This document shows, piece by piece, positions 1 to 64,000 of a DNA stretch of 64,000 nucleotides. The notes beneath the pieces are model-generated. The model made no database searches and was not told where the DNA came from. It worked only from the letters and a program-made list of their open reading frames with translations. The position numbers and the translations under genes were made by a program. How positions within the stretch are numbered: position 1 is the stretch's first letter; each line of letters starts with the position of its first letter. The stretch is from Hydrococcus rivularis NIES-593 (GTDB lineage: Bacteria; Cyanobacteriota; Cyanobacteriia; Cyanobacteriales; Microcystaceae), in NCBI RefSeq assembly GCF_001904635.1, contig NZ_MRCB01000024.1, positions 1-64,000 on the forward strand, read 5' to 3'.

Positions 1-60
1 CGATAACTCAAGGGCTACCGAAAGCCCCCGCCCTTTTAGGCGTGGGGTAGTTTACTCATA
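1..60 (+). mobile_element. Probable right end of an IS200/IS605-type element (TnpB C-terminus)
   Basis: Codons from base 3 read ITQGLPKAPALLGVG and stop at TAG 48-50. This resembles, from memory, the extreme C-terminus of cyanobacterial TnpB/OrfB proteins. The same bases can fold: a C-rich run at 26-33 faces a G-rich run at 39-47 across a TTTTA loop. A hairpin overlapping the end of tnpB is the layout expected for the right end and guide-RNA region of IS605-type elements. The rest of the element lies left of the window, so intactness cannot be judged. This rests on a 15-residue tail and one hairpin. Confidence 0.4.
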
Positions 61-662
61 AGTAACTCTAAAGCCTCGCAATCTACATTAGAGTAGAACT
101 CAAGCGAGTTAGCTCGTAGTTAATAGCATTTTCTATTCAGGAGTTAGCCGCTTTATGGGCAGGTCTTGTTCTACAAGTTGCCGAATTATATGTGTGGTTT
201 CCACCATAGTTTGTAACTAGCGTTCTTGACATCAATTCATTTTTGACTACATTAGAAAAATATCGCTAGTCTAATTTTTCGGCAATAATAATCGGTCACA
301 AGCTTTGAATTCTCTATGCCTCAGTTAAAAGCAAGCCAAATTTTGGTAACTTTCTTTACTTTTTTTTAATAAAATATCGCTAAAATGCTAGAGCACTATC
401 TATCTTGCGATTGATTGAAAATGAAACGGACAAATACTATGTTAGCTTTAAGGACACTTAACGTCTTTTTGACGAACAAGTACTCTCTTGTCAAAAGAGA
501 AAATCCTAGACCAACAAGTTGCCCCAACGCTCGGATTATGTTAGGTTAACTTCCTGGAAAAATAACGAATTGATAATCAGCAATACTTACCGAAAATTTT
601 TCGACTAACTAATTATCATTTGACTCTGGATCGTCGAGGCAAATTTTAGACAAGGTGAAATC
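61..662. other. AT-rich gap upstream of the STAS gene
   Basis: About 600 bases without a convincing gene. It holds AT-rich sequence and an imperfect inverted repeat near 465-495 (TCTTTT...ACAAG facing CTTGT...AAAAGA). A ribosome-binding-like AAGGTGA at 652-658 belongs to the next gene. No tRNA, tandem repeat or clear promoter was recognised. Confidence 0.5.
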
Positions 663-1013
663 ATGAAAAATGCTTTAGTTTGTTCTAGCGTGGCAACCTT
701 TGAACCCAGCGGTTATATTACGGCTGCTAACGTTGATGAGTTTAAACAGGCACTTACAACAGCAGTAACCTCTCAAGCTTATTCTGTCTTTTTGGTCGAT
801 ATGAGTCGCGTTGAGTTTCTCGACAGTGCTGGTTTGATGGCAATAGTAACGGCTTTTCGCCTGACTCAAAGTCAAGGGAAGCGATTCAGCCTTTGCTCGT
901 TAGCTCCCTCAGTGCGCATTATTTTTGAGCTGACGCAGTTGGATAGAGTATTCGAGATCTTTGAAAATCGTCATGCTTTTGAGAAAACTTTAGACAAGCC
1001 CGTAGCCGTTTAA
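663..1013 (+). CDS. STAS-domain anti-sigma factor antagonist-like protein
   Basis: A 116-residue single-domain STAS protein of the SpoIIAA/anti-anti-sigma type. Such proteins bind an anti-sigma kinase or another partner and are switched by phosphorylation of one Ser/Thr. The motif DSAGL is at residues 54-58, so Ser55 is the expected phosphosite. The beta-alpha STAS pattern fills the whole chain, with no membrane segment and no fused kinase. The ATG follows AAGGTGA by a few bases. No anti-sigma or phosphatase gene is adjacent, so its partner is unknown. It stands alone between a long gap and the radical SAM gene. Confidence 0.85.
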   Translation: MKNALVCSSVATFEPSGYITAANVDEFKQALTTAVTSQAYSVFLVDMSRVEFLDSAGLMAIVTAFRLTQSQGKRFSLCSLAPSVRIIFELTQLDRVFEIFENRHAFEKTLDKPVAV

Positions 1014-1026
1014 GTTTTTGAAGCTA

Positions 1027-1052
1027 GGCGATCGCCGACGAAGGCGATCGCG
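1027..1052. repeat. HIP1-built hairpin after the STAS gene
   Basis: Two HIP1-type palindromes face each other: GCGATCGCC at 1028-1036 and GGCGATCGC at 1043-1051, with a six-base loop. This gives a 9-bp perfect GC-rich stem 14 bases after the STAS stop. No T run follows, so it is not a canonical terminator. It may shield the transcript end or be chance pairing of HIP1 copies. Confidence 0.5.
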
Positions 1053-1121
1053 CGGGAAAACATCCGGTATATTAGAGAAGCCGAGCATTAGTGCCAAGCT
1101 CAATACCGGAGGTTTTTAGTT

Positions 1122-3737
1122 GTGGCAGTTGCAATTGAGAAGATTCTAACACCTGATATTTCCAAACCTGCTCGCTACCTAGGTAATGAATTGGGAGCCA
1201 TACACAAGCCCTGGGAAAGCGCTAAAGTTCGTTGGGTTTTAACCTACCCAGAAGTTTACGAAGTGGGGGCATCCAACTTAGGACATATCATTCTCTACAA
1301 CATTTTAAATGCCCAACCGAGACAACTGTGCGATCGCACCTACCTACCCGCCCCCGACTTCGCTGCTAGATTGCGATCGGATAAAATTCCTCTATTCGCC
1401 CTAGAATCTCGACAACCTCTCATTGAATTCGATATTCTCGGTTTTAGCCTCAGCTACGAACTCGGCGCTACCAATATTTTAGAAATGCTTGCTCTGGCAA
1501 ACATTCCCCTCACCTGGCAAGAACGGGCAACAGGCGACTATCCACTCGTATTTGCCGGGGGACAGACAGCAACTTCCAACCCCGAACCCTACGCCGACTT
1601 CTTCGATTTTATCGCCATCGGCGACGGAGAAGAACTCCTGCCAGAAATCGGTCTCGTCATCGAAGAAGGCAAAGCAGCCCGATTGAGCAAAGAAGAATTG
1701 CTCCTAGATTTGGCGCAAGTCCCCGGCGTTTACGTTCCCCGATTTTACGATGCCGCGGAAGATGGTTCGGTTCGTCCCAACCGTCCCGACGTACCCCAAA
1801 GAATCTTGCGGCGAGTAGCAACTCCTATGCCAGCCTATTCTATCGGTTTGGTTCCCTATGTAGAAACCGTTCACGATCGCCTGACCGTAGAAATTCGTCG
1901 TGGGTGTACTCGCGGGTGTCGCTTTTGCCAGCCAGGAATGCTGACTCGTCCGGCAAGAGACGTAGAACCCGAAGCGGTTATCGGCGCGATCGAAAAGGGA
2001 ATCCGCGCCACGGGTTACAATGAATTTTCTCTCCTCTCCCTCAGTTGTTCCGACTATCTCGCCCTGCCAGCTGTCGGGATAGAAATTAAAAATCGCCTCA
2101 AAAACGAAAATATATCCCTCTCTCTGCCCAGCCAACGGGTCGATCGCTTTGACGAAAATATTGCTAATATCGTCGGCGGTACGCGGCAATCGGGACTAAC
2201 CTTTGCCCCAGAAGCAGGCACCCAACGAATGCGAGATGTCATTAACAAAGGACTCACCAACGAAGAATTGCTGCGAGGAGTCAAAACCGCCGTCGAGCAA
2301 GGGTGGGATAAAGTCAAACTCTATTTTATGATCGGCTTGCCGGGCGAAACCGATGTCGATGTCATCGGCATTGCCGAAACCGTCCGTTGGTTGAGGAGAG
2401 AATGTCGCCTTAATGGAAGAAAGCGCCTTGACTTCAACATCACGATTTCTAACTTCACTCCCAAACCTCACACCCCCTTCCAATGGCATTCTGTCTCTAC
2501 CACTGAATTTATCCGCAAGCAAGAGCTTTTGCGCCAGGAATTCAGCCGCATGAAAGGCGTAAAAGTTAATTACACCGACGTGCGCATCTCGGCAATGGAG
2601 GACTTTTTAGGACGGGGAGACAGACGCTTAGCCGCCGTCATCCGTCGCGCCTGGGAACTCGGTGCCGGAATGGATGCCTGGTGGGAAAATACTGAAAAAG
2701 CCTTTGCCGCTTGGGAGGTAGCCATTGCCGAATCGGGATTGACCTGGAAGTATCGTCAAATCGAAAAGGGCGAGTGGAATGTTTTTGGGGAGGAGTCAGT
2801 CGTTCAGAAGTCAGAATCTAAAACCAAAAATCCCCTTGATGTGCCTTTGCCGTGGGATCATATCAATACGGGGATCGATAAGAAGTGGCTTAGAGAAGAC
2901 TTACAGAAAGCGCTGGAAGCTGCGATCGTTCCCGATTGTTCCTTCGATGGCTGTTCTCACTGCGGTATCTGCGGAGTAGATTTCGGACATAATATTGTCG
3001 TCGAACCGCCGCCGATTCCCCAATTTAGCGGACATTTCCAACCCAACCAAAATCGAGTTCAGCGATTCCGCGTCTGGTTTGGCAAGCAAGGCGATATGGC
3101 ATTAGTGAGTCATCTGGATTTAGTACGCCTGTTCGATCGCGCCGTACGTCGCGCAGCATTGCCGATTTCCTTTACCGGAGGCTATCATCCAGGGCCGAGG
3201 ATTTCTATTGCTAATGCCTTGCCTCTGGGAGTTACTAGCAGTGGAGAGATTGTCGATTTTGAATTGACCGATCGCATGGACATAGAAGCGTTTCGTCAAA
3301 AATTGGTCGCTCAGTTACCAGCGGACATCCCAGTCTATCGAATTGAAGAAGTGAGCGTACAATCGCCAGCGGCAACGGGATTGCTAGAGAAAGCTGAATA
3401 TTTTATTAAAGTCGGCGCAGTCGAGCCAGTTTCTAGAGAACAATGGCAACGTTGGCTTGATACGATTCTGGCTTTAAAGGAGATTGTTTGGGAGAAAACA
3501 ACCAAATCTGGAAAGAAAACCCTAGTAAATTTGCGCGATCGCTTGTTTGAATTAACCCTCGAATCCCAAGAAAATACCACCGAACAGCCTGTCGTTTTGC
3601 GTTATGTGGGGAGTTGCCGCAATGACGGAACGCTCTTACAACCAGAACACGTCGTTTACATGCTCGAACGAGTTTCTGGGCAAGAGTTGTACCTATTGCG
3701 CGTCCACCGCCAGCAAATGATGTTTGGCGATTTTTGA
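1122..3737 (+). CDS. B12-binding-like/radical SAM protein fused to DUF2344
   Basis: An 871-residue protein of the TIGR03960-type radical SAM family with a C-terminal DUF2344 (TIGR03936) domain. Its substrate is not established. Residues about 1-230 are the B12-binding-like N-terminal part. The 4Fe-4S motif is Cys262-x3-Cys266-x2-Cys269 (CTRGCRFC), followed by a radical SAM barrel. A second Cys-rich patch, CSFDGCSHCGIC, lies near residues 607-618. DUF2344 begins near residue 645. Many bacteria have two separate adjacent genes; the fused form is common in cyanobacteria. The start is GTG, fixed by GGAGG at 1108-1112. In some cyanobacteria this gene precedes rne, but here rimK follows. Confidence 0.85.
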   Translation: MAVAIEKILTPDISKPARYLGNELGAIHKPWESAKVRWVLTYPEVYEVGASNLGHIILYNILNAQPRQLCDRTYLPAPDFAARLRSDKIPLFALESRQPLIEFDILGFSLSYELGATNILEMLALANIPLTWQERATGDYPLVFAGGQTATSNPEPYADFFDFIAIGDGEELLPEIGLVIEEGKAARLSKEELLLDLAQVPGVYVPRFYDAAEDGSVRPNRPDVPQRILRRVATPMPAYSIGLVPYVETVHDRLTVEIRRGCTRGCRFCQPGMLTRPARDVEPEAVIGAIEKGIRATGYNEFSLLSLSCSDYLALPAVGIEIKNRLKNENISLSLPSQRVDRFDENIANIVGGTRQSGLTFAPEAGTQRMRDVINKGLTNEELLRGVKTAVEQGWDKVKLYFMIGLPGETDVDVIGIAETVRWLRRECRLNGRKRLDFNITISNFTPKPHTPFQWHSVSTTEFIRKQELLRQEFSRMKGVKVNYTDVRISAMEDFLGRGDRRLAAVIRRAWELGAGMDAWWENTEKAFAAWEVAIAESGLTWKYRQIEKGEWNVFGEESVVQKSESKTKNPLDVPLPWDHINTGIDKKWLREDLQKALEAAIVPDCSFDGCSHCGICGVDFGHNIVVEPPPIPQFSGHFQPNQNRVQRFRVWFGKQGDMALVSHLDLVRLFDRAVRRAALPISFTGGYHPGPRISIANALPLGVTSSGEIVDFELTDRMDIEAFRQKLVAQLPADIPVYRIEEVSVQSPAATGLLEKAEYFIKVGAVEPVSREQWQRWLDTILALKEIVWEKTTKSGKKTLVNLRDRLFELTLESQENTTEQPVVLRYVGSCRNDGTLLQPEHVVYMLERVSGQELYLLRVHRQQMMFGDF

Positions 3738-3764
3738 TGAAAGGATTTTAGATTGGGGACTCAA

Positions 3765-3905
3765 ATAATTCGTAATTCGTAATTATTTGGTCACTTGTTA
3801 GTAGTTTGTGGTTAGTAGTTAGTTTTCTCCCCACTCTCCCGTCTCGGAAGTCTCCCCAACTTCCGACTTCTGACTTCCGACTTCCCCTACTCCCGTGCTC
3901 TCTGC
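3765..3905. repeat. Degenerate short repeats between genes
   Basis: The gap holds small tandem and interspersed repeats: CGTAATT twice, GTAGTTTGTGGTTAGTAGTTAG, and ACTTCCGACTTCTGACTTCC-like units. Such low-complexity filler is common between cyanobacterial genes, and related TTAG-rich repeats occur at 15600-15665. No gene is seen here. Confidence 0.5.
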
Positions 3906-3918
3906 CTCTAGAAACAAT

Positions 3919-4824
3919 ATGAAAATTGCAATCCTATCCCAGGATGCCTCTCTCTACTCGACGCGAAGACTTAAAGAAGCTGGAGAAGCCCAAGGGCACG
4001 ACATGCGGGTGATTAATTATCTGCGTTGCTATATGAACATCACCGCCCACAAACCGATGGTTGTTTACAACGGTCAGCCTTTGGAGAATTTTGATGCCAT
4101 CATTCCGCGCATTGCTGCGTCGAGAACCTTTTATGGAACCGCTGTAGTGCGACAGTTCGAGGTGATGGGAGTTTTTAGTGCCAATGAATCCCAAGCCATT
4201 TCGCGATCGCGCGATAAACTTCGTTGCTTGCAAATTCTGGCTCGCGAAGGGATTGGCTTGCCCGTAACGGGATTTGCCCACGACACCCAAGATATTGATG
4301 GATTAATCAAAACCGTTGGCGGCGCACCCGTCGTGATTAAACTCTTAGAAGGAACTCAGGGAATTGGCGTAGTTCTCGCCGAAACCCATCAAGCGGCAAA
4401 GTCGGTTATCGAAGCCTTTCGCGGATTGGATGCCAACATTTTAGTTCAGGAATACATCAAAGAAGCCGCAAGCACCGATCTTCGCTGTTTTGTGGTCGGG
4501 GGTAAAGTGATTGCTGCCATGAAACGCCAGGGAGCAGAAGGCGAATTTCGCTCTAACCTGCATCGAGGCGGCAAAGCCGAGAAAATTAAATTAACCCCAG
4601 AAGAACGCAGTACCGCAATTCGAGCAGCCAAAGCGATGGGGTTGAGCGTTGCGGGGGTAGATTTGCTTCGTTCCGATCGCGGTCCGGTGGTAATCGAAGT
4701 GAACTCTTCGCCAGGATTGGAAGGAATTGAAACAGCAACGGGATTAGACGTAGCGGGAAAAATTATTGAATTTGTGGCTAAAAAAGCGACTAACGGAGCG
4801 CCGCGCGATCGCATTCAATATTAA
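3919..4824 (+). CDS. rimK: RimK-family ATP-grasp glutamate ligase
   Basis: A 301-residue ATP-grasp ligase of the RimK family. RimK adds glutamates to the C-terminus of ribosomal protein S6, and relatives make poly-glutamate or glutamyl small molecules. The ATP-grasp core shows [14 protein letters not shown] near residue 138 and the metal-binding end motif [14 protein letters not shown] near residue 258. Length matches E. coli RimK. The ATG at 3919 was chosen over an upstream in-frame GTG at 3895 because MKIAILSQ is the family's usual beginning. The next gene, 11 bases on, is an AstE/aspartoacylase-type hydrolase, suggesting an add-and-remove pair. The true substrate in this organism is not shown by the sequence. 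Confidence 0.88.
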
Positions 4825-4835
4825 TCATTAACAAG

Positions 4836-5771
4836 ATGGAAATTGCTGGAGAAACGATTCCGCCTGGGAAACGACGGCGACTAGAAATTCCGGTGACGCA
4901 TTTACCCACCCAAACCCCTATTTCTCTACCCGTCATTGTCGTCAATGGCAAAAAAGCCGGACCGAGATTGTGGCTGAGTGCTGCCATTCACGGAGATGAA
5001 ATCAATGGCGTAGAAATCATCCGCCAGGTGTTGGAGAAGATAAAACCGAAAAAGTTGTGCGGGACGTTAGTCGCAGTTCCTATCGTCAACGTATTTGGCT
5101 TTCTCGAACAATCCCGCTATTTGCCCGATCGCAGAGACTTAAATCGCTCTTTTCCCGGTTCCCCGAATGGTTCCTTAGCCGCCCGTTTGGCACATTTATT
5201 CATGACGGAAATTGTCAAACGCTGTACCCACGGCATCGATCTCCATACGGCTGCTATCCCTCGCATCAATCTCCCTCAAATTCGTACCAATTTGGAGGAC
5301 GAACAAACCTATCATTTTGCTAAAGCATTTGGCGCCCCTCTCCTCATTCATGCCACCACGCGGGATGGATCGTTGCGTCACGCAGCCAAGCAACAAGGAA
5401 TTCCCATTTTACTCTACGAAGCAGGAGAAGCTCTGCGCTTTGACGAGCAAGCGATTCAAATTGGCACGAATGGAATTTTACGAGTAATGGACTATTTGGG
5501 GATGTATCCTTTACCTTTTCCAGCGACGGAGGTAACATCGGTAGAAGTTTCTCAAACCAAGTGGGTGAGAGCGTCTCGCAGTGGTATCTTGCACTTAGCC
5601 GTTAAGTTAGGGGAACAAGTTGAGAAAAAGCAGTCCTTGGGAATTATTACCGACGCGTTTGGCGAAACTAACACGAAAGTTCGCGCCCCAAAAAAGGGCA
5701 TGGTCATCGGACATACCCAAAATCCTCTCGTCAATCAAGGCGATGGCATCGTGCATTTAGCCTTAATCTAA
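4836..5771 (+). CDS. Succinylglutamate desuccinylase/aspartoacylase-family zinc hydrolase
   Basis: A 311-residue zinc carboxypeptidase-like hydrolase of the AstE/AspA group. The zinc site is visible: His52 and Glu55 in AAIHGDE, and His137 in GIDLHT. Residues about 235-311 form a beta-rich C-terminal domain (SGILHLAVKLGEQV...) typical of the family. AstE removes succinate from succinylglutamate, but no other arginine succinyltransferase pathway gene is nearby. The close link to rimK instead suggests hydrolysis of a glutamate amide made by RimK. That is inference from context. The stop overlaps by a few bases the stop of the convergent small membrane gene. Confidence 0.82.
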   Translation: MEIAGETIPPGKRRRLEIPVTHLPTQTPISLPVIVVNGKKAGPRLWLSAAIHGDEINGVEIIRQVLEKIKPKKLCGTLVAVPIVNVFGFLEQSRYLPDRRDLNRSFPGSPNGSLAARLAHLFMTEIVKRCTHGIDLHTAAIPRINLPQIRTNLEDEQTYHFAKAFGAPLLIHATTRDGSLRHAAKQQGIPILLYEAGEALRFDEQAIQIGTNGILRVMDYLGMYPLPFPATEVTSVEVSQTKWVRASRSGILHLAVKLGEQVEKKQSLGIITDAFGETNTKVRAPKKGMVIGHTQNPLVNQGDGIVHLALI

Positions 5772-5935
5772 TCGTCTCCAAAAAACCAGCTCAACAGTGC
5801 TAATAAAAGACCAATTAGGCACAACCAACTGTAGTGTCCTAGCCAATTAAGGACATGCATGGGAAAAAAGACTAAAGACTCCGAGAAAAGCCAGTTAGCA
5901 ATGAATAATAGGATTAGTACAACAATTAGCGACAT
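5768..5935 (-). CDS. Possible small two-helix membrane protein
   Basis: A 55-residue open frame starting MSLIVVLILL, with two hydrophobic stretches (about residues 2-24 and 30-50) and a charged end FFGDD. The composition is what a real small membrane protein would have. Its ATG at 5935 nearly touches the ATG (5938) of the divergent metallophosphoesterase. If both starts are used, each promoter must lie inside the other gene. A later start for the phosphoesterase (5986) would ease this. I do not recognise the family, and there is only a weak GAGA-type ribosome site. Confidence 0.4.
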   Translation of the reverse strand: MSLIVVLILLFIANWLFSESLVFFPMHVLNWLGHYSWLCLIGLLLALLSWFFGDD

Positions 5936-5937
5936 TG

Positions 5938-7737
5938 ATGTTCTTTTTCTCAAGGGGGCGATCGCGAACCTATACGATTCTAACGATGGCTGCCTTTCTC
6001 CTAATCGCTGCCATTGCCTTCATAATAGTGGTGTCTACTAAAGAGTCTCCCAGAATGGCTACATCCTTTCTCCTAAGCGATCCCTTCCTGCAAATGCCGA
6101 CTGAAAACTCGGTACGGGTTGTTTGGTTTACGGATTTTGAAGGTTCTAACCATCGAGTTATTTATGGAAACAACCTCGAACTCTCGGCAGAAGCGACGAC
6201 AACCAAGCTTAGCCGCGTTAGAGAAGATAAAAACTCAAAAGTGACTCCAGGCTATACGCAGACAACTAAGCGGGATATTTGGCGACACGAAGCCGAAGTG
6301 ACAGGGTTAACGCCCAATCGACGAGTTCCTTATCAAGCCATCAGCGTGCGAGACAATGGTGGGAAAACAGAAGAAGTTAAAAGCAATATTTTTAGCTTGG
6401 TATCTACCCCCAAACCAGGAAAGCCTCTAAAAATTCTACTGACTTCGGATCATCAACTGATGCCCCTCACCGCAGCGAATCTACAGAAAGTCGTGGAAAC
6501 TATCGGACGAGTGGATGCCGTCTTTTTTGCCGGCGATTTAGTCAATATTCCCGATCGCGCTTCTGAATGGTTTGATGATAGCCGAGGCGGTGCTTTTTTC
6601 CCTTGTCTTCAAGGTCGTGCCAATTATGTTTTAGAAAAAAATGGCGTTAAAACTATCTATCATGGCGGCGAATTAATTCAACATGCGCCTTTATTTCCCG
6701 CGATCGGCAATCATGAAGTAATGGGAAGATTTTCGATGGAAACGCCATTAAACGATCAATTTGATGATTCTTTCCCTCGTACTCAAGCTGAAAAATATTA
6801 TCAAACAACCAATCTAGAATTCGATTCTCAAGCCAAAGAAAACTGGATAAAAAATAATTCTTTTAATACAGATACTTATGAAGAAATTTTTTCTCTGCCT
6901 CAAAATAGTTCGGGTGGGAAAAAATACTATGCCGTCACCTTTGGCGATATTCGTCTAGTTGTTTTATATGTGACGAATATGTGGCGTTCTCCTAGTCTTG
7001 CCCCTAAAGATCGCGGTCGATATAAAGAAAGCGAACAGGACTTAAATAATCCACAAAAGTGGGGCTACGGACAAATGATTTTTGAACCTATCGCCAAAGG
7101 AAGCAATCAATATCGTTGGCTAGAAGAAGAACTGCAAAGTCAAGAGTTTAAGCAGGCAAAATACAAAATTGTCATGTTCCATCATCCAGTTCATACTTTA
7201 GGAGGAAATATCGTTCCGCCTTACACAGATCCGATTCCTCGGCTTGAATATGCATCGGATGGAAGCCTTAAATCGGTTCGTTATGATTATCCCCGAAAAA
7301 ATGATTATATCATCCGCGATCTCATGCCGATTTTAGAAGCGGCAGGCGTGCAATTCGTCTATTACGGACATTCCCATCTGTGGAATCGCTTTGTTAGTTC
7401 CAGCGGCATGCATTTCTTAGAGTCGTCTAATGTGGGCAATACTTACGGCGCTCATATCGGAGAAAATAGAAGACCGATTCCAACGGATAATCCTAACTTA
7501 GATTATGTAGCTGTTGGCAATCCAAATGGACTAGAACCGGTAGTTCCAATAATTGCGCCTTTGTTAGATGAAAATGGGCAATCGCTCCCTTATATTGCCA
7601 GTAATGATATTACTGTATTTAGTATTTTAGATACGAGTAATGGAACCGTCAGTAGCTATTATTTTGATACGCGCCAACCCAACTCCGAAGTCGTCAAGTT
7701 TGATGAATTTGCGATCGGGTTATCGGTTCATCGTTGA
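5938..7737 (+). CDS. Secreted or membrane-anchored metallophosphoesterase
   Basis: About 599 residues with an N-terminal membrane anchor or signal (hydrophobic near residues 16-33). A purple-acid-phosphatase-like beta domain follows (NSVRVVWFTDFEGSNHRVIYG), then a calcineurin-type phosphoesterase domain. The metal motifs appear in order: TSDHQLM, FAGDLVN, AIGNHEV, MFHHPVH and YYGHSHLW. The first motif is D-H-Q rather than the usual D-x-H. The predicted role is hydrolysis of phosphate esters outside the cytoplasm; the substrate is unknown. The start is uncertain: ATG 5938, in-frame TTG 5935 or ATG 5986. The last would still leave a hydrophobic leader (MAAFLLIAA). Confidence 0.82.
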   Translation: MFFFSRGRSRTYTILTMAAFLLIAAIAFIIVVSTKESPRMATSFLLSDPFLQMPTENSVRVVWFTDFEGSNHRVIYGNNLELSAEATTTKLSRVREDKNSKVTPGYTQTTKRDIWRHEAEVTGLTPNRRVPYQAISVRDNGGKTEEVKSNIFSLVSTPKPGKPLKILLTSDHQLMPLTAANLQKVVETIGRVDAVFFAGDLVNIPDRASEWFDDSRGGAFFPCLQGRANYVLEKNGVKTIYHGGELIQHAPLFPAIGNHEVMGRFSMETPLNDQFDDSFPRTQAEKYYQTTNLEFDSQAKENWIKNNSFNTDTYEEIFSLPQNSSGGKKYYAVTFGDIRLVVLYVTNMWRSPSLAPKDRGRYKESEQDLNNPQKWGYGQMIFEPIAKGSNQYRWLEEELQSQEFKQAKYKIVMFHHPVHTLGGNIVPPYTDPIPRLEYASDGSLKSVRYDYPRKNDYIIRDLMPILEAAGVQFVYYGHSHLWNRFVSSSGMHFLESSNVGNTYGAHIGENRRPIPTDNPNLDYVAVGNPNGLEPVVPIIAPLLDENGQSLPYIASNDITVFSILDTSNGTVSSYYFDTRQPNSEVVKFDEFAIGLSVHR

Positions 7738-7776
7738 TTAGTGCTAGCGAGGGATAATTAATCATTAACAAAATCT

Positions 7777-8280
7777 CTAACTTGAGACTTGGCGAAATGC
7801 TGCCAAAGAGTCGGAACCGCGATCGATAATGCGATCGAAACCAGATTTATCTACTGAAAACAAGGATAACTCGTCATCGACCGTTCCCTTTAAATAAATC
7901 TCGCCAGCTAATTCGCCACCTAAATCGACACGTCCAACAATTTGTTGCGTTGTGGGATCGAAGTTGAATTCAAAATAATGTCCTTGAGCAACTCCATCAA
8001 CCACATTGTCATAAGTGCCAATCGGTTCGCCAGAGGAAGTATAAAAAGTCACGACTAAAGACTGTAAGACATTTGTTTTCCCAGCCCCTTTCTCGGAAAT
8101 AATCGTGGGAACTGTCGGCGGATCGTAGCTAAATGAACCCTTGGCTGAATATCCCTTTTTCCCAGTCCACTGAAAGCTTACTGTAGTTGCCTCAGCCGGG
8201 GCAACTAATCCCAAGCCACTAGCTATGGTAATAAAAATCACTATTGATAGGGTAACCAGGAGATTTTTCAGACTTAGCAT
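7777..8280 (-). CDS. Secreted hypothetical protein
   Basis: 167 residues with a clear signal peptide: a hydrophobic core at about 8-25 and an APAEA cleavage region near residue 31. The mature part is beta-rich (VSFQWTGKKGYSAKGSFSYD). The style resembles the exported domains that often carry PEP-CTERM tails in cyanobacteria, but no PEP-CTERM motif or C-terminal helix is present. Function is unknown. It is single and convergent with the phosphoesterase gene. A truncated relic with a comparable beginning lies at 35775-35918. Confidence 0.7.
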   Translation of the reverse strand: MLSLKNLLVTLSIVIFITIASGLGLVAPAEATTVSFQWTGKKGYSAKGSFSYDPPTVPTIISEKGAGKTNVLQSLVVTFYTSSGEPIGTYDNVVDGVAQGHYFEFNFDPTTQQIVGRVDLGGELAGEIYLKGTVDDELSLFSVDKSGFDRIIDRGSDSLAAFRQVSS

Positions 8281-8347
8281 AGCTTACCAACACCATTCTC
8301 CCTTGCAGCCTTATATTTTTAGACGAGAAGGCGACTTTCAAGTACTA

Positions 8348-8560
8348 CTATGCCTCATCGTAGGCTTCGATATCGAGCAAGTGGAGATAGGGTTCGATTA
8401 ATTCTTGACGCTGAAACGCGATCGCCCGCAGCAAATGCCAATCCTGCAAAGCTTCAAAAGGATTGTTGTAATCGTCTCGTTCCAGGCGCGCAGCTAAATG
8501 AGCAACATCCTCTGGCGTTAACGCGGCAATTTCTTGCTCAGTTAAACTCGTAGCCGTCAT
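8348..8560 (-). CDS. DUF2555 small cyanobacterial protein
   Basis: 70 residues beginning MTATSLTEQEIAALT and containing LAARLERDDYNNPFEAL, recognised as the DUF2555 family found in cyanobacteria. It is soluble, acidic and mostly helical, with no known function. The ATG at 8560 was chosen because GGGAGG lies just upstream. An in-frame ATG at 8584 would put that ribosome site inside the gene. Confidence 0.8.
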   Translation of the reverse strand: MTATSLTEQEIAALTPEDVAHLAARLERDDYNNPFEALQDWHLLRAIAFQRQELIEPYLHLLDIEAYDEA

Positions 8561-8700
8561 TTCGTTTACCTCCCCTAATACCATTTTTCTCTGACAGCCT
8601 TTTACATTTTAGCCCGACTTCATTGTTTCTTTTTGTAATTGTTAATGCCAATTAAATAAAGGCAAGATAAAGAAAGATTGTTCTAGCAAACTCTAAGAAC

Positions 8701-9408
8701 ATGAATATTTTGATTGTTGAAGATGAAGTGGAAATTGCTCAACTGATTCAACAAACTTTAGAAAGAGAATCGTTTTCATGCCGTCTTGCCAATAATGGAC
8801 TAGAGGCATTGGAGATTTTCCAACAACAGCAACCCGACCTTATTATTCTCGACCTCATGCTTCCCGGTTTGGATGGGTTAGAGGTTTGTACGAGAATAAG
8901 ACAAAAACCCAGCAAAAAAGACCCCTATATTTTGATGCTAACCGCCAAAGGAGAAGAGATCGATCGCGTCATCGGTCTTTCTACAGGAGCAGACGATTAT
9001 TTAGTCAAACCCTTTAGCCCAAGAGAATTAGTCGCGAGAGTGAGGGCGCTATTGCGGCGCAGCTTGCGACAAGTCGAACAACAGCCAACTCAAGTTTATC
9101 GAACGCCACATTTTATTGTCGATTTAGATCGCCATACTGCCAGTCGTCGTTTGAACTCCGAACAAGAAGAACCCCTCGATCTGACTACCCTTGAATTTAA
9201 TCTGCTTGCTACGTTTATCAGTTATCCAGGTCGAGTGTGGAGTCGCACGCAACTAATCGATAAATTATGGGGAAATGACTTTTATGGAGACGAACGAGTA
9301 GTCGATACTCATATCAGACGATTGCGAAAAAAAATCGAACCCGATTCCGCCAATCCAACTTTTATTAAAACCGTTGTCGGTCTTGGTTATAAATTTGAAG
9401 ATGGTTGA
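8701..9408 (+). CDS. OmpR-family response regulator
   Basis: 235 residues: a receiver domain (about 1-120) and a C-terminal winged-helix DNA-binding domain (about 135-232). Acidic pocket residues are Glu7-Asp8, the phosphoacceptor is Asp51 (ILDLMLPG), the conserved Thr is in MLTAKG, and the Lys is in LVKPFSP. The DNA-binding part ends in the usual VVDTHIRRLRKKI and GLGYKF motifs. The histidine kinase about 180 bases downstream on the same strand is the likely partner. Target genes are not evident. It is distinct from RpaB at 39628-40356. Confidence 0.88.
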   Translation: MNILIVEDEVEIAQLIQQTLERESFSCRLANNGLEALEIFQQQQPDLIILDLMLPGLDGLEVCTRIRQKPSKKDPYILMLTAKGEEIDRVIGLSTGADDYLVKPFSPRELVARVRALLRRSLRQVEQQPTQVYRTPHFIVDLDRHTASRRLNSEQEEPLDLTTLEFNLLATFISYPGRVWSRTQLIDKLWGNDFYGDERVVDTHIRRLRKKIEPDSANPTFIKTVVGLGYKFEDG

Positions 9409-9586
9409 GAGTTGTTTTTTGTAGGGCGATCGCCGGGGGGATTGGAGTTGGCAGAAAAAGCAGAAGATTCTACTCATGTTTGCGAGCGTTAATATTAGTT
9501 AAACTCATCGCGATCGCAATTTCCCTATCGGTCTCGCTCGACTTGATTTAAAGATCGTATCATGAAAACTTATCTAAGGAGCGATC

Positions 9587-10681
9587 GTGGCTAAGTTTAG
9601 TTTGGGAACGCGCTTATTTTTCTCCCACTTGTTGGTGATGATTGTGGGTTTGGGAAGTTTTATCGCGATCGCGAAACTTTCTTCTCCGCAGATGTTTGTT
9701 ATTCGTTTAGAACAGTTGGAGAGAAGAGGATTTTTTACTATTCGTTCGGCGCGGACTTACTTAGTTGAAGGCTTTAAAACCGCTTGGGATAGTAGTGCGA
9801 TTTGGTCGGTTGTCGCTGGGGCAACGACAGCAGGAGGATTGAGTTATTGGGTATCGAAGCGAGTAACCAAACCCGTCAAGCAAATGAAAGAAATTACCCA
9901 AAAATTTGCGGCAGGGGATTTAAAAGAAAGGATGCCAGGCAGTGAAATTCCCGAATTAAATCAACTAGCGCAGAGTTTTAATCGCATGGCCAGTAGCCTA
10001 GAAGATGTCGAAAAGCGACGGCGAGAATTAATTAGCGATCTGACTCACGAACTGCGAACGCCTTTAACAGTAGTCCGGGGTTATTTAGAAGAATTAGCAG
10101 ATGGCGCGATCGCACCTTCATCGGAATTATATCTACGCTTGGTAAGAGAAACTCGACGTTTAGAACGATTGACTAGCGATCTACAAGAACTTTCTAAAGC
10201 CGAAGCAGGATATTTATCGATTAATCCCAAAAAAATTAATTTATATCCAATTTTAAAGTCATTACTAGAAAAATTTGCCGATCAGTTATTAGAAGAAGGT
10301 CCCGTATTACGATTAGATTGTCCGGCCGATCTGCCACCTGTCTTAGCCGATCTCGATCGCACCGAACAAATATTAGTCAATTTACTAGGCAATGCCCTGC
10401 GCTACACCGAGAAAGGCTCGATCGTACTTCGCGCTTGGCGAGATAAAGATTGGGTTTGGATAGCAGTTACCGATACGGGAATCGGCATTGCACCGGAAGA
10501 TTTACCTTATATTTTCGAGCGTTTTTGGCGTGCCGATAAATCCCGCGCTAGCTACTCCGGCGGAACCGGAATCGGACTTGCGATCGCGCGTCGTTTAGTC
10601 GAACTTCAAGGCGGTCAAATCGAAGTCGAAAGCGAGTTTGGCAAAGGAAGTACGTTTCGCTTTTCGCTTCCGATTGCTTGA
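9587..10681 (+). CDS. Membrane sensor histidine kinase
   Basis: 364 residues: a transmembrane helix near 10-30, a short extracytoplasmic loop, a second hydrophobic segment near 68-86, HAMP (about 87-140), HisKA with phosphoacceptor His154 (LTHELRTPL), and HATPase_c with the N box ([10 protein letters not shown]) and G boxes ([15 protein letters not shown]). The short periplasmic part has no recognisable sensor fold. The start is GTG with AAGGAG at 9576-9581. It probably phosphorylates the response regulator upstream. The signal is unknown. Nothing links it directly to the cmp operon beyond proximity. Confidence 0.87.
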
Positions 10682-11287
10682 CAGTTATCTGTTATCAGTC
10701 TCTGGGTTATTAAATATCTCAGATTTGATTATTTAAGTGTTTAAGCGTTAGTATTCATTGTCCATAATCTATTTTATTAATAGAGTTTATTCAATCTAGT
10801 GGAATGCCCGCAATATTCATAATAGTAAATCTATTCACTATGAATGATTGATATCGATTTCAAGCAATTGATTAATATCTATCTCAATCATTTAATTAAT
10901 TCTTTTTCATTTCCTGATTTAACAAAAATTAATATCAATCTATAGGTAAAACTCTATTAAAGAAACCTGGCTTTTGAAGATAAGATGCTTGCAATACAAG
11001 CATCTTAATCAATACTTATAGATGAAATTAAATTTTTCTTTACGAGTTTCATGAAAAACTTAAGTATTTTTTAAAAAAGGATGTAAACTGATCTATTAAA
11101 TCAATTCAACTTTCTGAATAATCTGTCAAACTAACATAGTCTTTTGCCAGATCGTTTAAGGAAAAGCTTTTTGAGTGTTTATTGAACACTCATTGCATCT
11201 TGTGATGTCAATATTTTCTGAGTTTATGGCTCGTTAATCTTTTCTTAATTTTATTTACAGCAAAGGGATAGTCTGCCCGGAGGTTTT
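10682..11287 (+). promoter_or_regulatory. Long AT-rich leader of the cmp operon with two hairpins
   Basis: This 606-base gap precedes cmpA. It contains a perfect 11-bp inverted repeat at 10981-11007 (arms TAAGATGCTTG, five-base loop) and a perfect 8-bp inverted repeat at 11172-11192 (TGAGTGTT/AACACTCA, loop TATTG). The second is a symmetrical 21-bp site suited to a dimeric regulator, or a leader hairpin. Several TTA...TAA pairs occur, but spaced by nine or ten bases rather than the 7-8 reported for CmpR, so I assign none. CCGGAGG at 11278-11284 is the cmpA ribosome site. Confidence 0.5.
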
Positions 11288-12643
11288 ATGTCTGATTTTT
11301 CTAAATTTTCTCGCCGTAAATTTATCTGTGTAGCCGTTGCATCGGGTGCGGGTGCAGTTTTGCTGAAAGGTTGCGTAGGAAATCCGCCAGATACTGCCTC
11401 TAAACCAGCCCAAGAGGCTGCACCTGTTAGTCTGACGCCGGAAACAACGCCCGAAACCACCAGAATCAAACTAGGATTTATTCCAATCGTAGAAGCAGCC
11501 CCACTCATTATAGCCAAAGAAAAAGGCTTCTTTGCCAAATATGGCATGACCGAAGTCGAGGTATCCAAGCAAGCTAACTGGGGAGCAGCTAGAGACAACG
11601 TAGAGATTGGTTCGGCGGCTGGCGGGATTGACGGAGGTCAGTGGCAGATGCCTATGCCCTATTTAATTTCTGAAGGGTTAATCACTAAAAATAACGTGAA
11701 AATCCCCATGTATGTGTTGGCGCAGTTGAATACGCAGGGCAATGGCATCGCGATCGCCAACAAACACCAAGGCAAAGGAATTGGACTCGATCTCAAAGGA
11801 GCAAAAGACTATATTATCGGTCTCAAGCAAGCAGGTACTCCCTTCAAAGCAGCCCAGACCTTTCCAAGGGTCAATCAGGACTTTTGGATTCGCTACTGGT
11901 TTGCCGCAGCAGGAATCGATCCAGATAAGGATGTTAACATCCTTACCGTACCAGCTGCGCAAACGGTTGCCAACATGAAAACTGGAACCATGGATGGCTT
12001 CAGTACGGGCGACCCTTGGCCCTACCGGATTGTTACCGACAATATCGGCTTCATGGCTGCTTTAACGTCTGAAATTTGGCCTTTTCATCCAGAGGAATAT
12101 TTAGCCATCCGAGCTGATTGGGTAGATAAGAACCCCAAAGCTACCAAAGCTCTTTTAAAAGGAATTATAGATGCACAGCAGTGGTGCGACAAGACTGAAA
12201 ACAAGCAAGAAATGGCAAAAATCCTGTCTGCCGCTGGCTATTTTAACGTACCTGTAGCCGTTCTCCAAGAGCCGTTGACAGTCGGCTACAAGATGGGCGA
12301 TGGCAAAGCAGATATCAAGGATGTTGCCAAGCAAGGCGTGCTGTACTGGAAAGATCCTAGAGGTAGCGTCTCTTATCCCTACAAGAGCCACGATCTCTGG
12401 TTCCTGACAGAAAGCGTTCGTTGGGGCTTCCTCCCCAAAGATACCTTAACCAATGCCAAAGCGCTAATCGATAGAGTAAATCGCGAAGATCTTTGGAAAG
12501 AAGCGGCTAAGGAAGCAGGAATTGCCGAAGCGGATATTCCTTCCAGTACTTCTAGAGGAGTAGAAAAGTTTTTTGATGGCAAAGAATTTGACCCAGAAAA
12601 CCCACAAGCTTATTTAGATAGTTTGGAAATCAAGAAAGCATAA
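11288..12643 (+). CDS. cmpA: Bicarbonate-binding lipoprotein of the BCT1 transporter
   Basis: 451 residues: a twin-arginine-like RRKF near residue 9, a lipobox with LLKGC near 25-29, then a solute-binding domain. CmpA captures bicarbonate on the outer face of the plasma membrane for CmpB/C/D. It is read as CmpA, not NrtA, because it carries [36 protein letters not shown] and HPEEY. In NrtA the matching positions read IDGAHILTPMP, FCVGEPWN and HPEK. Glu270 of HPEEY takes the place of the nitrate-contacting Lys269. First gene of cmpABCD, with CCGGAGG before the ATG. Expression under carbon limitation through CmpR is known for the family, not shown here. Confidence 0.92.
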
Positions 12644-12686
12644 AACCAAGACGAATCTAAAACAATCAAGGAGGAAAACTTAAAAA

Positions 12687-13523
12687 ATGACCGCAACTTT
12701 AAGAAGTCGTAATAGTTCGGTAGGAAACCCCGTCAGCGAATTCTGGAAAAAATATTCTAAGGACTTTCTTCCCGCTGTTATAGGAATTCTGGCGTTCTTA
12801 GTCGTATGGCAATTATCTTCGGCAATCGGATTGATCAAACTACCAGGTCCGATAGAAGTCGTTACAAACGAGCGAACTAGCACTTATTTGTTCTATCCTT
12901 TTTTCGATCGCGGCGGAACCGACAAAGGCTTATTTTGGCAGACACTAGAAAGTTTAAAGCGAGTCTTAATCGGCTATTCGCTAGCAGCCTTAGTTGGCAT
13001 TAGTGTTGGCATCTTAATCGGGGTAAGTCCAATTATTAACAAAGCCCTAGATCCCCTCTTCCAGTTCCTGCGAACCGTACCGCCTTTGGCTTGGGTTCCC
13101 CTCTCTCTGGCTGCTTTGCAACAGAACCAACCCGCAGCCCTATTCGTAATCTTTATCACCGCAGTTTGGCCGATTCTCATTAACACGGCAGTAGGCGTTC
13201 AGCAGATCCCGCAAGACTACATCAACGTCAGACAAGTTCTACAGCTCTCCAATCAAAAATTCTTCTTCAAAATCCTCATTCCTTCTGCACTGCCCTATAT
13301 CTTTACCGGATTGAGAATTGCAATTGGTTTGGCTTGGTTAGCTATTATCGCTGCGGAAATCGTCATGTCCGGGATTGTAGGAATTGGCTTCTTTATCTGG
13401 GATGCCTATCAAAATAACTACATCAGCGACATTATTTTGGCACTCGTCTATATCGGTGCGGTTGGGTTGATTCTCGATCGCTTCGTTGCTTGGATACAAA
13501 CCCTCATCGTCCCAGGCGAATAA
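12687..13523 (+). CDS. cmpB: Bicarbonate ABC transporter permease
   Basis: 278 residues of the NrtB/SsuC permease family with about six membrane helices. The cytoplasmic loop that docks the ATPases is present (SNQKFFFKILIPSALPYIFTG, the EAA-type loop, near residue 190). It forms the membrane channel of BCT1 with CmpA, CmpC and CmpD. AAGGAGG at 12669-12675 precedes the ATG. It follows cmpA by 43 bases. The protein alone does not distinguish CmpB from NrtB; the assignment comes from the neighbouring CmpA. Confidence 0.9.
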   Translation: MTATLRSRNSSVGNPVSEFWKKYSKDFLPAVIGILAFLVVWQLSSAIGLIKLPGPIEVVTNERTSTYLFYPFFDRGGTDKGLFWQTLESLKRVLIGYSLAALVGISVGILIGVSPIINKALDPLFQFLRTVPPLAWVPLSLAALQQNQPAALFVIFITAVWPILINTAVGVQQIPQDYINVRQVLQLSNQKFFFKILIPSALPYIFTGLRIAIGLAWLAIIAAEIVMSGIVGIGFFIWDAYQNNYISDIILALVYIGAVGLILDRFVAWIQTLIVPGE

Positions 13524-13544
13524 CGGGTTTGCGTAGCGTTTGCG

Positions 13545-13566
13545 CGGGCAAGATGCCTGCATACTA
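13545..13566. repeat. REP-like hairpin in the cmpB-cmpC gap
   Basis: CGGGCAAGATGCCTGCATAC-type sequence in which GGGCA pairs with TGCCT/C. A near-identical copy lies at 47828-47849 between ndhD3 and cupA, and a looser relative near 60862. It looks like a dispersed intergenic repeat. Inside an operon it could modulate mRNA stability between genes. Confidence 0.5.
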
Positions 13567-13590
13567 AAAACTGATTACTGATTACTGAAA

Positions 13591-15594
13591 ATGGGCGTTT
13601 TTGTAGCAGTTGACAACATTGACAAAGTTTTTAACCTTACCGGAGGCGGACAGTACGTTGCCCTCAAAGGAATCAATCTACAGATTAAAAAAGGCGAATT
13701 TGTTTCTCTGATCGGTCACTCCGGTTGCGGGAAATCCACACTACTAAACATGATTGCCGGACTGGATTTGCCCAGCGAGGGAGTCGTCTCCCTAGAAGGG
13801 CAACGCATTAAGAAACCAGGACCCGATCGCATGGTCGTGTTCCAAAATTATTCTCTCCTACCTTGGCTGACAGTCAGACAAAACATTAGTTTGGCAGTCG
13901 ATGAGGTAATGGCGGGCGCGCCTGCATCCGAACGCCGCCAAGTCGTAGATGAATATATCGATATGGTCGGTTTGCGCCATGCCGTCGATAAGTATCCCAA
14001 ACAGCTATCGGGGGGGATGAAACAACGGGTTGCGATCGCCCGCGCCCTCTCCATTCGTCCCAAATTGCTCTTGCTCGACGAACCCTTTGGCGCACTAGAT
14101 GCCCTCACCAGGGGAAGTTTGCAAGAGCAGTTAATGAAGCTGTGCGACGAATATCATATTACCTCCGTCATGGTCACTCACGATGTAGATGAAGCCGTGC
14201 TTTTGTCTGACCGAATCGTGATGCTCACCAACGGACCCGCTTCCAAAATCGGGGGAATTTTAGAAGTAGACATTCCTCGCCCTCGCAAACGCATGGAAGT
14301 CGTTAACCACCCCAGTTACTACAGCTTGCGCAGCGAAATTATTTACTTTCTCAACCAGCAAAAACGCATCAAGAAAATCCGGGCGCAGAAAACCGCCGTC
14401 ATTGCCCGTCATGGCTTAGAGAAAGTCAACCTAGAAATTGGTTTCGTCCCTCTCACTGCCTGCGCTCCCCTCGTTGTTGCCAAAGAAAAAGGCTTTTTCA
14501 TCAAGCATGGGTTAGATGAAGTTAACTTGGTGCGAGAAACCAGTTGGCGCGGGATTGTCGATGGAGTCGTCGGCGGTTATTTAGATGGGGCACAGATGCC
14601 CGCTGGCATGCCGACTTGGTTAACCGCAGGCGGTCACGATGAAACCCCCATCCCCATCGTGTCCGCTCTAACCATGACCCGCAACGGCAATGCGATTACG
14701 CTAGGGAAAAAGTTTTACGAACAGGGAGTGACCAACGCTAAAGAATTCAAACAAAAGCTATTGGCGTTGGATGGAGAACCCCATACTCTCGGCGTGGTAC
14801 ACCCTTCTTCCATGCACAACATTTTATTGCGCTACTGGTTGGCAGCGGGCGGGATCGATCCCGATCGCGATGTTTCCATCAAGACCATTCCTCCCGCTCA
14901 AATGGTAGCCGATCTCAAGGCAGGCACGATCGACGGTTACTGCGTCGGCGACCCTTGGAACCTCCGCGCTGCCATGGAAGGAGTTGGCTTCACCGTCGCC
15001 AGCGACTTAGAAATTTGGCTGGGACACCCCGGCAAAGTTTTGGGAGTTAGAGAAGACTGGGCTAATACCTATCCCAATACCCATGTCGCTCTAGTAAAAG
15101 CTATTTTAGAGGGCTGTCGCTACTGTGCCGATCCTGCCAACCACGAAGAAATTCGCCAAATGCTTGCCGATCGCAAGTATCTTAGCACTAGGGTTGACTA
15201 CATTCAATTAGGCGACCCCAATGCCAACACCTGTAGCTTGGATAAACCCATGTACGAATACGGGCACCTTCTCTTCTTCGGCGATGGGGTCAATCGTCCC
15301 AGTCGCACGGAACACCTCTGGATGATGACGCAACTAGCGCGTTGGGGAGATATTCCTTTGCCGCGTAACTGGCTGGAAATTCTAGAAAGAGTTTGCCGCG
15401 TAAGCGTTTTTAGTACTGCATCTAGAGAACTGGGCTTGAGTGACATCAAATATCGCCGCGAACCAATTAAGTTGTTTGATGGCATCGAATTCGATGCTGA
15501 AGATCCGCTGGGCTATCTCAATAAATTAGAGATCAAGCGCAACGTCACGATGGCAGAAGTTCATCTAAATGCACCGAAAGCGATAGCTGCTTAA
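13591..15594 (+). CDS. cmpC: Bicarbonate ABC transporter ATPase fused to a solute-binding-like domain
   Basis: 667 residues in two parts. The ATPase (about 1-255) has Walker A GHSGCGKST, signature LSGGMKQR and Walker B LLLLDEPFGALD. Residues about 280-650 form a CmpA/NrtA-like domain (LEIGFVPLTACAPLVVAKEKGFF) without a signal peptide, hence cytoplasmic and presumably regulatory, as known for NrtC and CmpC. Unlike CmpA in this operon, this domain has CVGDPWN and HPGK, residues of the nitrate-type site, so its ligand may differ from bicarbonate. The gap to cmpB contains a REP-like hairpin and only a weak ribosome site. Confidence 0.9.
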   Translation: MGVFVAVDNIDKVFNLTGGGQYVALKGINLQIKKGEFVSLIGHSGCGKSTLLNMIAGLDLPSEGVVSLEGQRIKKPGPDRMVVFQNYSLLPWLTVRQNISLAVDEVMAGAPASERRQVVDEYIDMVGLRHAVDKYPKQLSGGMKQRVAIARALSIRPKLLLLDEPFGALDALTRGSLQEQLMKLCDEYHITSVMVTHDVDEAVLLSDRIVMLTNGPASKIGGILEVDIPRPRKRMEVVNHPSYYSLRSEIIYFLNQQKRIKKIRAQKTAVIARHGLEKVNLEIGFVPLTACAPLVVAKEKGFFIKHGLDEVNLVRETSWRGIVDGVVGGYLDGAQMPAGMPTWLTAGGHDETPIPIVSALTMTRNGNAITLGKKFYEQGVTNAKEFKQKLLALDGEPHTLGVVHPSSMHNILLRYWLAAGGIDPDRDVSIKTIPPAQMVADLKAGTIDGYCVGDPWNLRAAMEGVGFTVASDLEIWLGHPGKVLGVREDWANTYPNTHVALVKAILEGCRYCADPANHEEIRQMLADRKYLSTRVDYIQLGDPNANTCSLDKPMYEYGHLLFFGDGVNRPSRTEHLWMMTQLARWGDIPLPRNWLEILERVCRVSVFSTASRELGLSDIKYRREPIKLFDGIEFDAEDPLGYLNKLEIKRNVTMAEVHLNAPKAIAA

Positions 15595-15700
15595 GAGGGT
15601 TAGTTAGGAGTTAGTGGTTAGGAGTTAGCCAGCAAAAGATCGACTAACCACTAACCAACTAACCAATAAAAAACCAGTCGTCAATCAACAATAGAAAAAG
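15595..15700. repeat. TTAG-rich small repeats in the cmpC-cmpD gap
   Basis: GTTAGTTAGGAGTTAGTGG-type sequence on the left faces CTAACCACTAACCAACTAACC on the right, so the gap can fold into a long imperfect hairpin. It is a typical cyanobacterial intergenic repeat. No gene is seen. Confidence 0.5.
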
Positions 15701-16540
15701 ATGCAAGCCGTTCAAAATACGATTCCACAAAGATCGCAAGCTTTTGATGATAAAGCCTTTCTGGTTATTGAAGGTGTCTCCAAGGTTTATCCCACTCCAA
15801 CAGGACCTTATACTGTCCTAGAAAACGTCAATCTGACGGTTAATGAAGGGGAATTTATCTGCGTTATCGGTCACTCTGGTTGCGGCAAATCGACGCTGTT
15901 GAATATGGTTTCCGGTTTCGCCAGTCCCACAACTGGTTCGGTTCGCGTGAACGGAAAACCCATTAAAAAACCGGGTCCCGATCGCATGGTGGTTTTCCAA
16001 AATTATGCTCTCCTGCCTTGGCTGACGGTATTTGAGAATGTTTATTTAGCCGTCGATGCTGTTTATCCCAAAAAATTGGAACAGGAAAAAAGAGCGATCG
16101 TTCGCGACCATTTAGCGATGGTGGGATTGTCGGAAGCAGCAGAGAAAAAACCCCCGCAAATTTCTGGCGGGATGAAACAACGGGTTTCCATCGCTAGAGC
16201 GCTCTCAATTCGTCCTGAAGTCTTAATTTTAGACGAACCTTTTGGGGCATTGGATGCTATCACCAAAGAGGAATTACAAGAAGAATTGCTCAAAATTTGG
16301 AACGAGCATCGCTGTACGGTGTTGATGATTACCCACGATATCGACGAAGCCCTATTTTTGGCAGATCGCTTAGTCATGATGACCAACGGGCCTGCGGCAA
16401 ACATTGGCGAGATTGTGGAGATTCCTTTTCCGCGTCCGAGAGATCGAGAACGCATTATGGAAGATCCGCAATACTACGATCTGCGTAACTATGCCCTAGA
16501 CTTTCTCTATAATCGTTTCGCTCACGACGATGCGGCATAA
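15701..16540 (+). CDS. cmpD: Bicarbonate ABC transporter ATPase
   Basis: 279-residue stand-alone ATPase of BCT1, pairing with CmpC. Walker A is GHSGCGKST near residue 57, the signature ISGGMKQR near 147, Walker B LILDEPFGALD, and the switch His lies in MITHDIDEA. The sequence closely parallels the ATPase half of CmpC but has no C-terminal extension. Last gene of the operon; two hairpins follow. The ATG is preceded by a weak purine-rich site. Confidence 0.9.
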   Translation: MQAVQNTIPQRSQAFDDKAFLVIEGVSKVYPTPTGPYTVLENVNLTVNEGEFICVIGHSGCGKSTLLNMVSGFASPTTGSVRVNGKPIKKPGPDRMVVFQNYALLPWLTVFENVYLAVDAVYPKKLEQEKRAIVRDHLAMVGLSEAAEKKPPQISGGMKQRVSIARALSIRPEVLILDEPFGALDAITKEELQEELLKIWNEHRCTVLMITHDIDEALFLADRLVMMTNGPAANIGEIVEIPFPRPRDRERIMEDPQYYDLRNYALDFLYNRFAHDDAA

Positions 16541-16557
16541 GGGTTCTAGGTTTAATA

Positions 16558-16589
16558 ACTCAACTAACTTGCTCGCAAGTTAGTTGAGT
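16558..16589 (+). terminator. Long perfect hairpin after cmpD
   Basis: ACTCAACTAACTTG (16558-16571) pairs perfectly with CAAGTTAGTTGAGT (16576-16589) across the loop CTCG: 14 bp, 17 bases after the cmpD stop. No U run follows directly, so it may be a 3'-end stabiliser rather than the terminator itself. Confidence 0.5.
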
Positions 16590-16640
16590 GATAATCATAA
16601 GTTTATTTTCCTATTAATAATTTTTAACTAAAAAATTGAA

Positions 16641-16670
16641 CCTTTTCCTTGTCAAGGGAAAGGTCTTTCT
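16641..16670 (+). terminator. Probable rho-independent terminator of the cmp operon
   Basis: CCTTTTCCTTG and CAAGGGAAAGG pair (16641-16663, one G-U pair) and are followed by the pyrimidine-rich TCTTTCT. It lies about 100 bases past cmpD and 260 bases before bicA, which suggests bicA has its own promoter. Confidence 0.5.
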
Positions 16671-16923
16671 ATAGAATCTATGCAATAGATTTTTATATTT
16701 TCATAGTACTTTTTCTATGAATAATGGGTGCAAGATCTGCTTGTACTGATCAGATCGAGCTGACTAGAAAACCGAAAACATTCTGGAAAAGCTACTTTTA
16801 ACCAGATGATTGAAGCAGTTCTACTCTAGCTTGGTTCTGAGAACAGGTTCGATTGGTTGTAGTCCTGTCTAGCTACGACTGAGAACTCAAAGCCGTTTCA
16901 GCTAACAGTTTTTTCGATTATCC

Positions 16924-18609
16924 ATGCAAATAACCAATCGCATTCATTTTTATAACTTGCGCGGCGACCTATTTGGAGGCGTAACTACTGCGATCGTTTC
17001 CTTACCGCTAGCGCTAGCGTTCGGTGTCGCTTCCGGTGTCGGTCCCGTAGCTGGTCTTTACGGCGCTGTTTGCGTCGGCTTTTTTGCTGCACTGTTTGGC
17101 GGCACGCCAACCCTCATTTCCGAACCAACCGGACCGATGACCGTGGTCATGACAACGATTGTCGCCAGTATGACGGCTAAAAACCCGGAGAACGGTATGG
17201 CAATGGCGTTTACCGTTGTCATGCTGGCGGGAATCTTTCAAATTATTTTTGGAGCCTTCAAGCTGGGAAAATATATTACCCTCATGCCCTACAGCGTGAT
17301 TTCGGGTTTTATGTCCGGGATCGGAGTTATCTTAATTATCCTTCAGCTAGCTCCGTTTGTCGGACAACCCAACCCCAAGGGCGGGGTACTAGGCATGGTG
17401 CAAAACCTACCCCAACTGTTGTCCAATATCAATCCGGCTGAAACTGCCTTAGGTGCGCTGACGCTGGCAATTATTTTCTTAATGCCATCAAAAATCAAGC
17501 GCTATGCTCCCCCCCAACTGGTGGCATTAATTGTAGGTACCATCGTCTCTCTGACCATCTTTAACGGGGTTGAGATCAGACGAATTGGCGAGATCCCAAT
17601 GGGACTGCCAACCTTGCAAATGCCTACATTTACTCCTGCTCAAATCACTACGATGATTATTGATGGGGCAATGCTGGGAATGCTGGGATGTATCGATACC
17701 TTGCTTACGGCAGTGATTGCCGACAGTTTGACCCGTACCGAACACAAATCTGACAAAGAATTGATCGGTCAAGGGATTGGGAACTTGGTTTCCGGATTGT
17801 GCGGTGGCTTGCCCGGTGCGGGTGCTACCATGGGAACGGTGGTCAATATCCAGACTGGCGCTAGCACCGCTTTATCGGGTCTAACTCGCGCTCTGATCTT
17901 ATTAGTGGTCGTACTCTGGGCTGCTAATCTAACCGAAACCATTCCCATGGCAGTACTGGCTGGTATCGCCCTCAAGGTGGGGATTGACATTCTCGATTGG
18001 AGCTTCCTCAAGCGCTCTCATAAGGTATCTGTCAAAGGAGCACTCATTATGTACGGCGTGTTGCTCCTGACCGTATTTGTCGATCTGATCGTTGCCGTCG
18101 GCGTTGGGGTATTTATTGCCAATATTCTGACAATCGAGCGTCTCTCTAGCCTCCAAGCTAAAGAGGTGAAAGTGATTAGCGATACCGATGACGAAATTTT
18201 ACTGACCGCAGAAGAAAAGGGACTGCTCGATCGCACTAACGGTCGCGTGCTGCTATTTTACCTGAGCGGACCAATGATCTTCGGGGTCTCTAAAGCGATC
18301 GAGCGCGAACATAGAGCGATGGCAGATGCCGATGTTTTGATCGTAGATTTGAGCGACGTGCCGATGCTAGGCGTAACGGCTTCTCTGGCGATTGAGAATG
18401 CCATCAAGGACGCTTGCGATAAGGGACTTAAAGTGTTCGTCGTAGGTGCGGCTGGCAAAGTTAAGCGCCGACTGGAACGCTTGGGACTTTTCGACCTCAT
18501 TCCTCACCATCATTTGTTAATGGATCGCACCGAAGCCTTGCAACAAGCGGTTGCCTTGGTTGAGGGTCATGCCGCTAATCCAAACGAGACAGCACTCGAA
18601 AGTTGTTGA
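16924..18609 (+). CDS. bicA: Na+-dependent bicarbonate transporter BicA (SulP family)
   Basis: 561 residues: a SulP membrane domain (about residues 10-410, multiple helices) and a cytoplasmic STAS domain (about 435-550). It matches BicA of other cyanobacteria in many stretches recalled from the family, including the MQITN start, GLYGAVCVGFFAALFGGTPTL-type core, and ADSLTRTEHKSDKELIGQGIGN. BicA is a low-affinity, high-flux Na+/HCO3- symporter in the plasma membrane. It lies between the cmp operon and an NhaS3-like antiporter. The STAS domain has DLSDVPMLGVTAS, with Thr rather than Ser in the DSSG-like position. Confidence 0.92.
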   Translation: MQITNRIHFYNLRGDLFGGVTTAIVSLPLALAFGVASGVGPVAGLYGAVCVGFFAALFGGTPTLISEPTGPMTVVMTTIVASMTAKNPENGMAMAFTVVMLAGIFQIIFGAFKLGKYITLMPYSVISGFMSGIGVILIILQLAPFVGQPNPKGGVLGMVQNLPQLLSNINPAETALGALTLAIIFLMPSKIKRYAPPQLVALIVGTIVSLTIFNGVEIRRIGEIPMGLPTLQMPTFTPAQITTMIIDGAMLGMLGCIDTLLTAVIADSLTRTEHKSDKELIGQGIGNLVSGLCGGLPGAGATMGTVVNIQTGASTALSGLTRALILLVVVLWAANLTETIPMAVLAGIALKVGIDILDWSFLKRSHKVSVKGALIMYGVLLLTVFVDLIVAVGVGVFIANILTIERLSSLQAKEVKVISDTDDEILLTAEEKGLLDRTNGRVLLFYLSGPMIFGVSKAIEREHRAMADADVLIVDLSDVPMLGVTASLAIENAIKDACDKGLKVFVVGAAGKVKRRLERLGLFDLIPHHHLLMDRTEALQQAVALVEGHAANPNETALESC

Positions 18610-18696
18610 TTGGCGAGAAGCGATCGCTTTGGCGATTTAAATCCCAATGAAGGCAATCGCGTTTTCTCCCTCCTAAATTCTACCTTTGTAAAACTA

Positions 18697-20091
18697 ATGA
18701 TTAATGCAATAACCTCGATATCACCGCCAACATTTCCTCTACTAGCAACTGCAACAGAATCTGAATATGCCCCTATCGTCCTAACGGGGGTACTGCTGAG
18801 TTTAGTGGTTATTTACATTGCCAGCAAACTCGGCGGGGAATTGTCTCGCATGCTGGACTTTCCCCCCGTTTTAGGAGAATTAATTGCTGGCGTAGTTATA
18901 GGCGCTTCTGCGCTACATTTGGTCGTTTTCCCCGAAAGCGGCGCTATTGCCTCCGACTCAGTTATTGTTAGTATTCTCAAATTCATCGATAACCTCTCTC
19001 CCGAAACGCTAACGTCAATCTTTCAAAGTCAGAGCGAGGTTATCTCTGTTCTAGCCGAACTCGGAGTCATTATCCTCCTTTTTGAAATTGGTTTAGAATC
19101 TGACATTCGAGAATTGCAAAAAGTCGGCTATCAAGCGACGATTGTTGCTTGCGTTGGCGTAGCGGTTCCTTTTGGCGCGGGTACTGCTGGGCTAATGTTA
19201 CTCTTTCACGTTCCAGCCATTCCAGCCATTTTTGCAGGCGCGGCACTGACAGCCACTAGCATCGGCATCACGTCCAAAGTTTTGTCAGAAATTGGACAAC
19301 TCAAGTCGAAAGAAGGTCAGATTATTGTCGGTGCTGCCGTTATCGACGATATCCTGGGCATTATCGTTCTGGCAGTAGTGGCCAGTCTTGCTAAAACCGG
19401 CGAAGTAGACGTAGCGAATGTTATCTATCTAATTGTCAGCGCTACCGTTTTTCTTATCGGTTCGATTTTACTGGGCAAATTCTTTAATAAATCCTTTGTC
19501 GCGATCGCCAACGTATTACAAACGCGAGGCAATCTTATCGTTCCAGCTTTTATCTTTGCCTTTTTTATGGCTTTCATTGGCAACGCCATTCATTTAGAAG
19601 CCATTTTGGGTGCGTTTGCGGCGGGTTTAGTCCTAGATGAAACCGACAAGCGCAAAGAACTAGACGAGCAAGTTAAACCCATCGCCGACATCCTCGTGCC
19701 GATTTTCTTTGTCACCGTCGGCGCCAAAGTCGATCTAGGCGTTCTCAATCCCCTTGTTCCTGAAAATCGAGAGGGATTGATTATTTCTACTTTCTTGATC
19801 GGGGTGGCAATTCTGGGTAAAATCGTAACGGGATGGTCGGTTTTCGGTCAATCTGGCATTAATCGCTTAGCGATTGGTATCGGCATGATTCCACGCGGCG
19901 AAGTCGGACTGGTGTTTGCCGCGATCGGTACGGCTAGTGGCGTTCTTGACAAACCTTTGCAAGCTGCGATTATCATTATGGTTATTCTGACCACTTTTTT
20001 AGCCCCACCGTTCTTACGGTTGACCTTTGGAGAGTCCCAAAAGCAAGTAGAATCGGCAAAGCAAGTGAAGCAAGCTGATTTAGCTCGATAA
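18697..20091 (+). CDS. nhaS3: NhaS3-like Na+/H+ antiporter (CPA2/KefB type)
   Basis: 464 residues with about twelve membrane helices of the Na_H_Exchanger domain. Conserved stretches include FPPVLGELIAGVV, LFEIGLESD, AALTATSIGITSKVL and the paired acidic residues in AAVIDDILGI that bind the transported ion. It closely resembles NhaS3 of Synechocystis as recalled. The frame is open from TTG 18610, directly after the bicA stop. ATG 18697 (MINAITS) was chosen because it fits the family N-terminus. Following bicA, it could export the Na+ that BicA brings in. No KefB-type NAD-binding tail is present. Confidence 0.82.
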   Translation: MINAITSISPPTFPLLATATESEYAPIVLTGVLLSLVVIYIASKLGGELSRMLDFPPVLGELIAGVVIGASALHLVVFPESGAIASDSVIVSILKFIDNLSPETLTSIFQSQSEVISVLAELGVIILLFEIGLESDIRELQKVGYQATIVACVGVAVPFGAGTAGLMLLFHVPAIPAIFAGAALTATSIGITSKVLSEIGQLKSKEGQIIVGAAVIDDILGIIVLAVVASLAKTGEVDVANVIYLIVSATVFLIGSILLGKFFNKSFVAIANVLQTRGNLIVPAFIFAFFMAFIGNAIHLEAILGAFAAGLVLDETDKRKELDEQVKPIADILVPIFFVTVGAKVDLGVLNPLVPENREGLIISTFLIGVAILGKIVTGWSVFGQSGINRLAIGIGMIPRGEVGLVFAAIGTASGVLDKPLQAAIIIMVILTTFLAPPFLRLTFGESQKQVESAKQVKQADLAR

Positions 20092-20280
20092 ATTACTTCC
20101 ATCTTTTTAGAATATTATTGGAAGGTAGAGGAAAACTATTTCTAACATAAATTCAGCTAAGAAATAATTGCAAAAAAACTTAAAGTTTTAGCAAGCCTGG
20201 GTTGATATTTCCTCTGCCTTCTCATTTTTTTAGAAAAAATATTAAACAAAAAAAATATAAAATTATTGACTAAATTAAAG

Positions 20281-20745
20281 ATGAAATTTTTAAAAAAAAT
20301 AGCAATAGGAGTGAGGCAATTACTCAAAGACGAAAATTTTCTCTATGGGATTCACAAGGTAGAAAACCTGGTTTCAAAAGTTTTATCTATCGCACTAATT
20401 ATTGTTATTTTATTTTCTCTGTTCGATCTGGTCATGATTTTGTCTATAGATCTAATCGCGACAGAAGCCACTGGTTTTTTTAGTAAAACTTTAATTGAAA
20501 TTTTTGGTATGTTTTTAAACATACTAATCGCTCTAGAATTGTTAGAAAATATAACCGCTTATCTAAGAAGACATATCGTTCAAGTTGAGTTAGTTGTCGT
20601 TACAGCTTTAATTGCGGTTGCTCGCAAAATTATTATTTTCGATCCCAAACAATACGACAAGATCGATCTCATTGCTCTAGCCATTGCCAGCCTCGCACTT
20701 TCAGCGAGTTATTGGCTGATTCGACGCATGAATCAACACAAATAG
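20281..20745 (+). CDS. PsiE-family membrane protein
   Basis: 154 residues with about four hydrophobic helices and the end pattern of the phosphate-starvation-inducible PsiE family (HIVQVELVVVTALIAVARKIII). Function is unknown even in E. coli. The ATG at 20281 was preferred over TTG 20266. It follows the antiporter by about 190 AT-rich bases. The region and the first part of the gene are notably A/T-rich. The link to ion transport is by position only. Confidence 0.8.
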   Translation: MKFLKKIAIGVRQLLKDENFLYGIHKVENLVSKVLSIALIIVILFSLFDLVMILSIDLIATEATGFFSKTLIEIFGMFLNILIALELLENITAYLRRHIVQVELVVVTALIAVARKIIIFDPKQYDKIDLIALAIASLALSASYWLIRRMNQHK

Positions 20746-20903
20746 TGTTGCCAGTCTTGTCGTTAAATCTTCTTTACTTGCTTGACAGCTAATGCTAAAC
20801 TCCCTAAGAGGATGTTTGAAAAGTATAGTTTTTGTCATGCCTAACGTAGCGCAGCGAAGCGAAGCATCTCAGCCAATGCCGAAAGATTGGGATTGTTAGC
20901 TCC

Positions 20904-20961
20904 ATTTTATTGCGCTTACAATGACAAATTCTATTTTATTGCGCTTACAATGACAAATTCT
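20904..20961. repeat. Perfect 29-bp tandem duplication
   Basis: A 29-base unit starting ATTTTATTGCGCTTACAATG occurs twice head to tail with no mismatch (20904-20932 and 20933-20961), about 85 bases before the glycosyltransferase start. Identity of the copies suggests a recent slippage or recombination event. Confidence 0.9.
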
Positions 20962-21044
20962 ATCGCTCTTGGACTTTCCAAACATTCTCTAACGAGCTAA
21001 TGCGATCGCATTGCCAGCCTACTTACATTATCCAACTCAAAAGC

Positions 21045-22064
21045 ATGAGCCGCATCGGCGCAGTTGCCATAGGAAGAAATGAAGGCGAACGACTCGTCAG
21101 TTGCCTGAAATCTCTAATCAACCAACTTCCCCAAGACGTACCGATTATCTACGTCGATTCCGGTTCGACAGATGGTAGCGTAGCCACAGCGCAATCTCTA
21201 GGCGCTTGCGCGATCGAATTGGACGCATTGGCTCCGTTTACGGCAGCGCGAGGACGAAATGCCGGATTTAACTATCTGATCGAGCATTTTCCCGATCTCG
21301 AATACGTCCTATTTATCGATGGAGACTGCGAACTAATTGAGGGGTGGATCGAGCAAGCCGTACAAACCCTCGATGAAGACGAAAAACTCGCCATTGTCTG
21401 CGGTCGTCGGCGAGAACGGTTTCCCGACGCATCGCCCTACAATCGACTCGCTGACATGGAATGGAATACACCCGTTGGCGAAGCGAAAGCCTGCGGTGGC
21501 GATGCCTTAATGCGAGTCAGTGCTATTCGAGAAGTCAATGGCTTTAACGATCGCATGATTTGCGGAGAAGAACCGGAAATGTGTATCCGCCTGCGCCAGC
21601 GCGGATGGAAAATTCGGCGCATCGATGCCGACATGACCCTGCACGATATGGCGATGTACGAGTTCGGTCAGTGGTGGAAGCGCTCGATCCGTGGCGGTTG
21701 GGCAGTTGCCGAAGGAGCAGCCATGCACGGCGCGCCACCAGAGTGCTACATGAGGCGAGAAAATAAGAGCGGCTGGATGTGGGGATTTTTTGTCCCGTTA
21801 ATCGCGATCGCTTTGGCTTGGCTAACTTCTGGACTCAGTTTACTGCTATTGCTCGGTTATCCAGCCTTAATGTGGCGAATTTATCGCTACCGTCTCACTC
21901 AAGGCGATTTACCCTCTCACGCTCGCCTGTATGCTTTTTGGTGTATGCTATCTAAACCAGCGCAGGCGATCGGTCAGTTTCAGTACTGGCTGATGCGTTG
22001 GCGCGGCAAGCAAGCGACGCTAATCGAATATAAAATGCCTGTTGCACAGAAAGTTGAGACATAA
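21045..22064 (+). CDS. Family 2 glycosyltransferase
   Basis: 339 residues. The N-terminal GT-A domain has AIGRNEGERL, YVDSGSTDGS and the metal/nucleotide-sugar motif FIDGDCE. A pair of hydrophobic segments lies near residues 245-285, so the enzyme is probably membrane-associated. It transfers a sugar to a lipid or polysaccharide acceptor of unknown identity. An earlier in-frame ATG (21000) would add 15 unlike residues; MSRIGAVAIGRNEG is the natural start. It is 11 bases before a Gfo/Idh oxidoreductase, so the two are likely cotranscribed. Confidence 0.82.
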   Translation: MSRIGAVAIGRNEGERLVSCLKSLINQLPQDVPIIYVDSGSTDGSVATAQSLGACAIELDALAPFTAARGRNAGFNYLIEHFPDLEYVLFIDGDCELIEGWIEQAVQTLDEDEKLAIVCGRRRERFPDASPYNRLADMEWNTPVGEAKACGGDALMRVSAIREVNGFNDRMICGEEPEMCIRLRQRGWKIRRIDADMTLHDMAMYEFGQWWKRSIRGGWAVAEGAAMHGAPPECYMRRENKSGWMWGFFVPLIAIALAWLTSGLSLLLLLGYPALMWRIYRYRLTQGDLPSHARLYAFWCMLSKPAQAIGQFQYWLMRWRGKQATLIEYKMPVAQKVET

Positions 22065-22075
22065 AGGAAGTTTCC

Positions 22076-23206
22076 ATGCGGATTGCGATCGTTGGCTGTG
22101 GCTTCGTTGCCGATTACTATTTAAAAACACTTCCCTTCCATCCCAATCTAGAACTGGTGGGAGTCATGGATCGAGATTTGGCGAGAGCATCTATCTACTC
22201 TAGCCATTATTCAGTGCCTTTCTACCATTCCTTGGAAGAGCTACTTGAGGACGATTGCGTCGATCTCGTCGTCAATCTCACCAATCCTAGCAGCCATTTC
22301 TCGGTTTCCAAAGCCTGCTTGGAGTCTGGCAAACACGTCTACTCCGAAAAGCCGCTGGCGATGGCACTCTCAGAAGCTCAAGAACTGGTGAACCTAGCCG
22401 AACAACGAGGCTTATTAATTACCTCCGCTCCCTGCAATCTGCTTGGGGAAACCGCGCAAACCCTCTGGAAAGCGCTGCGAGAAAACGTCATCGGGACTGC
22501 GCGACTCGTCTATGCAGAGATAGACGATGGATTGCTGCATCGCATGGCATACAAGCAATGGACTAACGGGATTGGCATTCCCTGGCCCTACAAAGATGAA
22601 TTTGAAGTCGGGTGTACTTTGGAACACGCTGGCTACTATATTTCCTGGCTGGCGGCTTTTTTTGGTCCGGCGCAAACCGTTACTGCCTTTTCTTCCTGTT
22701 TAATCCCCGACAAGCAAACAGACGTTCCCTTGGCGGTTAATTCGCCAGATTTTTCGGTCGCTTGTATTAAGTTTGCTTCCGGCGTTGTTGCCAGATTGAC
22801 CTGTAGTATCATTGCGCCTCACAACCATGAGCTGCAAATTATCGGCGACGAAGGCATACTTTCTACCCACGATTGCTGGTACTATAACTCCCCAGTTTAT
22901 ATCAAGCGCAGAATTACGATCCGGCGCAAGACCTTTGAGACTCCTTGGAAAATTAAATATCCGCTGGTTGGAAAACCCAAGAAACGCTATCCCTATAAAG
23001 GAGCCATGCAAATGGATTTCTGTCGAGGCGTGGCAGAATTGGCTAGCGCGATCGCCGAGCAACGTTCCTGCCGCCTGTCAGCTAGATTTTCTCTCCATAT
23101 CAATGAGGTCGTTCTCGCCATTCACAACGCGCTAGAAACAGGCTCTCCCTACAAAATTACCTCATCCTTCGACCCAATCGAACCAATGTCATGGGCAAAA
23201 TCGTGA
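22076..23206 (+). CDS. Gfo/Idh/MocA-family oxidoreductase
   Basis: 376 residues: an N-terminal NAD(P)-binding Rossmann domain (MRIAIVGCGFVADYYL) and the conserved SEKPLAM motif, in which Lys is the usual catalytic residue, followed by the C-terminal substrate domain. The family oxidises or reduces sugar derivatives, often in nucleotide-sugar pathways. AAGGAAG precedes the ATG. Its neighbours (GT2, a truncated epimerase, another Gfo/Idh and a GT4) suggest synthesis of a surface glycan. Substrate unknown. Confidence 0.85.
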   Translation: MRIAIVGCGFVADYYLKTLPFHPNLELVGVMDRDLARASIYSSHYSVPFYHSLEELLEDDCVDLVVNLTNPSSHFSVSKACLESGKHVYSEKPLAMALSEAQELVNLAEQRGLLITSAPCNLLGETAQTLWKALRENVIGTARLVYAEIDDGLLHRMAYKQWTNGIGIPWPYKDEFEVGCTLEHAGYYISWLAAFFGPAQTVTAFSSCLIPDKQTDVPLAVNSPDFSVACIKFASGVVARLTCSIIAPHNHELQIIGDEGILSTHDCWYYNSPVYIKRRITIRRKTFETPWKIKYPLVGKPKKRYPYKGAMQMDFCRGVAELASAIAEQRSCRLSARFSLHINEVVLAIHNALETGSPYKITSSFDPIEPMSWAKS

Positions 23207-23302
23207 CAGCAATTTTCAGAAAGATTGGAGTCAGAGAGACTTCTGAGACTCGGAGACAAGGGCAATCTCTCGCGTTTTTTTAGCTCGACCCGCCCCTACT
23301 AA

Positions 23303-23333
23303 CCAATCCAAAATCCAAAATCCAAAATGGTAT
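23303..23333 (+). repeat. 31-bp dispersed repeat with AATCCAA x3, copy 1
   Basis: Three tandem heptamers AATCCAA (23305-23325) in a 31-bp block ending AATGGTAT. An identical block in reverse orientation lies at 35693-35723. This copy sits six bases before the start of the truncated epimerase. Confidence 0.85.
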
Positions 23334-23338
23334 AAACG

Positions 23339-23563
23339 ATGCAGGATAACGCGCAAACTCCGATCGCATTCATTACAGGTGCTTCCGGTTTTTTAGGTCG
23401 ATACGTCGTCGCCGAGGCGTTGCGACGCGGGTATCGAGTCCGTGCGATCGCGAGGGAAAAACCACCTTCCTGGTACGAACATCCCGCCTTGGAATGGGTA
23501 AATTTAGATTTGCGAACAACTTCTTTTGAAGTATTTGGCAACAACGCTTTCGTACAGATTTAG
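23339..23563 (+). pseudogene. Truncated NAD-dependent epimerase (N-terminal fragment)
   Basis: The 74-residue frame starts as a good extended SDR epimerase: IAFITGASGFLGRYVV is the GxxGxxG nucleotide-binding site, followed by ALRRGYRVRAIARE and EWVNLDLR. After about residue 60 the similarity stops (TTSFEVFGNNAFVQI) and the frame ends. The catalytic YxxxK region and the other 250 or so residues are missing. The break near 23515 coincides with the start of a HIP1-free segment, so an insertion or deletion probably removed the rest. Confidence 0.75.
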
Positions 23564-23670
23564 GTGTTAACTCTTTCTCGCTCTCAATAGTACGACGACT
23601 TTTGCTCCGATTCAACCTTAGGATGTAATGTAATTTTTCTCAATTTAAAAGGCGACACTAGAGGTCAGTT

Positions 23671-24786
23671 ATGGTATCTACATCACAACCGATTCGTTGG
23701 GGTATTCTTGGGACTGGATTTATTGCTCAAAAATTTGCTGATGGACTACGCTCGGTTCCCGAGGCTCAGTTATGGGCAGTAGGTTCGCGCACTTTAGCAT
23801 CCGCCCAAAAATTTGCCCATCAATTCAATGTACCCAAGGTTTACGGTAGCTATTCAGACCTGGTTAATGACCCAACCATTGATGTCGTCTATGTTGCTAC
23901 CCCTCACATTTATCATAAAGAAAATTGTATTTCTAGCTTAAAAGCCCGAAAAGCAGTACTTTGCGAAAAACCCTTCACGGTCAATGCTCGCGAAGCAAAA
24001 GAAGTCATTACCTTAGCACGCGAACAGAAGCTCTTCTGTATGGAGGCAATGTGGATGCGCTTTATGCCACTGATTCAGAAGGTTAAGCAGATTGTAGATC
24101 GGGGCGACATAGGTGAAATACGCTTGTTTACCGCCGAATTTGGCTATCCTACCCAGTTCGATCCCAATAACCGCTTTTTTAAGCTTGAACTCGGAGGAGG
24201 TGCCTTATTAGATCGAGGTGTTTACCCCCTTTCCTTGGCGTTTTTTTTATTTGGACCTCCAAATCAAATTAGCGGTCAAGCTTGTAAAGGCAACTCAGGA
24301 GTTGACGAACAATCTGCAATGTTATTGACCTATGAGAGTAGCATGCTAGCTATCTTGTCTTCCACACTGAACACCTATGGCTCAAATTCCGCCATCATCA
24401 CGGGAACCCGAGGCAAAATTGTTATTCATGAGCCGTTTTACGAACCTGAGCGGATTTCGCTTATCAAATTCCCAGATTCTCCAGTGGTTTCAACGGCTAA
24501 ATATTGTGTGAATTCTTCACGCCTAAAGCAGAAACTCATTACGTTAATGAAACGCAATCTACTTGTGAAGAGTTTAGTGTCAAAACTGCGTTATCCTACT
24601 ACGACTTTTTCCCATGCCAACGAAAGCAACGGTTTAAGCTACCAAGCAGTGGAAGTTGTACGGTGTTTGAAAAACGGTGAGCGTGAAAGTCCAATTATGC
24701 CGTTGGATCACACTTTAAAAATTATGGAAACGATGGATGTGCTCCGTCAACAATGGAATTTGAAGTACCCCCAGGACATAGATTAA
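23671..24786 (+). CDS. Second Gfo/Idh/MocA-family oxidoreductase
   Basis: 371 residues with the Rossmann start RWGILGTGFIAQKFADGL, the catalytic CEKPFTVNA motif and a family C-terminal domain (FKLELGGGALLDRGVYPLSLA). It belongs to the dihydrodiol dehydrogenase/xylose dehydrogenase-like branch and differs clearly from the oxidoreductase at 22076. The upstream gap contains the broken end of the epimerase fragment. Codon use looks more A/T-rich than its neighbours and there is no HIP1 site, suggesting acquisition. Confidence 0.83.
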   Translation: MVSTSQPIRWGILGTGFIAQKFADGLRSVPEAQLWAVGSRTLASAQKFAHQFNVPKVYGSYSDLVNDPTIDVVYVATPHIYHKENCISSLKARKAVLCEKPFTVNAREAKEVITLAREQKLFCMEAMWMRFMPLIQKVKQIVDRGDIGEIRLFTAEFGYPTQFDPNNRFFKLELGGGALLDRGVYPLSLAFFLFGPPNQISGQACKGNSGVDEQSAMLLTYESSMLAILSSTLNTYGSNSAIITGTRGKIVIHEPFYEPERISLIKFPDSPVVSTAKYCVNSSRLKQKLITLMKRNLLVKSLVSKLRYPTTTFSHANESNGLSYQAVEVVRCLKNGERESPIMPLDHTLKIMETMDVLRQQWNLKYPQDID

Positions 24787-24874
24787 TAATTTATCTTATC
24801 TTCAATGTCGCAAATCAGTTTTCGGTTCCGCCTATAGGAGCCTCAAGTACTAGCTAATACACTCAGGTCAGCCT

Positions 24875-26101
24875 ATGAAAATTGCTTATTTAATGAATCA
24901 GTATCCCTATCCGAGTTGTACATTTATTCGTAGAGAAATTGCAGAGCTTGAAGCCTGCGGCATTCCTATTAGTCGGTTTTCTATTCGCTATCCAGATTTG
25001 CCAATTAAGGATGATGCCGATCGACTAGAATTGACAAAAACTCGTTTTATTTTGACTGAAAGTCCCTTTAAACTTCTTTTTAGTATGCTGTGGTCTTTTC
25101 TTACTCGCCCTCTGGCTTTTTGGAGGACATTACAATTAACCTTTAAAATTGGCTGGAAATCCGATCGCGGCACGATTGTTAATCTGGTTTATTTCGCTGA
25201 AGCTTGTCTACTGTTACGATGGTTGTTAAAGTTACAAGTTGAACATGTCCATGCTCACTTTGCCAGCAATCCTGCTGCCGTTGCCTTGCTGTGCCATTCT
25301 TTAGGGGGTCCACAATATAGCTTTACTGTTCACGGACCCAACGAATTCGATCGGCCACAAGCGATCTCTCTTCCTGAGAAAATTCGACAGGCTGCCTTTG
25401 TCCTCGGAATTTCTTCTTTTACAAAAAGTCAGCTATTTCGTTGGTGTGACTACACTAATTGGGCAAAAATTCATATCGTTCATTGTGGTGTTGATAAATT
25501 GTTTTTAAACCAGCCCTTTGTACAATTGCCACAAGAACCTTGCTTTGTGTGTGTTGGCCGTTTATCCGAACAAAAAGGACATTTAATTTTAGTGGAGGCA
25601 GCTAACCAACTAGCATTAGAAGGATTACAATTTAAAATCGTCTTAGTGGGGGATGGACCTTTTCGTCAAAAGATTGAAGATCTTATCGTTCAATTTCATT
25701 TAGAAAATTACATTGAAATTACCGGCTGGGCCACTAATTTAGAAGTTCAGCAGCATATTTTGAAGGCTCAAGTCATGGTACTGCCTAGTTTTGCTGAGGG
25801 GCTACCTGTTGGAATTATGGAAGCCTTTGCACTTTCGCGCCCTGTCATCAGCACTTATATTGCAGGCATCCCCGAGCTAGTTGAGCCAGGTGTATGTGGT
25901 TGGTTAGTTCCTTCCGGCTCTATTGAGGCACTTGCTAATGCAATGCGCTCTGCTATTGATACTCCTGTTGAAAGGCTTACAGAAATGGGCAAAGCCGGTT
26001 ATCAACGAGTTCTTAAGGATTATAGTATAACTACTGAAACTCAAAAATTACTAGCTTTGTTCGAAAAATATTATCCTTCGATTTCTGTTGAAAAAAATTA
26101 A
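24875..26101 (+). CDS. Family 4 glycosyltransferase (colanic-acid WcaL-like)
   Basis: 408 residues in a GT-B fold. The N-terminal domain begins MKIAYLMNQYPYPSCTFIRREI, typical of WcaL-like enzymes. The C-terminal donor domain has CVGRLSEQKGH and the E-x7-E motif (AEGLPVGIMEA). It probably adds a hexose during exopolysaccharide synthesis. It is last in the HIP1-free segment and is followed by a gap with a TPR-gene relic. Donor and acceptor cannot be told from sequence. Confidence 0.85.
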   Translation: MKIAYLMNQYPYPSCTFIRREIAELEACGIPISRFSIRYPDLPIKDDADRLELTKTRFILTESPFKLLFSMLWSFLTRPLAFWRTLQLTFKIGWKSDRGTIVNLVYFAEACLLLRWLLKLQVEHVHAHFASNPAAVALLCHSLGGPQYSFTVHGPNEFDRPQAISLPEKIRQAAFVLGISSFTKSQLFRWCDYTNWAKIHIVHCGVDKLFLNQPFVQLPQEPCFVCVGRLSEQKGHLILVEAANQLALEGLQFKIVLVGDGPFRQKIEDLIVQFHLENYIEITGWATNLEVQQHILKAQVMVLPSFAEGLPVGIMEAFALSRPVISTYIAGIPELVEPGVCGWLVPSGSIEALANAMRSAIDTPVERLTEMGKAGYQRVLKDYSITTETQKLLALFEKYYPSISVEKN

Positions 26102-26125
26102 CAAGATATCGCAAAAAGTTCCTGC

Positions 26126-26287
26126 CTGTAGGAGATTGATTGCTTGGACAAATAATTTTTTATCTAAATAGACTAAATAGATACTGCCCAGTTCGTAGTA
26201 TTCTTTAGCAGTGCCTTTTTCTTTTTGCAGTTTTTTTTGCAGGTGAGAAAAGGTGATTTCAACCTGACGAGTTTTGAAAACCTGTAG
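26126..26287 (-). pseudogene. Fragment of a Ycf37-like TPR protein
   Basis: On the minus strand 54 codons read LQVFKTRQVEITFSHLQ, then KEKGTAKEYYELGSIYL, then DKKLFVQAINLLQ. As recalled, this is the region just after the membrane anchor and the first TPR helix pair of the cyanobacterial Ycf37-like protein. A 9-base duplication (CTATTTAGT/CTATTTAGA) inserts three residues inside the TPR. Neither the N-terminal anchor nor the later repeats are present. It lies at the right edge of the HIP1-free segment. Confidence 0.6.
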
Positions 26288-26579
26288 ATAGCCCCAGTCT
26301 CCCAGTCCTCTCCGTCCTCCGTTCTTAAAGAAGTCCCCAATAGGCGGCCCTTTCTCGCAACCAACCAGATTGTTGCCAACGAGCGATCGCGCAAACTTGA
26401 GTATTGTAATCCTTTTGGGATCGCTACACACAAAGCTTCACCGGAAAGACGGACGGAGAATTGTCGATTTCTATAGAAGAACTCATTGCTATTGGAGCGA
26501 AATTTTCTGACTAATAAAAACAAAAGTGTCAGAAATCTGGCACTTTTCGCAACTCAAAACAAGTTGGTCGGATCGATAT

Positions 26580-27893
26580 TTACCCTTGCGGTTCGGTGTT
26601 GGTATCTGCCATCTGCATGGCACGCATCAGATTCTCTAGGGCATATTCGAGATGCAGTCCCGCATCTACGGCTACCCAACCCTCATTTGTCAGATGTCGC
26701 CATTCAAAATGGAGGTGGGGACCTGTAGACATTCCCGTGCTACCAACTCGTCCGATAACGGTTCCCTGGTTTACCCAATCGCCGGGTTTGACGAAAACTT
26801 CTGATAAGTGGGCATAACGAGATTCTTGAGTGCCCTTCTCGTGGCGTACAATCACCGTTAATCCGTAGCCGTCTATCCAATCTGCGACAGCTACTTCGCC
26901 GTGGTAAGTAGCGAGTACGGGAGTTCCTTGCGGTGCGCCGATATCGGTTCCCTCATGCATTCTGTTAGTGCCCGTGATGGGATGAATTCGCCAGCCAAAA
27001 CCAGAGGTAATATTAGCAGGAATGGGTAAGGGGAAAATGAGGGACGTTCTGTGGTGTTGGGAGGGGACTTGAGGATCTTGAGGATAGTGATAGGTTATCG
27101 TTGCTCGATTGTACTTGGAAACGGGAGCTAAGGTAATAGAAGCAGGCGGCTTAACGACCGAACCAATCGCGGTTGGGCGAGCTTGATAGCTGGTAGATTT
27201 CAGCCTTCCTGAAGTTTTTGCCCTGCTGGCGACTTGGATTAGGGATGACGCCGGTCGGGTTCTCGTCGCGATCGCGCCTTGCTTTTTGGCTGTGCTGCCG
27301 CAGGTGCCGTTGGTCAGTTTTCCATTTTGAGCAATGCTGATGCATCCCGTGGCGCGATCGCTCATAATCACAGCGCTTGGAGCTGCGTAATTTTCGGCTT
27401 CGTCTCGGCTATAGTTGGTTGGGTCGATGTAGCTATTCTTTCCCAGATTGGCCAGCCTAGAAACATTGCTTGTCTGAGTTGACTGAGGTTGGCGAATGAG
27501 GTGGCGAATCCCCGAAGCGTCGTTTTCTGCAGTCGAGGAAGAGGTAGAAACTTTAGGAGCGGACAGTTGCGTTTTTGTGGAAGGTTTGGGAACCTCAATC
27601 GGGGCGGTTCGAGTCACCGTAGTTTTTACAGGATTTTCTCTGACAATCGGTTTAATGCGCTTTGCCGGAGCTTTTGGAGCGAGGTCGATCGCTTTTGGCG
27701 GTGGATCTGAAGGAGTTGAAGGATCTGGAACGATAAATGTGTTAGTAGTTGCTTTGGCTGGGATCCAGACTAATCCACTCGCCAGAATACTGAGTCCGCC
27801 CATTAATCCCATACCTTGTTTGAGCAGGCGATAGGGATGGACAGGATTTTTGGGATTGACGGGATTTGCATCTTGGGACGATGGCTGACTCAT
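26580..27893 (-). CDS. M23-family peptidoglycan peptidase
   Basis: 437 residues: a short cytoplasmic N-terminus, a hydrophobic anchor or signal near 28-48, a long Pro/Ser/Thr-rich linker (about 50-280), then a LytM/M23 domain. Zinc ligands are visible in HEGTDIG and GPHLHFE, and the fold motif is SGFGWRIHPITG. It cleaves peptidoglycan cross-bridges or activates amidases in the periplasm. All M23 zinc motifs are intact, so it is probably active. GAGG lies upstream of the ATG. No LysM domain was seen. Confidence 0.87.
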   Translation of the reverse strand: MSQPSSQDANPVNPKNPVHPYRLLKQGMGLMGGLSILASGLVWIPAKATTNTFIVPDPSTPSDPPPKAIDLAPKAPAKRIKPIVRENPVKTTVTRTAPIEVPKPSTKTQLSAPKVSTSSSTAENDASGIRHLIRQPQSTQTSNVSRLANLGKNSYIDPTNYSRDEAENYAAPSAVIMSDRATGCISIAQNGKLTNGTCGSTAKKQGAIATRTRPASSLIQVASRAKTSGRLKSTSYQARPTAIGSVVKPPASITLAPVSKYNRATITYHYPQDPQVPSQHHRTSLIFPLPIPANITSGFGWRIHPITGTNRMHEGTDIGAPQGTPVLATYHGEVAVADWIDGYGLTVIVRHEKGTQESRYAHLSEVFVKPGDWVNQGTVIGRVGSTGMSTGPHLHFEWRHLTNEGWVAVDAGLHLEYALENLMRAMQMADTNTEPQG

Positions 27894-27928
27894 TGCTGCC
27901 TCACTCCTCTACAGTAGATTGAATTGAC

Positions 27929-28714
27929 CTAGAGTTGATCGTCGTAACCGAGACTTATTGTACCGGATGGTAGATGAATTTCTGTAGTAGCTCCTGGGGA
28001 ATGCAGCCGCACTCGCAACTCTCCTTTAGAATTTACGCCGACGACGACTCCAGGACTGCCATTGACTGTCACTTCGCGTCCGATACTTTGTAAAAGGTTT
28101 AAATACGAGGGTAGCAAAATTTCTACCCCATTGGATAGATAGTGTTGATATCCAAAAAATATGCCATAAATTGCGATCGCGGCTAACTGTTCGAGAGAAT
28201 GAATGGCGGGAAAAGACTGGAGATTAATCCCTACTTCCGGTACGGGATTTTTCCAGTTAATGCCTGCGCCGATAACGGCTTGAGCGATCGTTCCTTGCTG
28301 GATGAGGGTTTCGCTTTTAATGCCGCCCAGTTTGCGTCCCTCCAAGATTAGGTCGTTGGGCCATTTCAAAAAAACGGGTAGATCGTGGCAGCGCAATGCC
28401 TCGGCAATTCCCCAAGCGCTAAAAAGGGTTAAATGGGGCGCATCGCTTGCCGGAATATTAAGATTTATGGCAACGGATAGATACAGTCCCCCTCGCTGAG
28501 ATTGCCACTGCCGCCCCCACTGTCCGCGTCCTGCGGTTTGTTCGGCAGCGATCGCTGCTAGGGGAGGTTTGAGGTTGCGATCGTCGAGCAGTTCCCAAAG
28601 AATTTGGTTGGTCGAAGGGATAATTTCGTAGAGATAAATTGATAATTGTTGCAGTGTTTGGTTATCGGAAAATTTGAGGAGTTCTGCTGCGAGTTTTTGT
28701 CGATCCAATCCCAT
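27929..28714 (-). CDS. birA: Biotin-[acetyl-CoA carboxylase] ligase
   Basis: 261 residues with the BPL/LplA catalytic domain: AAEQTAGRGQWGRQW (the biotinyl-AMP loop GRGxxGR), KWPNDLIL and the biotin-binding Lys region EGRKLGGI. The C-terminal SH3-like cap follows (GREVTVNGSPGVVVGV). It attaches biotin to the carboxyl carrier protein of acetyl-CoA carboxylase. There is no N-terminal winged helix, so it is not the repressor-type BirA. ATG 28714 was chosen; the longer reading to 28810 would run into hisB with unlike sequence. Confidence 0.87.
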   Translation of the reverse strand: MGLDRQKLAAELLKFSDNQTLQQLSIYLYEIIPSTNQILWELLDDRNLKPPLAAIAAEQTAGRGQWGRQWQSQRGGLYLSVAINLNIPASDAPHLTLFSAWGIAEALRCHDLPVFLKWPNDLILEGRKLGGIKSETLIQQGTIAQAVIGAGINWKNPVPEVGINLQSFPAIHSLEQLAAIAIYGIFFGYQHYLSNGVEILLPSYLNLLQSIGREVTVNGSPGVVVGVNSKGELRVRLHSPGATTEIHLPSGTISLGYDDQL

Positions 28715-28778
28715 TTTTTCTCGCGCCAAGACGCTATGTTTTTTTTCAATCTTCTTTTGCTCTGCTATTGAGAAGCAT

Positions 28779-29423
28779 TTACAGAACTCCTTTAGAACTC
28801 GGAATGGCATCGGCGCGACGGGGATCGATTTCTATCGCCATTCGCGTCGCCCTAGCAAATGCCTTGAAAGTAGCTTCAATGATGTGATGAGAATTGATAC
28901 CATCCAATTGGCGAATATGAAGCGTCATTTGGCTGTGGTTGACCAAGGCAACGAAGAATTCCCTGACCAACTGGGTATCATAAGTCCCTACTCGTTGGGT
29001 AGGGATTTGTAACCCGTAACTCAGATGCGGTCTTCCCGAAAAGTCGAGTGCCACTTGAATGAGGGCTTCATCTAAAGGGGCGAGAAAATGACCGAAGCGA
29101 ACGATGCCCTTGCGATCGCCCAACGCTTTTGCCAAGGCTTGACCTAGTGTAATTCCTACGTCTTCATTGGTGTGGTGGTCGTCAATTTCTATATCTCCCG
29201 TTGCCCGAACTTCCAAGTCGATTAACCCATGAGAAGCGATTTGGTGCAGCATGTGATCTAAAAAAGGAATGCCCGTCGCTGCCTTACAATTTCCTCGTCC
29301 GTCGAGATTGAGGCTTACGCTTACGTCGGTTTCTTTTGTAGTGCGGCTAACTGAGGCAGTCCTTGCCGGAAAGGGCAACTCCAGATCGGGAGAGGTTGGA
29401 AAGTGAAGATCCCGCGTTGGCAT
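28779..29423 (-). CDS. hisB: Imidazoleglycerol-phosphate dehydratase
   Basis: 214 residues, the normal length of monofunctional HisB. It dehydrates imidazoleglycerol phosphate in histidine biosynthesis, using Mn2+. The metal-binding motifs are present: [34 protein letters not shown] and the late [15 protein letters not shown]. It is not linked to other his genes, which is usual in cyanobacteria. birA follows on the same strand. Confidence 0.93.
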
Positions 29424-29631
29424 GGTAGTGAGTTAACTTTTAGATGGATCGCTTTTATGTCCAAGATAACAGTTTAGCGATCGTCAGTACAGAGTATTAG
29501 AGAATTATTGACTGCACCAAGAAACGCGACGCGACCCAGACAATCCATTAATCTAGATGCCGGAAAAGGGACAAGGGAAAAAGATATATAGAAGTTTTTT
29601 CTTCCCCCTTTTCCCAAATAGGAATTAAATT
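29424..29631. other. Gap between ligA and hisB
   Basis: About 200 bases, AT-rich, with one HIP1-like site and a pyrimidine-rich run just after the ligA stop (minus direction). No gene is seen. hisB, on the same strand, probably has its promoter here. Confidence 0.4.
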
Positions 29632-31803
<2,172 letters not shown>

Positions 31804-31881
31804 CTAAGATCTTGCACCTTTCTCAAACGAACTTAATTCAAAAAACACTCTGGATGCTGATTTTGCATATATTTATGCCAC

Positions 31882-31915
31882 AAAAAAACCCACAGCTCAA
31901 TTCTGTGGGGTTTTT
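31882..31915 (-). terminator. petE: Rho-independent terminator after petE
   Basis: CCCACAG (31889-31895) and CTGTGGG (31903-31909) form a stem flanked by seven A on the left and five T on the right, so it can act in both directions. On the minus strand it lies about 90 bases beyond the petE stop. Confidence 0.85.
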
Positions 31916-32004
31916 CTTCTCTTGCTTCTATTGCTGGAGCAGTCAATCGAATCGAAGTCAGTAGAGACGTTCGTGGAATGCCTCTAGGAATTTTGAATTC
32001 CGAA

Positions 32005-32385
32005 TTATTTCACAATAATTTTGCCAACCATACCCGCACCGCGATGGGGTTCGCAGTAATAAGTATACTCTCCAGGCTCGTCAAAGGTGCTTTCATAGGA
32101 TTCGCCGGGAGAGAAGACAAGATTTTTGTGAGACATTTTGGTGGCTACAGCTTCATCCATTTTGCTGCTGTCGAAAACCACGTTGTGAGGAGCCAGCTTG
32201 TTGTTCACCCATTTTACGGTGTCGCCTGCTTTGATGGTCAAGGTGTCGGGTTCAAACTTCAGCAAGCCGCTGTCCGAACCCATTTTGACTGTATAGGTTT
32301 CTGCCGCAGCAGGAGCAGCGGAAATAACGAAGCTAGAAATGACTAGCAAAATGGTGGCAAGTAATACAGCTAATTTCTTCGACAT
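32005..32385 (-). CDS. petE: Plastocyanin precursor
   Basis: 126 residues. A signal peptide ([17 protein letters not shown]... ending AAPAAA, near residue 29) targets the thylakoid lumen. The mature blue-copper domain has the ligands His in [10 protein letters not shown], and Cys, His and Met in [11 protein letters not shown]. It carries electrons from cytochrome b6f to photosystem I when copper is available. The ATG at 32385 was chosen; a longer frame from a TTG at 32412 adds residues not seen in plastocyanins. It is divergent from petJ, which encodes its copper-independent substitute. Confidence 0.95.
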
Positions 32386-32412
32386 TTTTGTTTGCTCAGT
32401 AAAATTACCCAA

Positions 32413-32443
32413 CTACAAAAGTTTGACAGTCTGTCTTTTGACA
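32413..32443. promoter_or_regulatory. Candidate copper-switch operator, petE-proximal copy
   Basis: A 31-bp block whose core is GACAGTCTGTC followed by TTTTGACA. The core is a perfect 5-1-5 palindrome (GACAG-T-CTGTC), and TGTCTTTTGACA adds a third half-site. It lies 27 bases upstream of the petE start codon. The same block recurs at 32487-32517 with three mismatches. BlaI/MecI-type repressors such as PetR, known to control petE and petJ oppositely in Synechocystis, bind dyads of this general form. Confidence 0.6.
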
Positions 32444-32486
32444 GGAGTCCTAAAATTTGCTTGTTTTAGATCCATAAAAGATCCTA

Positions 32487-32517
32487 CTACAGAAGTTCGA
32501 CAGTTTGTCTTTTGACA
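32487..32517. promoter_or_regulatory. Candidate copper-switch operator, petJ-proximal copy
   Basis: Second copy of the 31-bp block, core GACAGTTTGTC then TTTTGACA. It is in the same orientation as the first copy and 74 bp from it, about seven helical turns. It ends 60 bases before the petJ start. The GACA-N3-TGTC dyad is kept while the centre varies, which is the pattern expected of a protein-binding site. Confidence 0.6.
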
Positions 32518-32577
32518 AAAGATCGACCGTTGCCGACGATAATCTACGGTTCGATACGCAAACGAGAGGAGAACTCA

Positions 32578-32913
32578 ATGAAAAGATTTTTGTCTTTAAG
32601 CTTGCTAGTTTTGGCATTGTTTACTTTAACCTTTACTCGTCCTGCCTTAGCTGGAGATTTAGCCAAAGGAGCTAAGTTGTTTTCTGCTAATTGCGCTGCT
32701 TGCCATGCCGGTGGCAAGAATGTAGTCAATGCAGCGAAAACGCTGCAAAAAGGCGATTTAGAGAAGTACAGCATGAATTCACTAGAAGCAATTAAGACTC
32801 AGATTGCCAAAGGAAAAAATGCTATGCCAGCTTTTGCGGGTCGCTTGAGCGAGCAAGAAATCGATGACGTAGCCAATTATGTCTTGTCTCAAGCAGAAAA
32901 AGGTTGGTCTTAA
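32578..32913 (+). CDS. petJ: Cytochrome c6 precursor
   Basis: 111 residues. The signal peptide [15 protein letters not shown]... ends PALA near residue 25. The mature class I cytochrome c has the haem motif CAACH and the axial Met in NAMPAF, and ends in the usual VLSQAEKGW. It is the soluble lumenal electron carrier that replaces plastocyanin when copper is scarce. AGAGGAG precedes ATG 32578; an upstream in-frame start at 32512 is not needed and lies within the operator copy. Confidence 0.95.
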
Positions 32914-33450
32914 AGCGAGTCAAATCAAGTTGCAATTATTTGAGTCTATGAAGGCTAGCTCAAAGATATAGGTTACTAGACTCGCAAGCTTGGTTAGGCA
33001 GCAACGCTGTTTCATTAATGGTTAATTGTTTGGTCATGCAGGCATAGATCTAGCATTCCTAAAAGAAGGAGACTTGAGGAAGGATGCCGATCTGCCTGTA
33101 GATCGAACGAACTATTGTTTTTAAGTATCTAGGCAAAATTCAATTCATCCCCGAAGATTTGGAAAAGGGAAGAAAATGTGTAATTAATATTTGTCATATT
33201 TGTCTACTTACTTAAAATAGGTCGCTGTTTGAACAATCTAATTGTCTTTAAAAAGCAGACAACATCGTTCCCATGGTCTGGAGCCATCCGATCGTTCGCC
33301 ACATCTACAACCAATACTTAACGGACAGGCATATCAAAAGTTTATAACCAACCTAAATGATTTGTAAAAATGGAGTGAGAGCGTCTTGCTCGCACTCCGT
33401 CCGCCATTCAAATCGAATTGCTACATATAGGCTAAAAAGTACAAATTGAG
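32914..33450. other. Gap after petJ
   Basis: A stretch of 537 bases without a recognisable gene. It includes a hairpin at 33372-33398 (GGAGTG...CACTCC, 11-bp stem with one mismatch) with no T run. A short open frame around 33250-33345 (reading KADNIVPMVWSH) has no recognised match. A petJ terminator was not identified. Confidence 0.4.
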
Positions 33451-33831
33451 ATGGATATTATCGAAATTCTCAAAGACGACTATCAGCGATTTCCCGCCGA
33501 TCAAACTTATAGTATCTACGCCGAAAACGTTTATTTCAAAGATCCTCTCAATGAATTTCGGGGAATTGCACGCTATAAAGAGATGATTGGTTTTATGAGT
33601 AATTGGTTTCAAGACATTAAAATGGATCTCCACGACATTCGGAGAGAGGGAGATACCATACACACTGAATGGACGCTCAACTGGACGACTCCCATTCCTT
33701 GGAAACCTCGCATTACCATCCCTGGCAGAAGCGAACTAAAGCTCGACGAACAAGAAATGATTGTCTCTCACATCGATTACTGGCACTGCTCTCGTTTGGA
33801 CGTAATCAAACAACATCTATTTCCCAAATAG
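33451..33831 (+). CDS. DUF2358 family protein
   Basis: 126 residues recognised as DUF2358, a family shared by cyanobacteria and plant plastids with a SnoaL/NTF2-like fold. Characteristic parts are MDIIEILKDDYQRFP, YAENVYFKDPLNEFRG and the end SHIDYWHCSRLDVIKQH. It is soluble with no signal peptide, and the function is unknown. A weak ribosome site precedes the ATG. It is followed by the DUF2839 gene 62 bases on, in the same direction. Confidence 0.82.
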   Translation: MDIIEILKDDYQRFPADQTYSIYAENVYFKDPLNEFRGIARYKEMIGFMSNWFQDIKMDLHDIRREGDTIHTEWTLNWTTPIPWKPRITIPGRSELKLDEQEMIVSHIDYWHCSRLDVIKQHLFPK

Positions 33832-33893
33832 AAGAGTTCGCGTGATAGAATCGAGGGGAAAAAATACGCTGAAACACATGTAAGAGTTCGGCT

Positions 33894-34106
33894 ATGGGTG
33901 AAGCTAAGCGTCGTAAAGCTGCACTAGGCGATAAATACGGTCAAGAAGAAAGAATCTTTCCTTGGCTGCCAGTAACTAAAAGTCAAGCAGAAAACCTGTA
34001 CAAATTAACCACAAGAGTGGCATGGATTGGTATCGGTGCTCTAGCCGTTATTTGGGTGACCATTCGCTTTATCGGACCCGCTTTTGGTTGGTGGGAAATT
34101 CAGTAG
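33894..34106 (+). CDS. DUF2839 small membrane protein
   Basis: 70 residues of the cyanobacterial DUF2839 family: a basic start MGEAKRRKAALGDKYGQE, then PWLPVTKSQ, and one membrane helix (about 43-62) ending in an aromatic tail. The N-terminal MGEAKRRK is the family hallmark. Function is unknown; it is probably anchored with a cytoplasmic N-terminus. Confidence 0.82.
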   Translation: MGEAKRRKAALGDKYGQEERIFPWLPVTKSQAENLYKLTTRVAWIGIGALAVIWVTIRFIGPAFGWWEIQ

Positions 34107-34176
34107 TAAAACTCTAGCTCGTTTGCGATCTGGTCTCGATTTCCTTTAGACTTCAAGCAGAACTGAAGTCAGAATT

Positions 34177-35064
34177 ATGTCTCGTCATTGCTTAACTAAG
34201 CTTTTAGCTTTTCTGTGCAGCATCCTTTTAATTGCCTGCGGTACGGCACAAAATCAAAATGTCAATCTTCCTGCCATTTCTTCCAATTCTTCTGTCGAAT
34301 CGGCTGAGAGAGTGGTAGCTTTAACTTCGCTAACCGCCGATATTATCGAACGGTTAGATAAAAATAAACTGGTTGGAATTGCAGGCAGTAGCTTGCTCAA
34401 ATCGAGCGATCGCTTTACAAATATTCCTACAGTTAGTGAAGGACAAACCCCACCTAATTTAGAAAAAATTGTTGCTCTCAAACCCGATTTAGTCATCGGT
34501 GCTAAAGGATTTAGCGACCAAACTCTTAACAAATTAAAAGAGTTGGGGATTGCTACGCTGGCTACCGATATAAATAATTGGAATGCCTTAACAGAAATTA
34601 CTCAAGATTTAGCTCAAAAAATTGGTGCCGATCCAACTCCTTTATTAGAACGCTATCAAACCTTTTTAACCGATATTCCCCAACAAAATTTATCGACTTT
34701 AGTTTTAGTCAGCCGTCAACCGATTTTAGCTCCTAATAAAAATAGTTGGGCGGGCGATTTATTAGCGAAATTTAATGCGAAAAATTTAGCAGCAGAATTG
34801 CAGGGAAAATCTCCTTTCCCTGGTTATATTACGCTTTCTCCTGAAAAAATCCTCCAAGCTAATCCAGAAGTCTTGTTAATTGTAGAACCATTCAGACAAA
34901 AATTACTTGAAGAATTTAAAGCCCAACCTTTCTGGAGTCAATTGAAAGCCACTCAGCGCGATCGCGTGTATGTTTTTGATTATTATGGATTAGTCAACCC
35001 TGGCAGCATCGACAAAATTGAAGAAGCTTGTGCGAAACTGAAACAGGCATTGAAAGCATCATAA
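34177..35064 (+). CDS. Periplasmic binding lipoprotein, BtuF/FepB-like
   Basis: 295 residues. A lipoprotein signal ends at LIACG (lipid-bearing Cys near residue 21). A TroA-like/type III solute-binding domain follows: ERVVALTSLTADIIERLD, KPDLVIGAKG and a late KPDRVYVFDYY-like block. Relatives bind cobalamin, haem or ferric siderophores. No permease or ATPase gene is adjacent, so it is an orphan that must work with a transporter encoded elsewhere. Ligand unassigned. Confidence 0.82.
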   Translation: MSRHCLTKLLAFLCSILLIACGTAQNQNVNLPAISSNSSVESAERVVALTSLTADIIERLDKNKLVGIAGSSLLKSSDRFTNIPTVSEGQTPPNLEKIVALKPDLVIGAKGFSDQTLNKLKELGIATLATDINNWNALTEITQDLAQKIGADPTPLLERYQTFLTDIPQQNLSTLVLVSRQPILAPNKNSWAGDLLAKFNAKNLAAELQGKSPFPGYITLSPEKILQANPEVLLIVEPFRQKLLEEFKAQPFWSQLKATQRDRVYVFDYYGLVNPGSIDKIEEACAKLKQALKAS

Positions 35065-35070
35065 ATAAGA

Positions 35071-35694
35071 TTAAGATTTAACGAAATCTTTATAGTATTG
35101 CAACAGCAAACTCCCTGCCTCATCCAATTGTTTGCCAAAAGCAATAATTCCTTCTGCATGTCCGCTCATCACTAAAATTTGCGTTTCACCCAAATTCTCT
35201 TCTCGGCACAATCGAATAATTTCCTTTGCCATTTCTGGCGTACCGTAAGCAATATTTTTTGCCGTTGTTGGGACTTTATCCATTAATTCTTGCCAGAGTT
35301 TGAGATGGTGAACGTGAATAATTGCATTAATTTTTGGGTTGGCTTCATAAACAGCCGCATGGGTTAATGCTTCTGAAGAAGCTTGAATCGGACCTTCACA
35401 TGTTACATAATTTCGCTCCCAATCGTAATCGATAACCGTCGTATAGTGTTGTTCGTTTAGGATGGGCAACCCTCCCGTTTTAGTACCAGAAATGATAAAT
35501 TGGCTGGTTTTGTCGGGATGGCGAATACTGAGATTGCCAAATCCTATGCCATTAGGATATTCGCCAATTAAACCCAATTGATAGAGTTTATTTCTCCATC
35601 GATTGAGGTCTTGAATTTGATTACTAGAAAGGGGTAGCGAGTCAATCCAATGACATTGATATTTTACATACCCTTCATCAATTGTGTTTGTCAT
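35071..35694 (-). CDS. Class II aldolase/adducin-family protein
   Basis: 207 residues of the zinc-dependent class II aldolase family (fuculose-phosphate aldolase and methylthioribulose-phosphate dehydratase relatives). Metal ligands appear in IIHVHHLKLW and again in MSGHAEGIIAFG; GIGFGNLSIR and ISGTKTGGL form the phosphate or substrate loop. The exact reaction is not determinable here. ATG 35694 was chosen, because upstream sequence is the AATCCAA repeat block. The stop is six bases past the convergent lipoprotein gene's stop. Confidence 0.8.
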   Translation of the reverse strand: MTNTIDEGYVKYQCHWIDSLPLSSNQIQDLNRWRNKLYQLGLIGEYPNGIGFGNLSIRHPDKTSQFIISGTKTGGLPILNEQHYTTVIDYDWERNYVTCEGPIQASSEALTHAAVYEANPKINAIIHVHHLKLWQELMDKVPTTAKNIAYGTPEMAKEIIRLCREENLGETQILVMSGHAEGIIAFGKQLDEAGSLLLQYYKDFVKS

Positions 35695-35723
35695 ACCATT
35701 TTGGATTTTGGATTTTGGATTGG
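35693..35723 (-). repeat. 31-bp dispersed repeat with AATCCAA x3, copy 2
   Basis: Reverse-complement copy, identical over 31 bp, of the block at 23303-23333. Here it abuts the start codon of the aldolase-family gene and lies just past the truncated secreted-protein gene. Confidence 0.85.
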
Positions 35724-35774
35724 AAAACACTTTTCTGATTAAGGTTTTAGTTATTTATTTGTAACCCTCATTTT

Positions 35775-35918
35775 TTAAATTGGCTCGCCACTAGGAGAGT
35801 CAAAAAACTCCAAATCCCAAAAGACGGTAGCTGCTTGGGTCGGTTGAGACGCGATCGCCGTAAAACTTAAACTACATAGAGCAGTGGCTACCGTCAATTT
35901 TGCGAAGATATCGTTCAT
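35775..35918 (-). pseudogene. Truncated secreted-protein gene
   Basis: 47 codons from ATG 35918 to TAA 35775-35777. The product starts with a convincing signal peptide (MNDIFAKLTVATALCSLSF... ending TQAA near residue 29) and only about 18 mature residues (TVFWDLEFFDSPSGEPI). The beginning resembles exported PEP-CTERM-type cyanobacterial proteins. After GEPI the frame stops and nothing continues in other frames before the AATCCAA repeat. It lies 62 bases after tldD on the same strand. It is more likely a decayed gene than a peptide, but that is not proved. Confidence 0.55.
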
Positions 35919-35980
35919 CTTAACTATTAAACTTAACGACTTGCAAAGTCATCCAATAATACTACGATTGCCGATTAATG

Positions 35981-37411
35981 TTACATTGCCTCGCCTCCCA
36001 CGACGACATCGCGAATTCGCAAACTCGGACCGCCGCAACCGACGGGCAAACCGCTTTGTCCGCCCTTGCCGCAACCGCCCGATTCATCCCAGTAGAAATC
36101 ATCGCCGATCGCTTCGATATTTGCCAGGGTTTTAAATACATTTCCCGATAGCGTCACATCGCGCACGGGTTCGGCAATTTTGCCATCGCGAATCATCCAC
36201 GCTTCTCCCGCACTAAAGGTAAACATTTCTCCATTGGTCATGCCACCCAACCAATTTCGAGCGTATACTCCTTCTTGAATTCCCGCAAATAACTCTTTTA
36301 CGGGTATCGTGCCTCGCTCGATCCAAGTGTTGGTCATGCGAACGATTGGGGGATAGTGATAATTGAGACAACGAGCATTTCCCGTCGCCTGTTCGCCCAA
36401 CTTACCTGCCGTTTCTCGGGAATGCAACCGCCCGACTAATACGCCATCTTTAATCAATTGAGTGGTTGTTGCAGGGGTTCCTTCATCGTCGTAGAAATAA
36501 CTGCCTCGGTGTATTCCCCCGCCTTCGGCACCCTCCTTATCAAGGAGGGTAGGGGCAGCGCCGTCAAAGATTTGCAGCTCTTTGGGACCGAACCGTTTCC
36601 CTATACTCATGACTTCTAACAAGTCGGGATTTTCGTAGAGCATATCCGCTTCCGAGAGATGTCCAAACGCCTCGTGAACGAATAAACCTGCGAGAATGGG
36701 ATCGATGACAACGGTGTAAGTATTGCCTTTGACTGATGGCAAGGAAAGCGCATTGACTGCCCGTTGAGCGGCACCCCGCACCTGTTCGTCTAGCTGGGTT
36801 AAATCTTCGTAAGCCTTGCGAGAACCTGTTGTTTCTCGCCCCGTCTGCACGATTTCTCCATCTCTAGCGGTAGCGGAAAAGTGCATTTCCATGTCTGCCC
36901 AGGATTGCTCGATTAAGGTTCCCTCAGAAGTGGCAAGAATAACGCGCTGGGTGGTATCGCCGTAGCGGACGGAGGTGGTAGCGACGCGATCGCTATAGGC
37001 GCGAAGAAGCTCATTGTAGCGATCGCAGAGGGCTTTTTTCTGCTCTAGCGGCACGTGACGCGGATCGGTTCCGGTTAGTGGCAGTTGGCAAACGACTTGC
37101 GCGGGTTCGACTGGGGCGAGAATCGTCTCTTCTTCTCCTACCATTTTGGCAGCGGCAATGGCTTCTTCGACGCGATCGGCTAGGGTAGATAATTGGTTAA
37201 AGGTAGCGAACCCCCAACCGCCTTTATAAGCTGCTCTCACCTGGCCGCCAATCGAAATGCCTTCGCTAAGGGTTTCTACCTTGTCTGCTCGCAATAAGAT
37301 ATTCGTTCCTTCTGCTTGTTCTATGCGAATGGCTAAAAAATCGACGCGATCGCGATAGCGATTTATCAACTCGGCAAGTAAATTTTTGTAGTCGGAAAAT
37401 TGGTTTGACAT
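35981..37411 (-). CDS. tldD: TldD/PmbA-family metalloprotease
   Basis: 476 residues with the TldD catalytic signature HEAFGH (in GLFVHEAFGHLSEADML, near residue 245) and the C-terminal AWMIRDGKIAEPVRDVTLSGN. TldD forms a heterodimer with TldE/PmbA that degrades unfolded peptides; E. coli TldD/E also processes microcins and CcdA. The HExxxH metal site is intact, so this is the catalytic subunit. No pmbA partner is adjacent. Confidence 0.88.
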   Translation of the reverse strand: MSNQFSDYKNLLAELINRYRDRVDFLAIRIEQAEGTNILLRADKVETLSEGISIGGQVRAAYKGGWGFATFNQLSTLADRVEEAIAAAKMVGEEETILAPVEPAQVVCQLPLTGTDPRHVPLEQKKALCDRYNELLRAYSDRVATTSVRYGDTTQRVILATSEGTLIEQSWADMEMHFSATARDGEIVQTGRETTGSRKAYEDLTQLDEQVRGAAQRAVNALSLPSVKGNTYTVVIDPILAGLFVHEAFGHLSEADMLYENPDLLEVMSIGKRFGPKELQIFDGAAPTLLDKEGAEGGGIHRGSYFYDDEGTPATTTQLIKDGVLVGRLHSRETAGKLGEQATGNARCLNYHYPPIVRMTNTWIERGTIPVKELFAGIQEGVYARNWLGGMTNGEMFTFSAGEAWMIRDGKIAEPVRDVTLSGNVFKTLANIEAIGDDFYWDESGGCGKGGQSGLPVGCGGPSLRIRDVVVGGEAM

Positions 37412-37438
37412 GGCTATATCTGCAAGCTTTAATCTCTA

Positions 37439-37927
37439 CTATTTAATCAGCCTCATCAAGACATCCTTTACGGCTGGAGGTAGCTGACGCATGATTTTGC
37501 CTTTCTCGCGATCGATCGCAACTAGGGTAACTCTCCCTGTCAAATACAATTCTTCTTCCTGTAGCATCTGAATTTTATAGTCCCAATTAATTCTGACTCC
37601 TGCTATCTCGGTCATGCGAGTTTTGACGACAGCCGCTTCTCCTAAGCGCATGGCTCGATGATAGCGAATGGACATTTCGACTACGGGTAAGTCGCAACCT
37701 AACCTTACCAAATCGGCAAAATCTATGCCCATGGATCGCAAGCATTCGACTCGCGCTTCTTCCATCCAGGTAAGATAAGAACCGTGCCAGACCACCCCGC
37801 CGTAGTCTGTATGATGGGGTTGAGCGCGAACGGCGTATTCAAACCATACTTCTGTAGTCGCTCTGAGAGCGTCATCGGTTGCGATCGCGGTTGTCGGCGA
37901 TAATTGGGGTTGCTGTTGCTCGGACAA
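37439..37927 (-). CDS. Hotdog-fold acyl-CoA thioesterase
   Basis: 162 residues, 4-hydroxybenzoyl-CoA thioesterase family: QPHHTDYGGVVWHGSYLTWMEEARVE carries the usual Asp and the Gly-Val-Val/His helix start. The fold continues to RVTLVAIDREKG. It hydrolyses an acyl- or aroyl-CoA; a role like DHNA-CoA hydrolase in phylloquinone synthesis is possible but unproven. The frame opens at a TTG (37927) with no good ribosome site, and the next in-frame ATG would cut into the fold. The start is therefore uncertain. Confidence 0.75.
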   Translation of the reverse strand: MSEQQQPQLSPTTAIATDDALRATTEVWFEYAVRAQPHHTDYGGVVWHGSYLTWMEEARVECLRSMGIDFADLVRLGCDLPVVEMSIRYHRAMRLGEAAVVKTRMTEIAGVRINWDYKIQMLQEEELYLTGRVTLVAIDREKGKIMRQLPPAVKDVLMRLIK

Positions 37928-37955
37928 GTTATCACATAGCGTTTTTTGTTCTTTG

Positions 37956-38564
37956 TTATTGTAACTCGATCGATTTTGACTTTTGTTGTAGCTGGTACAT
38001 GTGATGGAACAATTTCCAGCGGTATTCTTCTGAGAGTCCGCAAGTCACCGCACCGCGAATGACTACATTCAAATACCAGTCGTTAGGTGCTAATTCTTCT
38101 TCTAGTTTATCGACGACGACATAAGTGCGAACGTTGCGATAAATTTGTGTACCATGGTACACATTTACAAATTCGTGGCGGTATCCGTTGCGGGGAATTT
38201 CTTCTCGTTCGTCGAGAAGATCGCTCAATCTCCAAGGTAAATTATACAATACCCCCTCAACGCAAGAACTAGGATCGGGAACGATATCTAAAGCACCGCA
38301 GTTACGACGTAGAGAGCGGCGATAAAATCCGAGACGATAGCCTTTAACAACTCCAGTTCCGATGACGTAGTGATGAGTATTTTCGCCGAGCGATCGCTTT
38401 AAATCCACCGGACACATACAAGAGCCATAGGCAAAATAATAGAAAGATGGTTCGCTCGGTTGTTGGGGCTGCCAATGACTTCCCTGATGGTTTGGCAGAG
38501 AAGTTTTGAGTCGTAAATTCTGCGATATGCAATTGCGATTTTTTTCTATTTGCCGCTCTCTCAT
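37956..38564 (-). CDS. Gamma-glutamylcyclotransferase-like protein
   Basis: 202 residues with the AIG2/GGCT fold: FYYFAYGSCM is the substrate-binding YGS motif, and the catalytic Glu is probably in DEREEIPRNGY. Relatives release 5-oxoproline from gamma-glutamyl peptides. About 35 extra residues precede the domain, and a helical tail (HHMYQLQQKSK) follows. ATG 38564 was used; an in-frame TTG 12 bases earlier is less likely. The substrate is not certain. Confidence 0.78.
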   Translation of the reverse strand: MRERQIEKNRNCISQNLRLKTSLPNHQGSHWQPQQPSEPSFYYFAYGSCMCPVDLKRSLGENTHHYVIGTGVVKGYRLGFYRRSLRRNCGALDIVPDPSSCVEGVLYNLPWRLSDLLDEREEIPRNGYRHEFVNVYHGTQIYRNVRTYVVVDKLEEELAPNDWYLNVVIRGAVTCGLSEEYRWKLFHHMYQLQQKSKSIELQ

Positions 38565-38885
38565 GAACAGCTTCAAATTTTTTCTAAAGGTATATTTTAC
38601 TTTTTAGCTTGCTTTTATGCTAGTGCTGAAAGCTTAAAAAAATAAGAGGGACTGAGAGCTTATTTATATAGCGATTTTTACGGAACGAATTAATCTTTTA
38701 CTGTATAAATGACCTCTATCAATCCCACTAACCAATTAACCCCTACCAGTACTTTGATAACATTTCACCGATATATTGTCTACGTATTTTCACCAAGTTC
38801 ATCAAAATTTTAAAATTTAGCCGTGCTATCTTCAAATCATTTGACGCGATCGCAAGGAGGATTGAACTTTTGGATTGAATCCCGT
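38565..38885. other. AT-rich gap between the GGCT-like and CCB-type genes
   Basis: About 320 bases with no gene recognised. It contains one HIP1-like site near 38846 and no strong hairpin. Flanking genes are both on the minus strand, so the GGCT-like promoter may lie here. Confidence 0.4.
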
Positions 38886-39554
38886 TTATTTTTCGCAAGC
38901 GGCAATTTCATGGCTATAGCGACTGAGGGTTTCTCCCAATTTGTCCGCAATTCCCTCAATCCAATTTTCGTCTTGCTTGGTATAGCTGCGGGGTGCATTA
39001 GCCCCTAAAATGAGAACGCCTCCGTTGCCCATCGGTTGGCAGATCAGCCCTTGGGTATTTTCTGGCAGATAATCAAATTCTATGCGTCCTGGAAAAAGTT
39101 TGAGATCGACCAAATAAATTGGTTTGTGAGTCTCCAACACTCGCCGAACGATTTGACCGGGTTTTACATGGGGATTATCTGCCAATATTCCCCGCCGCAG
39201 GAGAACTTTTCCTTGGTAGTAAACGACTAAGGATTTTGTTACAGTATTGGTTAATAAGAGATGCGATGCCCAAGCCAATTCGGTTTTAACCGCATCGGGC
39301 AACTCCGAAGCCAACTCCATTCCCTCTTTGCCAATCAAAGTGACCGCATCGGACGATCGCGGCTGGATTTGCTGCCAAAGCAAACCGACTAGAATCAATA
39401 TAGCACTGAGGATCGTACCCAGCACGTCGGAACGAGCTTGAGATTCTGTAAGCTGAGTGGTTGTCAAACGGTTAAGGAGCAGCAATATTCCTCCCAAAAT
39501 GCCAACAAGCAAAGGAAGCAGCCGCAACACTCGATTGGGATCGGATTTAATCAT
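38886..39554 (-). CDS. CCB-type cofactor assembly protein of cytochrome b6f
   Basis: 222 residues recognised as the CCB2/CCB4 family (cofactor assembly of complex C, subunit B). Two membrane helices lie near residues 10-27 and 45-62, followed by a soluble domain (GKEGMELASELPDAV ... GILADNPHVKPGQIV ... PMGNGGVLILGANAPRSY). In chloroplasts CCB proteins attach haem ci covalently to cytochrome b6. No b6f structural gene is nearby, though petE and petJ lie 6 kb away. Located upstream of rpaB on the same strand, separated by small repeats. Confidence 0.75.
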   Translation of the reverse strand: MIKSDPNRVLRLLPLLVGILGGILLLLNRLTTTQLTESQARSDVLGTILSAILILVGLLWQQIQPRSSDAVTLIGKEGMELASELPDAVKTELAWASHLLLTNTVTKSLVVYYQGKVLLRRGILADNPHVKPGQIVRRVLETHKPIYLVDLKLFPGRIEFDYLPENTQGLICQPMGNGGVLILGANAPRSYTKQDENWIEGIADKLGETLSRYSHEIAACEK

Positions 39555-39627
39555 TCGTCATGAGTCATTAGTCATTGGTCATTAGTTCAGTCTACAAAGG
39601 ACGAATGACAAAGGACAAATGACCAAT
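39555..39627. repeat. GTCATT/AATGAC small repeats between rpaB and the CCB gene
   Basis: GTCATTAGTCATTGGTCATTAG-type units on the left oppose GAATGACAAAGGACAAATGACC on the right, giving a possible imperfect hairpin. It is a common class of cyanobacterial intergenic filler. Confidence 0.5.
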
Positions 39628-40356
39628 TTACTCTTCTCCGGGTTCTAGAATTCGTTGAAATAAATACCCCGTTCCCCGCGCGGTGAGAATTAATTCTGGG
39701 TTGCTAGGGTCATCTTCTAACTTTGCCCTCAAGCGAGAGATGTGAACGTCAACGACGCGGGTATCGACGTGGCGTTCGGGGGTATAGCCCCACACCTCCT
39801 GTAAGATCTCCGATCGCGAGAAAGGTTCTCCAGAACGGCTGACTAATAACTCTAGCAAGCTAAACTCCATTCCAGTCAAACGAATGCGCTCGTCGCCCTT
39901 GTAAACTTGTCGCTTGTTGGTATCGATTTTAATCGATCCCACATGAATCACCCCAGAACTGGGAATGCCGGGGGTGCCATTTTTTTCGACTCGTCGCAGC
40001 ACCGAACGAATGCGAGCTTCTAATTCCTTGGGAGAAAAAGGTTTGACTACGTAGTCATCAGCCCCTAACTCCAAACCCGTAATGCGATCGGCAACGTCTC
40101 CCAAAGCGGTTAACATAATGATGGGGATATCAGATTCCTTGCGGAGTTCTTGACAAACGCCATAGCCATCGAGCTTGGGCATCATTACATCCAAGACTAC
40201 CAAGTCTGGATTGGTCTGATGAAAGACTTCGAGGGCTTCTTCTCCATCGGCAGCCGTAACGACATCGTAGCCAATCATGGAGAGACGAGTTTCCAAAATT
40301 CGGCGGATGCTGGCTTCGTCATCTACAACCAAGATTTTTTCTTTATGAATCTCCAA
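39628..40356 (-). CDS. rpaB: Response regulator RpaB (Ycf27)
   Basis: 242 residues: receiver with DD at 12-13, phosphoacceptor Asp56 (VVLDVMMPK) and Lys in VVKPFSP; winged helix with RHVDTRVVDVHISRLRAKLEDDP and TARGTGYLFQ. The sequence is close to RpaB throughout. RpaB binds HLR1 sites and controls photosystem and high-light genes; its kinase is Hik33/NblS, not encoded here. The start is placed at TTG 40356, giving MEIHKEKILVVDDE like other RpaB proteins, with AAGGAG 11 bases upstream. An alternative GTG at 40368 overlaps that ribosome site. Confidence 0.9.
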   Translation of the reverse strand: MEIHKEKILVVDDEASIRRILETRLSMIGYDVVTAADGEEALEVFHQTNPDLVVLDVMMPKLDGYGVCQELRKESDIPIIMLTALGDVADRITGLELGADDYVVKPFSPKELEARIRSVLRRVEKNGTPGIPSSGVIHVGSIKIDTNKRQVYKGDERIRLTGMEFSLLELLVSRSGEPFSRSEILQEVWGYTPERHVDTRVVDVHISRLRAKLEDDPSNPELILTARGTGYLFQRILEPGEE

Positions 40357-40576
40357 GTTACTCAACACTCCTTTTTTAAATAAATTTGCTAATTCTTAAG
40401 TTAATTTTTGAGTGCCTCTGTTACTAGAATATCTCTTTCCCGTTATTATTAACCCTAAATTGCCTTGTATATTGGCTCGATTGGGCATTTTTTTTAAGGT
40501 TTACTTAATTGTTGAGACTGGTGGATATTTTGCTCTTTATCTGAATGGATTTAACAATTTTTTAAAAAAACTTCAA

Positions 40577-42136
40577 ATGCCGAAATCTCGAACAATTTAT
40601 GTTTGCAGTGCCTGTGGAGCAGAATCGCCGCAGTGGTTTGGCAAATGTCCGAGCTGTGGAGTCTACGGTTCCTTGGAAGAGCAAGTTGTCATGCAAAATT
40701 CGATTGGAATTAGTCGAGGGGGCTGGCAATCGTCTACACGCACGGTTGGCAAAACCAAGGGACCCGCTCAGCCAAGAATATCTGTCAAATTCTCGCAAAT
40801 CGCCCACGAAGTTCAAGCCAGGTTTCCTTCTGGATATGGAGAATTGGATCGGGTGCTAGGCGGGGGAATCGTTCCAGGTTCGCTGGTGCTAATTGGGGGA
40901 GATCCCGGCATTGGCAAATCGACGCTATTGCTGCAAGTCGCCAACCAGTTATCTCAGCGATTGCCCAGAATTCTCTATGTATCCGCCGAAGAGTCGGGAC
41001 AGCAGGTTAAGTTACGTGCCTCTCGTCTGGGCGTAACTCAGACATCTTCTTGCGAACAGGAAGATACGAGCAATGGCAAGGCGAAAAAAGGTCATCAATC
41101 CTCACAAGACAAACTCCAAGAGGGAAATTCCAATCTCTACGTTCTCCCCGAAACCGATTTAGAAGAAATTCTCCGAGAATTGGAATCTCTTAAACCCCAG
41201 GTGGCAATTATCGATAGTATTCAAACCCTTTATTTTGCTTCGCTAACTTCTGCTCCCGGTTCGGTCGCTCAGGTGAGAGAATGTACTTCGGCATTGATGC
41301 AGGTGGCAAAGCGAGAGAATATTACTTTATTTATTGTCGGTCATGTGACTAAAGAAGGAGCGATCGCAGGTCCGAGGGTATTGGAACACCTAGTCGATAC
41401 AGTGCTATATTTTGAAGGCGATCGCTATGCCTCTCATCGTCTGTTGCGCTCGGTGAAAAACCGCTTCGGAGCCACCCACGAAATCGGTATCTTTGAAATG
41501 GTAGAGCATGGCTTAGATGAAGTCGCCAATCCTTCTGAGTTATTTTTGGGCAACCGCGACGAACTCGCCCCCGGTACGGCGACGGTAGTTGCCTGCGAAG
41601 GAACTCGTCCGATTGTCGTCGAGTTGCAAGCCTTAGTCAGTCCGACTAGCTATGCTTCGCCGCGACGTTCGACGACGGGGGTAGATTACAACCGCCTACA
41701 ACAAATTCTGGCAGTCCTAGAAAAGCGAGTCGGCATTCCCCTATCAAAATTGGATGCTTATGTCGCTTCTGCTGGCGGATTGGGCGTGGAAGAACCTGCG
41801 GCGGATTTGGGAATTGCGATTGCTGTGGTTGCTAGTTTTCGCGATCGCGTCGTCGATCCGCGTACCGTATTAATAGGAGAAGTCGGTTTAGGCGGACAGG
41901 TGCGCTTAGCCTCCCAAATGGAATTGCGGCTCAAAGAAGCGGCTAAACTAGGGTTTAAACGCGCGATCGTGCCTAAAGGACAAGCGTTTCCGGACGATTT
42001 GGGCTTAGAAATTATCCCCGTTGCCAAGGTGATTGATGCGATTATCGCAGCGATTCCCCCTCAACGCCGCTTTGGAGGCGATATCTCAGAAGAGTATGAA
42101 GGAGAAGAATCGATGGGTAATGAAGAGATGAATTAA
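40577..42136 (+). CDS. radA: DNA repair protein RadA
   Basis: 519 residues: an N-terminal zinc finger (CSACGAESPQWFGKCPSCG), a RecA-like ATPase with Walker A GDPGIGKST, the RadA-specific KNRFG motif, and a C-terminal Lon-protease-like domain (GVDYNRLQQILAVLEKRVG... ). It is a DnaB-type helicase acting at recombination intermediates. An insert near residues 155-195 (GQQVKLRASRLGV to EGNSNLYVLPE) is longer than in E. coli RadA. ATG 40577 was chosen because it precedes the zinc finger; upstream frame is unlike RadA. Divergent from rpaB. Confidence 0.93.
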   Translation: MPKSRTIYVCSACGAESPQWFGKCPSCGVYGSLEEQVVMQNSIGISRGGWQSSTRTVGKTKGPAQPRISVKFSQIAHEVQARFPSGYGELDRVLGGGIVPGSLVLIGGDPGIGKSTLLLQVANQLSQRLPRILYVSAEESGQQVKLRASRLGVTQTSSCEQEDTSNGKAKKGHQSSQDKLQEGNSNLYVLPETDLEEILRELESLKPQVAIIDSIQTLYFASLTSAPGSVAQVRECTSALMQVAKRENITLFIVGHVTKEGAIAGPRVLEHLVDTVLYFEGDRYASHRLLRSVKNRFGATHEIGIFEMVEHGLDEVANPSELFLGNRDELAPGTATVVACEGTRPIVVELQALVSPTSYASPRRSTTGVDYNRLQQILAVLEKRVGIPLSKLDAYVASAGGLGVEEPAADLGIAIAVVASFRDRVVDPRTVLIGEVGLGGQVRLASQMELRLKEAAKLGFKRAIVPKGQAFPDDLGLEIIPVAKVIDAIIAAIPPQRRFGGDISEEYEGEESMGNEEMN

Positions 42137-42196
42137 AGAAGATACAACTTGAGAGTGATGGAAAGAAGGAAAAATTATTTAAGTAATAGTATAAGA

Positions 42197-42227
42197 CTAG
42201 CTTTTTCTCTTTATGAAAAAAAGCTAG
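42197..42227. terminator. Hairpin after radA
   Basis: CTAGCTTTTT (42197-42206) pairs with AAAAAGCTAG (42218-42227): 10 bp, 60 bases past the radA stop. The stem itself contains the T run; nothing T-rich follows, so termination is only possible. Confidence 0.35.
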
Positions 42228-42238
42228 GCATTAATTAA

Positions 42239-42841
42239 CTACAAAGACGACCTCTCCCCGATGTCAGAATTTTTTCCGGCATAAAGATCGGTGCGTTTGT
42301 CAATAACGAATCCCGCGAAATTATACGAATATTCGACTGGGAATTTGAAGCGTTTGCTCGCCAGAAAGTGAACTTTTGTCCAGAAGACTTGAAGGAAAAA
42401 ATCGATCGAACAATTGATGCCATTTACCAACCCATTAACAATGGGGTTTATCGAGTTGGATTCGCTACCTCTCAAGAAGCCTATGAAGAGGCGGTAACAG
42501 AACTTTTTGAGGCTTTAGATTACTGGGAAAAAGTCTTAGAAAAACAGAGATATTTATGCGGCGATGTGCTAACAGAAGCAGACTTTTGCTTGTTTACTAC
42601 CCTGCTGCGTTTCGATCCGGTTTATTACGTACATTTTAAGTGCAATATTCGTCACATTTGGGATTATCCAAATTTGTGGAATTATCTCAAGGATCTGTAT
42701 CAACATCCTGGCATTAAAGAAACTTGCAATTTAGACCATATTAAGCGGCATTATTATATGAGCCATCCTCATATTAATCCTAGCGGTCTTATTCCTAAGG
42801 GACCTGTCATTAATTTAGACGAACCTCATAATCGAGAGTAG
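42239..42841 (+). pseudogene. 5'-truncated glutathionyl-hydroquinone reductase (YqjG-like)
   Basis: The frame is open from 42239 and similarity to YqjG/ECM4-type glutathione transferases starts near 42290 with FVNNESREIIRIF. It continues through IYQPINNGVYRVGFATSQEAYE, YLCGDVLTEADFCLFTTLLRFDPVYY and the family end IKRHYYMSHPHINPSGLIPKGP. The N-terminal thioredoxin-like half, including the catalytic Cys and glutathione site, is absent; about 200 of some 320 residues remain. A GTG at 42368 could start a shorter helical-domain protein, but decay is more likely. The missing half is not found upstream. Confidence 0.7.
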
Positions 42842-43238
42842 TTTTCTTGCTGGATTATTGAACGCAACAATTCCTTGTACTCGCTCTTAAGCTCTGAAAT
42901 GCACTGCCATGCAGTGTAAAGTACGCTTCTACCAGATAAATTTTTTCTTTTTTACTTAATAAATATCTAAGAGGCGATCGCATTCCTTAAAGCTTCAAGC
43001 TATTTCTATTAAGTTTTGTTACTCAAGCATAACCTTGGCGATCGCCCGAATCTCCTGCCACATAACCTCTGTACGACAGATATTTGCCAAATTTATCATA
43101 GAAATAATCAAATGATACTTGCAAAATGATTGATTTAAGTCTATGATAAAAACAACGTTAAGATCCTATATAAAATCGAAACGTTGACCTAGAGATAGTT
43201 GCTGATGAAGTCAAACTTCACTCACGGGGGACGTTAAA
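42842..43238 (+). promoter_or_regulatory. Upstream region of the LysR-ndhF3 module with dyad motifs
   Basis: TATCAT (43094-43099) and ATGATA (43112-43117) form a perfect dyad with a 12-base spacer. ATGATT at 43126 and ATGATA at 43143 extend the pattern downstream. LysR-type regulators bind interrupted dyads of this kind and commonly control their own gene. The sequence does not exactly match the published NdhR consensus as I recall it. HIP1-containing sequence occupies the left part of the gap. Confidence 0.45.
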
Positions 43239-44168
43239 TTGATTCAAGCAACCCTACATCAGCTAGTCGTTTTTGAAGCCACTGCTCGCCACGGTAGTTT
43301 CACCCGCGCAGCCGAAGAATTATTTATCACCCAACCGACGGTTTCTAGCCAAATCAAACAATTGACTAAAGCTGTTGGTCTACCATTGTTCGAGCAAATT
43401 GGCAAACGCCTTTATCTAACCGAAGCCGGAAAAGAATTACTGGCAACCTGTCAGGAAATCTTTGAAAGGCTAGATAACTTCGAGATGAAGGTCGCCGACT
43501 TAAAGGGAACCAAGCAGGGAAGGTTGCGGCTAGCCGTAATCACGACGGCAAAGTACTTTATCCCTCGGATTTTAGGGTCTTTCTGTCAGCAATATCCTGG
43601 GATTGATATTTCACTCAAAGTAACCAACCATCAGCTTATTCAAAAGCGCATGATGGAAAATGAGGATGACCTCTATATCCTCAGCCACCCTCCAGAAGAT
43701 ATGGATCTGTCTACCCAGTCTTTTCTGGATAATCCATTAGTAGTGGTAGCACCGCGAAATCATCCTTTGGCAATGGAGAGGAACATTCCCATCCAACGCC
43801 TTAACGACGAACCTTTCATCATGCGGGAAGCGGGTTCGGGGACGCGATATGCCGTCCAGCAACTGTTTGCAAGGCACAAAGTCATTGTGAAGGTCAGGTT
43901 AGAACTGGGAAGCAATGAGGCAATCAAACAGGCGATCGCTGGAGGTTTAGGCATTTCCGTCCTTTCCCAACACACCCTACTTGGTGAGGGGTCTAATAGC
44001 GAACTAGCGATCTTAGACGTACAACATTTTCCGATTAAATGTCGCTGGTATGCAGCTTATTTAGCGGGGAAACAACTATCTGTCATCACTCAGACTTTCT
44101 TAGACTATCTCGTACAAGAAAGTCAAAAGATACAGGTTCCTTCTCTCAATTTGCTTGCCACAGTTTGA
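43239..44168 (+). CDS. LysR-family regulator of carbon-uptake genes (NdhR/CcmR/CmpR type)
   Basis: 309 residues: an N-terminal winged helix (LHQLVVFEATARHGSFTRAAEELFITQPTVSSQIKQL) and a LysR effector domain with ITTAKYFIPRILG, MREAGSGTR and SNEAIKQAIAGGLGISVLSQHTL. These are signatures of the CmpR/NdhR group. Known members sense 2-phosphoglycolate, 2-oxoglutarate or RuBP and control low-CO2 genes. Its position immediately before ndhF3 matches CcmR/NdhR in other cyanobacteria, but the sequence alone does not separate it from CmpR. The start is TTG, with GGGGGA upstream. The cmp operon at 11 kb is a further possible target. Confidence 0.85.
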   Translation: MIQATLHQLVVFEATARHGSFTRAAEELFITQPTVSSQIKQLTKAVGLPLFEQIGKRLYLTEAGKELLATCQEIFERLDNFEMKVADLKGTKQGRLRLAVITTAKYFIPRILGSFCQQYPGIDISLKVTNHQLIQKRMMENEDDLYILSHPPEDMDLSTQSFLDNPLVVVAPRNHPLAMERNIPIQRLNDEPFIMREAGSGTRYAVQQLFARHKVIVKVRLELGSNEAIKQAIAGGLGISVLSQHTLLGEGSNSELAILDVQHFPIKCRWYAAYLAGKQLSVITQTFLDYLVQESQKIQVPSLNLLATV

Positions 44169-44233
44169 TAAAGCGATTAGTTATTAGCAATTAGCGATCG
44201 CCAAGATCCGTTCACTAATTTTGAGGTAACTCT

Positions 44234-46099
44234 ATGTTTGAGACGTTCAGCCAGAGTATCTGGTTGGTACCCTTGTACGCCTTGACGGGAGCGGTACTTG
44301 CCTTACCCTGGTCTCCTGGTATTATCCGTCAAACGGGACCGAGGCCTTCTGGATATATTAACGCCATTATGACCTTGATGGCGTTTCTTCATAGCTTGCT
44401 TGCCCTTCCAGCCACTTTGAACCATCCCCCTCAATATATCTCTTTTAACTGGCTTCATGTCGTCGATTTAAATATTTCCTTCGATATCGAAGTCTCCTCT
44501 GTCAATATCGGGGCATTGCTGTTAATTACGGGATTGAATCTCGCTGCCCAGATTTTCGCCATCGGGTATATGGAGATGGATTGGGGATGGGCGCGTTTTT
44601 ACTCCTTACTTGCCCTGTTTGAAGGAGGAATGTGTGCCCTGGCACTTTGCAATTCTCTGTTTTTCAGCTATGTCATTCTGGAAATCCTGACTCTGGGAAC
44701 TTACTTGTTAATTGGTTTGTGGTTCAATCAGTCTTTGGTAGTGACAGGGGCAAGGGATGCCTTTTTAACCAAACGGATAGGCGATTTAATTCTGCTAATG
44801 GGTGTAGTTGCCTTGTTGCCCATCGCGGGAACTTGGAACTATACCGAGTTGGCAGAGTGGGCAAGAACTGCAACGATTAGCCCTACTACCGCAACTCTCC
44901 TCTGTTTGGCACTAATTGCAGGTCCTCTGGGCAAATGCGCGCAATTCCCTTTGCATTTATGGTTGGATGAGGCGATGGAAGGTCCTATGCCCGCTACGAT
45001 TCTGCGGAATACCGTGGTCGTTTCTACTGGGGCATGGGTATTAATTAAGTTGCAACCGGTGTTTGCGCTGTCTTCCGTCGCTACTAATGTCATGATTTGG
45101 ATTGGTGCGGTAACGGCGGTGGGTGCTGCCGCGATCGCGATCGCGCAAATCGATCTCAAGCGTTGTCTATCCTACGTCGTCAGCGCCTATATGGGTTTGG
45201 TATTCATTGCCGTAGGAACGGGACAAACCCAAACCGCATTGACGCTGCTATTTACCTATGCGATCGCCATGTCTGTGTTAGTGATGAGTGTGGGCAATAT
45301 CATCTGGAACAATATTACTCAAGATATCACTCAATACGGCGGGCTTTGGTCGCGCCGTCCCATCACTGGCATTTGCTTTCTCGTAGGGGCAGCTTCTTTA
45401 GTTGCTTTTCCTCCCATGGGCTGTTTCTGGGTACTAACCGAGATGGCGGATAACCTGTTCCAGAACTATCCTTGGTCGATCGGCGTTTTGTTACTGGTTA
45501 ATGGATTAACTGCCTTTGGCGTTACCCGCGAGTTTTGCGCGATTTTTGGCGGCAAACCCAAGCAGATGACCGTTCGTTCTTTTGAAGCTTTCTGGCCTCT
45601 TACCCTGCCGATGACTATCGTAATGGGATTTGCCCTCCACGTACCTTTACTCCTCAAGCAATGGAATCTTCTCCCTGCCTGGGAAGACCTAAATTTGACC
45701 GTTGCTAGTTTCCTTGTCATCTCAACAGTCGTTGGCGGCGCTACGGCAGCTTATATTTATCTCGGCGATCGCATTGCCAAACCCGTACAATTTAAACCCA
45801 AAGCCCTACAAGATTTTTTTGCCTACGACCTTTATACTGCCAAACTTTACAAGTTAACAATCGTCTTTTTCGTAGGTTTGATTTCCCAAATTGTCTCTTG
45901 GTTCGACCGTTTTATTGTCGATGGCATCGTCAATTTAGTCGGCATAGCAACCGTCTTTAGCGGACAAAGCTTAAAATACAACGTCTCAGGTCAAACTCAA
46001 TTTTATTTCCTGTCAATTTTTTTAGGAGTTGTCTTTCTAGTCATTGCGATCGGTTGGCCTATACTCTCTCAAGTTTCCCTAGTATTTGGAGCTAATTAG
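44234..46099 (+). CDS. ndhF3: NDH-1 subunit NdhF3 (CO2-uptake type)
   Basis: 621 residues with about sixteen membrane helices, NuoL/NdhF family. The proton-channel motif is visible in GPLGKCAQFPLHLWLDEAMEGPMPATILRN, and the lateral helix region is present. It belongs to the NDH-1MS complex for inducible CO2 uptake on the thylakoid. The choice of F3 over F4 rests on its position in the order ndhF3-ndhD3-cupA. TTGAGG lies just before the ATG. The gap to the LysR gene is 65 bases, so readthrough is possible. Confidence 0.88.
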   Translation: MFETFSQSIWLVPLYALTGAVLALPWSPGIIRQTGPRPSGYINAIMTLMAFLHSLLALPATLNHPPQYISFNWLHVVDLNISFDIEVSSVNIGALLLITGLNLAAQIFAIGYMEMDWGWARFYSLLALFEGGMCALALCNSLFFSYVILEILTLGTYLLIGLWFNQSLVVTGARDAFLTKRIGDLILLMGVVALLPIAGTWNYTELAEWARTATISPTTATLLCLALIAGPLGKCAQFPLHLWLDEAMEGPMPATILRNTVVVSTGAWVLIKLQPVFALSSVATNVMIWIGAVTAVGAAAIAIAQIDLKRCLSYVVSAYMGLVFIAVGTGQTQTALTLLFTYAIAMSVLVMSVGNIIWNNITQDITQYGGLWSRRPITGICFLVGAASLVAFPPMGCFWVLTEMADNLFQNYPWSIGVLLLVNGLTAFGVTREFCAIFGGKPKQMTVRSFEAFWPLTLPMTIVMGFALHVPLLLKQWNLLPAWEDLNLTVASFLVISTVVGGATAAYIYLGDRIAKPVQFKPKALQDFFAYDLYTAKLYKLTIVFFVGLISQIVSWFDRFIVDGIVNLVGIATVFSGQSLKYNVSGQTQFYFLSIFLGVVFLVIAIGWPILSQVSLVFGAN

Positions 46100-46262
46100 T
46101 AAATGATTCATCAGTCTTTTGTAACAATTACTCAACCATTAGAAAGAACAACAAGGTGTGAGTGAATGAGCAGAAATAATCAAATTTTAAATGTATCGCG
46201 TCGCAATTTAATTAAGTAGTCAAATAACAAACGACCGACAACTAACTACTCATAAAACCTCT

Positions 46263-47771
46263 ATGCTAAGTACTTTACTTTGGCTACCTATTTTAGGGGC
46301 AGCAATCGTTGGAATTTTTCCAAACCAAAAGGAAACGAAAAGATTGCGCCAGATTACGATAGCGTTTGCGATCGCGTCTTTTGCTTGGTCGCTTATGCTG
46401 CTAACTCAGTTCGATATAAACAATCCCGGATTGCAGTTTAAAGAATATTTTTCCTGGGCGGAACCAATTGGCTTGAGTTATAGTTTGGCAGTCGATGGAC
46501 TATCGATGCCCTTATTAGTTTTAAGTAGTTTTTTAACCATGATTGCCATCTATGCTACGGCAGAAAACGCCGAACGACCTCGCCTAAAATATTCCCTATT
46601 TCTTCTGATCAATGCGGGGATTGCTGGGGCATTAATGGCGCAGAATTTACTTTTGTTCATTCTTTTCTACGAATTAGAGTTAATTCCGTTTTATCTGGCG
46701 ATCGCGATTTGGGGAGGAGAAAAACGAGGCTATGCTTCGATTAAATTCCTTCTCTATACAGCCGTATCTGGCTTATTAGTTTTGGCAGCTTTTCTTGGCA
46801 TTGGTTTCTTAAGCGGATCTCCAAATTTCGATTACCAATCGCTAACGACGACAGAATTATCTTTCAAGACGCAATTAATTTTACTGACTCTACTCCTGGT
46901 TGGTTTTGGCATCAAAATCCCCTTGGTTCCTTTACATACTTGGTTGCCAGATGCCTATACCGAAGCTTCACCAGCCGTAGCAATTCTATTAGGAGGTATC
47001 CTAGCAAAACTGGGAACCTATGGCTTAATTCGGTTTGGTTTGCAGCTATTTCCCGAAACTTGGTCGCTGGTAGCCCCTGGACTTGCCATTATCGGTACGG
47101 TTAGCGTTGTCTATGGGGCATTAAGCGCGATCGCGCAAAAAGATATCAAGCGCATGGTTGCCTATAGTTCTATCGGTCACATGGGCTATATGCTGGTAGC
47201 GGCTGCGGCGGGAACGGCGTTAAGCGTTTTAGGTTCCGTCTCGCAAATGGTCAGCCACGGTTTGATTTTAGCCCTACTGTTCTATTTAGTGGGCATCATC
47301 GAACGCAAAGTTGGCACCCGCGACATCAATGTCCTCAACGGTTTAATGAATCCCATTCGAGGATTGCCCACCATCAGCGCCCTTCTTATCCTAGGAGGAA
47401 TGGCTAGCGCGGGAATTCCCGGTTTAGTAGGTTTTGTAGCTGAATTTATCGTTTTTCAAGGCAGTTTCTCGGCTTTCCCCATTCCTACACTTTTGTGCAT
47501 TATCGCCTCCGGTTTAACTGCCGTTTACTTCGTTATTCTGCTCAACCGCACTTGCTTTGGCAAGCTGGATAATTACACGGCATATTACCCAAAAGTACTG
47601 CGATCTGAAAGCATTCCTGCGATCGTCTTAACTGCCGTCATTTTATTTTTAGGCATTCAACCCACTTGGTTGGTGCGCTGGATCGAACCAACTACGAGTT
47701 CAATGGTAGCCAATCTTCCCGCGTTCGGTCAGCAAGTCGCTATAGACTATCAACCATCACTCGATAAGTAG
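46263..47771 (+). CDS. ndhD3: NDH-1 subunit NdhD3 (CO2-uptake type)
   Basis: 502 residues with about fourteen membrane helices, NuoM/NdhD family. Conserved residues include the Glu in FYELELIPFYLAI and the Lys in GFGIKIPLVPLHTWLPDAYTEASP, both used in proton pumping. It forms the distal membrane module with NdhF3 on which CupA sits. The 163-base gap from ndhF3 has no gene and no clear terminator. Assignment as D3 rather than D4 is by operon order. Confidence 0.88.
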   Translation: MLSTLLWLPILGAAIVGIFPNQKETKRLRQITIAFAIASFAWSLMLLTQFDINNPGLQFKEYFSWAEPIGLSYSLAVDGLSMPLLVLSSFLTMIAIYATAENAERPRLKYSLFLLINAGIAGALMAQNLLLFILFYELELIPFYLAIAIWGGEKRGYASIKFLLYTAVSGLLVLAAFLGIGFLSGSPNFDYQSLTTTELSFKTQLILLTLLLVGFGIKIPLVPLHTWLPDAYTEASPAVAILLGGILAKLGTYGLIRFGLQLFPETWSLVAPGLAIIGTVSVVYGALSAIAQKDIKRMVAYSSIGHMGYMLVAAAAGTALSVLGSVSQMVSHGLILALLFYLVGIIERKVGTRDINVLNGLMNPIRGLPTISALLILGGMASAGIPGLVGFVAEFIVFQGSFSAFPIPTLLCIIASGLTAVYFVILLNRTCFGKLDNYTAYYPKVLRSESIPAIVLTAVILFLGIQPTWLVRWIEPTTSSMVANLPAFGQQVAIDYQPSLDK

Positions 47772-47827
47772 TTGAGTTCTCAATTGAGATGAAATCTATT
47801 CCCCTTGCGTAAGCGAGATGCTGCTGA

Positions 47828-47849
47828 CGGGCAAGATGCCCGCACTACA
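47828..47849. repeat. REP-like hairpin in the ndhD3-cupA gap
   Basis: CGGGCAAGATGCCCGCACTA-type sequence; CGGGCA pairs with TGCCCG perfectly. It is almost identical to 13545-13566 in the cmpB-cmpC gap. Probably one of many copies in the genome. Confidence 0.5.
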
Positions 47850-47885
47850 ATTTACAAATTCAAAAACGAATTGAACTATTGAACT

Positions 47886-49187
47886 ATGGTAGAAACTGCT
47901 GAGAAACCCAAAACTAAATTACCTCCTTCAACCCATGAATTTGCTGAGATAGTTCATCGCTTGGAAGCCGGCGGTTCGATGCTACCCGATACGCCAGAAA
48001 ATCTAATGCAAATCATCGGTATTTATAAAGCCTATGCCGTACCGATGGACTTTTACTGGCGCGATCTCCTTTATATTGCCGAACGGGTTTTTCTCGATCC
48101 GCTTCCCTTCTTTAAATACTTCTTACCTCAAGAATATTTAGACCTTCACAATCACTATGCTGGAGACGATGCAGATTTAAGAATTTGGCGCGGACAAGCA
48201 ACTGCCCATCCCGAACTTCTCGAATTTATGGAGAAGGGGAAAACATTCAAAATGCCCAAACTATTCCACCATCTCTGGCACGATCGCATTAACATGGAGT
48301 TTGCCGAAGAATGTATGCGTGCTATGTTCTGGCACGGTCGAGATATGGGCTGGGGATTGTTTGATGCCTATTTAGATAGTGACGAATATAAGGCTAATGC
48401 CGATCGCGCCATCAAAGCTTATTTCAAATACAATCCCCCAATGCTGGCGCTTTATAAACTCTTCCCAGACATGTTCTTAGAACAAGTCAGAATGATGTCT
48501 TATTATTCTAATTTGGGCTTGTTCTGGGAAGTTATGGCACCCGTTTTCTTTGAGATGTCCGATATCTACGACGAAGGCGGATTTAAAGGCGTTCCCGATG
48601 CGATGAATTTCTTAGTTAACGGGATTTTTGCCATTGCCGGTCGTCCGATTTACCATCACGTCTATATTCGGGGTGAATGCTACGAAATTATCCCCAAATC
48701 AAAGGGATTTATGTGGCTGTACGAAGCAGCATTACCTTACGTAGAAGCTGTATTTTATCGGACTTCCCCCTTCCGAGGAACGAAATCTTATAACGCGCAG
48801 GCAAAAGAAGTTCCCGACGAGCAAAAAGACTTTCATTACGGTATTTTATATGCCGATGTTTTCCCCGTGGGAACGGCTGGCATTCCGCCAACATTGTTGA
48901 TGGATGATATGTATCATTTCCTTCCTGGTTATCTGAAAGATTATTATCATAAGCATTGTCGAGGAGAAGACGATATTCTCATTCAATTGGGTATTAGTTT
49001 CCAGCGATCGATGTACAATGTGACTTCGGCAGTTATTCAAGCATTGCGTACTGCGCTTTTATATCCTTTAGACGACCCCAATCCGAAGCATTTAATGGCA
49101 AATCGGAGATTTTTTGAAGCACAACTCGATCGATTCATCCGTCCCGAATCCCGCCTAAGAGAGATTCAAAGTCAGAATTATCGATAA
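47886..49187 (+). CDS. cupA: CO2 hydration protein CupA (ChpY)
   Basis: 433 residues recognised as the CO2 hydration protein family. Typical stretches are PMDFYWRDLLYIAERVFLDPLPFFKYF, FHHLWHDRINMEFAEECMRAMFWHGRDMGWG and GRPIYHHVYIRGECYEI. CupA binds the NdhF3/NdhD3 arm and turns CO2 into bicarbonate in an energy-coupled way. Conserved His residues likely hold the zinc, by analogy to the known structures. Its length fits CupA, not the shorter CupB. The usual small partner cupS does not follow; gluconokinase does. Confidence 0.92.
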   Translation: MVETAEKPKTKLPPSTHEFAEIVHRLEAGGSMLPDTPENLMQIIGIYKAYAVPMDFYWRDLLYIAERVFLDPLPFFKYFLPQEYLDLHNHYAGDDADLRIWRGQATAHPELLEFMEKGKTFKMPKLFHHLWHDRINMEFAEECMRAMFWHGRDMGWGLFDAYLDSDEYKANADRAIKAYFKYNPPMLALYKLFPDMFLEQVRMMSYYSNLGLFWEVMAPVFFEMSDIYDEGGFKGVPDAMNFLVNGIFAIAGRPIYHHVYIRGECYEIIPKSKGFMWLYEAALPYVEAVFYRTSPFRGTKSYNAQAKEVPDEQKDFHYGILYADVFPVGTAGIPPTLLMDDMYHFLPGYLKDYYHKHCRGEDDILIQLGISFQRSMYNVTSAVIQALRTALLYPLDDPNPKHLMANRRFFEAQLDRFIRPESRLREIQSQNYR

Positions 49188-49291
49188 TAAGTCCGCTAGG
49201 CGCAATGCCAAACTTCGACCTAGTAATCTTGAGGGGTGCGCGATCGCAAAACAATTAAACTTAGAAATGGATCGATATTCTGGTAACAAAC

Positions 49292-49816
49292 TTGGGAAGT
49301 GCAAACGCGATCGAGCCGAGAATCTGCATTCTCATGGGCGTGTCCGGTTCGGGAAAATCTACTGTCGGTAGATTGCTCGCTCAAATAGTGGGCTGGCAAT
49401 TTTATGACGGAGACGATTTTCATCCACTCGAAAATCTTGCTAAGATGAGTCGCGGAATTCCGCTTAGCGATCGCGATCGCCAGCCTTGGCTGTTAGCATT
49501 GCGGGATTTAATCGATGAGGTGCGGCGCAACAAAAGTCATGCAATTATTGCTTGCTCTGCTCTCAAGCAAGGTTATCGAGATCTGCTACAGGGGGATCGA
49601 CAAGATCTTCTCTGGGTTTATTTCAAAGGGAGCTACGAGCAGATTTGGCAGCGAATACAGCAGCGACAGCAGCATTTTATGAAAGCCGAACTGTTACGCT
49701 CTCAGTTCGAGTCGCTAGACGAACCCGAAAATGCCATCGCGATCGACATCTCCCGAACTCCAGGAGATATCGCCATGCAAATTGCCAAAATTCTCAACGA
49801 GAAAAAAAGCTGGTAG
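49292..49816 (+). CDS. Gluconokinase
   Basis: 174 residues of the GntK/IdnK family: P-loop MGVSGSGKST (near residues 15-24), then FYDGDDFHPLENLAKM (substrate Asp and His), IPLSDRDRQPWL and the late HFMKAELLRSQFESLDEPE. It phosphorylates gluconate to 6-phosphogluconate. The frame opens at TTG 49292, with no good ribosome site and no earlier in-frame ATG before a stop. A start at ATG 49334 would remove the first beta strand, so the TTG is preferred. Confidence 0.85.
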   Translation: MGSANAIEPRICILMGVSGSGKSTVGRLLAQIVGWQFYDGDDFHPLENLAKMSRGIPLSDRDRQPWLLALRDLIDEVRRNKSHAIIACSALKQGYRDLLQGDRQDLLWVYFKGSYEQIWQRIQQRQQHFMKAELLRSQFESLDEPENAIAIDISRTPGDIAMQIAKILNEKKSW

Positions 49817-49849
49817 TGACACTTTAATGCCGCCACTACCAATCAACTA

Positions 49850-50788
49850 TTAAGCCGCGTGTTGGCGATACCAATCAATCGTATTTTTCAAGCCCTGTTT
49901 AAAGTCCATCTGAGCTGTAAAGCCAAAAGTCTCTTTCGCTCTAGTAGTATCGAGACAGCGACGCGGTTGACCGTTGGGTTTGTCGGTCTCCCAAACAATT
50001 TCGCCATCGAATTCCATTAGTTCGCAAATTAATTCCACCAAATTACGAATAGAAATTTCGTAATTCGTTCCCAGATTGACGGGTTGGTCGCCGTCATACT
50101 TCTGAGTTGCCATGACAATTCCCCGCGCCGCATCGGTAGAATAAAGAAACTCGCGGGTAGGACTCCCATCGCCCCAAACGGGAAGCTGTTTGTCTCCCCT
50201 TTGCTGGGCTTCGTATACCTTGCGAATCAAGGCTGGGATGACGTGAGAACTACGGGGATCGAAATTGTCTTCGGGTCCGTACAAATTGACGGGCAGAAGA
50301 TAAATTCCATTAAACCCATATTGCTGCCTATAAGACTGAAGTTGAACTAAAAGCGCTTTTTTGGCAATGCCGTAGGGCGCGTTCGTTTCTTCTGGATAGC
50401 CATTCCAAAGATCGTCTTCTTTAAAGGGTACGGGGGTAAACTTGGGATAGGCACAAATGGTACCGACGCAGACAAACTTTTCAACTCCCGCTTGATAGGC
50501 GGCATGAATTAACTGAGCGCCCATCATCAAGTTGTCGTAAAAAAGTTCTGCTGGTTTTTCTCGGTTTAACCCGATGCCACCGACATGAGCGGCTAAGTGA
50601 ACGACAATATCCTGCTGTTCGACCGCTCTTTGACAATTTTCGAGAACGCGCAAATCGCAATCGCGGGAACGGGGAGTTGTAATTTTATCTAGGTTGGCTC
50701 CTGCCTGGCACAACTGCTCGACTACCTGACGACCAAGAAACCCAGCGCCACCCGTAACCAGAATACGTTTGTTGCTTAAATCTAGCAT
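49850..50788 (-). CDS. fcl: GDP-L-fucose synthase
   Basis: 312 residues, extended SDR: NAD(P) site [12 protein letters not shown], catalytic Ser and the YxxxK in [10 protein letters not shown], and [12 protein letters not shown]. It converts the GDP-4-keto-6-deoxymannose made by GMD into GDP-L-fucose, using NADPH. It lies directly downstream of gmd on the same strand, separated by about 100 bases of small repeats. Role: donor for fucose in surface polysaccharide. Confidence 0.9.
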
Positions 50789-50804
50789 AGTTTTTTATCC
50801 TTAG

Positions 50805-50895
50805 TCCCTAGTCAGCGCTCGGCGCTCAGCTATCAGTTATCAGCGATTAAAAACTTTCTAACTGATAACTGATAACTGATTAACTAATAACTGAT
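50805..50895. repeat. TAACTGATAACTGAT-type repeats between gmd and fcl
   Basis: TATCAGTTATCAGCG on the left and TAACTGATAACTGATAACTG on the right are complementary, so the gap can fold on itself. The same family appears just after the histidine kinase stop (10681-10700). Common cyanobacterial intergenic filler, not a CRISPR. Confidence 0.55.
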
Positions 50896-51978
50896 TTAGT
50901 CCACCATAACGCCTACATTCTGACGAATATAAGCATTATCTAGCAAGAGTTGCCCGTTGTGAGAGCCATTGGGAGAGGGAATTCCTAAAGCAGCAAGATC
51001 GGCATCTACCATTAAACGGACTAACTCTTCAAAGGTAACAGATGGCTGCCAGCCAAGTTTTCGTTTGGCTTTAGCAGGATCGCCTATGAGTAAATCTACT
51101 TCCGCAGGACGCAGATAGCGCTCGTCAAAGGCAACGTAGTCTTCCCAATTAAGATTGACGTAACCAAAAGCGATCTCTAAAAATTCTCTAACCTCGTGAG
51201 TTTCTCCTGTGGCAACGACATAATCATCTGGTTCGCTTTGCTGTAGCATCAGCCACATCGCTCTAACGTAATCTTTAGCATAGCCCCAGTCCCGCTTGGC
51301 ATCCAAATTGCCTAGATACATCTTTTTCTGGCTGCCTGCTACGATTCGAGCAAGTGCCCTAGTAATCTTGCGAGTGACAAACGTTTCGCCGCGACGGGGG
51401 GATTCGTGATTGAACAAAATTCCGTTACAAGCAAACAATCCGTAGGACTCTCGATAGTTTACCGTTTGCCAATGAGCGTAAACTTTAGCGCAGGCATAGG
51501 GACTGCGAGGATAGAAGGGGGTTGTTTCCTTTTGGGGGATTTCCTGTACCTTGCCAAACATCTCGGACGAACCCGCTTGATAGAAGCGGACTTCAATTCC
51601 CGTGCGTTGTTGGTAATCGCGAATTGCTTCTAGCAACCGCAGCGTTCCCATTCCTACCGAATCTACCGTGTATTCTGGAGAATCGAAGCTAACGCGAACG
51701 TGAGATTGAGCGCCTAGATTATAAATTTCTACGGGTTGAACTTGCTCCAGAATGCGGCGCAGAGTGGTTCCATCCGTTAAGTCTCCGTAGTGTAGAAACA
51801 ACCGCGCATCTGGGTTGTGCGAATCGACGTAGATATGATCGATGCGATCGGTATTAAACGTGGATGTTCGGCGAATAATGCCATGAACTTCATATCCTTT
51901 TTCTAGCAATAATTCGCTCAAATAAGAACCATCTTGACCAGTAATACCGGTAATCAGCGCTCGCTTGGGTTGAGTCAT
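50896..51978 (-). CDS. gmd: GDP-mannose 4,6-dehydratase
   Basis: 360 residues: NADP site [25 protein letters not shown], catalytic Thr/Glu in SSEMFG, and [15 protein letters not shown] with the YxxxK. It makes GDP-4-keto-6-deoxy-D-mannose, the substrate of the next gene's product. AGGAC precedes the ATG. First of a gmd-fcl pair; the sugar transferase upstream on the same strand is separated by 250 bases. Confidence 0.93.
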
Positions 51979-52230
51979 TTCTAATTGTCCTGTCCTTGGT
52001 AGGTATTTATAGAAATATTAGATACGGATGGCACAGCTTGACCTAGCTGTCGCCAAAAACTAAATTTCAACGAACATGTAAATATCTTTCCTAAATTAAC
52101 CTAAAAGCTTGCCTGGTGGTTAAAAAAAAATCAACAATTTTTCAAAGTTTTTGTAAAGTTTGAAGCCGTTAGTTCTAGGAGAATTGCCTGGAAACTAACG
52201 ACTCATAACTCAATGACTAATGAATGGAGT

Positions 52231-52962
52231 TTAATAAGCTCCATTGCTATGAGGAAAGATAATTACACCAATTGTTTTGACAATTATCCACAGATCCATT
52301 AACCAGTTGCGGCAATTGACGTAGTAGACATCTATTTGGACTCGTTGGGGATAGGGAATATCATTACGTCCAGAGACTTGCCATAATCCCGTAATTCCTG
52401 GTCGAATGGTTAGCACTTTTTCGATACGATTTCCGTATTTACACAACTCTTCTGGAACTAGGGGACGAGGACCGACTACGCTCATATCTCCCATCAGCAC
52501 GTTCCAAAATTGAGGAAATTCGTCAAGGCTAGTCAAGCGCAAAAACTTGCCAATCCAGGTAATTCGGGGATCGTCGCGCAGTTTAAAGTTGTTTTCAAAC
52601 TCTTCGCGCATCTGAGGCGAATTTGCTACGATCGCCTCTAGAATTTCGTCAGCATCGCGAACCATAGTTCTGAACTTGATACAGCCGAAGCGCTTATAGT
52701 TTTTGCCAACTCGTTGCTGGACGTAGAAAATCGGACCGGGCGAACTAATGGCGATTAACAGCGCCAAGATCAAATAAAGCGGCGACAAGAAAATCAGAAC
52801 TAACAGAGAAAAGACTACATCGAACATTCGCTTGGTAAAATCCCCATCAAAAGTTTGAGTCCACGATTTATAAAATTTTTTCGAGGAAACCGAGGATAGG
52901 GAACCGCGTTGCATCAAAACTCGCAAGGCTTTGATGCGTATAAATTGGCTATTAGCAGTCAT
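52231..52962 (-). CDS. Undecaprenyl-phosphate sugar transferase (initiating)
   Basis: 243 residues of the bacterial sugar transferase family. One membrane segment lies near residues 46-72 (KRMFDVVFSLLVLIFLSP), followed by PGPIFYVQQRVG, FGCIKFRTM, LRLTSLDEFPQFWNVL, MSVVGPRPL and PGITGLWQVSGR. It puts the first sugar phosphate on the lipid carrier for exopolysaccharide. It lacks the large multi-helix N-terminal part of WcaJ and so is the short form. The gap downstream to gmd shows AT-rich sequence only. Confidence 0.87.
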   Translation of the reverse strand: MTANSQFIRIKALRVLMQRGSLSSVSSKKFYKSWTQTFDGDFTKRMFDVVFSLLVLIFLSPLYLILALLIAISSPGPIFYVQQRVGKNYKRFGCIKFRTMVRDADEILEAIVANSPQMREEFENNFKLRDDPRITWIGKFLRLTSLDEFPQFWNVLMGDMSVVGPRPLVPEELCKYGNRIEKVLTIRPGITGLWQVSGRNDIPYPQRVQIDVYYVNCRNWLMDLWIIVKTIGVIIFPHSNGAY

Positions 52963-53033
52963 CTTACTCCTTCACATCACATCACACCACACTGTCCCGA
53001 TCATAAAGCCAGAAGACCATTATTATGGCGAAT

Positions 53034-54197
53034 CTATCTAAAAAAGTCGCAATTTTTGTCAGAATCTTTTGAGGGAAAGTTCTGACAACAGTCTTCGATA
53101 AAGGCTAAATAGGAGGTTTCAAAGATTTTGGGGCTAAAATTAGCTGCCCTGGTCCGACAACTTTCTGGATTGATTTGACCTTGAAATTGGCAAAAAGTTT
53201 CAACGGCTTTGACTAGAGCTTCTGGGATTTGAGGGGAAAACAACAGTCCCGTTCCCGTTTCTGGAAATTGGCGAATATCTAGCACGGTTTCTAACGCACC
53301 GCCCTCTCCGTAGGCAATGACGGGCGTTCCGCAGGCTTGGGCTTCTACTGGAGCAATCCCAAAGTCTTCGCAGGCAGCATAGACAAAAGCTTTAGCGTTA
53401 GCCATATATTGCTCGACGACTTCATTGGGCTGCGCCCCTAAAATTTGAATATTGGGCTTGGCAATTTGGCGAATTCGCCTAAGTTCGGGTCCGTCGCCGA
53501 TAATAACCAGAGGATAGCCCAACTGATTGAATGCTTCGACAATTAGAGAAACTTTTTTATAACTAACCAAGCGAGACACGGTCAGATAAAAGTCTTCTTT
53601 TTGCGCTTGAAAAGAGAAGCGATCGCAATTCACTGGCGGGTAAATTACTTTTGCTTGACGGCGATAACAACGCCAAATGCGCCTAGCAGTATGATAGGAA
53701 TTGGCAATGAAGTAGTCAACTCGATTGGCAGCAATTACGTCCCACTGACGAACTCGATGCAGGATGTAGCGGATAAAAGTACCGGGCAAGCCACGTCCTA
53801 GGCGACTAGCATTGAGATAGTCGAATGTCAAGTCCCAAGCATAACGCATGGGCGTATGACAATAGCAGATGTGTAGCTGATCGGGATTGACGAGTACCCC
53901 TTTGGCGACTGCGTGGGATGAGGAGAGAATCACATCGTACTGCCGCAAATCTAGCTGTTCGATCGCTAGGGGCAGCAGGGGCAAATATTTCTGAACGCCG
54001 TTGCGAGCCAAAGGAAAATGTTGTAGAAACGTCGTTCCAATCTTTCGTCCATAGAGATAACTCTGGGGATTGACGGATTCAAAGTCAATTAAGGCATAAA
54101 GATCGGCATCGATGTGGCGCAAGATTTCGCGCACGACTAACTCCGAACCGCCCGTGGCTTTGGGAGTTAGCCACTCGTGAACCAGAGCGTATTTCAT
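53034..54197 (-). CDS. Family 4 glycosyltransferase (mannosyltransferase-like)
   Basis: 387 residues, GT-B fold. It starts MKYALVHEWLTPKATGGSE, has CHTPMRYAWDL typical of WbaZ-like mannosyltransferases, and the donor site with E-x7-E in CEDFGIAPVEAQACGTPVIAYGEGGA. It probably extends the lipid-linked sugar made by the transferase downstream of it. It is the first gene of the minus-strand run GT4, sugar transferase, gmd, fcl. Confidence 0.85.
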   Translation of the reverse strand: MKYALVHEWLTPKATGGSELVVREILRHIDADLYALIDFESVNPQSYLYGRKIGTTFLQHFPLARNGVQKYLPLLPLAIEQLDLRQYDVILSSSHAVAKGVLVNPDQLHICYCHTPMRYAWDLTFDYLNASRLGRGLPGTFIRYILHRVRQWDVIAANRVDYFIANSYHTARRIWRCYRRQAKVIYPPVNCDRFSFQAQKEDFYLTVSRLVSYKKVSLIVEAFNQLGYPLVIIGDGPELRRIRQIAKPNIQILGAQPNEVVEQYMANAKAFVYAACEDFGIAPVEAQACGTPVIAYGEGGALETVLDIRQFPETGTGLLFSPQIPEALVKAVETFCQFQGQINPESCRTRAANFSPKIFETSYLAFIEDCCQNFPSKDSDKNCDFFR

Positions 54198-54346
54198 AGG
54201 TCGATCGGACAGCGAGCATTGGTTTCCAAAACGGTAACAAGATAAAGTTTTTCAGTTTTTCGGTGGCACAGTAGAAATAGAAGCGATCGCCAATTCGCAG
54301 TTGGCTGAAAGCTTAGTCAACGGTATTGGTATGAGGAGCAACAAAA

Positions 54347-55096
54347 GTGAACAAAGAGCTTTTATCTAGTCAAAAATTATCTTCTAGGTGGCTTTTAGGC
54401 AAGCAAGCACAGGCAATGGCAATTTTACTCATTATTTTTAGTATAGCGTCAAGCGCTCCCGCGATCGCCCAAGAAAAAATCCTGCGCATCCTAACCGTCA
54501 TCGGACAGGGACAGGAAACGATTCCTACCAGCTTAGCTCAAGTACAGCTAGGCGTGGAGGTCAAAGGACAAACGGCACAAGAGGTACAGCAAGAGATCGC
54601 CAAACGGTCGTCGGCAGTGGTAGAGTTGCTGCGATCGCGCGGCGTAGAAAAATTACAAACCACTGGCATCCAATTACAGCCTGCCTACGATTACAGCAAT
54701 AACCAACAACGCCTCGTCGGTTACGTTGGAGTCAATACCGTCAGTTTTCGCATCTCTAACGATAAAGTAGGGAATTTGCTCGACGAAGCTGTCAAAGCTG
54801 GAGCTACTCGCATCGACAGCGTTGGTTTTACTGCCAGCGACAACGCGATCGCAGCAGCGCAAAAGCAAGCGCTTCGGCTAGCCACCGAGGATGCCCAGCA
54901 ACAAGCGGATACGGTCTTGAGTGCCCTCAATCTCACTCGCCAAGAGGTCGTCAACATTCAAGTCAATGGAGCTAGTACCCCGCCACCACAGCCGCTGATG
55001 GCTCGCGAGGCAGCTAGAACCGATTCTGCTACTACCCCCGTTATTGGCGGCGAGCAAACAGTTAGTGCCTCCGTCACCCTACAGATTCGTTATTGA
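54347..55096 (+). CDS. SIMPL (DUF541) domain exported protein
   Basis: 249 residues: a signal peptide or anchor (hydrophobic near 22-38, cleavage after APAIAQ), then a SIMPL/DUF541 domain with TVIGQGQETIPTSLAQVQLGVE, GVEKLQTTGIQLQPAYDY and AKQ-like AAAQKQALRLATEDAQQQAD. The role in bacteria is unclear; family members are periplasmic and linked to oxidative stress or signalling. The start is GTG with GAGGAG upstream. Confidence 0.82.
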   Translation: MNKELLSSQKLSSRWLLGKQAQAMAILLIIFSIASSAPAIAQEKILRILTVIGQGQETIPTSLAQVQLGVEVKGQTAQEVQQEIAKRSSAVVELLRSRGVEKLQTTGIQLQPAYDYSNNQQRLVGYVGVNTVSFRISNDKVGNLLDEAVKAGATRIDSVGFTASDNAIAAAQKQALRLATEDAQQQADTVLSALNLTRQEVVNIQVNGASTPPPQPLMAREAARTDSATTPVIGGEQTVSASVTLQIRY

Positions 55097-55171
55097 AGTA
55101 GGGGAAGACGCGCGTCGGGCTAACCTTGCTTGAATGTCTGTCCCCCACCCTACAGAAATCGCGAATCGCTC

Positions 55172-55543
55172 TTAAAACTCGCTGTTGCTGCTACCGTAGC
55201 CGCCGACTGCGCTGGAGTCGGCGTCCCGCTTCGAGCCTAGCAAATCGAGTCTATCCACTCTAATAACGGGAGTCGAACGCTCAGTCCCTGTCTTGTCATC
55301 CGTCCAAGTTTCGATTGTCAACGTCCCCTGAATGCCGATCAAACTTCCCTTCCGAACGTAATTAGCAGCAACTTCTGCCGTTTTGCCCCAAATTTTTAGA
55401 TTAAACCAATCGGGTTCGTCATTTTTACTGGTAGGGCGATTTACCGCCAAAGTGAACGTACACAAGACGCTTCCCGACTCGAAACATTTAACTTCCGGAT
55501 CTCTGCCAGCGCGACCTACCAGATGTACGACATTTAGACTCAT
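55172..55543 (-). CDS. ssb: Single-stranded DNA-binding protein (short cyanobacterial type)
   Basis: 123 residues with one OB fold: VHLVGRAGRDPEVKCFESGSVLCTFTLAVNRP, DWFNLKIWGKTAEVAANYVRKGS and VIRVDRLDLLGSK. It lacks the acidic DDIPF-like tail that recruits repair partners and ends SNSEF. Such a short form fits the second SSB seen in many cyanobacteria, so the replication SSB may be elsewhere. Divergent from mreB. Confidence 0.85.
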   Translation of the reverse strand: MSLNVVHLVGRAGRDPEVKCFESGSVLCTFTLAVNRPTSKNDEPDWFNLKIWGKTAEVAANYVRKGSLIGIQGTLTIETWTDDKTGTERSTPVIRVDRLDLLGSKRDADSSAVGGYGSSNSEF

Positions 55544-55829
55544 TCGTCAATTCCTCTCATTTGCCATTTTTTAGTACAAATATACTCTCACCATTGTAGC
55601 TCGTCAGCGCTCCAATCGAAACTAACTGGAAAAATAACATCTCGCAACGGTGTGGGAGGTTTCCTGCATGACTTGAATCCCCGTCCTGGCGAGGAACTGT
55701 AAAATTCCCGATCGAATTCGTTAACTTCGCTAGACTTAGAAGAAAAAAAGTAATAAGATCCAAGCCACATCAATTCTATTGGGCGATCGTAAAGCAGCAT
55801 CATAAATCGTAGTGGGGGGAGAAAGTTCT
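55544..55829. other. Divergent promoter gap between ssb and mreB
   Basis: About 286 bases; open frames here look like shadows. It contains one GGCGAGGAACTGTAAAATTC-type stretch, and GGGGGAGA just before the mreB GTG start. No repeats or strong hairpins were recognised. Confidence 0.4.
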
Positions 55830-56867
55830 GTGAATTTTTTTAAACGTTTTTCCCTGTCGCGAGACATGGGCATAGATTTGGGGACTGCCAATACCCTAAT
55901 TTATATATCTGGTAAAGGCATCGTTTTAGAAGAGCCATCCGTCGTTGCGATCGATCGAGATAAAACCCCCATAGCTGTCGGCGAAGAAGCCAGGAAAATG
56001 CTGGGGCGAACTCCAGGTAATATTATCGCGCTGCGTCCCTTGCGCGATGGAGTTATCGCTGACTTCTACAGCGCTGAAATTATGCTATCGGAATTTATCC
56101 GTCGCGCCCATGAAGGAAATCCTCTCGGCAATCCTCGCATGGTGATAGGAATTCCTAGCGGAATTACTGGAGTCGAACGCCGAGCCGTTATAGAAGCGGC
56201 AACTCGTGCGGGAGCCAAAGAAGTCGGCTTGATTGACGAACCAGTAGCAGCTGCTCTAGGAGCGGGACTTCCCGTGACAGAGGCAACGGGTAACATGATT
56301 ATTGACATCGGCGGCGGAACGACTGAGGTCGCTGTATTAAGCTTACAGGGAAGAGTGCTCAGCGAATCAGTTCGGGTTGCAGGCGACGAACTAACCGAGG
56401 CAATCGTGCAGTACATGAGAAAAGTCCACAACTTGATTATTGGCGAACGGACAGCAGAAGACATTAAAATCAAACTGGGTTCTGCTTACCCCATTCATAA
56501 TGAAGAACCAGTTCAAGAAGTTCGAGGCTTACATCTTATGTCTGGATTGCCCCGAACCATTACTATTAAAGGAGGAGAGGTTCGAGAAAGCATGGCAGAG
56601 CCTCTGTCAACGATTGTCGATGCCGTCAAGCGCACGCTGGAGCGGACGCCTCCCGAACTGGCAGCAGATATTATCGATCGCGGAATTATGCTAGCTGGAG
56701 GAGGTGCTTTGATGAAAGGACTCGATATGCTCATCAGTCACGAAACGGGCATCGTTACTCACGTCGCCGAAGATCCGCTCAGATGCGTGGTTAAAGGCAC
56801 GGGTGAAGTCCTCAAGAATCCTAAAATTTTGGAGCGAATCCTCAACGAAAGCGCTCGGATGGCATAA
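55830..56867 (+). CDS. mreB: Rod-shape actin homologue MreB
   Basis: 345 residues, actin-like ATPase: phosphate-1 motif DMGIDLGTANTLIY, phosphate-2 IIDIGGGTTEVAV, and the adenosine motif IMLAGGGALMKGL. It polymerises at the membrane and directs peptidoglycan synthesis with MreC and MreD. The start is GTG 55830 (MNFFKRFSLSRDMG), with GGGGGAGA upstream; an earlier GTG (55812) is within that site. First of mreBCD. Confidence 0.95.
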   Translation: MNFFKRFSLSRDMGIDLGTANTLIYISGKGIVLEEPSVVAIDRDKTPIAVGEEARKMLGRTPGNIIALRPLRDGVIADFYSAEIMLSEFIRRAHEGNPLGNPRMVIGIPSGITGVERRAVIEAATRAGAKEVGLIDEPVAAALGAGLPVTEATGNMIIDIGGGTTEVAVLSLQGRVLSESVRVAGDELTEAIVQYMRKVHNLIIGERTAEDIKIKLGSAYPIHNEEPVQEVRGLHLMSGLPRTITIKGGEVRESMAEPLSTIVDAVKRTLERTPPELAADIIDRGIMLAGGGALMKGLDMLISHETGIVTHVAEDPLRCVVKGTGEVLKNPKILERILNESARMA

Positions 56868-56902
56868 GTAAGGCAATAGGAGAAAGGCAAAAAATTATCG
56901 TT

Positions 56903-57667
56903 ATGTTTGCGGTGCGGCGAGTAAAGTGGACTCGACTCGGAGTACAAATACTTTTAATTTTCTCGGTCATTGGAGTTGCTTGGTTGCTGCGCCAAACTCA
57001 AGGAAGGGCTATCCAAGAAATCTACTCCTGGATCGTTCGTCCGTTTCGATCCGAATCAGCTTCTCTGGTGGAAAAAAAACTTACGGATGCTCGTATTATA
57101 GAGTTAGAACTGAGAATTAGCGAATTAGAACAGCAAAATCAGCAATTTAAAAAACTTTTAGGCGATTTTGAAAAAAATAAACGATCTGCGATCGCAGCGC
57201 CTATTATCGGACGCAGCGCAGACGACTGGTGGCAGCAAGCGATTTTAGGTCGAGGCAGTCGAGATGGCATTGAAAAGGGTTTCGCAGTCACCGGAATTGG
57301 GGGATTAGTCGGTCGAGTCATCGAGGTGACCCCCCATAGCAGTCGAGTTCTTTTGATTAGCGATCCCAACAGTCGCGTTGGCGCGATTGTCACTCGCAGT
57401 CGTTCGATGGGTTTAATCAAAGGACGCGGCTCTCAAATTGCTGTTATGGAGTTTTTTGAAAAAGTCCCCGATATTCGCCCCGGCGACACGGTGAGTACCT
57501 CCGCCGTCAGCCAATTATTTCCCGCAGGTTTACCTATCGGTCGCGTCCAATCGGTCAATCTGCAAAAAGGACCCGCTCCGGAGGCTACGATAATCATAAC
57601 AGCCCCGATCGATAGTTTGGAATGGGCGCTCGTCCATCCCTTCAAAAGCGATTTGGAACCAAGGTGA
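56903..57667 (+). CDS. mreC: Rod shape-determining protein MreC
   Basis: 254 residues: one N-terminal membrane helix (about 13-29), a coiled coil (RIIELELRISELEQQNQQFK, about 63-90), then the periplasmic beta domain with PIIGRSADDWWQQ and VGRVIEVTPHSSRVLLISDPNS. It links MreB inside to wall synthases outside. Its stop overlaps the mreD start by one base (TGATG). Confidence 0.93.
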   Translation: MFAVRRVKWTRLGVQILLIFSVIGVAWLLRQTQGRAIQEIYSWIVRPFRSESASLVEKKLTDARIIELELRISELEQQNQQFKKLLGDFEKNKRSAIAAPIIGRSADDWWQQAILGRGSRDGIEKGFAVTGIGGLVGRVIEVTPHSSRVLLISDPNSRVGAIVTRSRSMGLIKGRGSQIAVMEFFEKVPDIRPGDTVSTSAVSQLFPAGLPIGRVQSVNLQKGPAPEATIIITAPIDSLEWALVHPFKSDLEPR

Positions 57668-58248
57668 TGAAGCTATCAAAATGGTCTTCCCAGCAGCGCC
57701 AACTTCTCAATGGATTTATAATTTGTGCGTCGGCGCTTGTTTGTGCGTGTTTGACTTTCGTTCGTCTGCCTGGGATGGAGTTATTGGGAATTGCCCCCAG
57801 TTGGCTATTAATCTGGACGGTGAGTTGGAGTCTCAAACGATCTGTTTTTCAGGGCATATTAGCAGGACTTGCTTTGGGCATGATTCAAGATGGCATGACT
57901 TCTGCTCCTGCCTCCGGTCCTTCTCATGTTTTGTCTCTCGTTTTGGTAGGGTTTTTGACGGCAAAACTGCAAAAGCAGCGATATCTTAAAGAAGATTTGA
58001 TTTCGGTCGCGCTCGTTGTTTTTGCAATGTCGATTGTTGCTGAGGCGGCGATCGCACTTCAGCATATTCTCCATCACATTCGCACTCCAGAAGAAATTTG
58101 GTTAGATTATCAGCGCATTTCGCTTTCTTCAGCTATTCTCACCAGCCTCTGGGCACCAGTTCTCTATTATCCTCTCAATCGTTGGTGGGAAAAGCTTAAG
58201 GCGTTGGAGCGATCTTCTTTATCTGGGATCGAGTCCAGGCATTCTTAA
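57667..58248 (+). CDS. mreD: Rod shape-determining protein MreD
   Basis: 193 residues with about five membrane helices. GLALGMIQDGMTSAP is the family motif (G-x-x-x-D-x-x-S/T). The ATG overlaps the mreC stop, showing translational coupling. It completes the elongation complex. The cyanobacterial MreD is poorly conserved; identification rests on motif, size and operon. Confidence 0.87.
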   Translation: MKLSKWSSQQRQLLNGFIICASALVCACLTFVRLPGMELLGIAPSWLLIWTVSWSLKRSVFQGILAGLALGMIQDGMTSAPASGPSHVLSLVLVGFLTAKLQKQRYLKEDLISVALVVFAMSIVAEAAIALQHILHHIRTPEEIWLDYQRISLSSAILTSLWAPVLYYPLNRWWEKLKALERSSLSGIESRHS

Positions 58249-58275
58249 TTGTGAATTGTGAATTGCGAATTGGTA

Positions 58276-58659
58276 TTACTTGGCTTGTAATTTTGCTCTA
58301 ATCTCCTCGACTCGCTTGCGATTGACTCCTAGATCGGATTGTCCCAGACGAGAAGCCGATCGCACGTGAATGACATTTTCATTCGGATCGAAATAAAATT
58401 CTACGTCATCGACAAAACCCATGAGCTTGCTTTTAAATTCGGCATAGAGATAATTATCGGTTTGTTCGATAATTGTGGTTCTCTCCATACTTTCAATGAC
58501 TTTTCTGAGATCGGCGATCGCAACTGGTGGCAGAGGAGCGATTTTGGATTTGGGATCTTGACTCTGAGTGTTGACGCAATTGGGAGAACCGGGACAAGGA
58601 GCGAGTTTTCCGTCTTTTACGCCGAGATTGGTCGGTCTTTTCCCAGAAAAATTAAACAC
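58276..58659 (-). CDS. DUF1499 family protein
   Basis: 127 residues with the DUF1499 pattern: CPGSPNCVNTQ near the start, a central strand FKSKLMGFVDDVEFYFD, and the end RSASRLGQSDLGVNRKRVEEIR. Function is unknown. The start was placed at GTG 58659 because GGAGAGG lies eight bases upstream. It follows ctpA closely on the same strand and is likely cotranscribed. Confidence 0.82.
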   Translation of the reverse strand: MFNFSGKRPTNLGVKDGKLAPCPGSPNCVNTQSQDPKSKIAPLPPVAIADLRKVIESMERTTIIEQTDNYLYAEFKSKLMGFVDDVEFYFDPNENVIHVRSASRLGQSDLGVNRKRVEEIRAKLQAK

Positions 58660-58679
58660 GATTTTCACCTCTCCACGCA

Positions 58680-59924
58680 CTAATTAGCTTTTGCCAAGAC
58701 AGTTTTATTGGTCAATACTTCTACTGCCGCTTGATACTGTTTGTCGGTTTCTGTGCCTATTTGTTGATAGGTTATCGGATCTTGAGAAACGACGCGATCG
58801 GGAACAATTCCTTGTTTGTGGATGTCTTTGTGAGTGGGAGTTTCGTATTTGGCAACCGTAATCGCCAGTCCAGCACCATCGGGCAACTCAAACAACGACT
58901 GAATCAATCCCTTGCCAAAGGTTTTTTCTCCCACTAGCGTTGCCCTGCCGTTATCTTGCAAAGCTCCTGCTAAAATTTCGCTAGCGCTGGCAGTTCCCTG
59001 ATTGACTAAAACGGCTAAAGGAGCCTTAGTGAGCGCTGCACCAGATGCCGTAAAACTATCTAACATTCCTTGTCGGTTGACCGTGTAGACGATCGCGCCT
59101 TCATCTATCCACAAACGGGCGATCTCAATTCCTGCTTGTAGTAATCCGCCGGGATTATTGCGCAAATCGAGGATATAAGCTTGAGCGCCTTGCTTTTCTA
59201 AATTTTTGACCGAATGAGCGACTTCTTGAGCGGCATTGGCGCTAAATTGTGCCAAACGAATATAACCGATGGGATAATTGGGAATGCGATCGTCGAGGGT
59301 GGCAAAGACTGGACTCAGAGAAATGCGATCGCGAATGATGTCTAGTTGTCGAATCTTGCCGTTGCTTTCGTCGTTAGGTTGAATGGTCAAAGAAACCTTG
59401 GTACCGCTAGCCCCTCGCATTCTGGCGGCTGCTTCATCTAGCGTGAGGGTTGAGGTATCTACCCCATCGATTTTGAGAATGCGATCGCGCGGGGCAATTC
59501 CTGCCGCTTCAGCGGGAGATCCTGCTAGGGGAGCTACTACTTCTAAGTATCCCGTTTCGGGGTTGATATTGATTTGCAACCCGATGCCAGATAATTCTCC
59601 TGCCGTACTGACTTGTAGATTGTGATATTGTTCTGGTCTGAGTAAGCGAGTAAATGGTTCGTCTAAAGTCGCCAACATTTGCTCGATTGCCGTGTAGGTT
59701 TCTTGGCGGTCGGCAAGCGGTTTTTTCAAATACTGTTGCCGAACCAACCACCAATTTTGATGGTTAAACGTTTCATCTATATATGCCTGATTAACCAGCC
59801 GCCACGACTGTAGCACTAACTTCTGTTCTTCTGTAAAAGCTGCTGCGCTTTGCGTCCAACCAATTGAAAAAAGAAACAGAGAAAAGCTAAATAACAGAGT
59901 TGCCCAGAATGCTCTTTTTCTCAT
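58680..59924 (-). CDS. ctpA: Carboxyl-terminal processing protease
   Basis: 414 residues: signal peptide (MRKRAFWATLLFSFSLF..., cleavage near SAAAF at 29), N-terminal helical part, PDZ domain (about 100-190, GELSGIGLQI and APLAGSPAEAAGI), and the S41 protease core with catalytic Ser in NQGTASASEIL and Lys in GEKTFGKG. It is a lumenal/periplasmic protease; cyanobacterial CtpA trims the D1 C-terminus, and paralogues CtpB/C exist, so the exact paralogue is not certain. Confidence 0.85.
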   Translation of the reverse strand: MRKRAFWATLLFSFSLFLFSIGWTQSAAAFTEEQKLVLQSWRLVNQAYIDETFNHQNWWLVRQQYLKKPLADRQETYTAIEQMLATLDEPFTRLLRPEQYHNLQVSTAGELSGIGLQININPETGYLEVVAPLAGSPAEAAGIAPRDRILKIDGVDTSTLTLDEAAARMRGASGTKVSLTIQPNDESNGKIRQLDIIRDRISLSPVFATLDDRIPNYPIGYIRLAQFSANAAQEVAHSVKNLEKQGAQAYILDLRNNPGGLLQAGIEIARLWIDEGAIVYTVNRQGMLDSFTASGAALTKAPLAVLVNQGTASASEILAGALQDNGRATLVGEKTFGKGLIQSLFELPDGAGLAITVAKYETPTHKDIHKQGIVPDRVVSQDPITYQQIGTETDKQYQAAVEVLTNKTVLAKAN

Positions 59925-60067
59925 GAGGTAGATTAGATACTGAACCGACGTTTCCGTGTTTCCTATGTTTTCTTCATATTAAACATTTCGAGCAAAATTG
60001 GTCGAGACTTTCTACCAATTCTCTCCCGTTCGCCATTCAAAATTCTACTTAAGACTTTGGACTAAAG

Positions 60068-60094
60068 TCCCTTCTCCCCTTGCGCGAGAAGGGA
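60068..60094. repeat. CCCTTCTC/GAGAAGGG palindromic repeat
   Basis: TCCCTTCTC and GAGAAGGGA form a 9-bp perfect stem around CCCTTGCGC, followed by TTTAGGGATGAGGGG. This sequence type is a widespread cyanobacterial intergenic repeat. It lies between ctpA and the upstream small gene. Confidence 0.6.
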
Positions 60095-60136
60095 TTTAGG
60101 GATGAGGGGACAAAGATTTGTCAGTCTACCAGGGCG

Positions 60137-60190
60137 AAAAAGAAGCCCGCCCTCTCTTTGTAGTGACCATGTAAACGGAGAGCGCGGGCT
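60137..60190 (-). terminator. Terminator of the small gene at 60283
   Basis: AGCCCGCCCTCTC (60144-60156) pairs with GAGAGCGCGGGCT (60178-60190) with one mismatch. On the minus strand the stem is followed by TCTTTTTCG, which is the layout of a rho-independent terminator. It lies about 95 bases after the stop at 60283. Confidence 0.7.
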
Positions 60191-60282
60191 GAGTGGTTTC
60201 ATCTAGGAGTGTAGGGAAAGGGACGTTTTTGTCCTGTTTTTCGATCTAAAGACTTAATTGTAGGATTTCTTGACATCTCGGC

Positions 60283-60570
60283 TCAAATTTTTGCAAACCA
60301 CTGGGCTTGACATTGAGCCAGAAAACTTTCTGCCCATTCTTTACCTAAAACCTCCTCGCTTTTGTCGGAGGAGGCATTGTTCAAAATATATTTTTGGCGC
60401 TGGTGCGCTAACTCTTCTAAAGTTCCGACATGGACGAAACTTCTTGGCATGCGATCGCTCTCAAAAGAGTAATGTCCTTCGTGATGCTCGTTGGGATTTT
60501 CTCGATTAACCCATAATCCCCATTCTTTGGTAGCGGTATTAAGTTGGGCTAAAAACTCCAAGGTGTTCAT
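60283..60570 (-). CDS. Conserved-looking small protein of unknown function
   Basis: 95 residues: MNTLEFLAQLNTATKEWGLWVNRE, a His/Glu-rich patch (NPNEHHEGHYSF near residues 26-37), and a Gln/Trp-rich end (ESFLAQCQAQWFAKI). It is soluble and acidic with no signal or membrane segment. I do not recognise a family. A start ATG with a strong terminator after it supports a real single gene. Confidence 0.65.
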   Translation of the reverse strand: MNTLEFLAQLNTATKEWGLWVNRENPNEHHEGHYSFESDRMPRSFVHVGTLEELAHQRQKYILNNASSDKSEEVLGKEWAESFLAQCQAQWFAKI

Positions 60571-60707
60571 TGCCCTACTCCTTTATTTTTAAGGTTGACA
60601 TTTTCATTATCGTTCGCGATTGAATGAGTTGTTCTTCCCGGGGAGATAAGCGCAACTAAATGTAACAACTGAGTCGCGCAAGCAACCTTCCTCGTTCCAT
60701 TCTTTTG

Positions 60708-60840
60708 ATATCAAATCCGTTTAATTAGTCATAATATGTAGTGTGACCAACAGGAGTCGCTTTTCGGGACGTATATCCTAACGGACACGCTACGATGAAC
60801 GCACTACTTATTATTGTGGTCATTCACCCGGATTTGATAT
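60708..60840. mobile_element. Candidate MITE with 12-bp inverted ends
   Basis: ATATCAAATCCG (60708-60719) and its exact reverse complement CGGATTTGATAT (60829-60840) bound a 133-bp segment with no open frame. Internal sequence is also partly complementary (ATAATATGTAGTG against CACTACTTATTAT). That suggests a folded non-autonomous insertion. No clear target-site duplication was seen, so the exact boundary is uncertain. It sits in the gap between thiC and the small gene. Confidence 0.5.
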
Positions 60841-60909
60841 GACGCGGCCATAAAAATAATAGGGCAGGCAATATACCCGCCACTACTTCTATCTCAGTTC
60901 TGGCTCTTT

Positions 60910-62390
<1,481 letters not shown>

Positions 62391-62489
62391 ATAGGTGGGA
62401 ATTATATCACTAAAGTTGATTAATCAGTTGCTTTGAGGAGTCAAAAATTTTTAGCCCTAATTAATAACCTTATACAGACGATTTGACAT

Positions 62490-62560
62490 GGGTCGCCTGG
62501 GATTCGAACCCAAGACCAATCGGTTAAAAGCCGAGTGCTCTACCGCTGAGCTAGCGACCC
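62490..62560 (-). tRNA. tRNA-Lys (anticodon TTT)
   Basis: A 71-base cloverleaf on the minus strand. The acceptor stem GGGTCGC/GCGACCC is perfect, the D arm is GCTC/GAGC, the anticodon loop is CTTTTAA (TTT, lysine), and the T arm contains TTCGAAT. CCA is not encoded. The lowest anticodon-stem pair is a mismatch (C-T), but all other stems pair well. Confidence 0.93.
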
Positions 62561-62624
62561 TCGTTAATTTTCACGCACGGTTGTTTATCGTAGCACATAC
62601 TCATGCCCAACACAAGTAACAAGA

Positions 62625-63497
62625 TTAGAAATAACTTACCGCTATTTCAACATCGGCTTGGTAGGTACTTCCTGGTTCTAGGTAATTGAGTTGTTCGCCC
62701 GTATTCAGGGCATTGCGAGGAGCACTCCAAGGTTCGAGACAAACGTAATTTTTCCCCTTGACAGTCCAAAATACCAAGGTCGAATAGAGATCGGAGTAAT
62801 TAATCGCGATTTTTAGACGGCGTTGATTGTCGGTTAGGGAAGTAGAATGATGAGTTAATGACTTAAAGGCAACATCAATTTCGTCCTGGTTGAAGTCAAA
62901 AGTTCCCGCAAACGGATAAATTTCTTGACTTCGTTGGTCTTGGTATTGGGAAGCAGGAATATCAAATGTCAGTTGAGTTTTATCGCCTGCATAGAAATAG
63001 GGATGCAACCCTGTAGAAAAAGGCATTACTTCATCCGATCTATTCGTAAAATACTGCTCGATTCTCAGACGATTTTCTTGAAGTTGGTAGGTAAATGCGA
63101 GTTGAAAATCAAAGGGATAAACGGCGCGAGTTTGCTCGTTACTTTTTAAAAGTAGAGTCAGACTGGCACTGTTATTGTCGGTTGACTGTTTGGCAACTTC
63201 CCAGGGAAGATCGCGAGCGAAGCCATGTTGTTTGAGCGTATATTGCTTTCCCTTGTAAGTGTAAATGTTGTCGGGTAGATTGCCGCAGATGGGAAACAAA
63301 ATCGGAATGCCGCCCCGTATGCTTAACTGAGGGTTGGCAAAGCGTTCTACATCTAGATAGAGAATATTCTGACCTTGAATTTGCCAGCGAGTTATTATGC
63401 CGCCGCGTTCGGGGACGATTTCTAAACGAGAGAGAGTCTTTTGGTCGGAGAGAATGTAGGTGAGATACTGTTCTTGTTTGAAGGCGATCGCAAACAC
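62625..63497 (-). CDS. Aldose 1-epimerase/hexose-6-phosphate epimerase-like protein
   Basis: 290 residues, galactose mutarotase fold: ERGGIITRWQ, RGGIPILFPICGNLP, LKQHGFARDLPWEV (family His) and FSTGLHPYF (second His), with the late Glu in CLEPWSAPRNALN. It interconverts sugar anomers, or hexose-6-phosphates in the YeaD branch. GTG 63497 was preferred over TTG 63515 because AGGA precedes it at normal distance. It follows the phytol-kinase-type gene by about 20 bases on the same strand. Confidence 0.82.
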   Translation of the reverse strand: MFAIAFKQEQYLTYILSDQKTLSRLEIVPERGGIITRWQIQGQNILYLDVERFANPQLSIRGGIPILFPICGNLPDNIYTYKGKQYTLKQHGFARDLPWEVAKQSTDNNSASLTLLLKSNEQTRAVYPFDFQLAFTYQLQENRLRIEQYFTNRSDEVMPFSTGLHPYFYAGDKTQLTFDIPASQYQDQRSQEIYPFAGTFDFNQDEIDVAFKSLTHHSTSLTDNQRRLKIAINYSDLYSTLVFWTVKGKNYVCLEPWSAPRNALNTGEQLNYLEPGSTYQADVEIAVSYF

Positions 63498-63517
63498 CGA
63501 ATTTTTTCCTGACAACG

Positions 63518-64000
63518 CTACGACAAAAACTGACTTAGAGAAAAGGCTAAAGCTGCACTTCCAATGGGAACGGTGAAATTATCAACCCCTAGCTTGGAAA
63601 AAGACTCTAGACCAGTAGCCACAACTGCTACCGCTAAGGATGTTAACCAAGTTTGCCAGATATTGCCGTCAACGGCAAGAAGAATCAAACTGGTGACAAG
63701 AAAGCTTGCCCCTGTCATGGTCAGCGAACCTTCCCAACTTTTAGTCATTCCGAAGACTTGATAAGTATGTTTGCCGAAATTCTGACCGATAATACCTGCC
63801 AACCCATCGCCCCATGCCATGACCAAAATTCCTATGGCTGCGTATTGAGGTTGGTTGAGCGTCCAAAACCAGCCAATTAATATGCCAATACTAATAGCAT
63901 AGAAGAAGGTTCCCAAACTTTTTCGTCCGACGCTGTTGATACTGGGAAGAATGGGAACTGCGTAGGAAAGCAAAGCAATGCAACACGCGATCGCCGAAGC
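63518..64000 (-). CDS. Phytol kinase/dolichol-kinase-family membrane protein (5' end outside)
   Basis: The last 160 or so residues of a membrane protein with several helices. WGDGLAGIIGQNFGKHTYQ is the CTP-binding-like motif of the VTE5/SEC59/DGK1 family, and TKSWEGSLTM follows. In cyanobacteria this family recycles phytol to phytyl phosphate for tocopherol and chlorophyll. The frame continues open to base 64000 with hydrophobic residues, so the N-terminus is outside the window. Confidence 0.8.
   Translation of the reverse strand, partial: ASAIACCIALLSYAVPILPSINSVGRKSLGTFFYAISIGILIGWFWTLNQPQYAAIGILVMAWGDGLAGIIGQNFGKHTYQVFGMTKSWEGSLTMTGASFLVTSLILLAVDGNIWQTWLTSLAVAVVATGLESFSKLGVDNFTVPIGSAALAFSLSQFLS

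Follow-up and report, generated by a model that had tools for sequence, protein, structure and literature searches.

According to the available text of four reports (PMC7896320, PMC13421787, PMC10141476, PMC12292863), PetR of Synechocystis acts as a repressor of petE and an activator of petJ, and PetP degrades it when copper is present. In Synechocystis sp. PCC 6803, PetR corresponds to slr0240 and PetP to slr0241 (PMC13421787), the petE and petJ promoters have been shown to be bound by PetR (PMC7896320), and the reported targets of PetRP are petE, petJ and slr0601-slr0602 (PMC12382314, PMC7896320). The opposite outcomes of PetR binding at petE and at petJ are described as unexplained in a commentary (PMC7896320), and no PetR operator sequence is given in the available portions of PMC7896320, PMC13421787, PMC10141476, PMC12292863, PMC4284471, PMC4182526, PMC3503970, PMC6262485 and PMC12382314; the primary PetR paper (doi 10.1073/pnas.2017898118) may describe one.

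The genome of Hydrococcus rivularis NIES-593 contains a single BlaI-family match (E 4.5e-30), with a Penicillinase_R domain, and the adjoining ORF encodes a protease with an M48 match over the cut-off and an M56 match below it (23.8 vs 31 bits). By homology, this BlaI-type gene with its adjacent M48/M56-like protease gene has the petR-petP layout of Synechocystis sp. PCC 6803, where petE and petJ are the targets, as is proposed for Hydrococcus; homologues of petR and petP, for which a preliminary description of this DNA had proposed a search, are thus both present and adjacent. The two systems differ in that petE and petJ of Hydrococcus diverge from a common gap that holds a palindromic element in two copies, whereas the two genes are far apart in Synechocystis-type genomes (G062, G208). 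The Synechocystis-type label of genus g2 comes from the similarity of its plastocyanins to PDB entries 1j5c and 1pcs, which we take to be of Synechocystis origin. In this genus, the dyad of the element was found at petE in 5/5 cases, and the element was found at petJ in the two cases examined and, in 1/1, before a small GLTT-repeat gene that follows a TrxR-like gene. The last of these loci is probably the counterpart of slr0601-slr0602, since slr0600 is a TrxR-like gene (PMC4182526), also named DDOR (PMC6262485); the element-bearing genes of Synechocystis-type relatives therefore fit the published regulon.

The operators of CopY, BlaI and MecI (TACANNTGTA; for CopY, RNYKACANNTGTMRNY, PMC7253601), which are regulators of the same family as PetR, are also short palindromes, as is predicted here for the PetR operator. 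Their half-sites are KACA and TGTM separated by N2, whereas those of Hydrococcus are GACA and TGTC separated by N3, and the Hydrococcus element has in addition an extended arm, AAGTTT, and is joined to a putative -35 box on one side. A cop box was considered and rejected, as the KACANNTGTM core was not found and the GACA-N3-TGTC spacing is one base longer. The score of PetR against the CopY_TcrY model (43.3 bits) is far below the cut-off of 121.95. In phage lambda, CI bound at OR2, one operator between the divergent promoters PR and PRM, blocks one promoter and helps the other. One operator with opposite effects on divergent promoters is what we propose for Hydrococcus; no kinship of sequence or protein with lambda is claimed, and the signal in the Hydrococcus model is, in contrast, copper-driven proteolysis.

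We propose that the element is a PetR operator whose position and orientation set its effect, such that petE is repressed and petJ activated without copper, and we give this reading a probability of about three in four. The model is built on sequence, conservation, co-occurrence with PetR, the opposite orientation of the element at the two genes and its fixed spacing at petJ, with the actions of PetR and PetP taken from Synechocystis; from these we infer that PetR binds in Hydrococcus, where transcription starts, that PetR contacts the polymerase and what copy A does.

Two copies of one element between petE and petJ

The window, i.e., the whole stretch of 64,000 nucleotides that was analysed, contains petE on the minus strand and petJ on the plus strand (ATG at 32578) on either side of a 192-bp gap (32386-32577), and Pfam matches to Copper-bind and cytochrome c (Table 1) agree with the initial naming of these genes. 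Copies A and B of the element in the gap are direct repeats that are identical at 28/31 positions with starts 74 bp apart, and the coordinates of the two 31-bp copies and their three mismatches had been described exactly. The mismatches (31-mer positions 6, 12 and 18) lie outside the half-sites, as had also been said; two are in the left flank and one is in the N3 centre, and GACA, TGTC and the third arm TTTTGACA are free of differences. The repeat is one of three direct-repeat families found in the window (length of 28 or more, seed 11, copies separated by no more than 500 bp). A tandem pair of 29-nt units, 97% identical, is present at 20901-20958, and a short palindrome, AGGAGTCCT, lies directly 3' of copy A (32443-32451); this palindrome is also found in L023 and L024 and is absent from Microcystis.

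Table 1. Features of the petE-petJ region, with positions given in the window.
Feature	Position	Strand	Description
petE, plastocyanin, 126 aa	32005..32385	-	ORF (listed from an upstream TTG), ATG at 32385; Copper-bind PF00127, E 3.5e-32
Copy A	32413..32443	+	Dyad GACAGTCTGTC at 32425-32435; third arm TTTTGACA at 32436-32443; in the predicted petE 5' leader
Possible extended -10, weak, for a further rightward petJ promoter	32444..32466	+	Hexamer TTGTTT, 17 bp past copy A; spacer ends in TTTGC
Predicted petE -10, TAGGAT	32481..32486	-	TANNAT shortly after the dyad; columns invariant in eight aligned gaps
Copy B	32487..32517	+	Dyad GACAGTTTGTC at 32499-32509; third arm at 32510-32517; proposed PetR operator common to both promoters
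Predicted petE -35 region, AAGACAAA	32504..32511	-	Formed by the TGTC arm of the dyad; spacer 17-19 bp by register
Predicted petJ -35, TTGACA	32512..32517	+	Third arm of copy B
Predicted petJ -10, GACGAT	32535..32540	+	Weak, no T at first position
petJ, cytochrome c6, 111 aa	32578..32913	+	ORF (listed from an upstream TTG); Cytochrome_CBB3 PF13442, E 9.6e-17

The window contains 2 matches to the dyad GACA-N3-TGTC where 0.61 would be expected, a count also reached by 10/100 shuffles, and the genome has 41 matches compared to 45 for the reversed control; the dyad was therefore rejected as a genome-wide signature. Chance frequency of the dyad in the genome would be in line with a promoter duplication that arose by chance or is neutral and has no regulatory meaning, yet such an origin of the repeat is highly improbable, given that no non-overlapping pair of 31-mers had more than 21 identities in any of 60 mononucleotide shuffles of the 192-bp gap, against the 28 observed, that the element is conserved across genera and that it is rare at petJ in genomes where petE was not found. 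Specificity lies in the longer element, AAGTTTGACA-N3-TGTC-TTTTGACA, which is rare in the genome. A 24-base pattern around the dyad had 4 genome matches at up to 3 mismatches (control, 0), and a search with a profile built from 42 sites, nearly all from relatives, found at least five sites below E 0.01, although weaker sites may have been missed because 150 of 3620 first-look candidates were scored. These five are copies A and B, C48:11613, C67:109664 and, with a weaker match (E 0.0013), C18:66410, after which E rises to 1.2. The suggested genome search for the dyad thus had a divided outcome, with GACA-N3-TGTC at chance and the longer element at few places (4 pattern matches and at least five profile sites).

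The element at C67:109664 (L022) is located about 300 bp upstream of a PepSY-like/DUF2231 gene pair, and that at C18:66410 (L327) between a tonB-like gene and a short ORF that is followed by an exbB-like gene (assigned by eye); neither has a petJ-type -10. At the petR locus of Hydrococcus (L001), no profile match above 10 that could point to autoregulation of petR was found.

Position and orientation of the element at the two promoters

Among 80 petE loci retrieved, 25 have the divergent petE-petJ arrangement, and at least one profile match was found in the gap of each (25/25), a count that is partly circular because the profile was trained on these gaps. Comparison of the petE-petJ gap in relatives, which had been put forward as a check, thus shows the element to be conserved. 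With loci and regions chosen among the matches listed, the window's own regions left out, one short petE region (L214, <100 bases) dropped and thresholds set after looking at the data, the dyad was found in 30/42 petJ upstream regions of genomes with PetR, always in the forward orientation and with the third arm (30/30), and in 32/52 petE upstream regions, where it is reversed in 30/32; 12/42 petJ and 20/52 petE regions had no dyad at threshold. The two petE regions with the best score in the forward orientation (L212, L213) also hold a reversed dyad. For genomes without PetR, the dyad was found at 2/27 petJ regions (G205, which is 91% complete, and G190) and at 1/16 petE regions (G190). Shuffled regions gave 1/42 and 0/27 for petJ and 1/52 and 0/16 for petE, with and without PetR, respectively.

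On the petJ side,.A..AT is found 17 bp (27 sites) or 18 bp (27 sites) after the third arm in 54 of 58 petJ sites (reduced from 61 by removing repeats of the same downstream stretch, and including one of PetR-less G190), compared to at most 7/58 for any other spacer from 8 to 29. The TTGACA of the third arm fits a petJ -35 box rather than a part of the repressor dyad; TTTTGACA, previously assigned to the operator, behaves as such a box in both its spacing (54/58) and its forward orientation (30/30). The first base of the -10 hexamer is G in 34, C in 11, A in 9 and T in none of the 54 sites. A conserved weak -10 together with a good -35 beside an operator is expected of an activated promoter, and petJ should need help because its -10 is consistently without T at the first position. 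Another reading of TTTTGACA is that of a third PetR half-site, instead of or besides the -35 box, with PetR binding as an extended oligomer. A third GAC is indeed found at 30/30 petJ sites, and the arm is kept as TTTGGACA at copy A of six Crocosphaera/Cyanothece-type two-copy loci, where it makes a poorer -35, but the arm is absent from 19/25 stand-alone petE sites (it is present in 6/25 of these vs 7/7 divergent ones) and has a fixed distance of 17-18 bp to.A..AT at petJ, which makes a third half-site unlikely. With TTTTGACA taken as a -35 box, copy A may also be followed by a weak petJ promoter, as TG is found just 5' of the hexamer after copy A, with a spacer of 17 or 18, in 17/18 two-copy loci (the exception is L051). 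A scan of the petE-petJ gap for consensus promoters found no match.

On the petE strand, TANNAT was found about 10-12 bases past the dyad in most rows compared and at 9-12 bases in 26/30, which is not an unbiased rate because the rows were picked by hand, mostly from 48, with near-duplicates, Crocosphaera/Cyanothece rows and petJ-side tandem copies dropped and at least one Synechocystis-type row added. The GACA half-site would then serve as the petE -35, with 17-19 bp between it and the -10; spacers of this length are long for a clean -35, which counts against this model. The common -10 distance does not fit the Crocosphaera/Cyanothece and four Nostocales-like petE promoters; at Crocosphaera-type copy A, for example, TATAAT lies about 17 bp past TTGTCA (e.g., L032, L035). 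Judged from promoter geometry, the operator lies over the -35 or the spacer in every petE variant, which is a repressing position. For the window, a petE promoter at copy A was considered and set aside because it is the -10 beside copy B that is conserved; copy A fits a petE promoter better in Crocosphaera-type loci such as L032.

In an alignment of eight gaps, copy B is the most conserved block, and the petE -10 columns to its left and the petJ -10 columns (.A..AT) to its right are invariant. In the window, the predicted petE and petJ -35 regions are back to back on opposite strands at 32504-32517. Copy B is the sole copy in the gap of Gomphosphaeria. Across the loci, the arrangements form a series that runs from a single operator common to both genes, through operators separated by 18-24 bp (in several loci of Xenococcaceae and Pleurocapsales type, with 138 bp in L067 and L072) and two copies at a distance of 60-80 bp, to unlinked genes. 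In L023 and L024, the first half-site has TAC, not GAC, in both copies; such a change in parallel could point to gene conversion or to an altered PetR specificity. Cyanobacterial-type petE loci were also found in assemblies labelled Gracilibacteria (L024) and Chloroflexaceae (L053), which are probably mislabelled or mixed bins.

Occurrence of the element with PetR and at other genes

Of 388 genomes of the class, 241 have a PetR match at E 1e-10, a threshold at which other genes of BlaI type may have been counted too, and 220 have a 22-base pattern of the element (up to 2 mismatches). The pattern is present in 208/241 genomes with PetR compared to 12/147 without, so that 33 PetR genomes lack it; these counts were cross-tabulated from hand-copied lists whose totals agree, and they are not independent because the genomes are related and many of the PetR-less ones belong to one small-genome family (f18), so that a Fisher p-value for them does not count as independent evidence. 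The reversed-pattern control was found in 41/241 and 6/147 genomes, respectively; it too is more frequent with PetR, and the genomes with PetR are mostly larger. No PetR match was found in 8 genomes of the order, one of which (G255) has a pattern match. Where PetR is present and petE was not found (no match at E 1e-15), petJ keeps the element in 1/7 genomes, compared to 33/35 where petE is present, as scored by hand, not blind, with the full profile above 12, a lower threshold than that of the orientation count, and with the weak cases G038 and G192 included. The two petE-bearing exceptions are G114, in which a second petJ copy has the element (L335), and G069.

The 12 PetR-less genomes that have the pattern could also mean that another regulator, which co-occurs with PetR by happenstance, binds the element. 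PetR-less G190, whose divergent petE-petJ locus (L177, L207) retains a degenerate element, would be consistent with this. However, several loci have the element between petR and the next divergent gene, the element sites of Synechocystis-type genomes fit the reported PetRP targets (PMC12382314), and PetR itself binds the Synechocystis petE and petJ promoters (PMC7896320); a regulator other than PetR is therefore quite improbable.

At the element sites examined away from petE and petJ, which for the receptor and DsbD_2 groups are in other cyanobacteria, recurrent genes downstream encode a secreted His-rich protein, TonB-dependent receptors (L315, L317, L320, L154, L135), DsbD_2/ferric-reductase-like proteins (L314, L318, L319, L156) and GLTT-repeat proteins; these genes are 'forward' by construction because only genes in the element's forward direction were searched. 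One member each of the TonB (L315), DsbD_2 (L314) and GLTT-repeat (L309) groups was checked against Pfam, and the others were grouped by eye. A link to the Anabaena TonB transporter IacT (PMC4284471) is a lead only.

The His-rich family was found in 53/195 genomes, and among the best 30 loci, 29 have petJ, petR or the element within flanks of about 1.5 kb; the exception is PetR-less G035, where petJ is about 1.5 kb from the His-rich gene. Invariant His and Trp residues were found in 22 sequences of the family, which has no NCBIfam match and one Pfam match (L146) far below the cut-off. In Hydrococcus, the C48 site (L021:59-1449, L330) is a PetR-type element with GAAAAT 17 bp past TTGACA, about 50 bp before a TPR gene, and the gene after the TPR gene encodes a secreted His-rich protein that has no Pfam or NCBIfam match and has relatives beside petJ or petRP. 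The C48 His-rich protein is possibly a copper-deficiency protein.

Proposed copper switch and its meaning

In the proposed switch, PetR would bind the dyad (A)AGTTTGACA-N3-TGTC. Without copper, bound PetR would keep RNA polymerase off petE because the dyad covers the petE -35 and spacer, and as the same dyad lies just upstream of the petJ TTGACA, PetR beside the polymerase would aid petJ. With copper, PetP would degrade PetR, such that petE is freed and petJ falls. Copy B (32487-32517) could serve both promoters at once, and copy A, some 30-60 nt inside the predicted petE leader, could add to the petE block as a further PetR site and may also drive a second, weaker petJ start. The mode of action that we infer for copy A is the least certain part of the model.

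A shared PetR operator for both genes had already been suggested, and that part is upheld by an element that is conserved, tracks PetR and occurs at few sites, while the dyad alone does not serve as its signature. The further suggestion that one looped complex switches both genes is not needed, because the petJ-proximal copy B alone carries both predicted core promoters. A loop or cooperative pair, in which the two genes switch only if PetR occupies the two copies, separated by about seven helical turns, would account for the spacing of 71-74 bp in 16/18 two-copy divergent loci, where the distances to petE (29-85) and petJ (52-172) vary, and cooperation between the copies is possible. This spacing may also be shared by descent in related loci, however, and the copies are 80 bp apart in L032 and 60 bp in L051. 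Moreover, Gomphosphaeria has a single copy in its gap, and 13/15 petJ loci (PetR genomes, match above 15 bits, window left out) have one match in about 3.3 kb; of the other two, L172 has two matches before petJ and L187 has its second before another gene. A requirement for both copies is thus doubtful, and the petJ-proximal copy is preferred as an operator common to both promoters.

The 29-bp module could, in addition, be both a strand-coded switch, which represses leftward and activates rightward by the placement of the -35, and the head of a copper-deficiency regulon that is wider than that of Synechocystis and includes the His-rich secreted protein tied to petJ/petRP, TonB-dependent receptors and DsbD_2/ferric-reductase-like membrane proteins; we hold this joint reading tentatively, at slightly less than an even chance. 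The geometry offers a cheap and direct test of the opposite PetR outcomes, i.e., inverting or shifting one short element. Furthermore, the operator would help to predict copper-deficiency genes across cyanobacteria and would permit tighter copper-controlled expression tools in laboratory strains.
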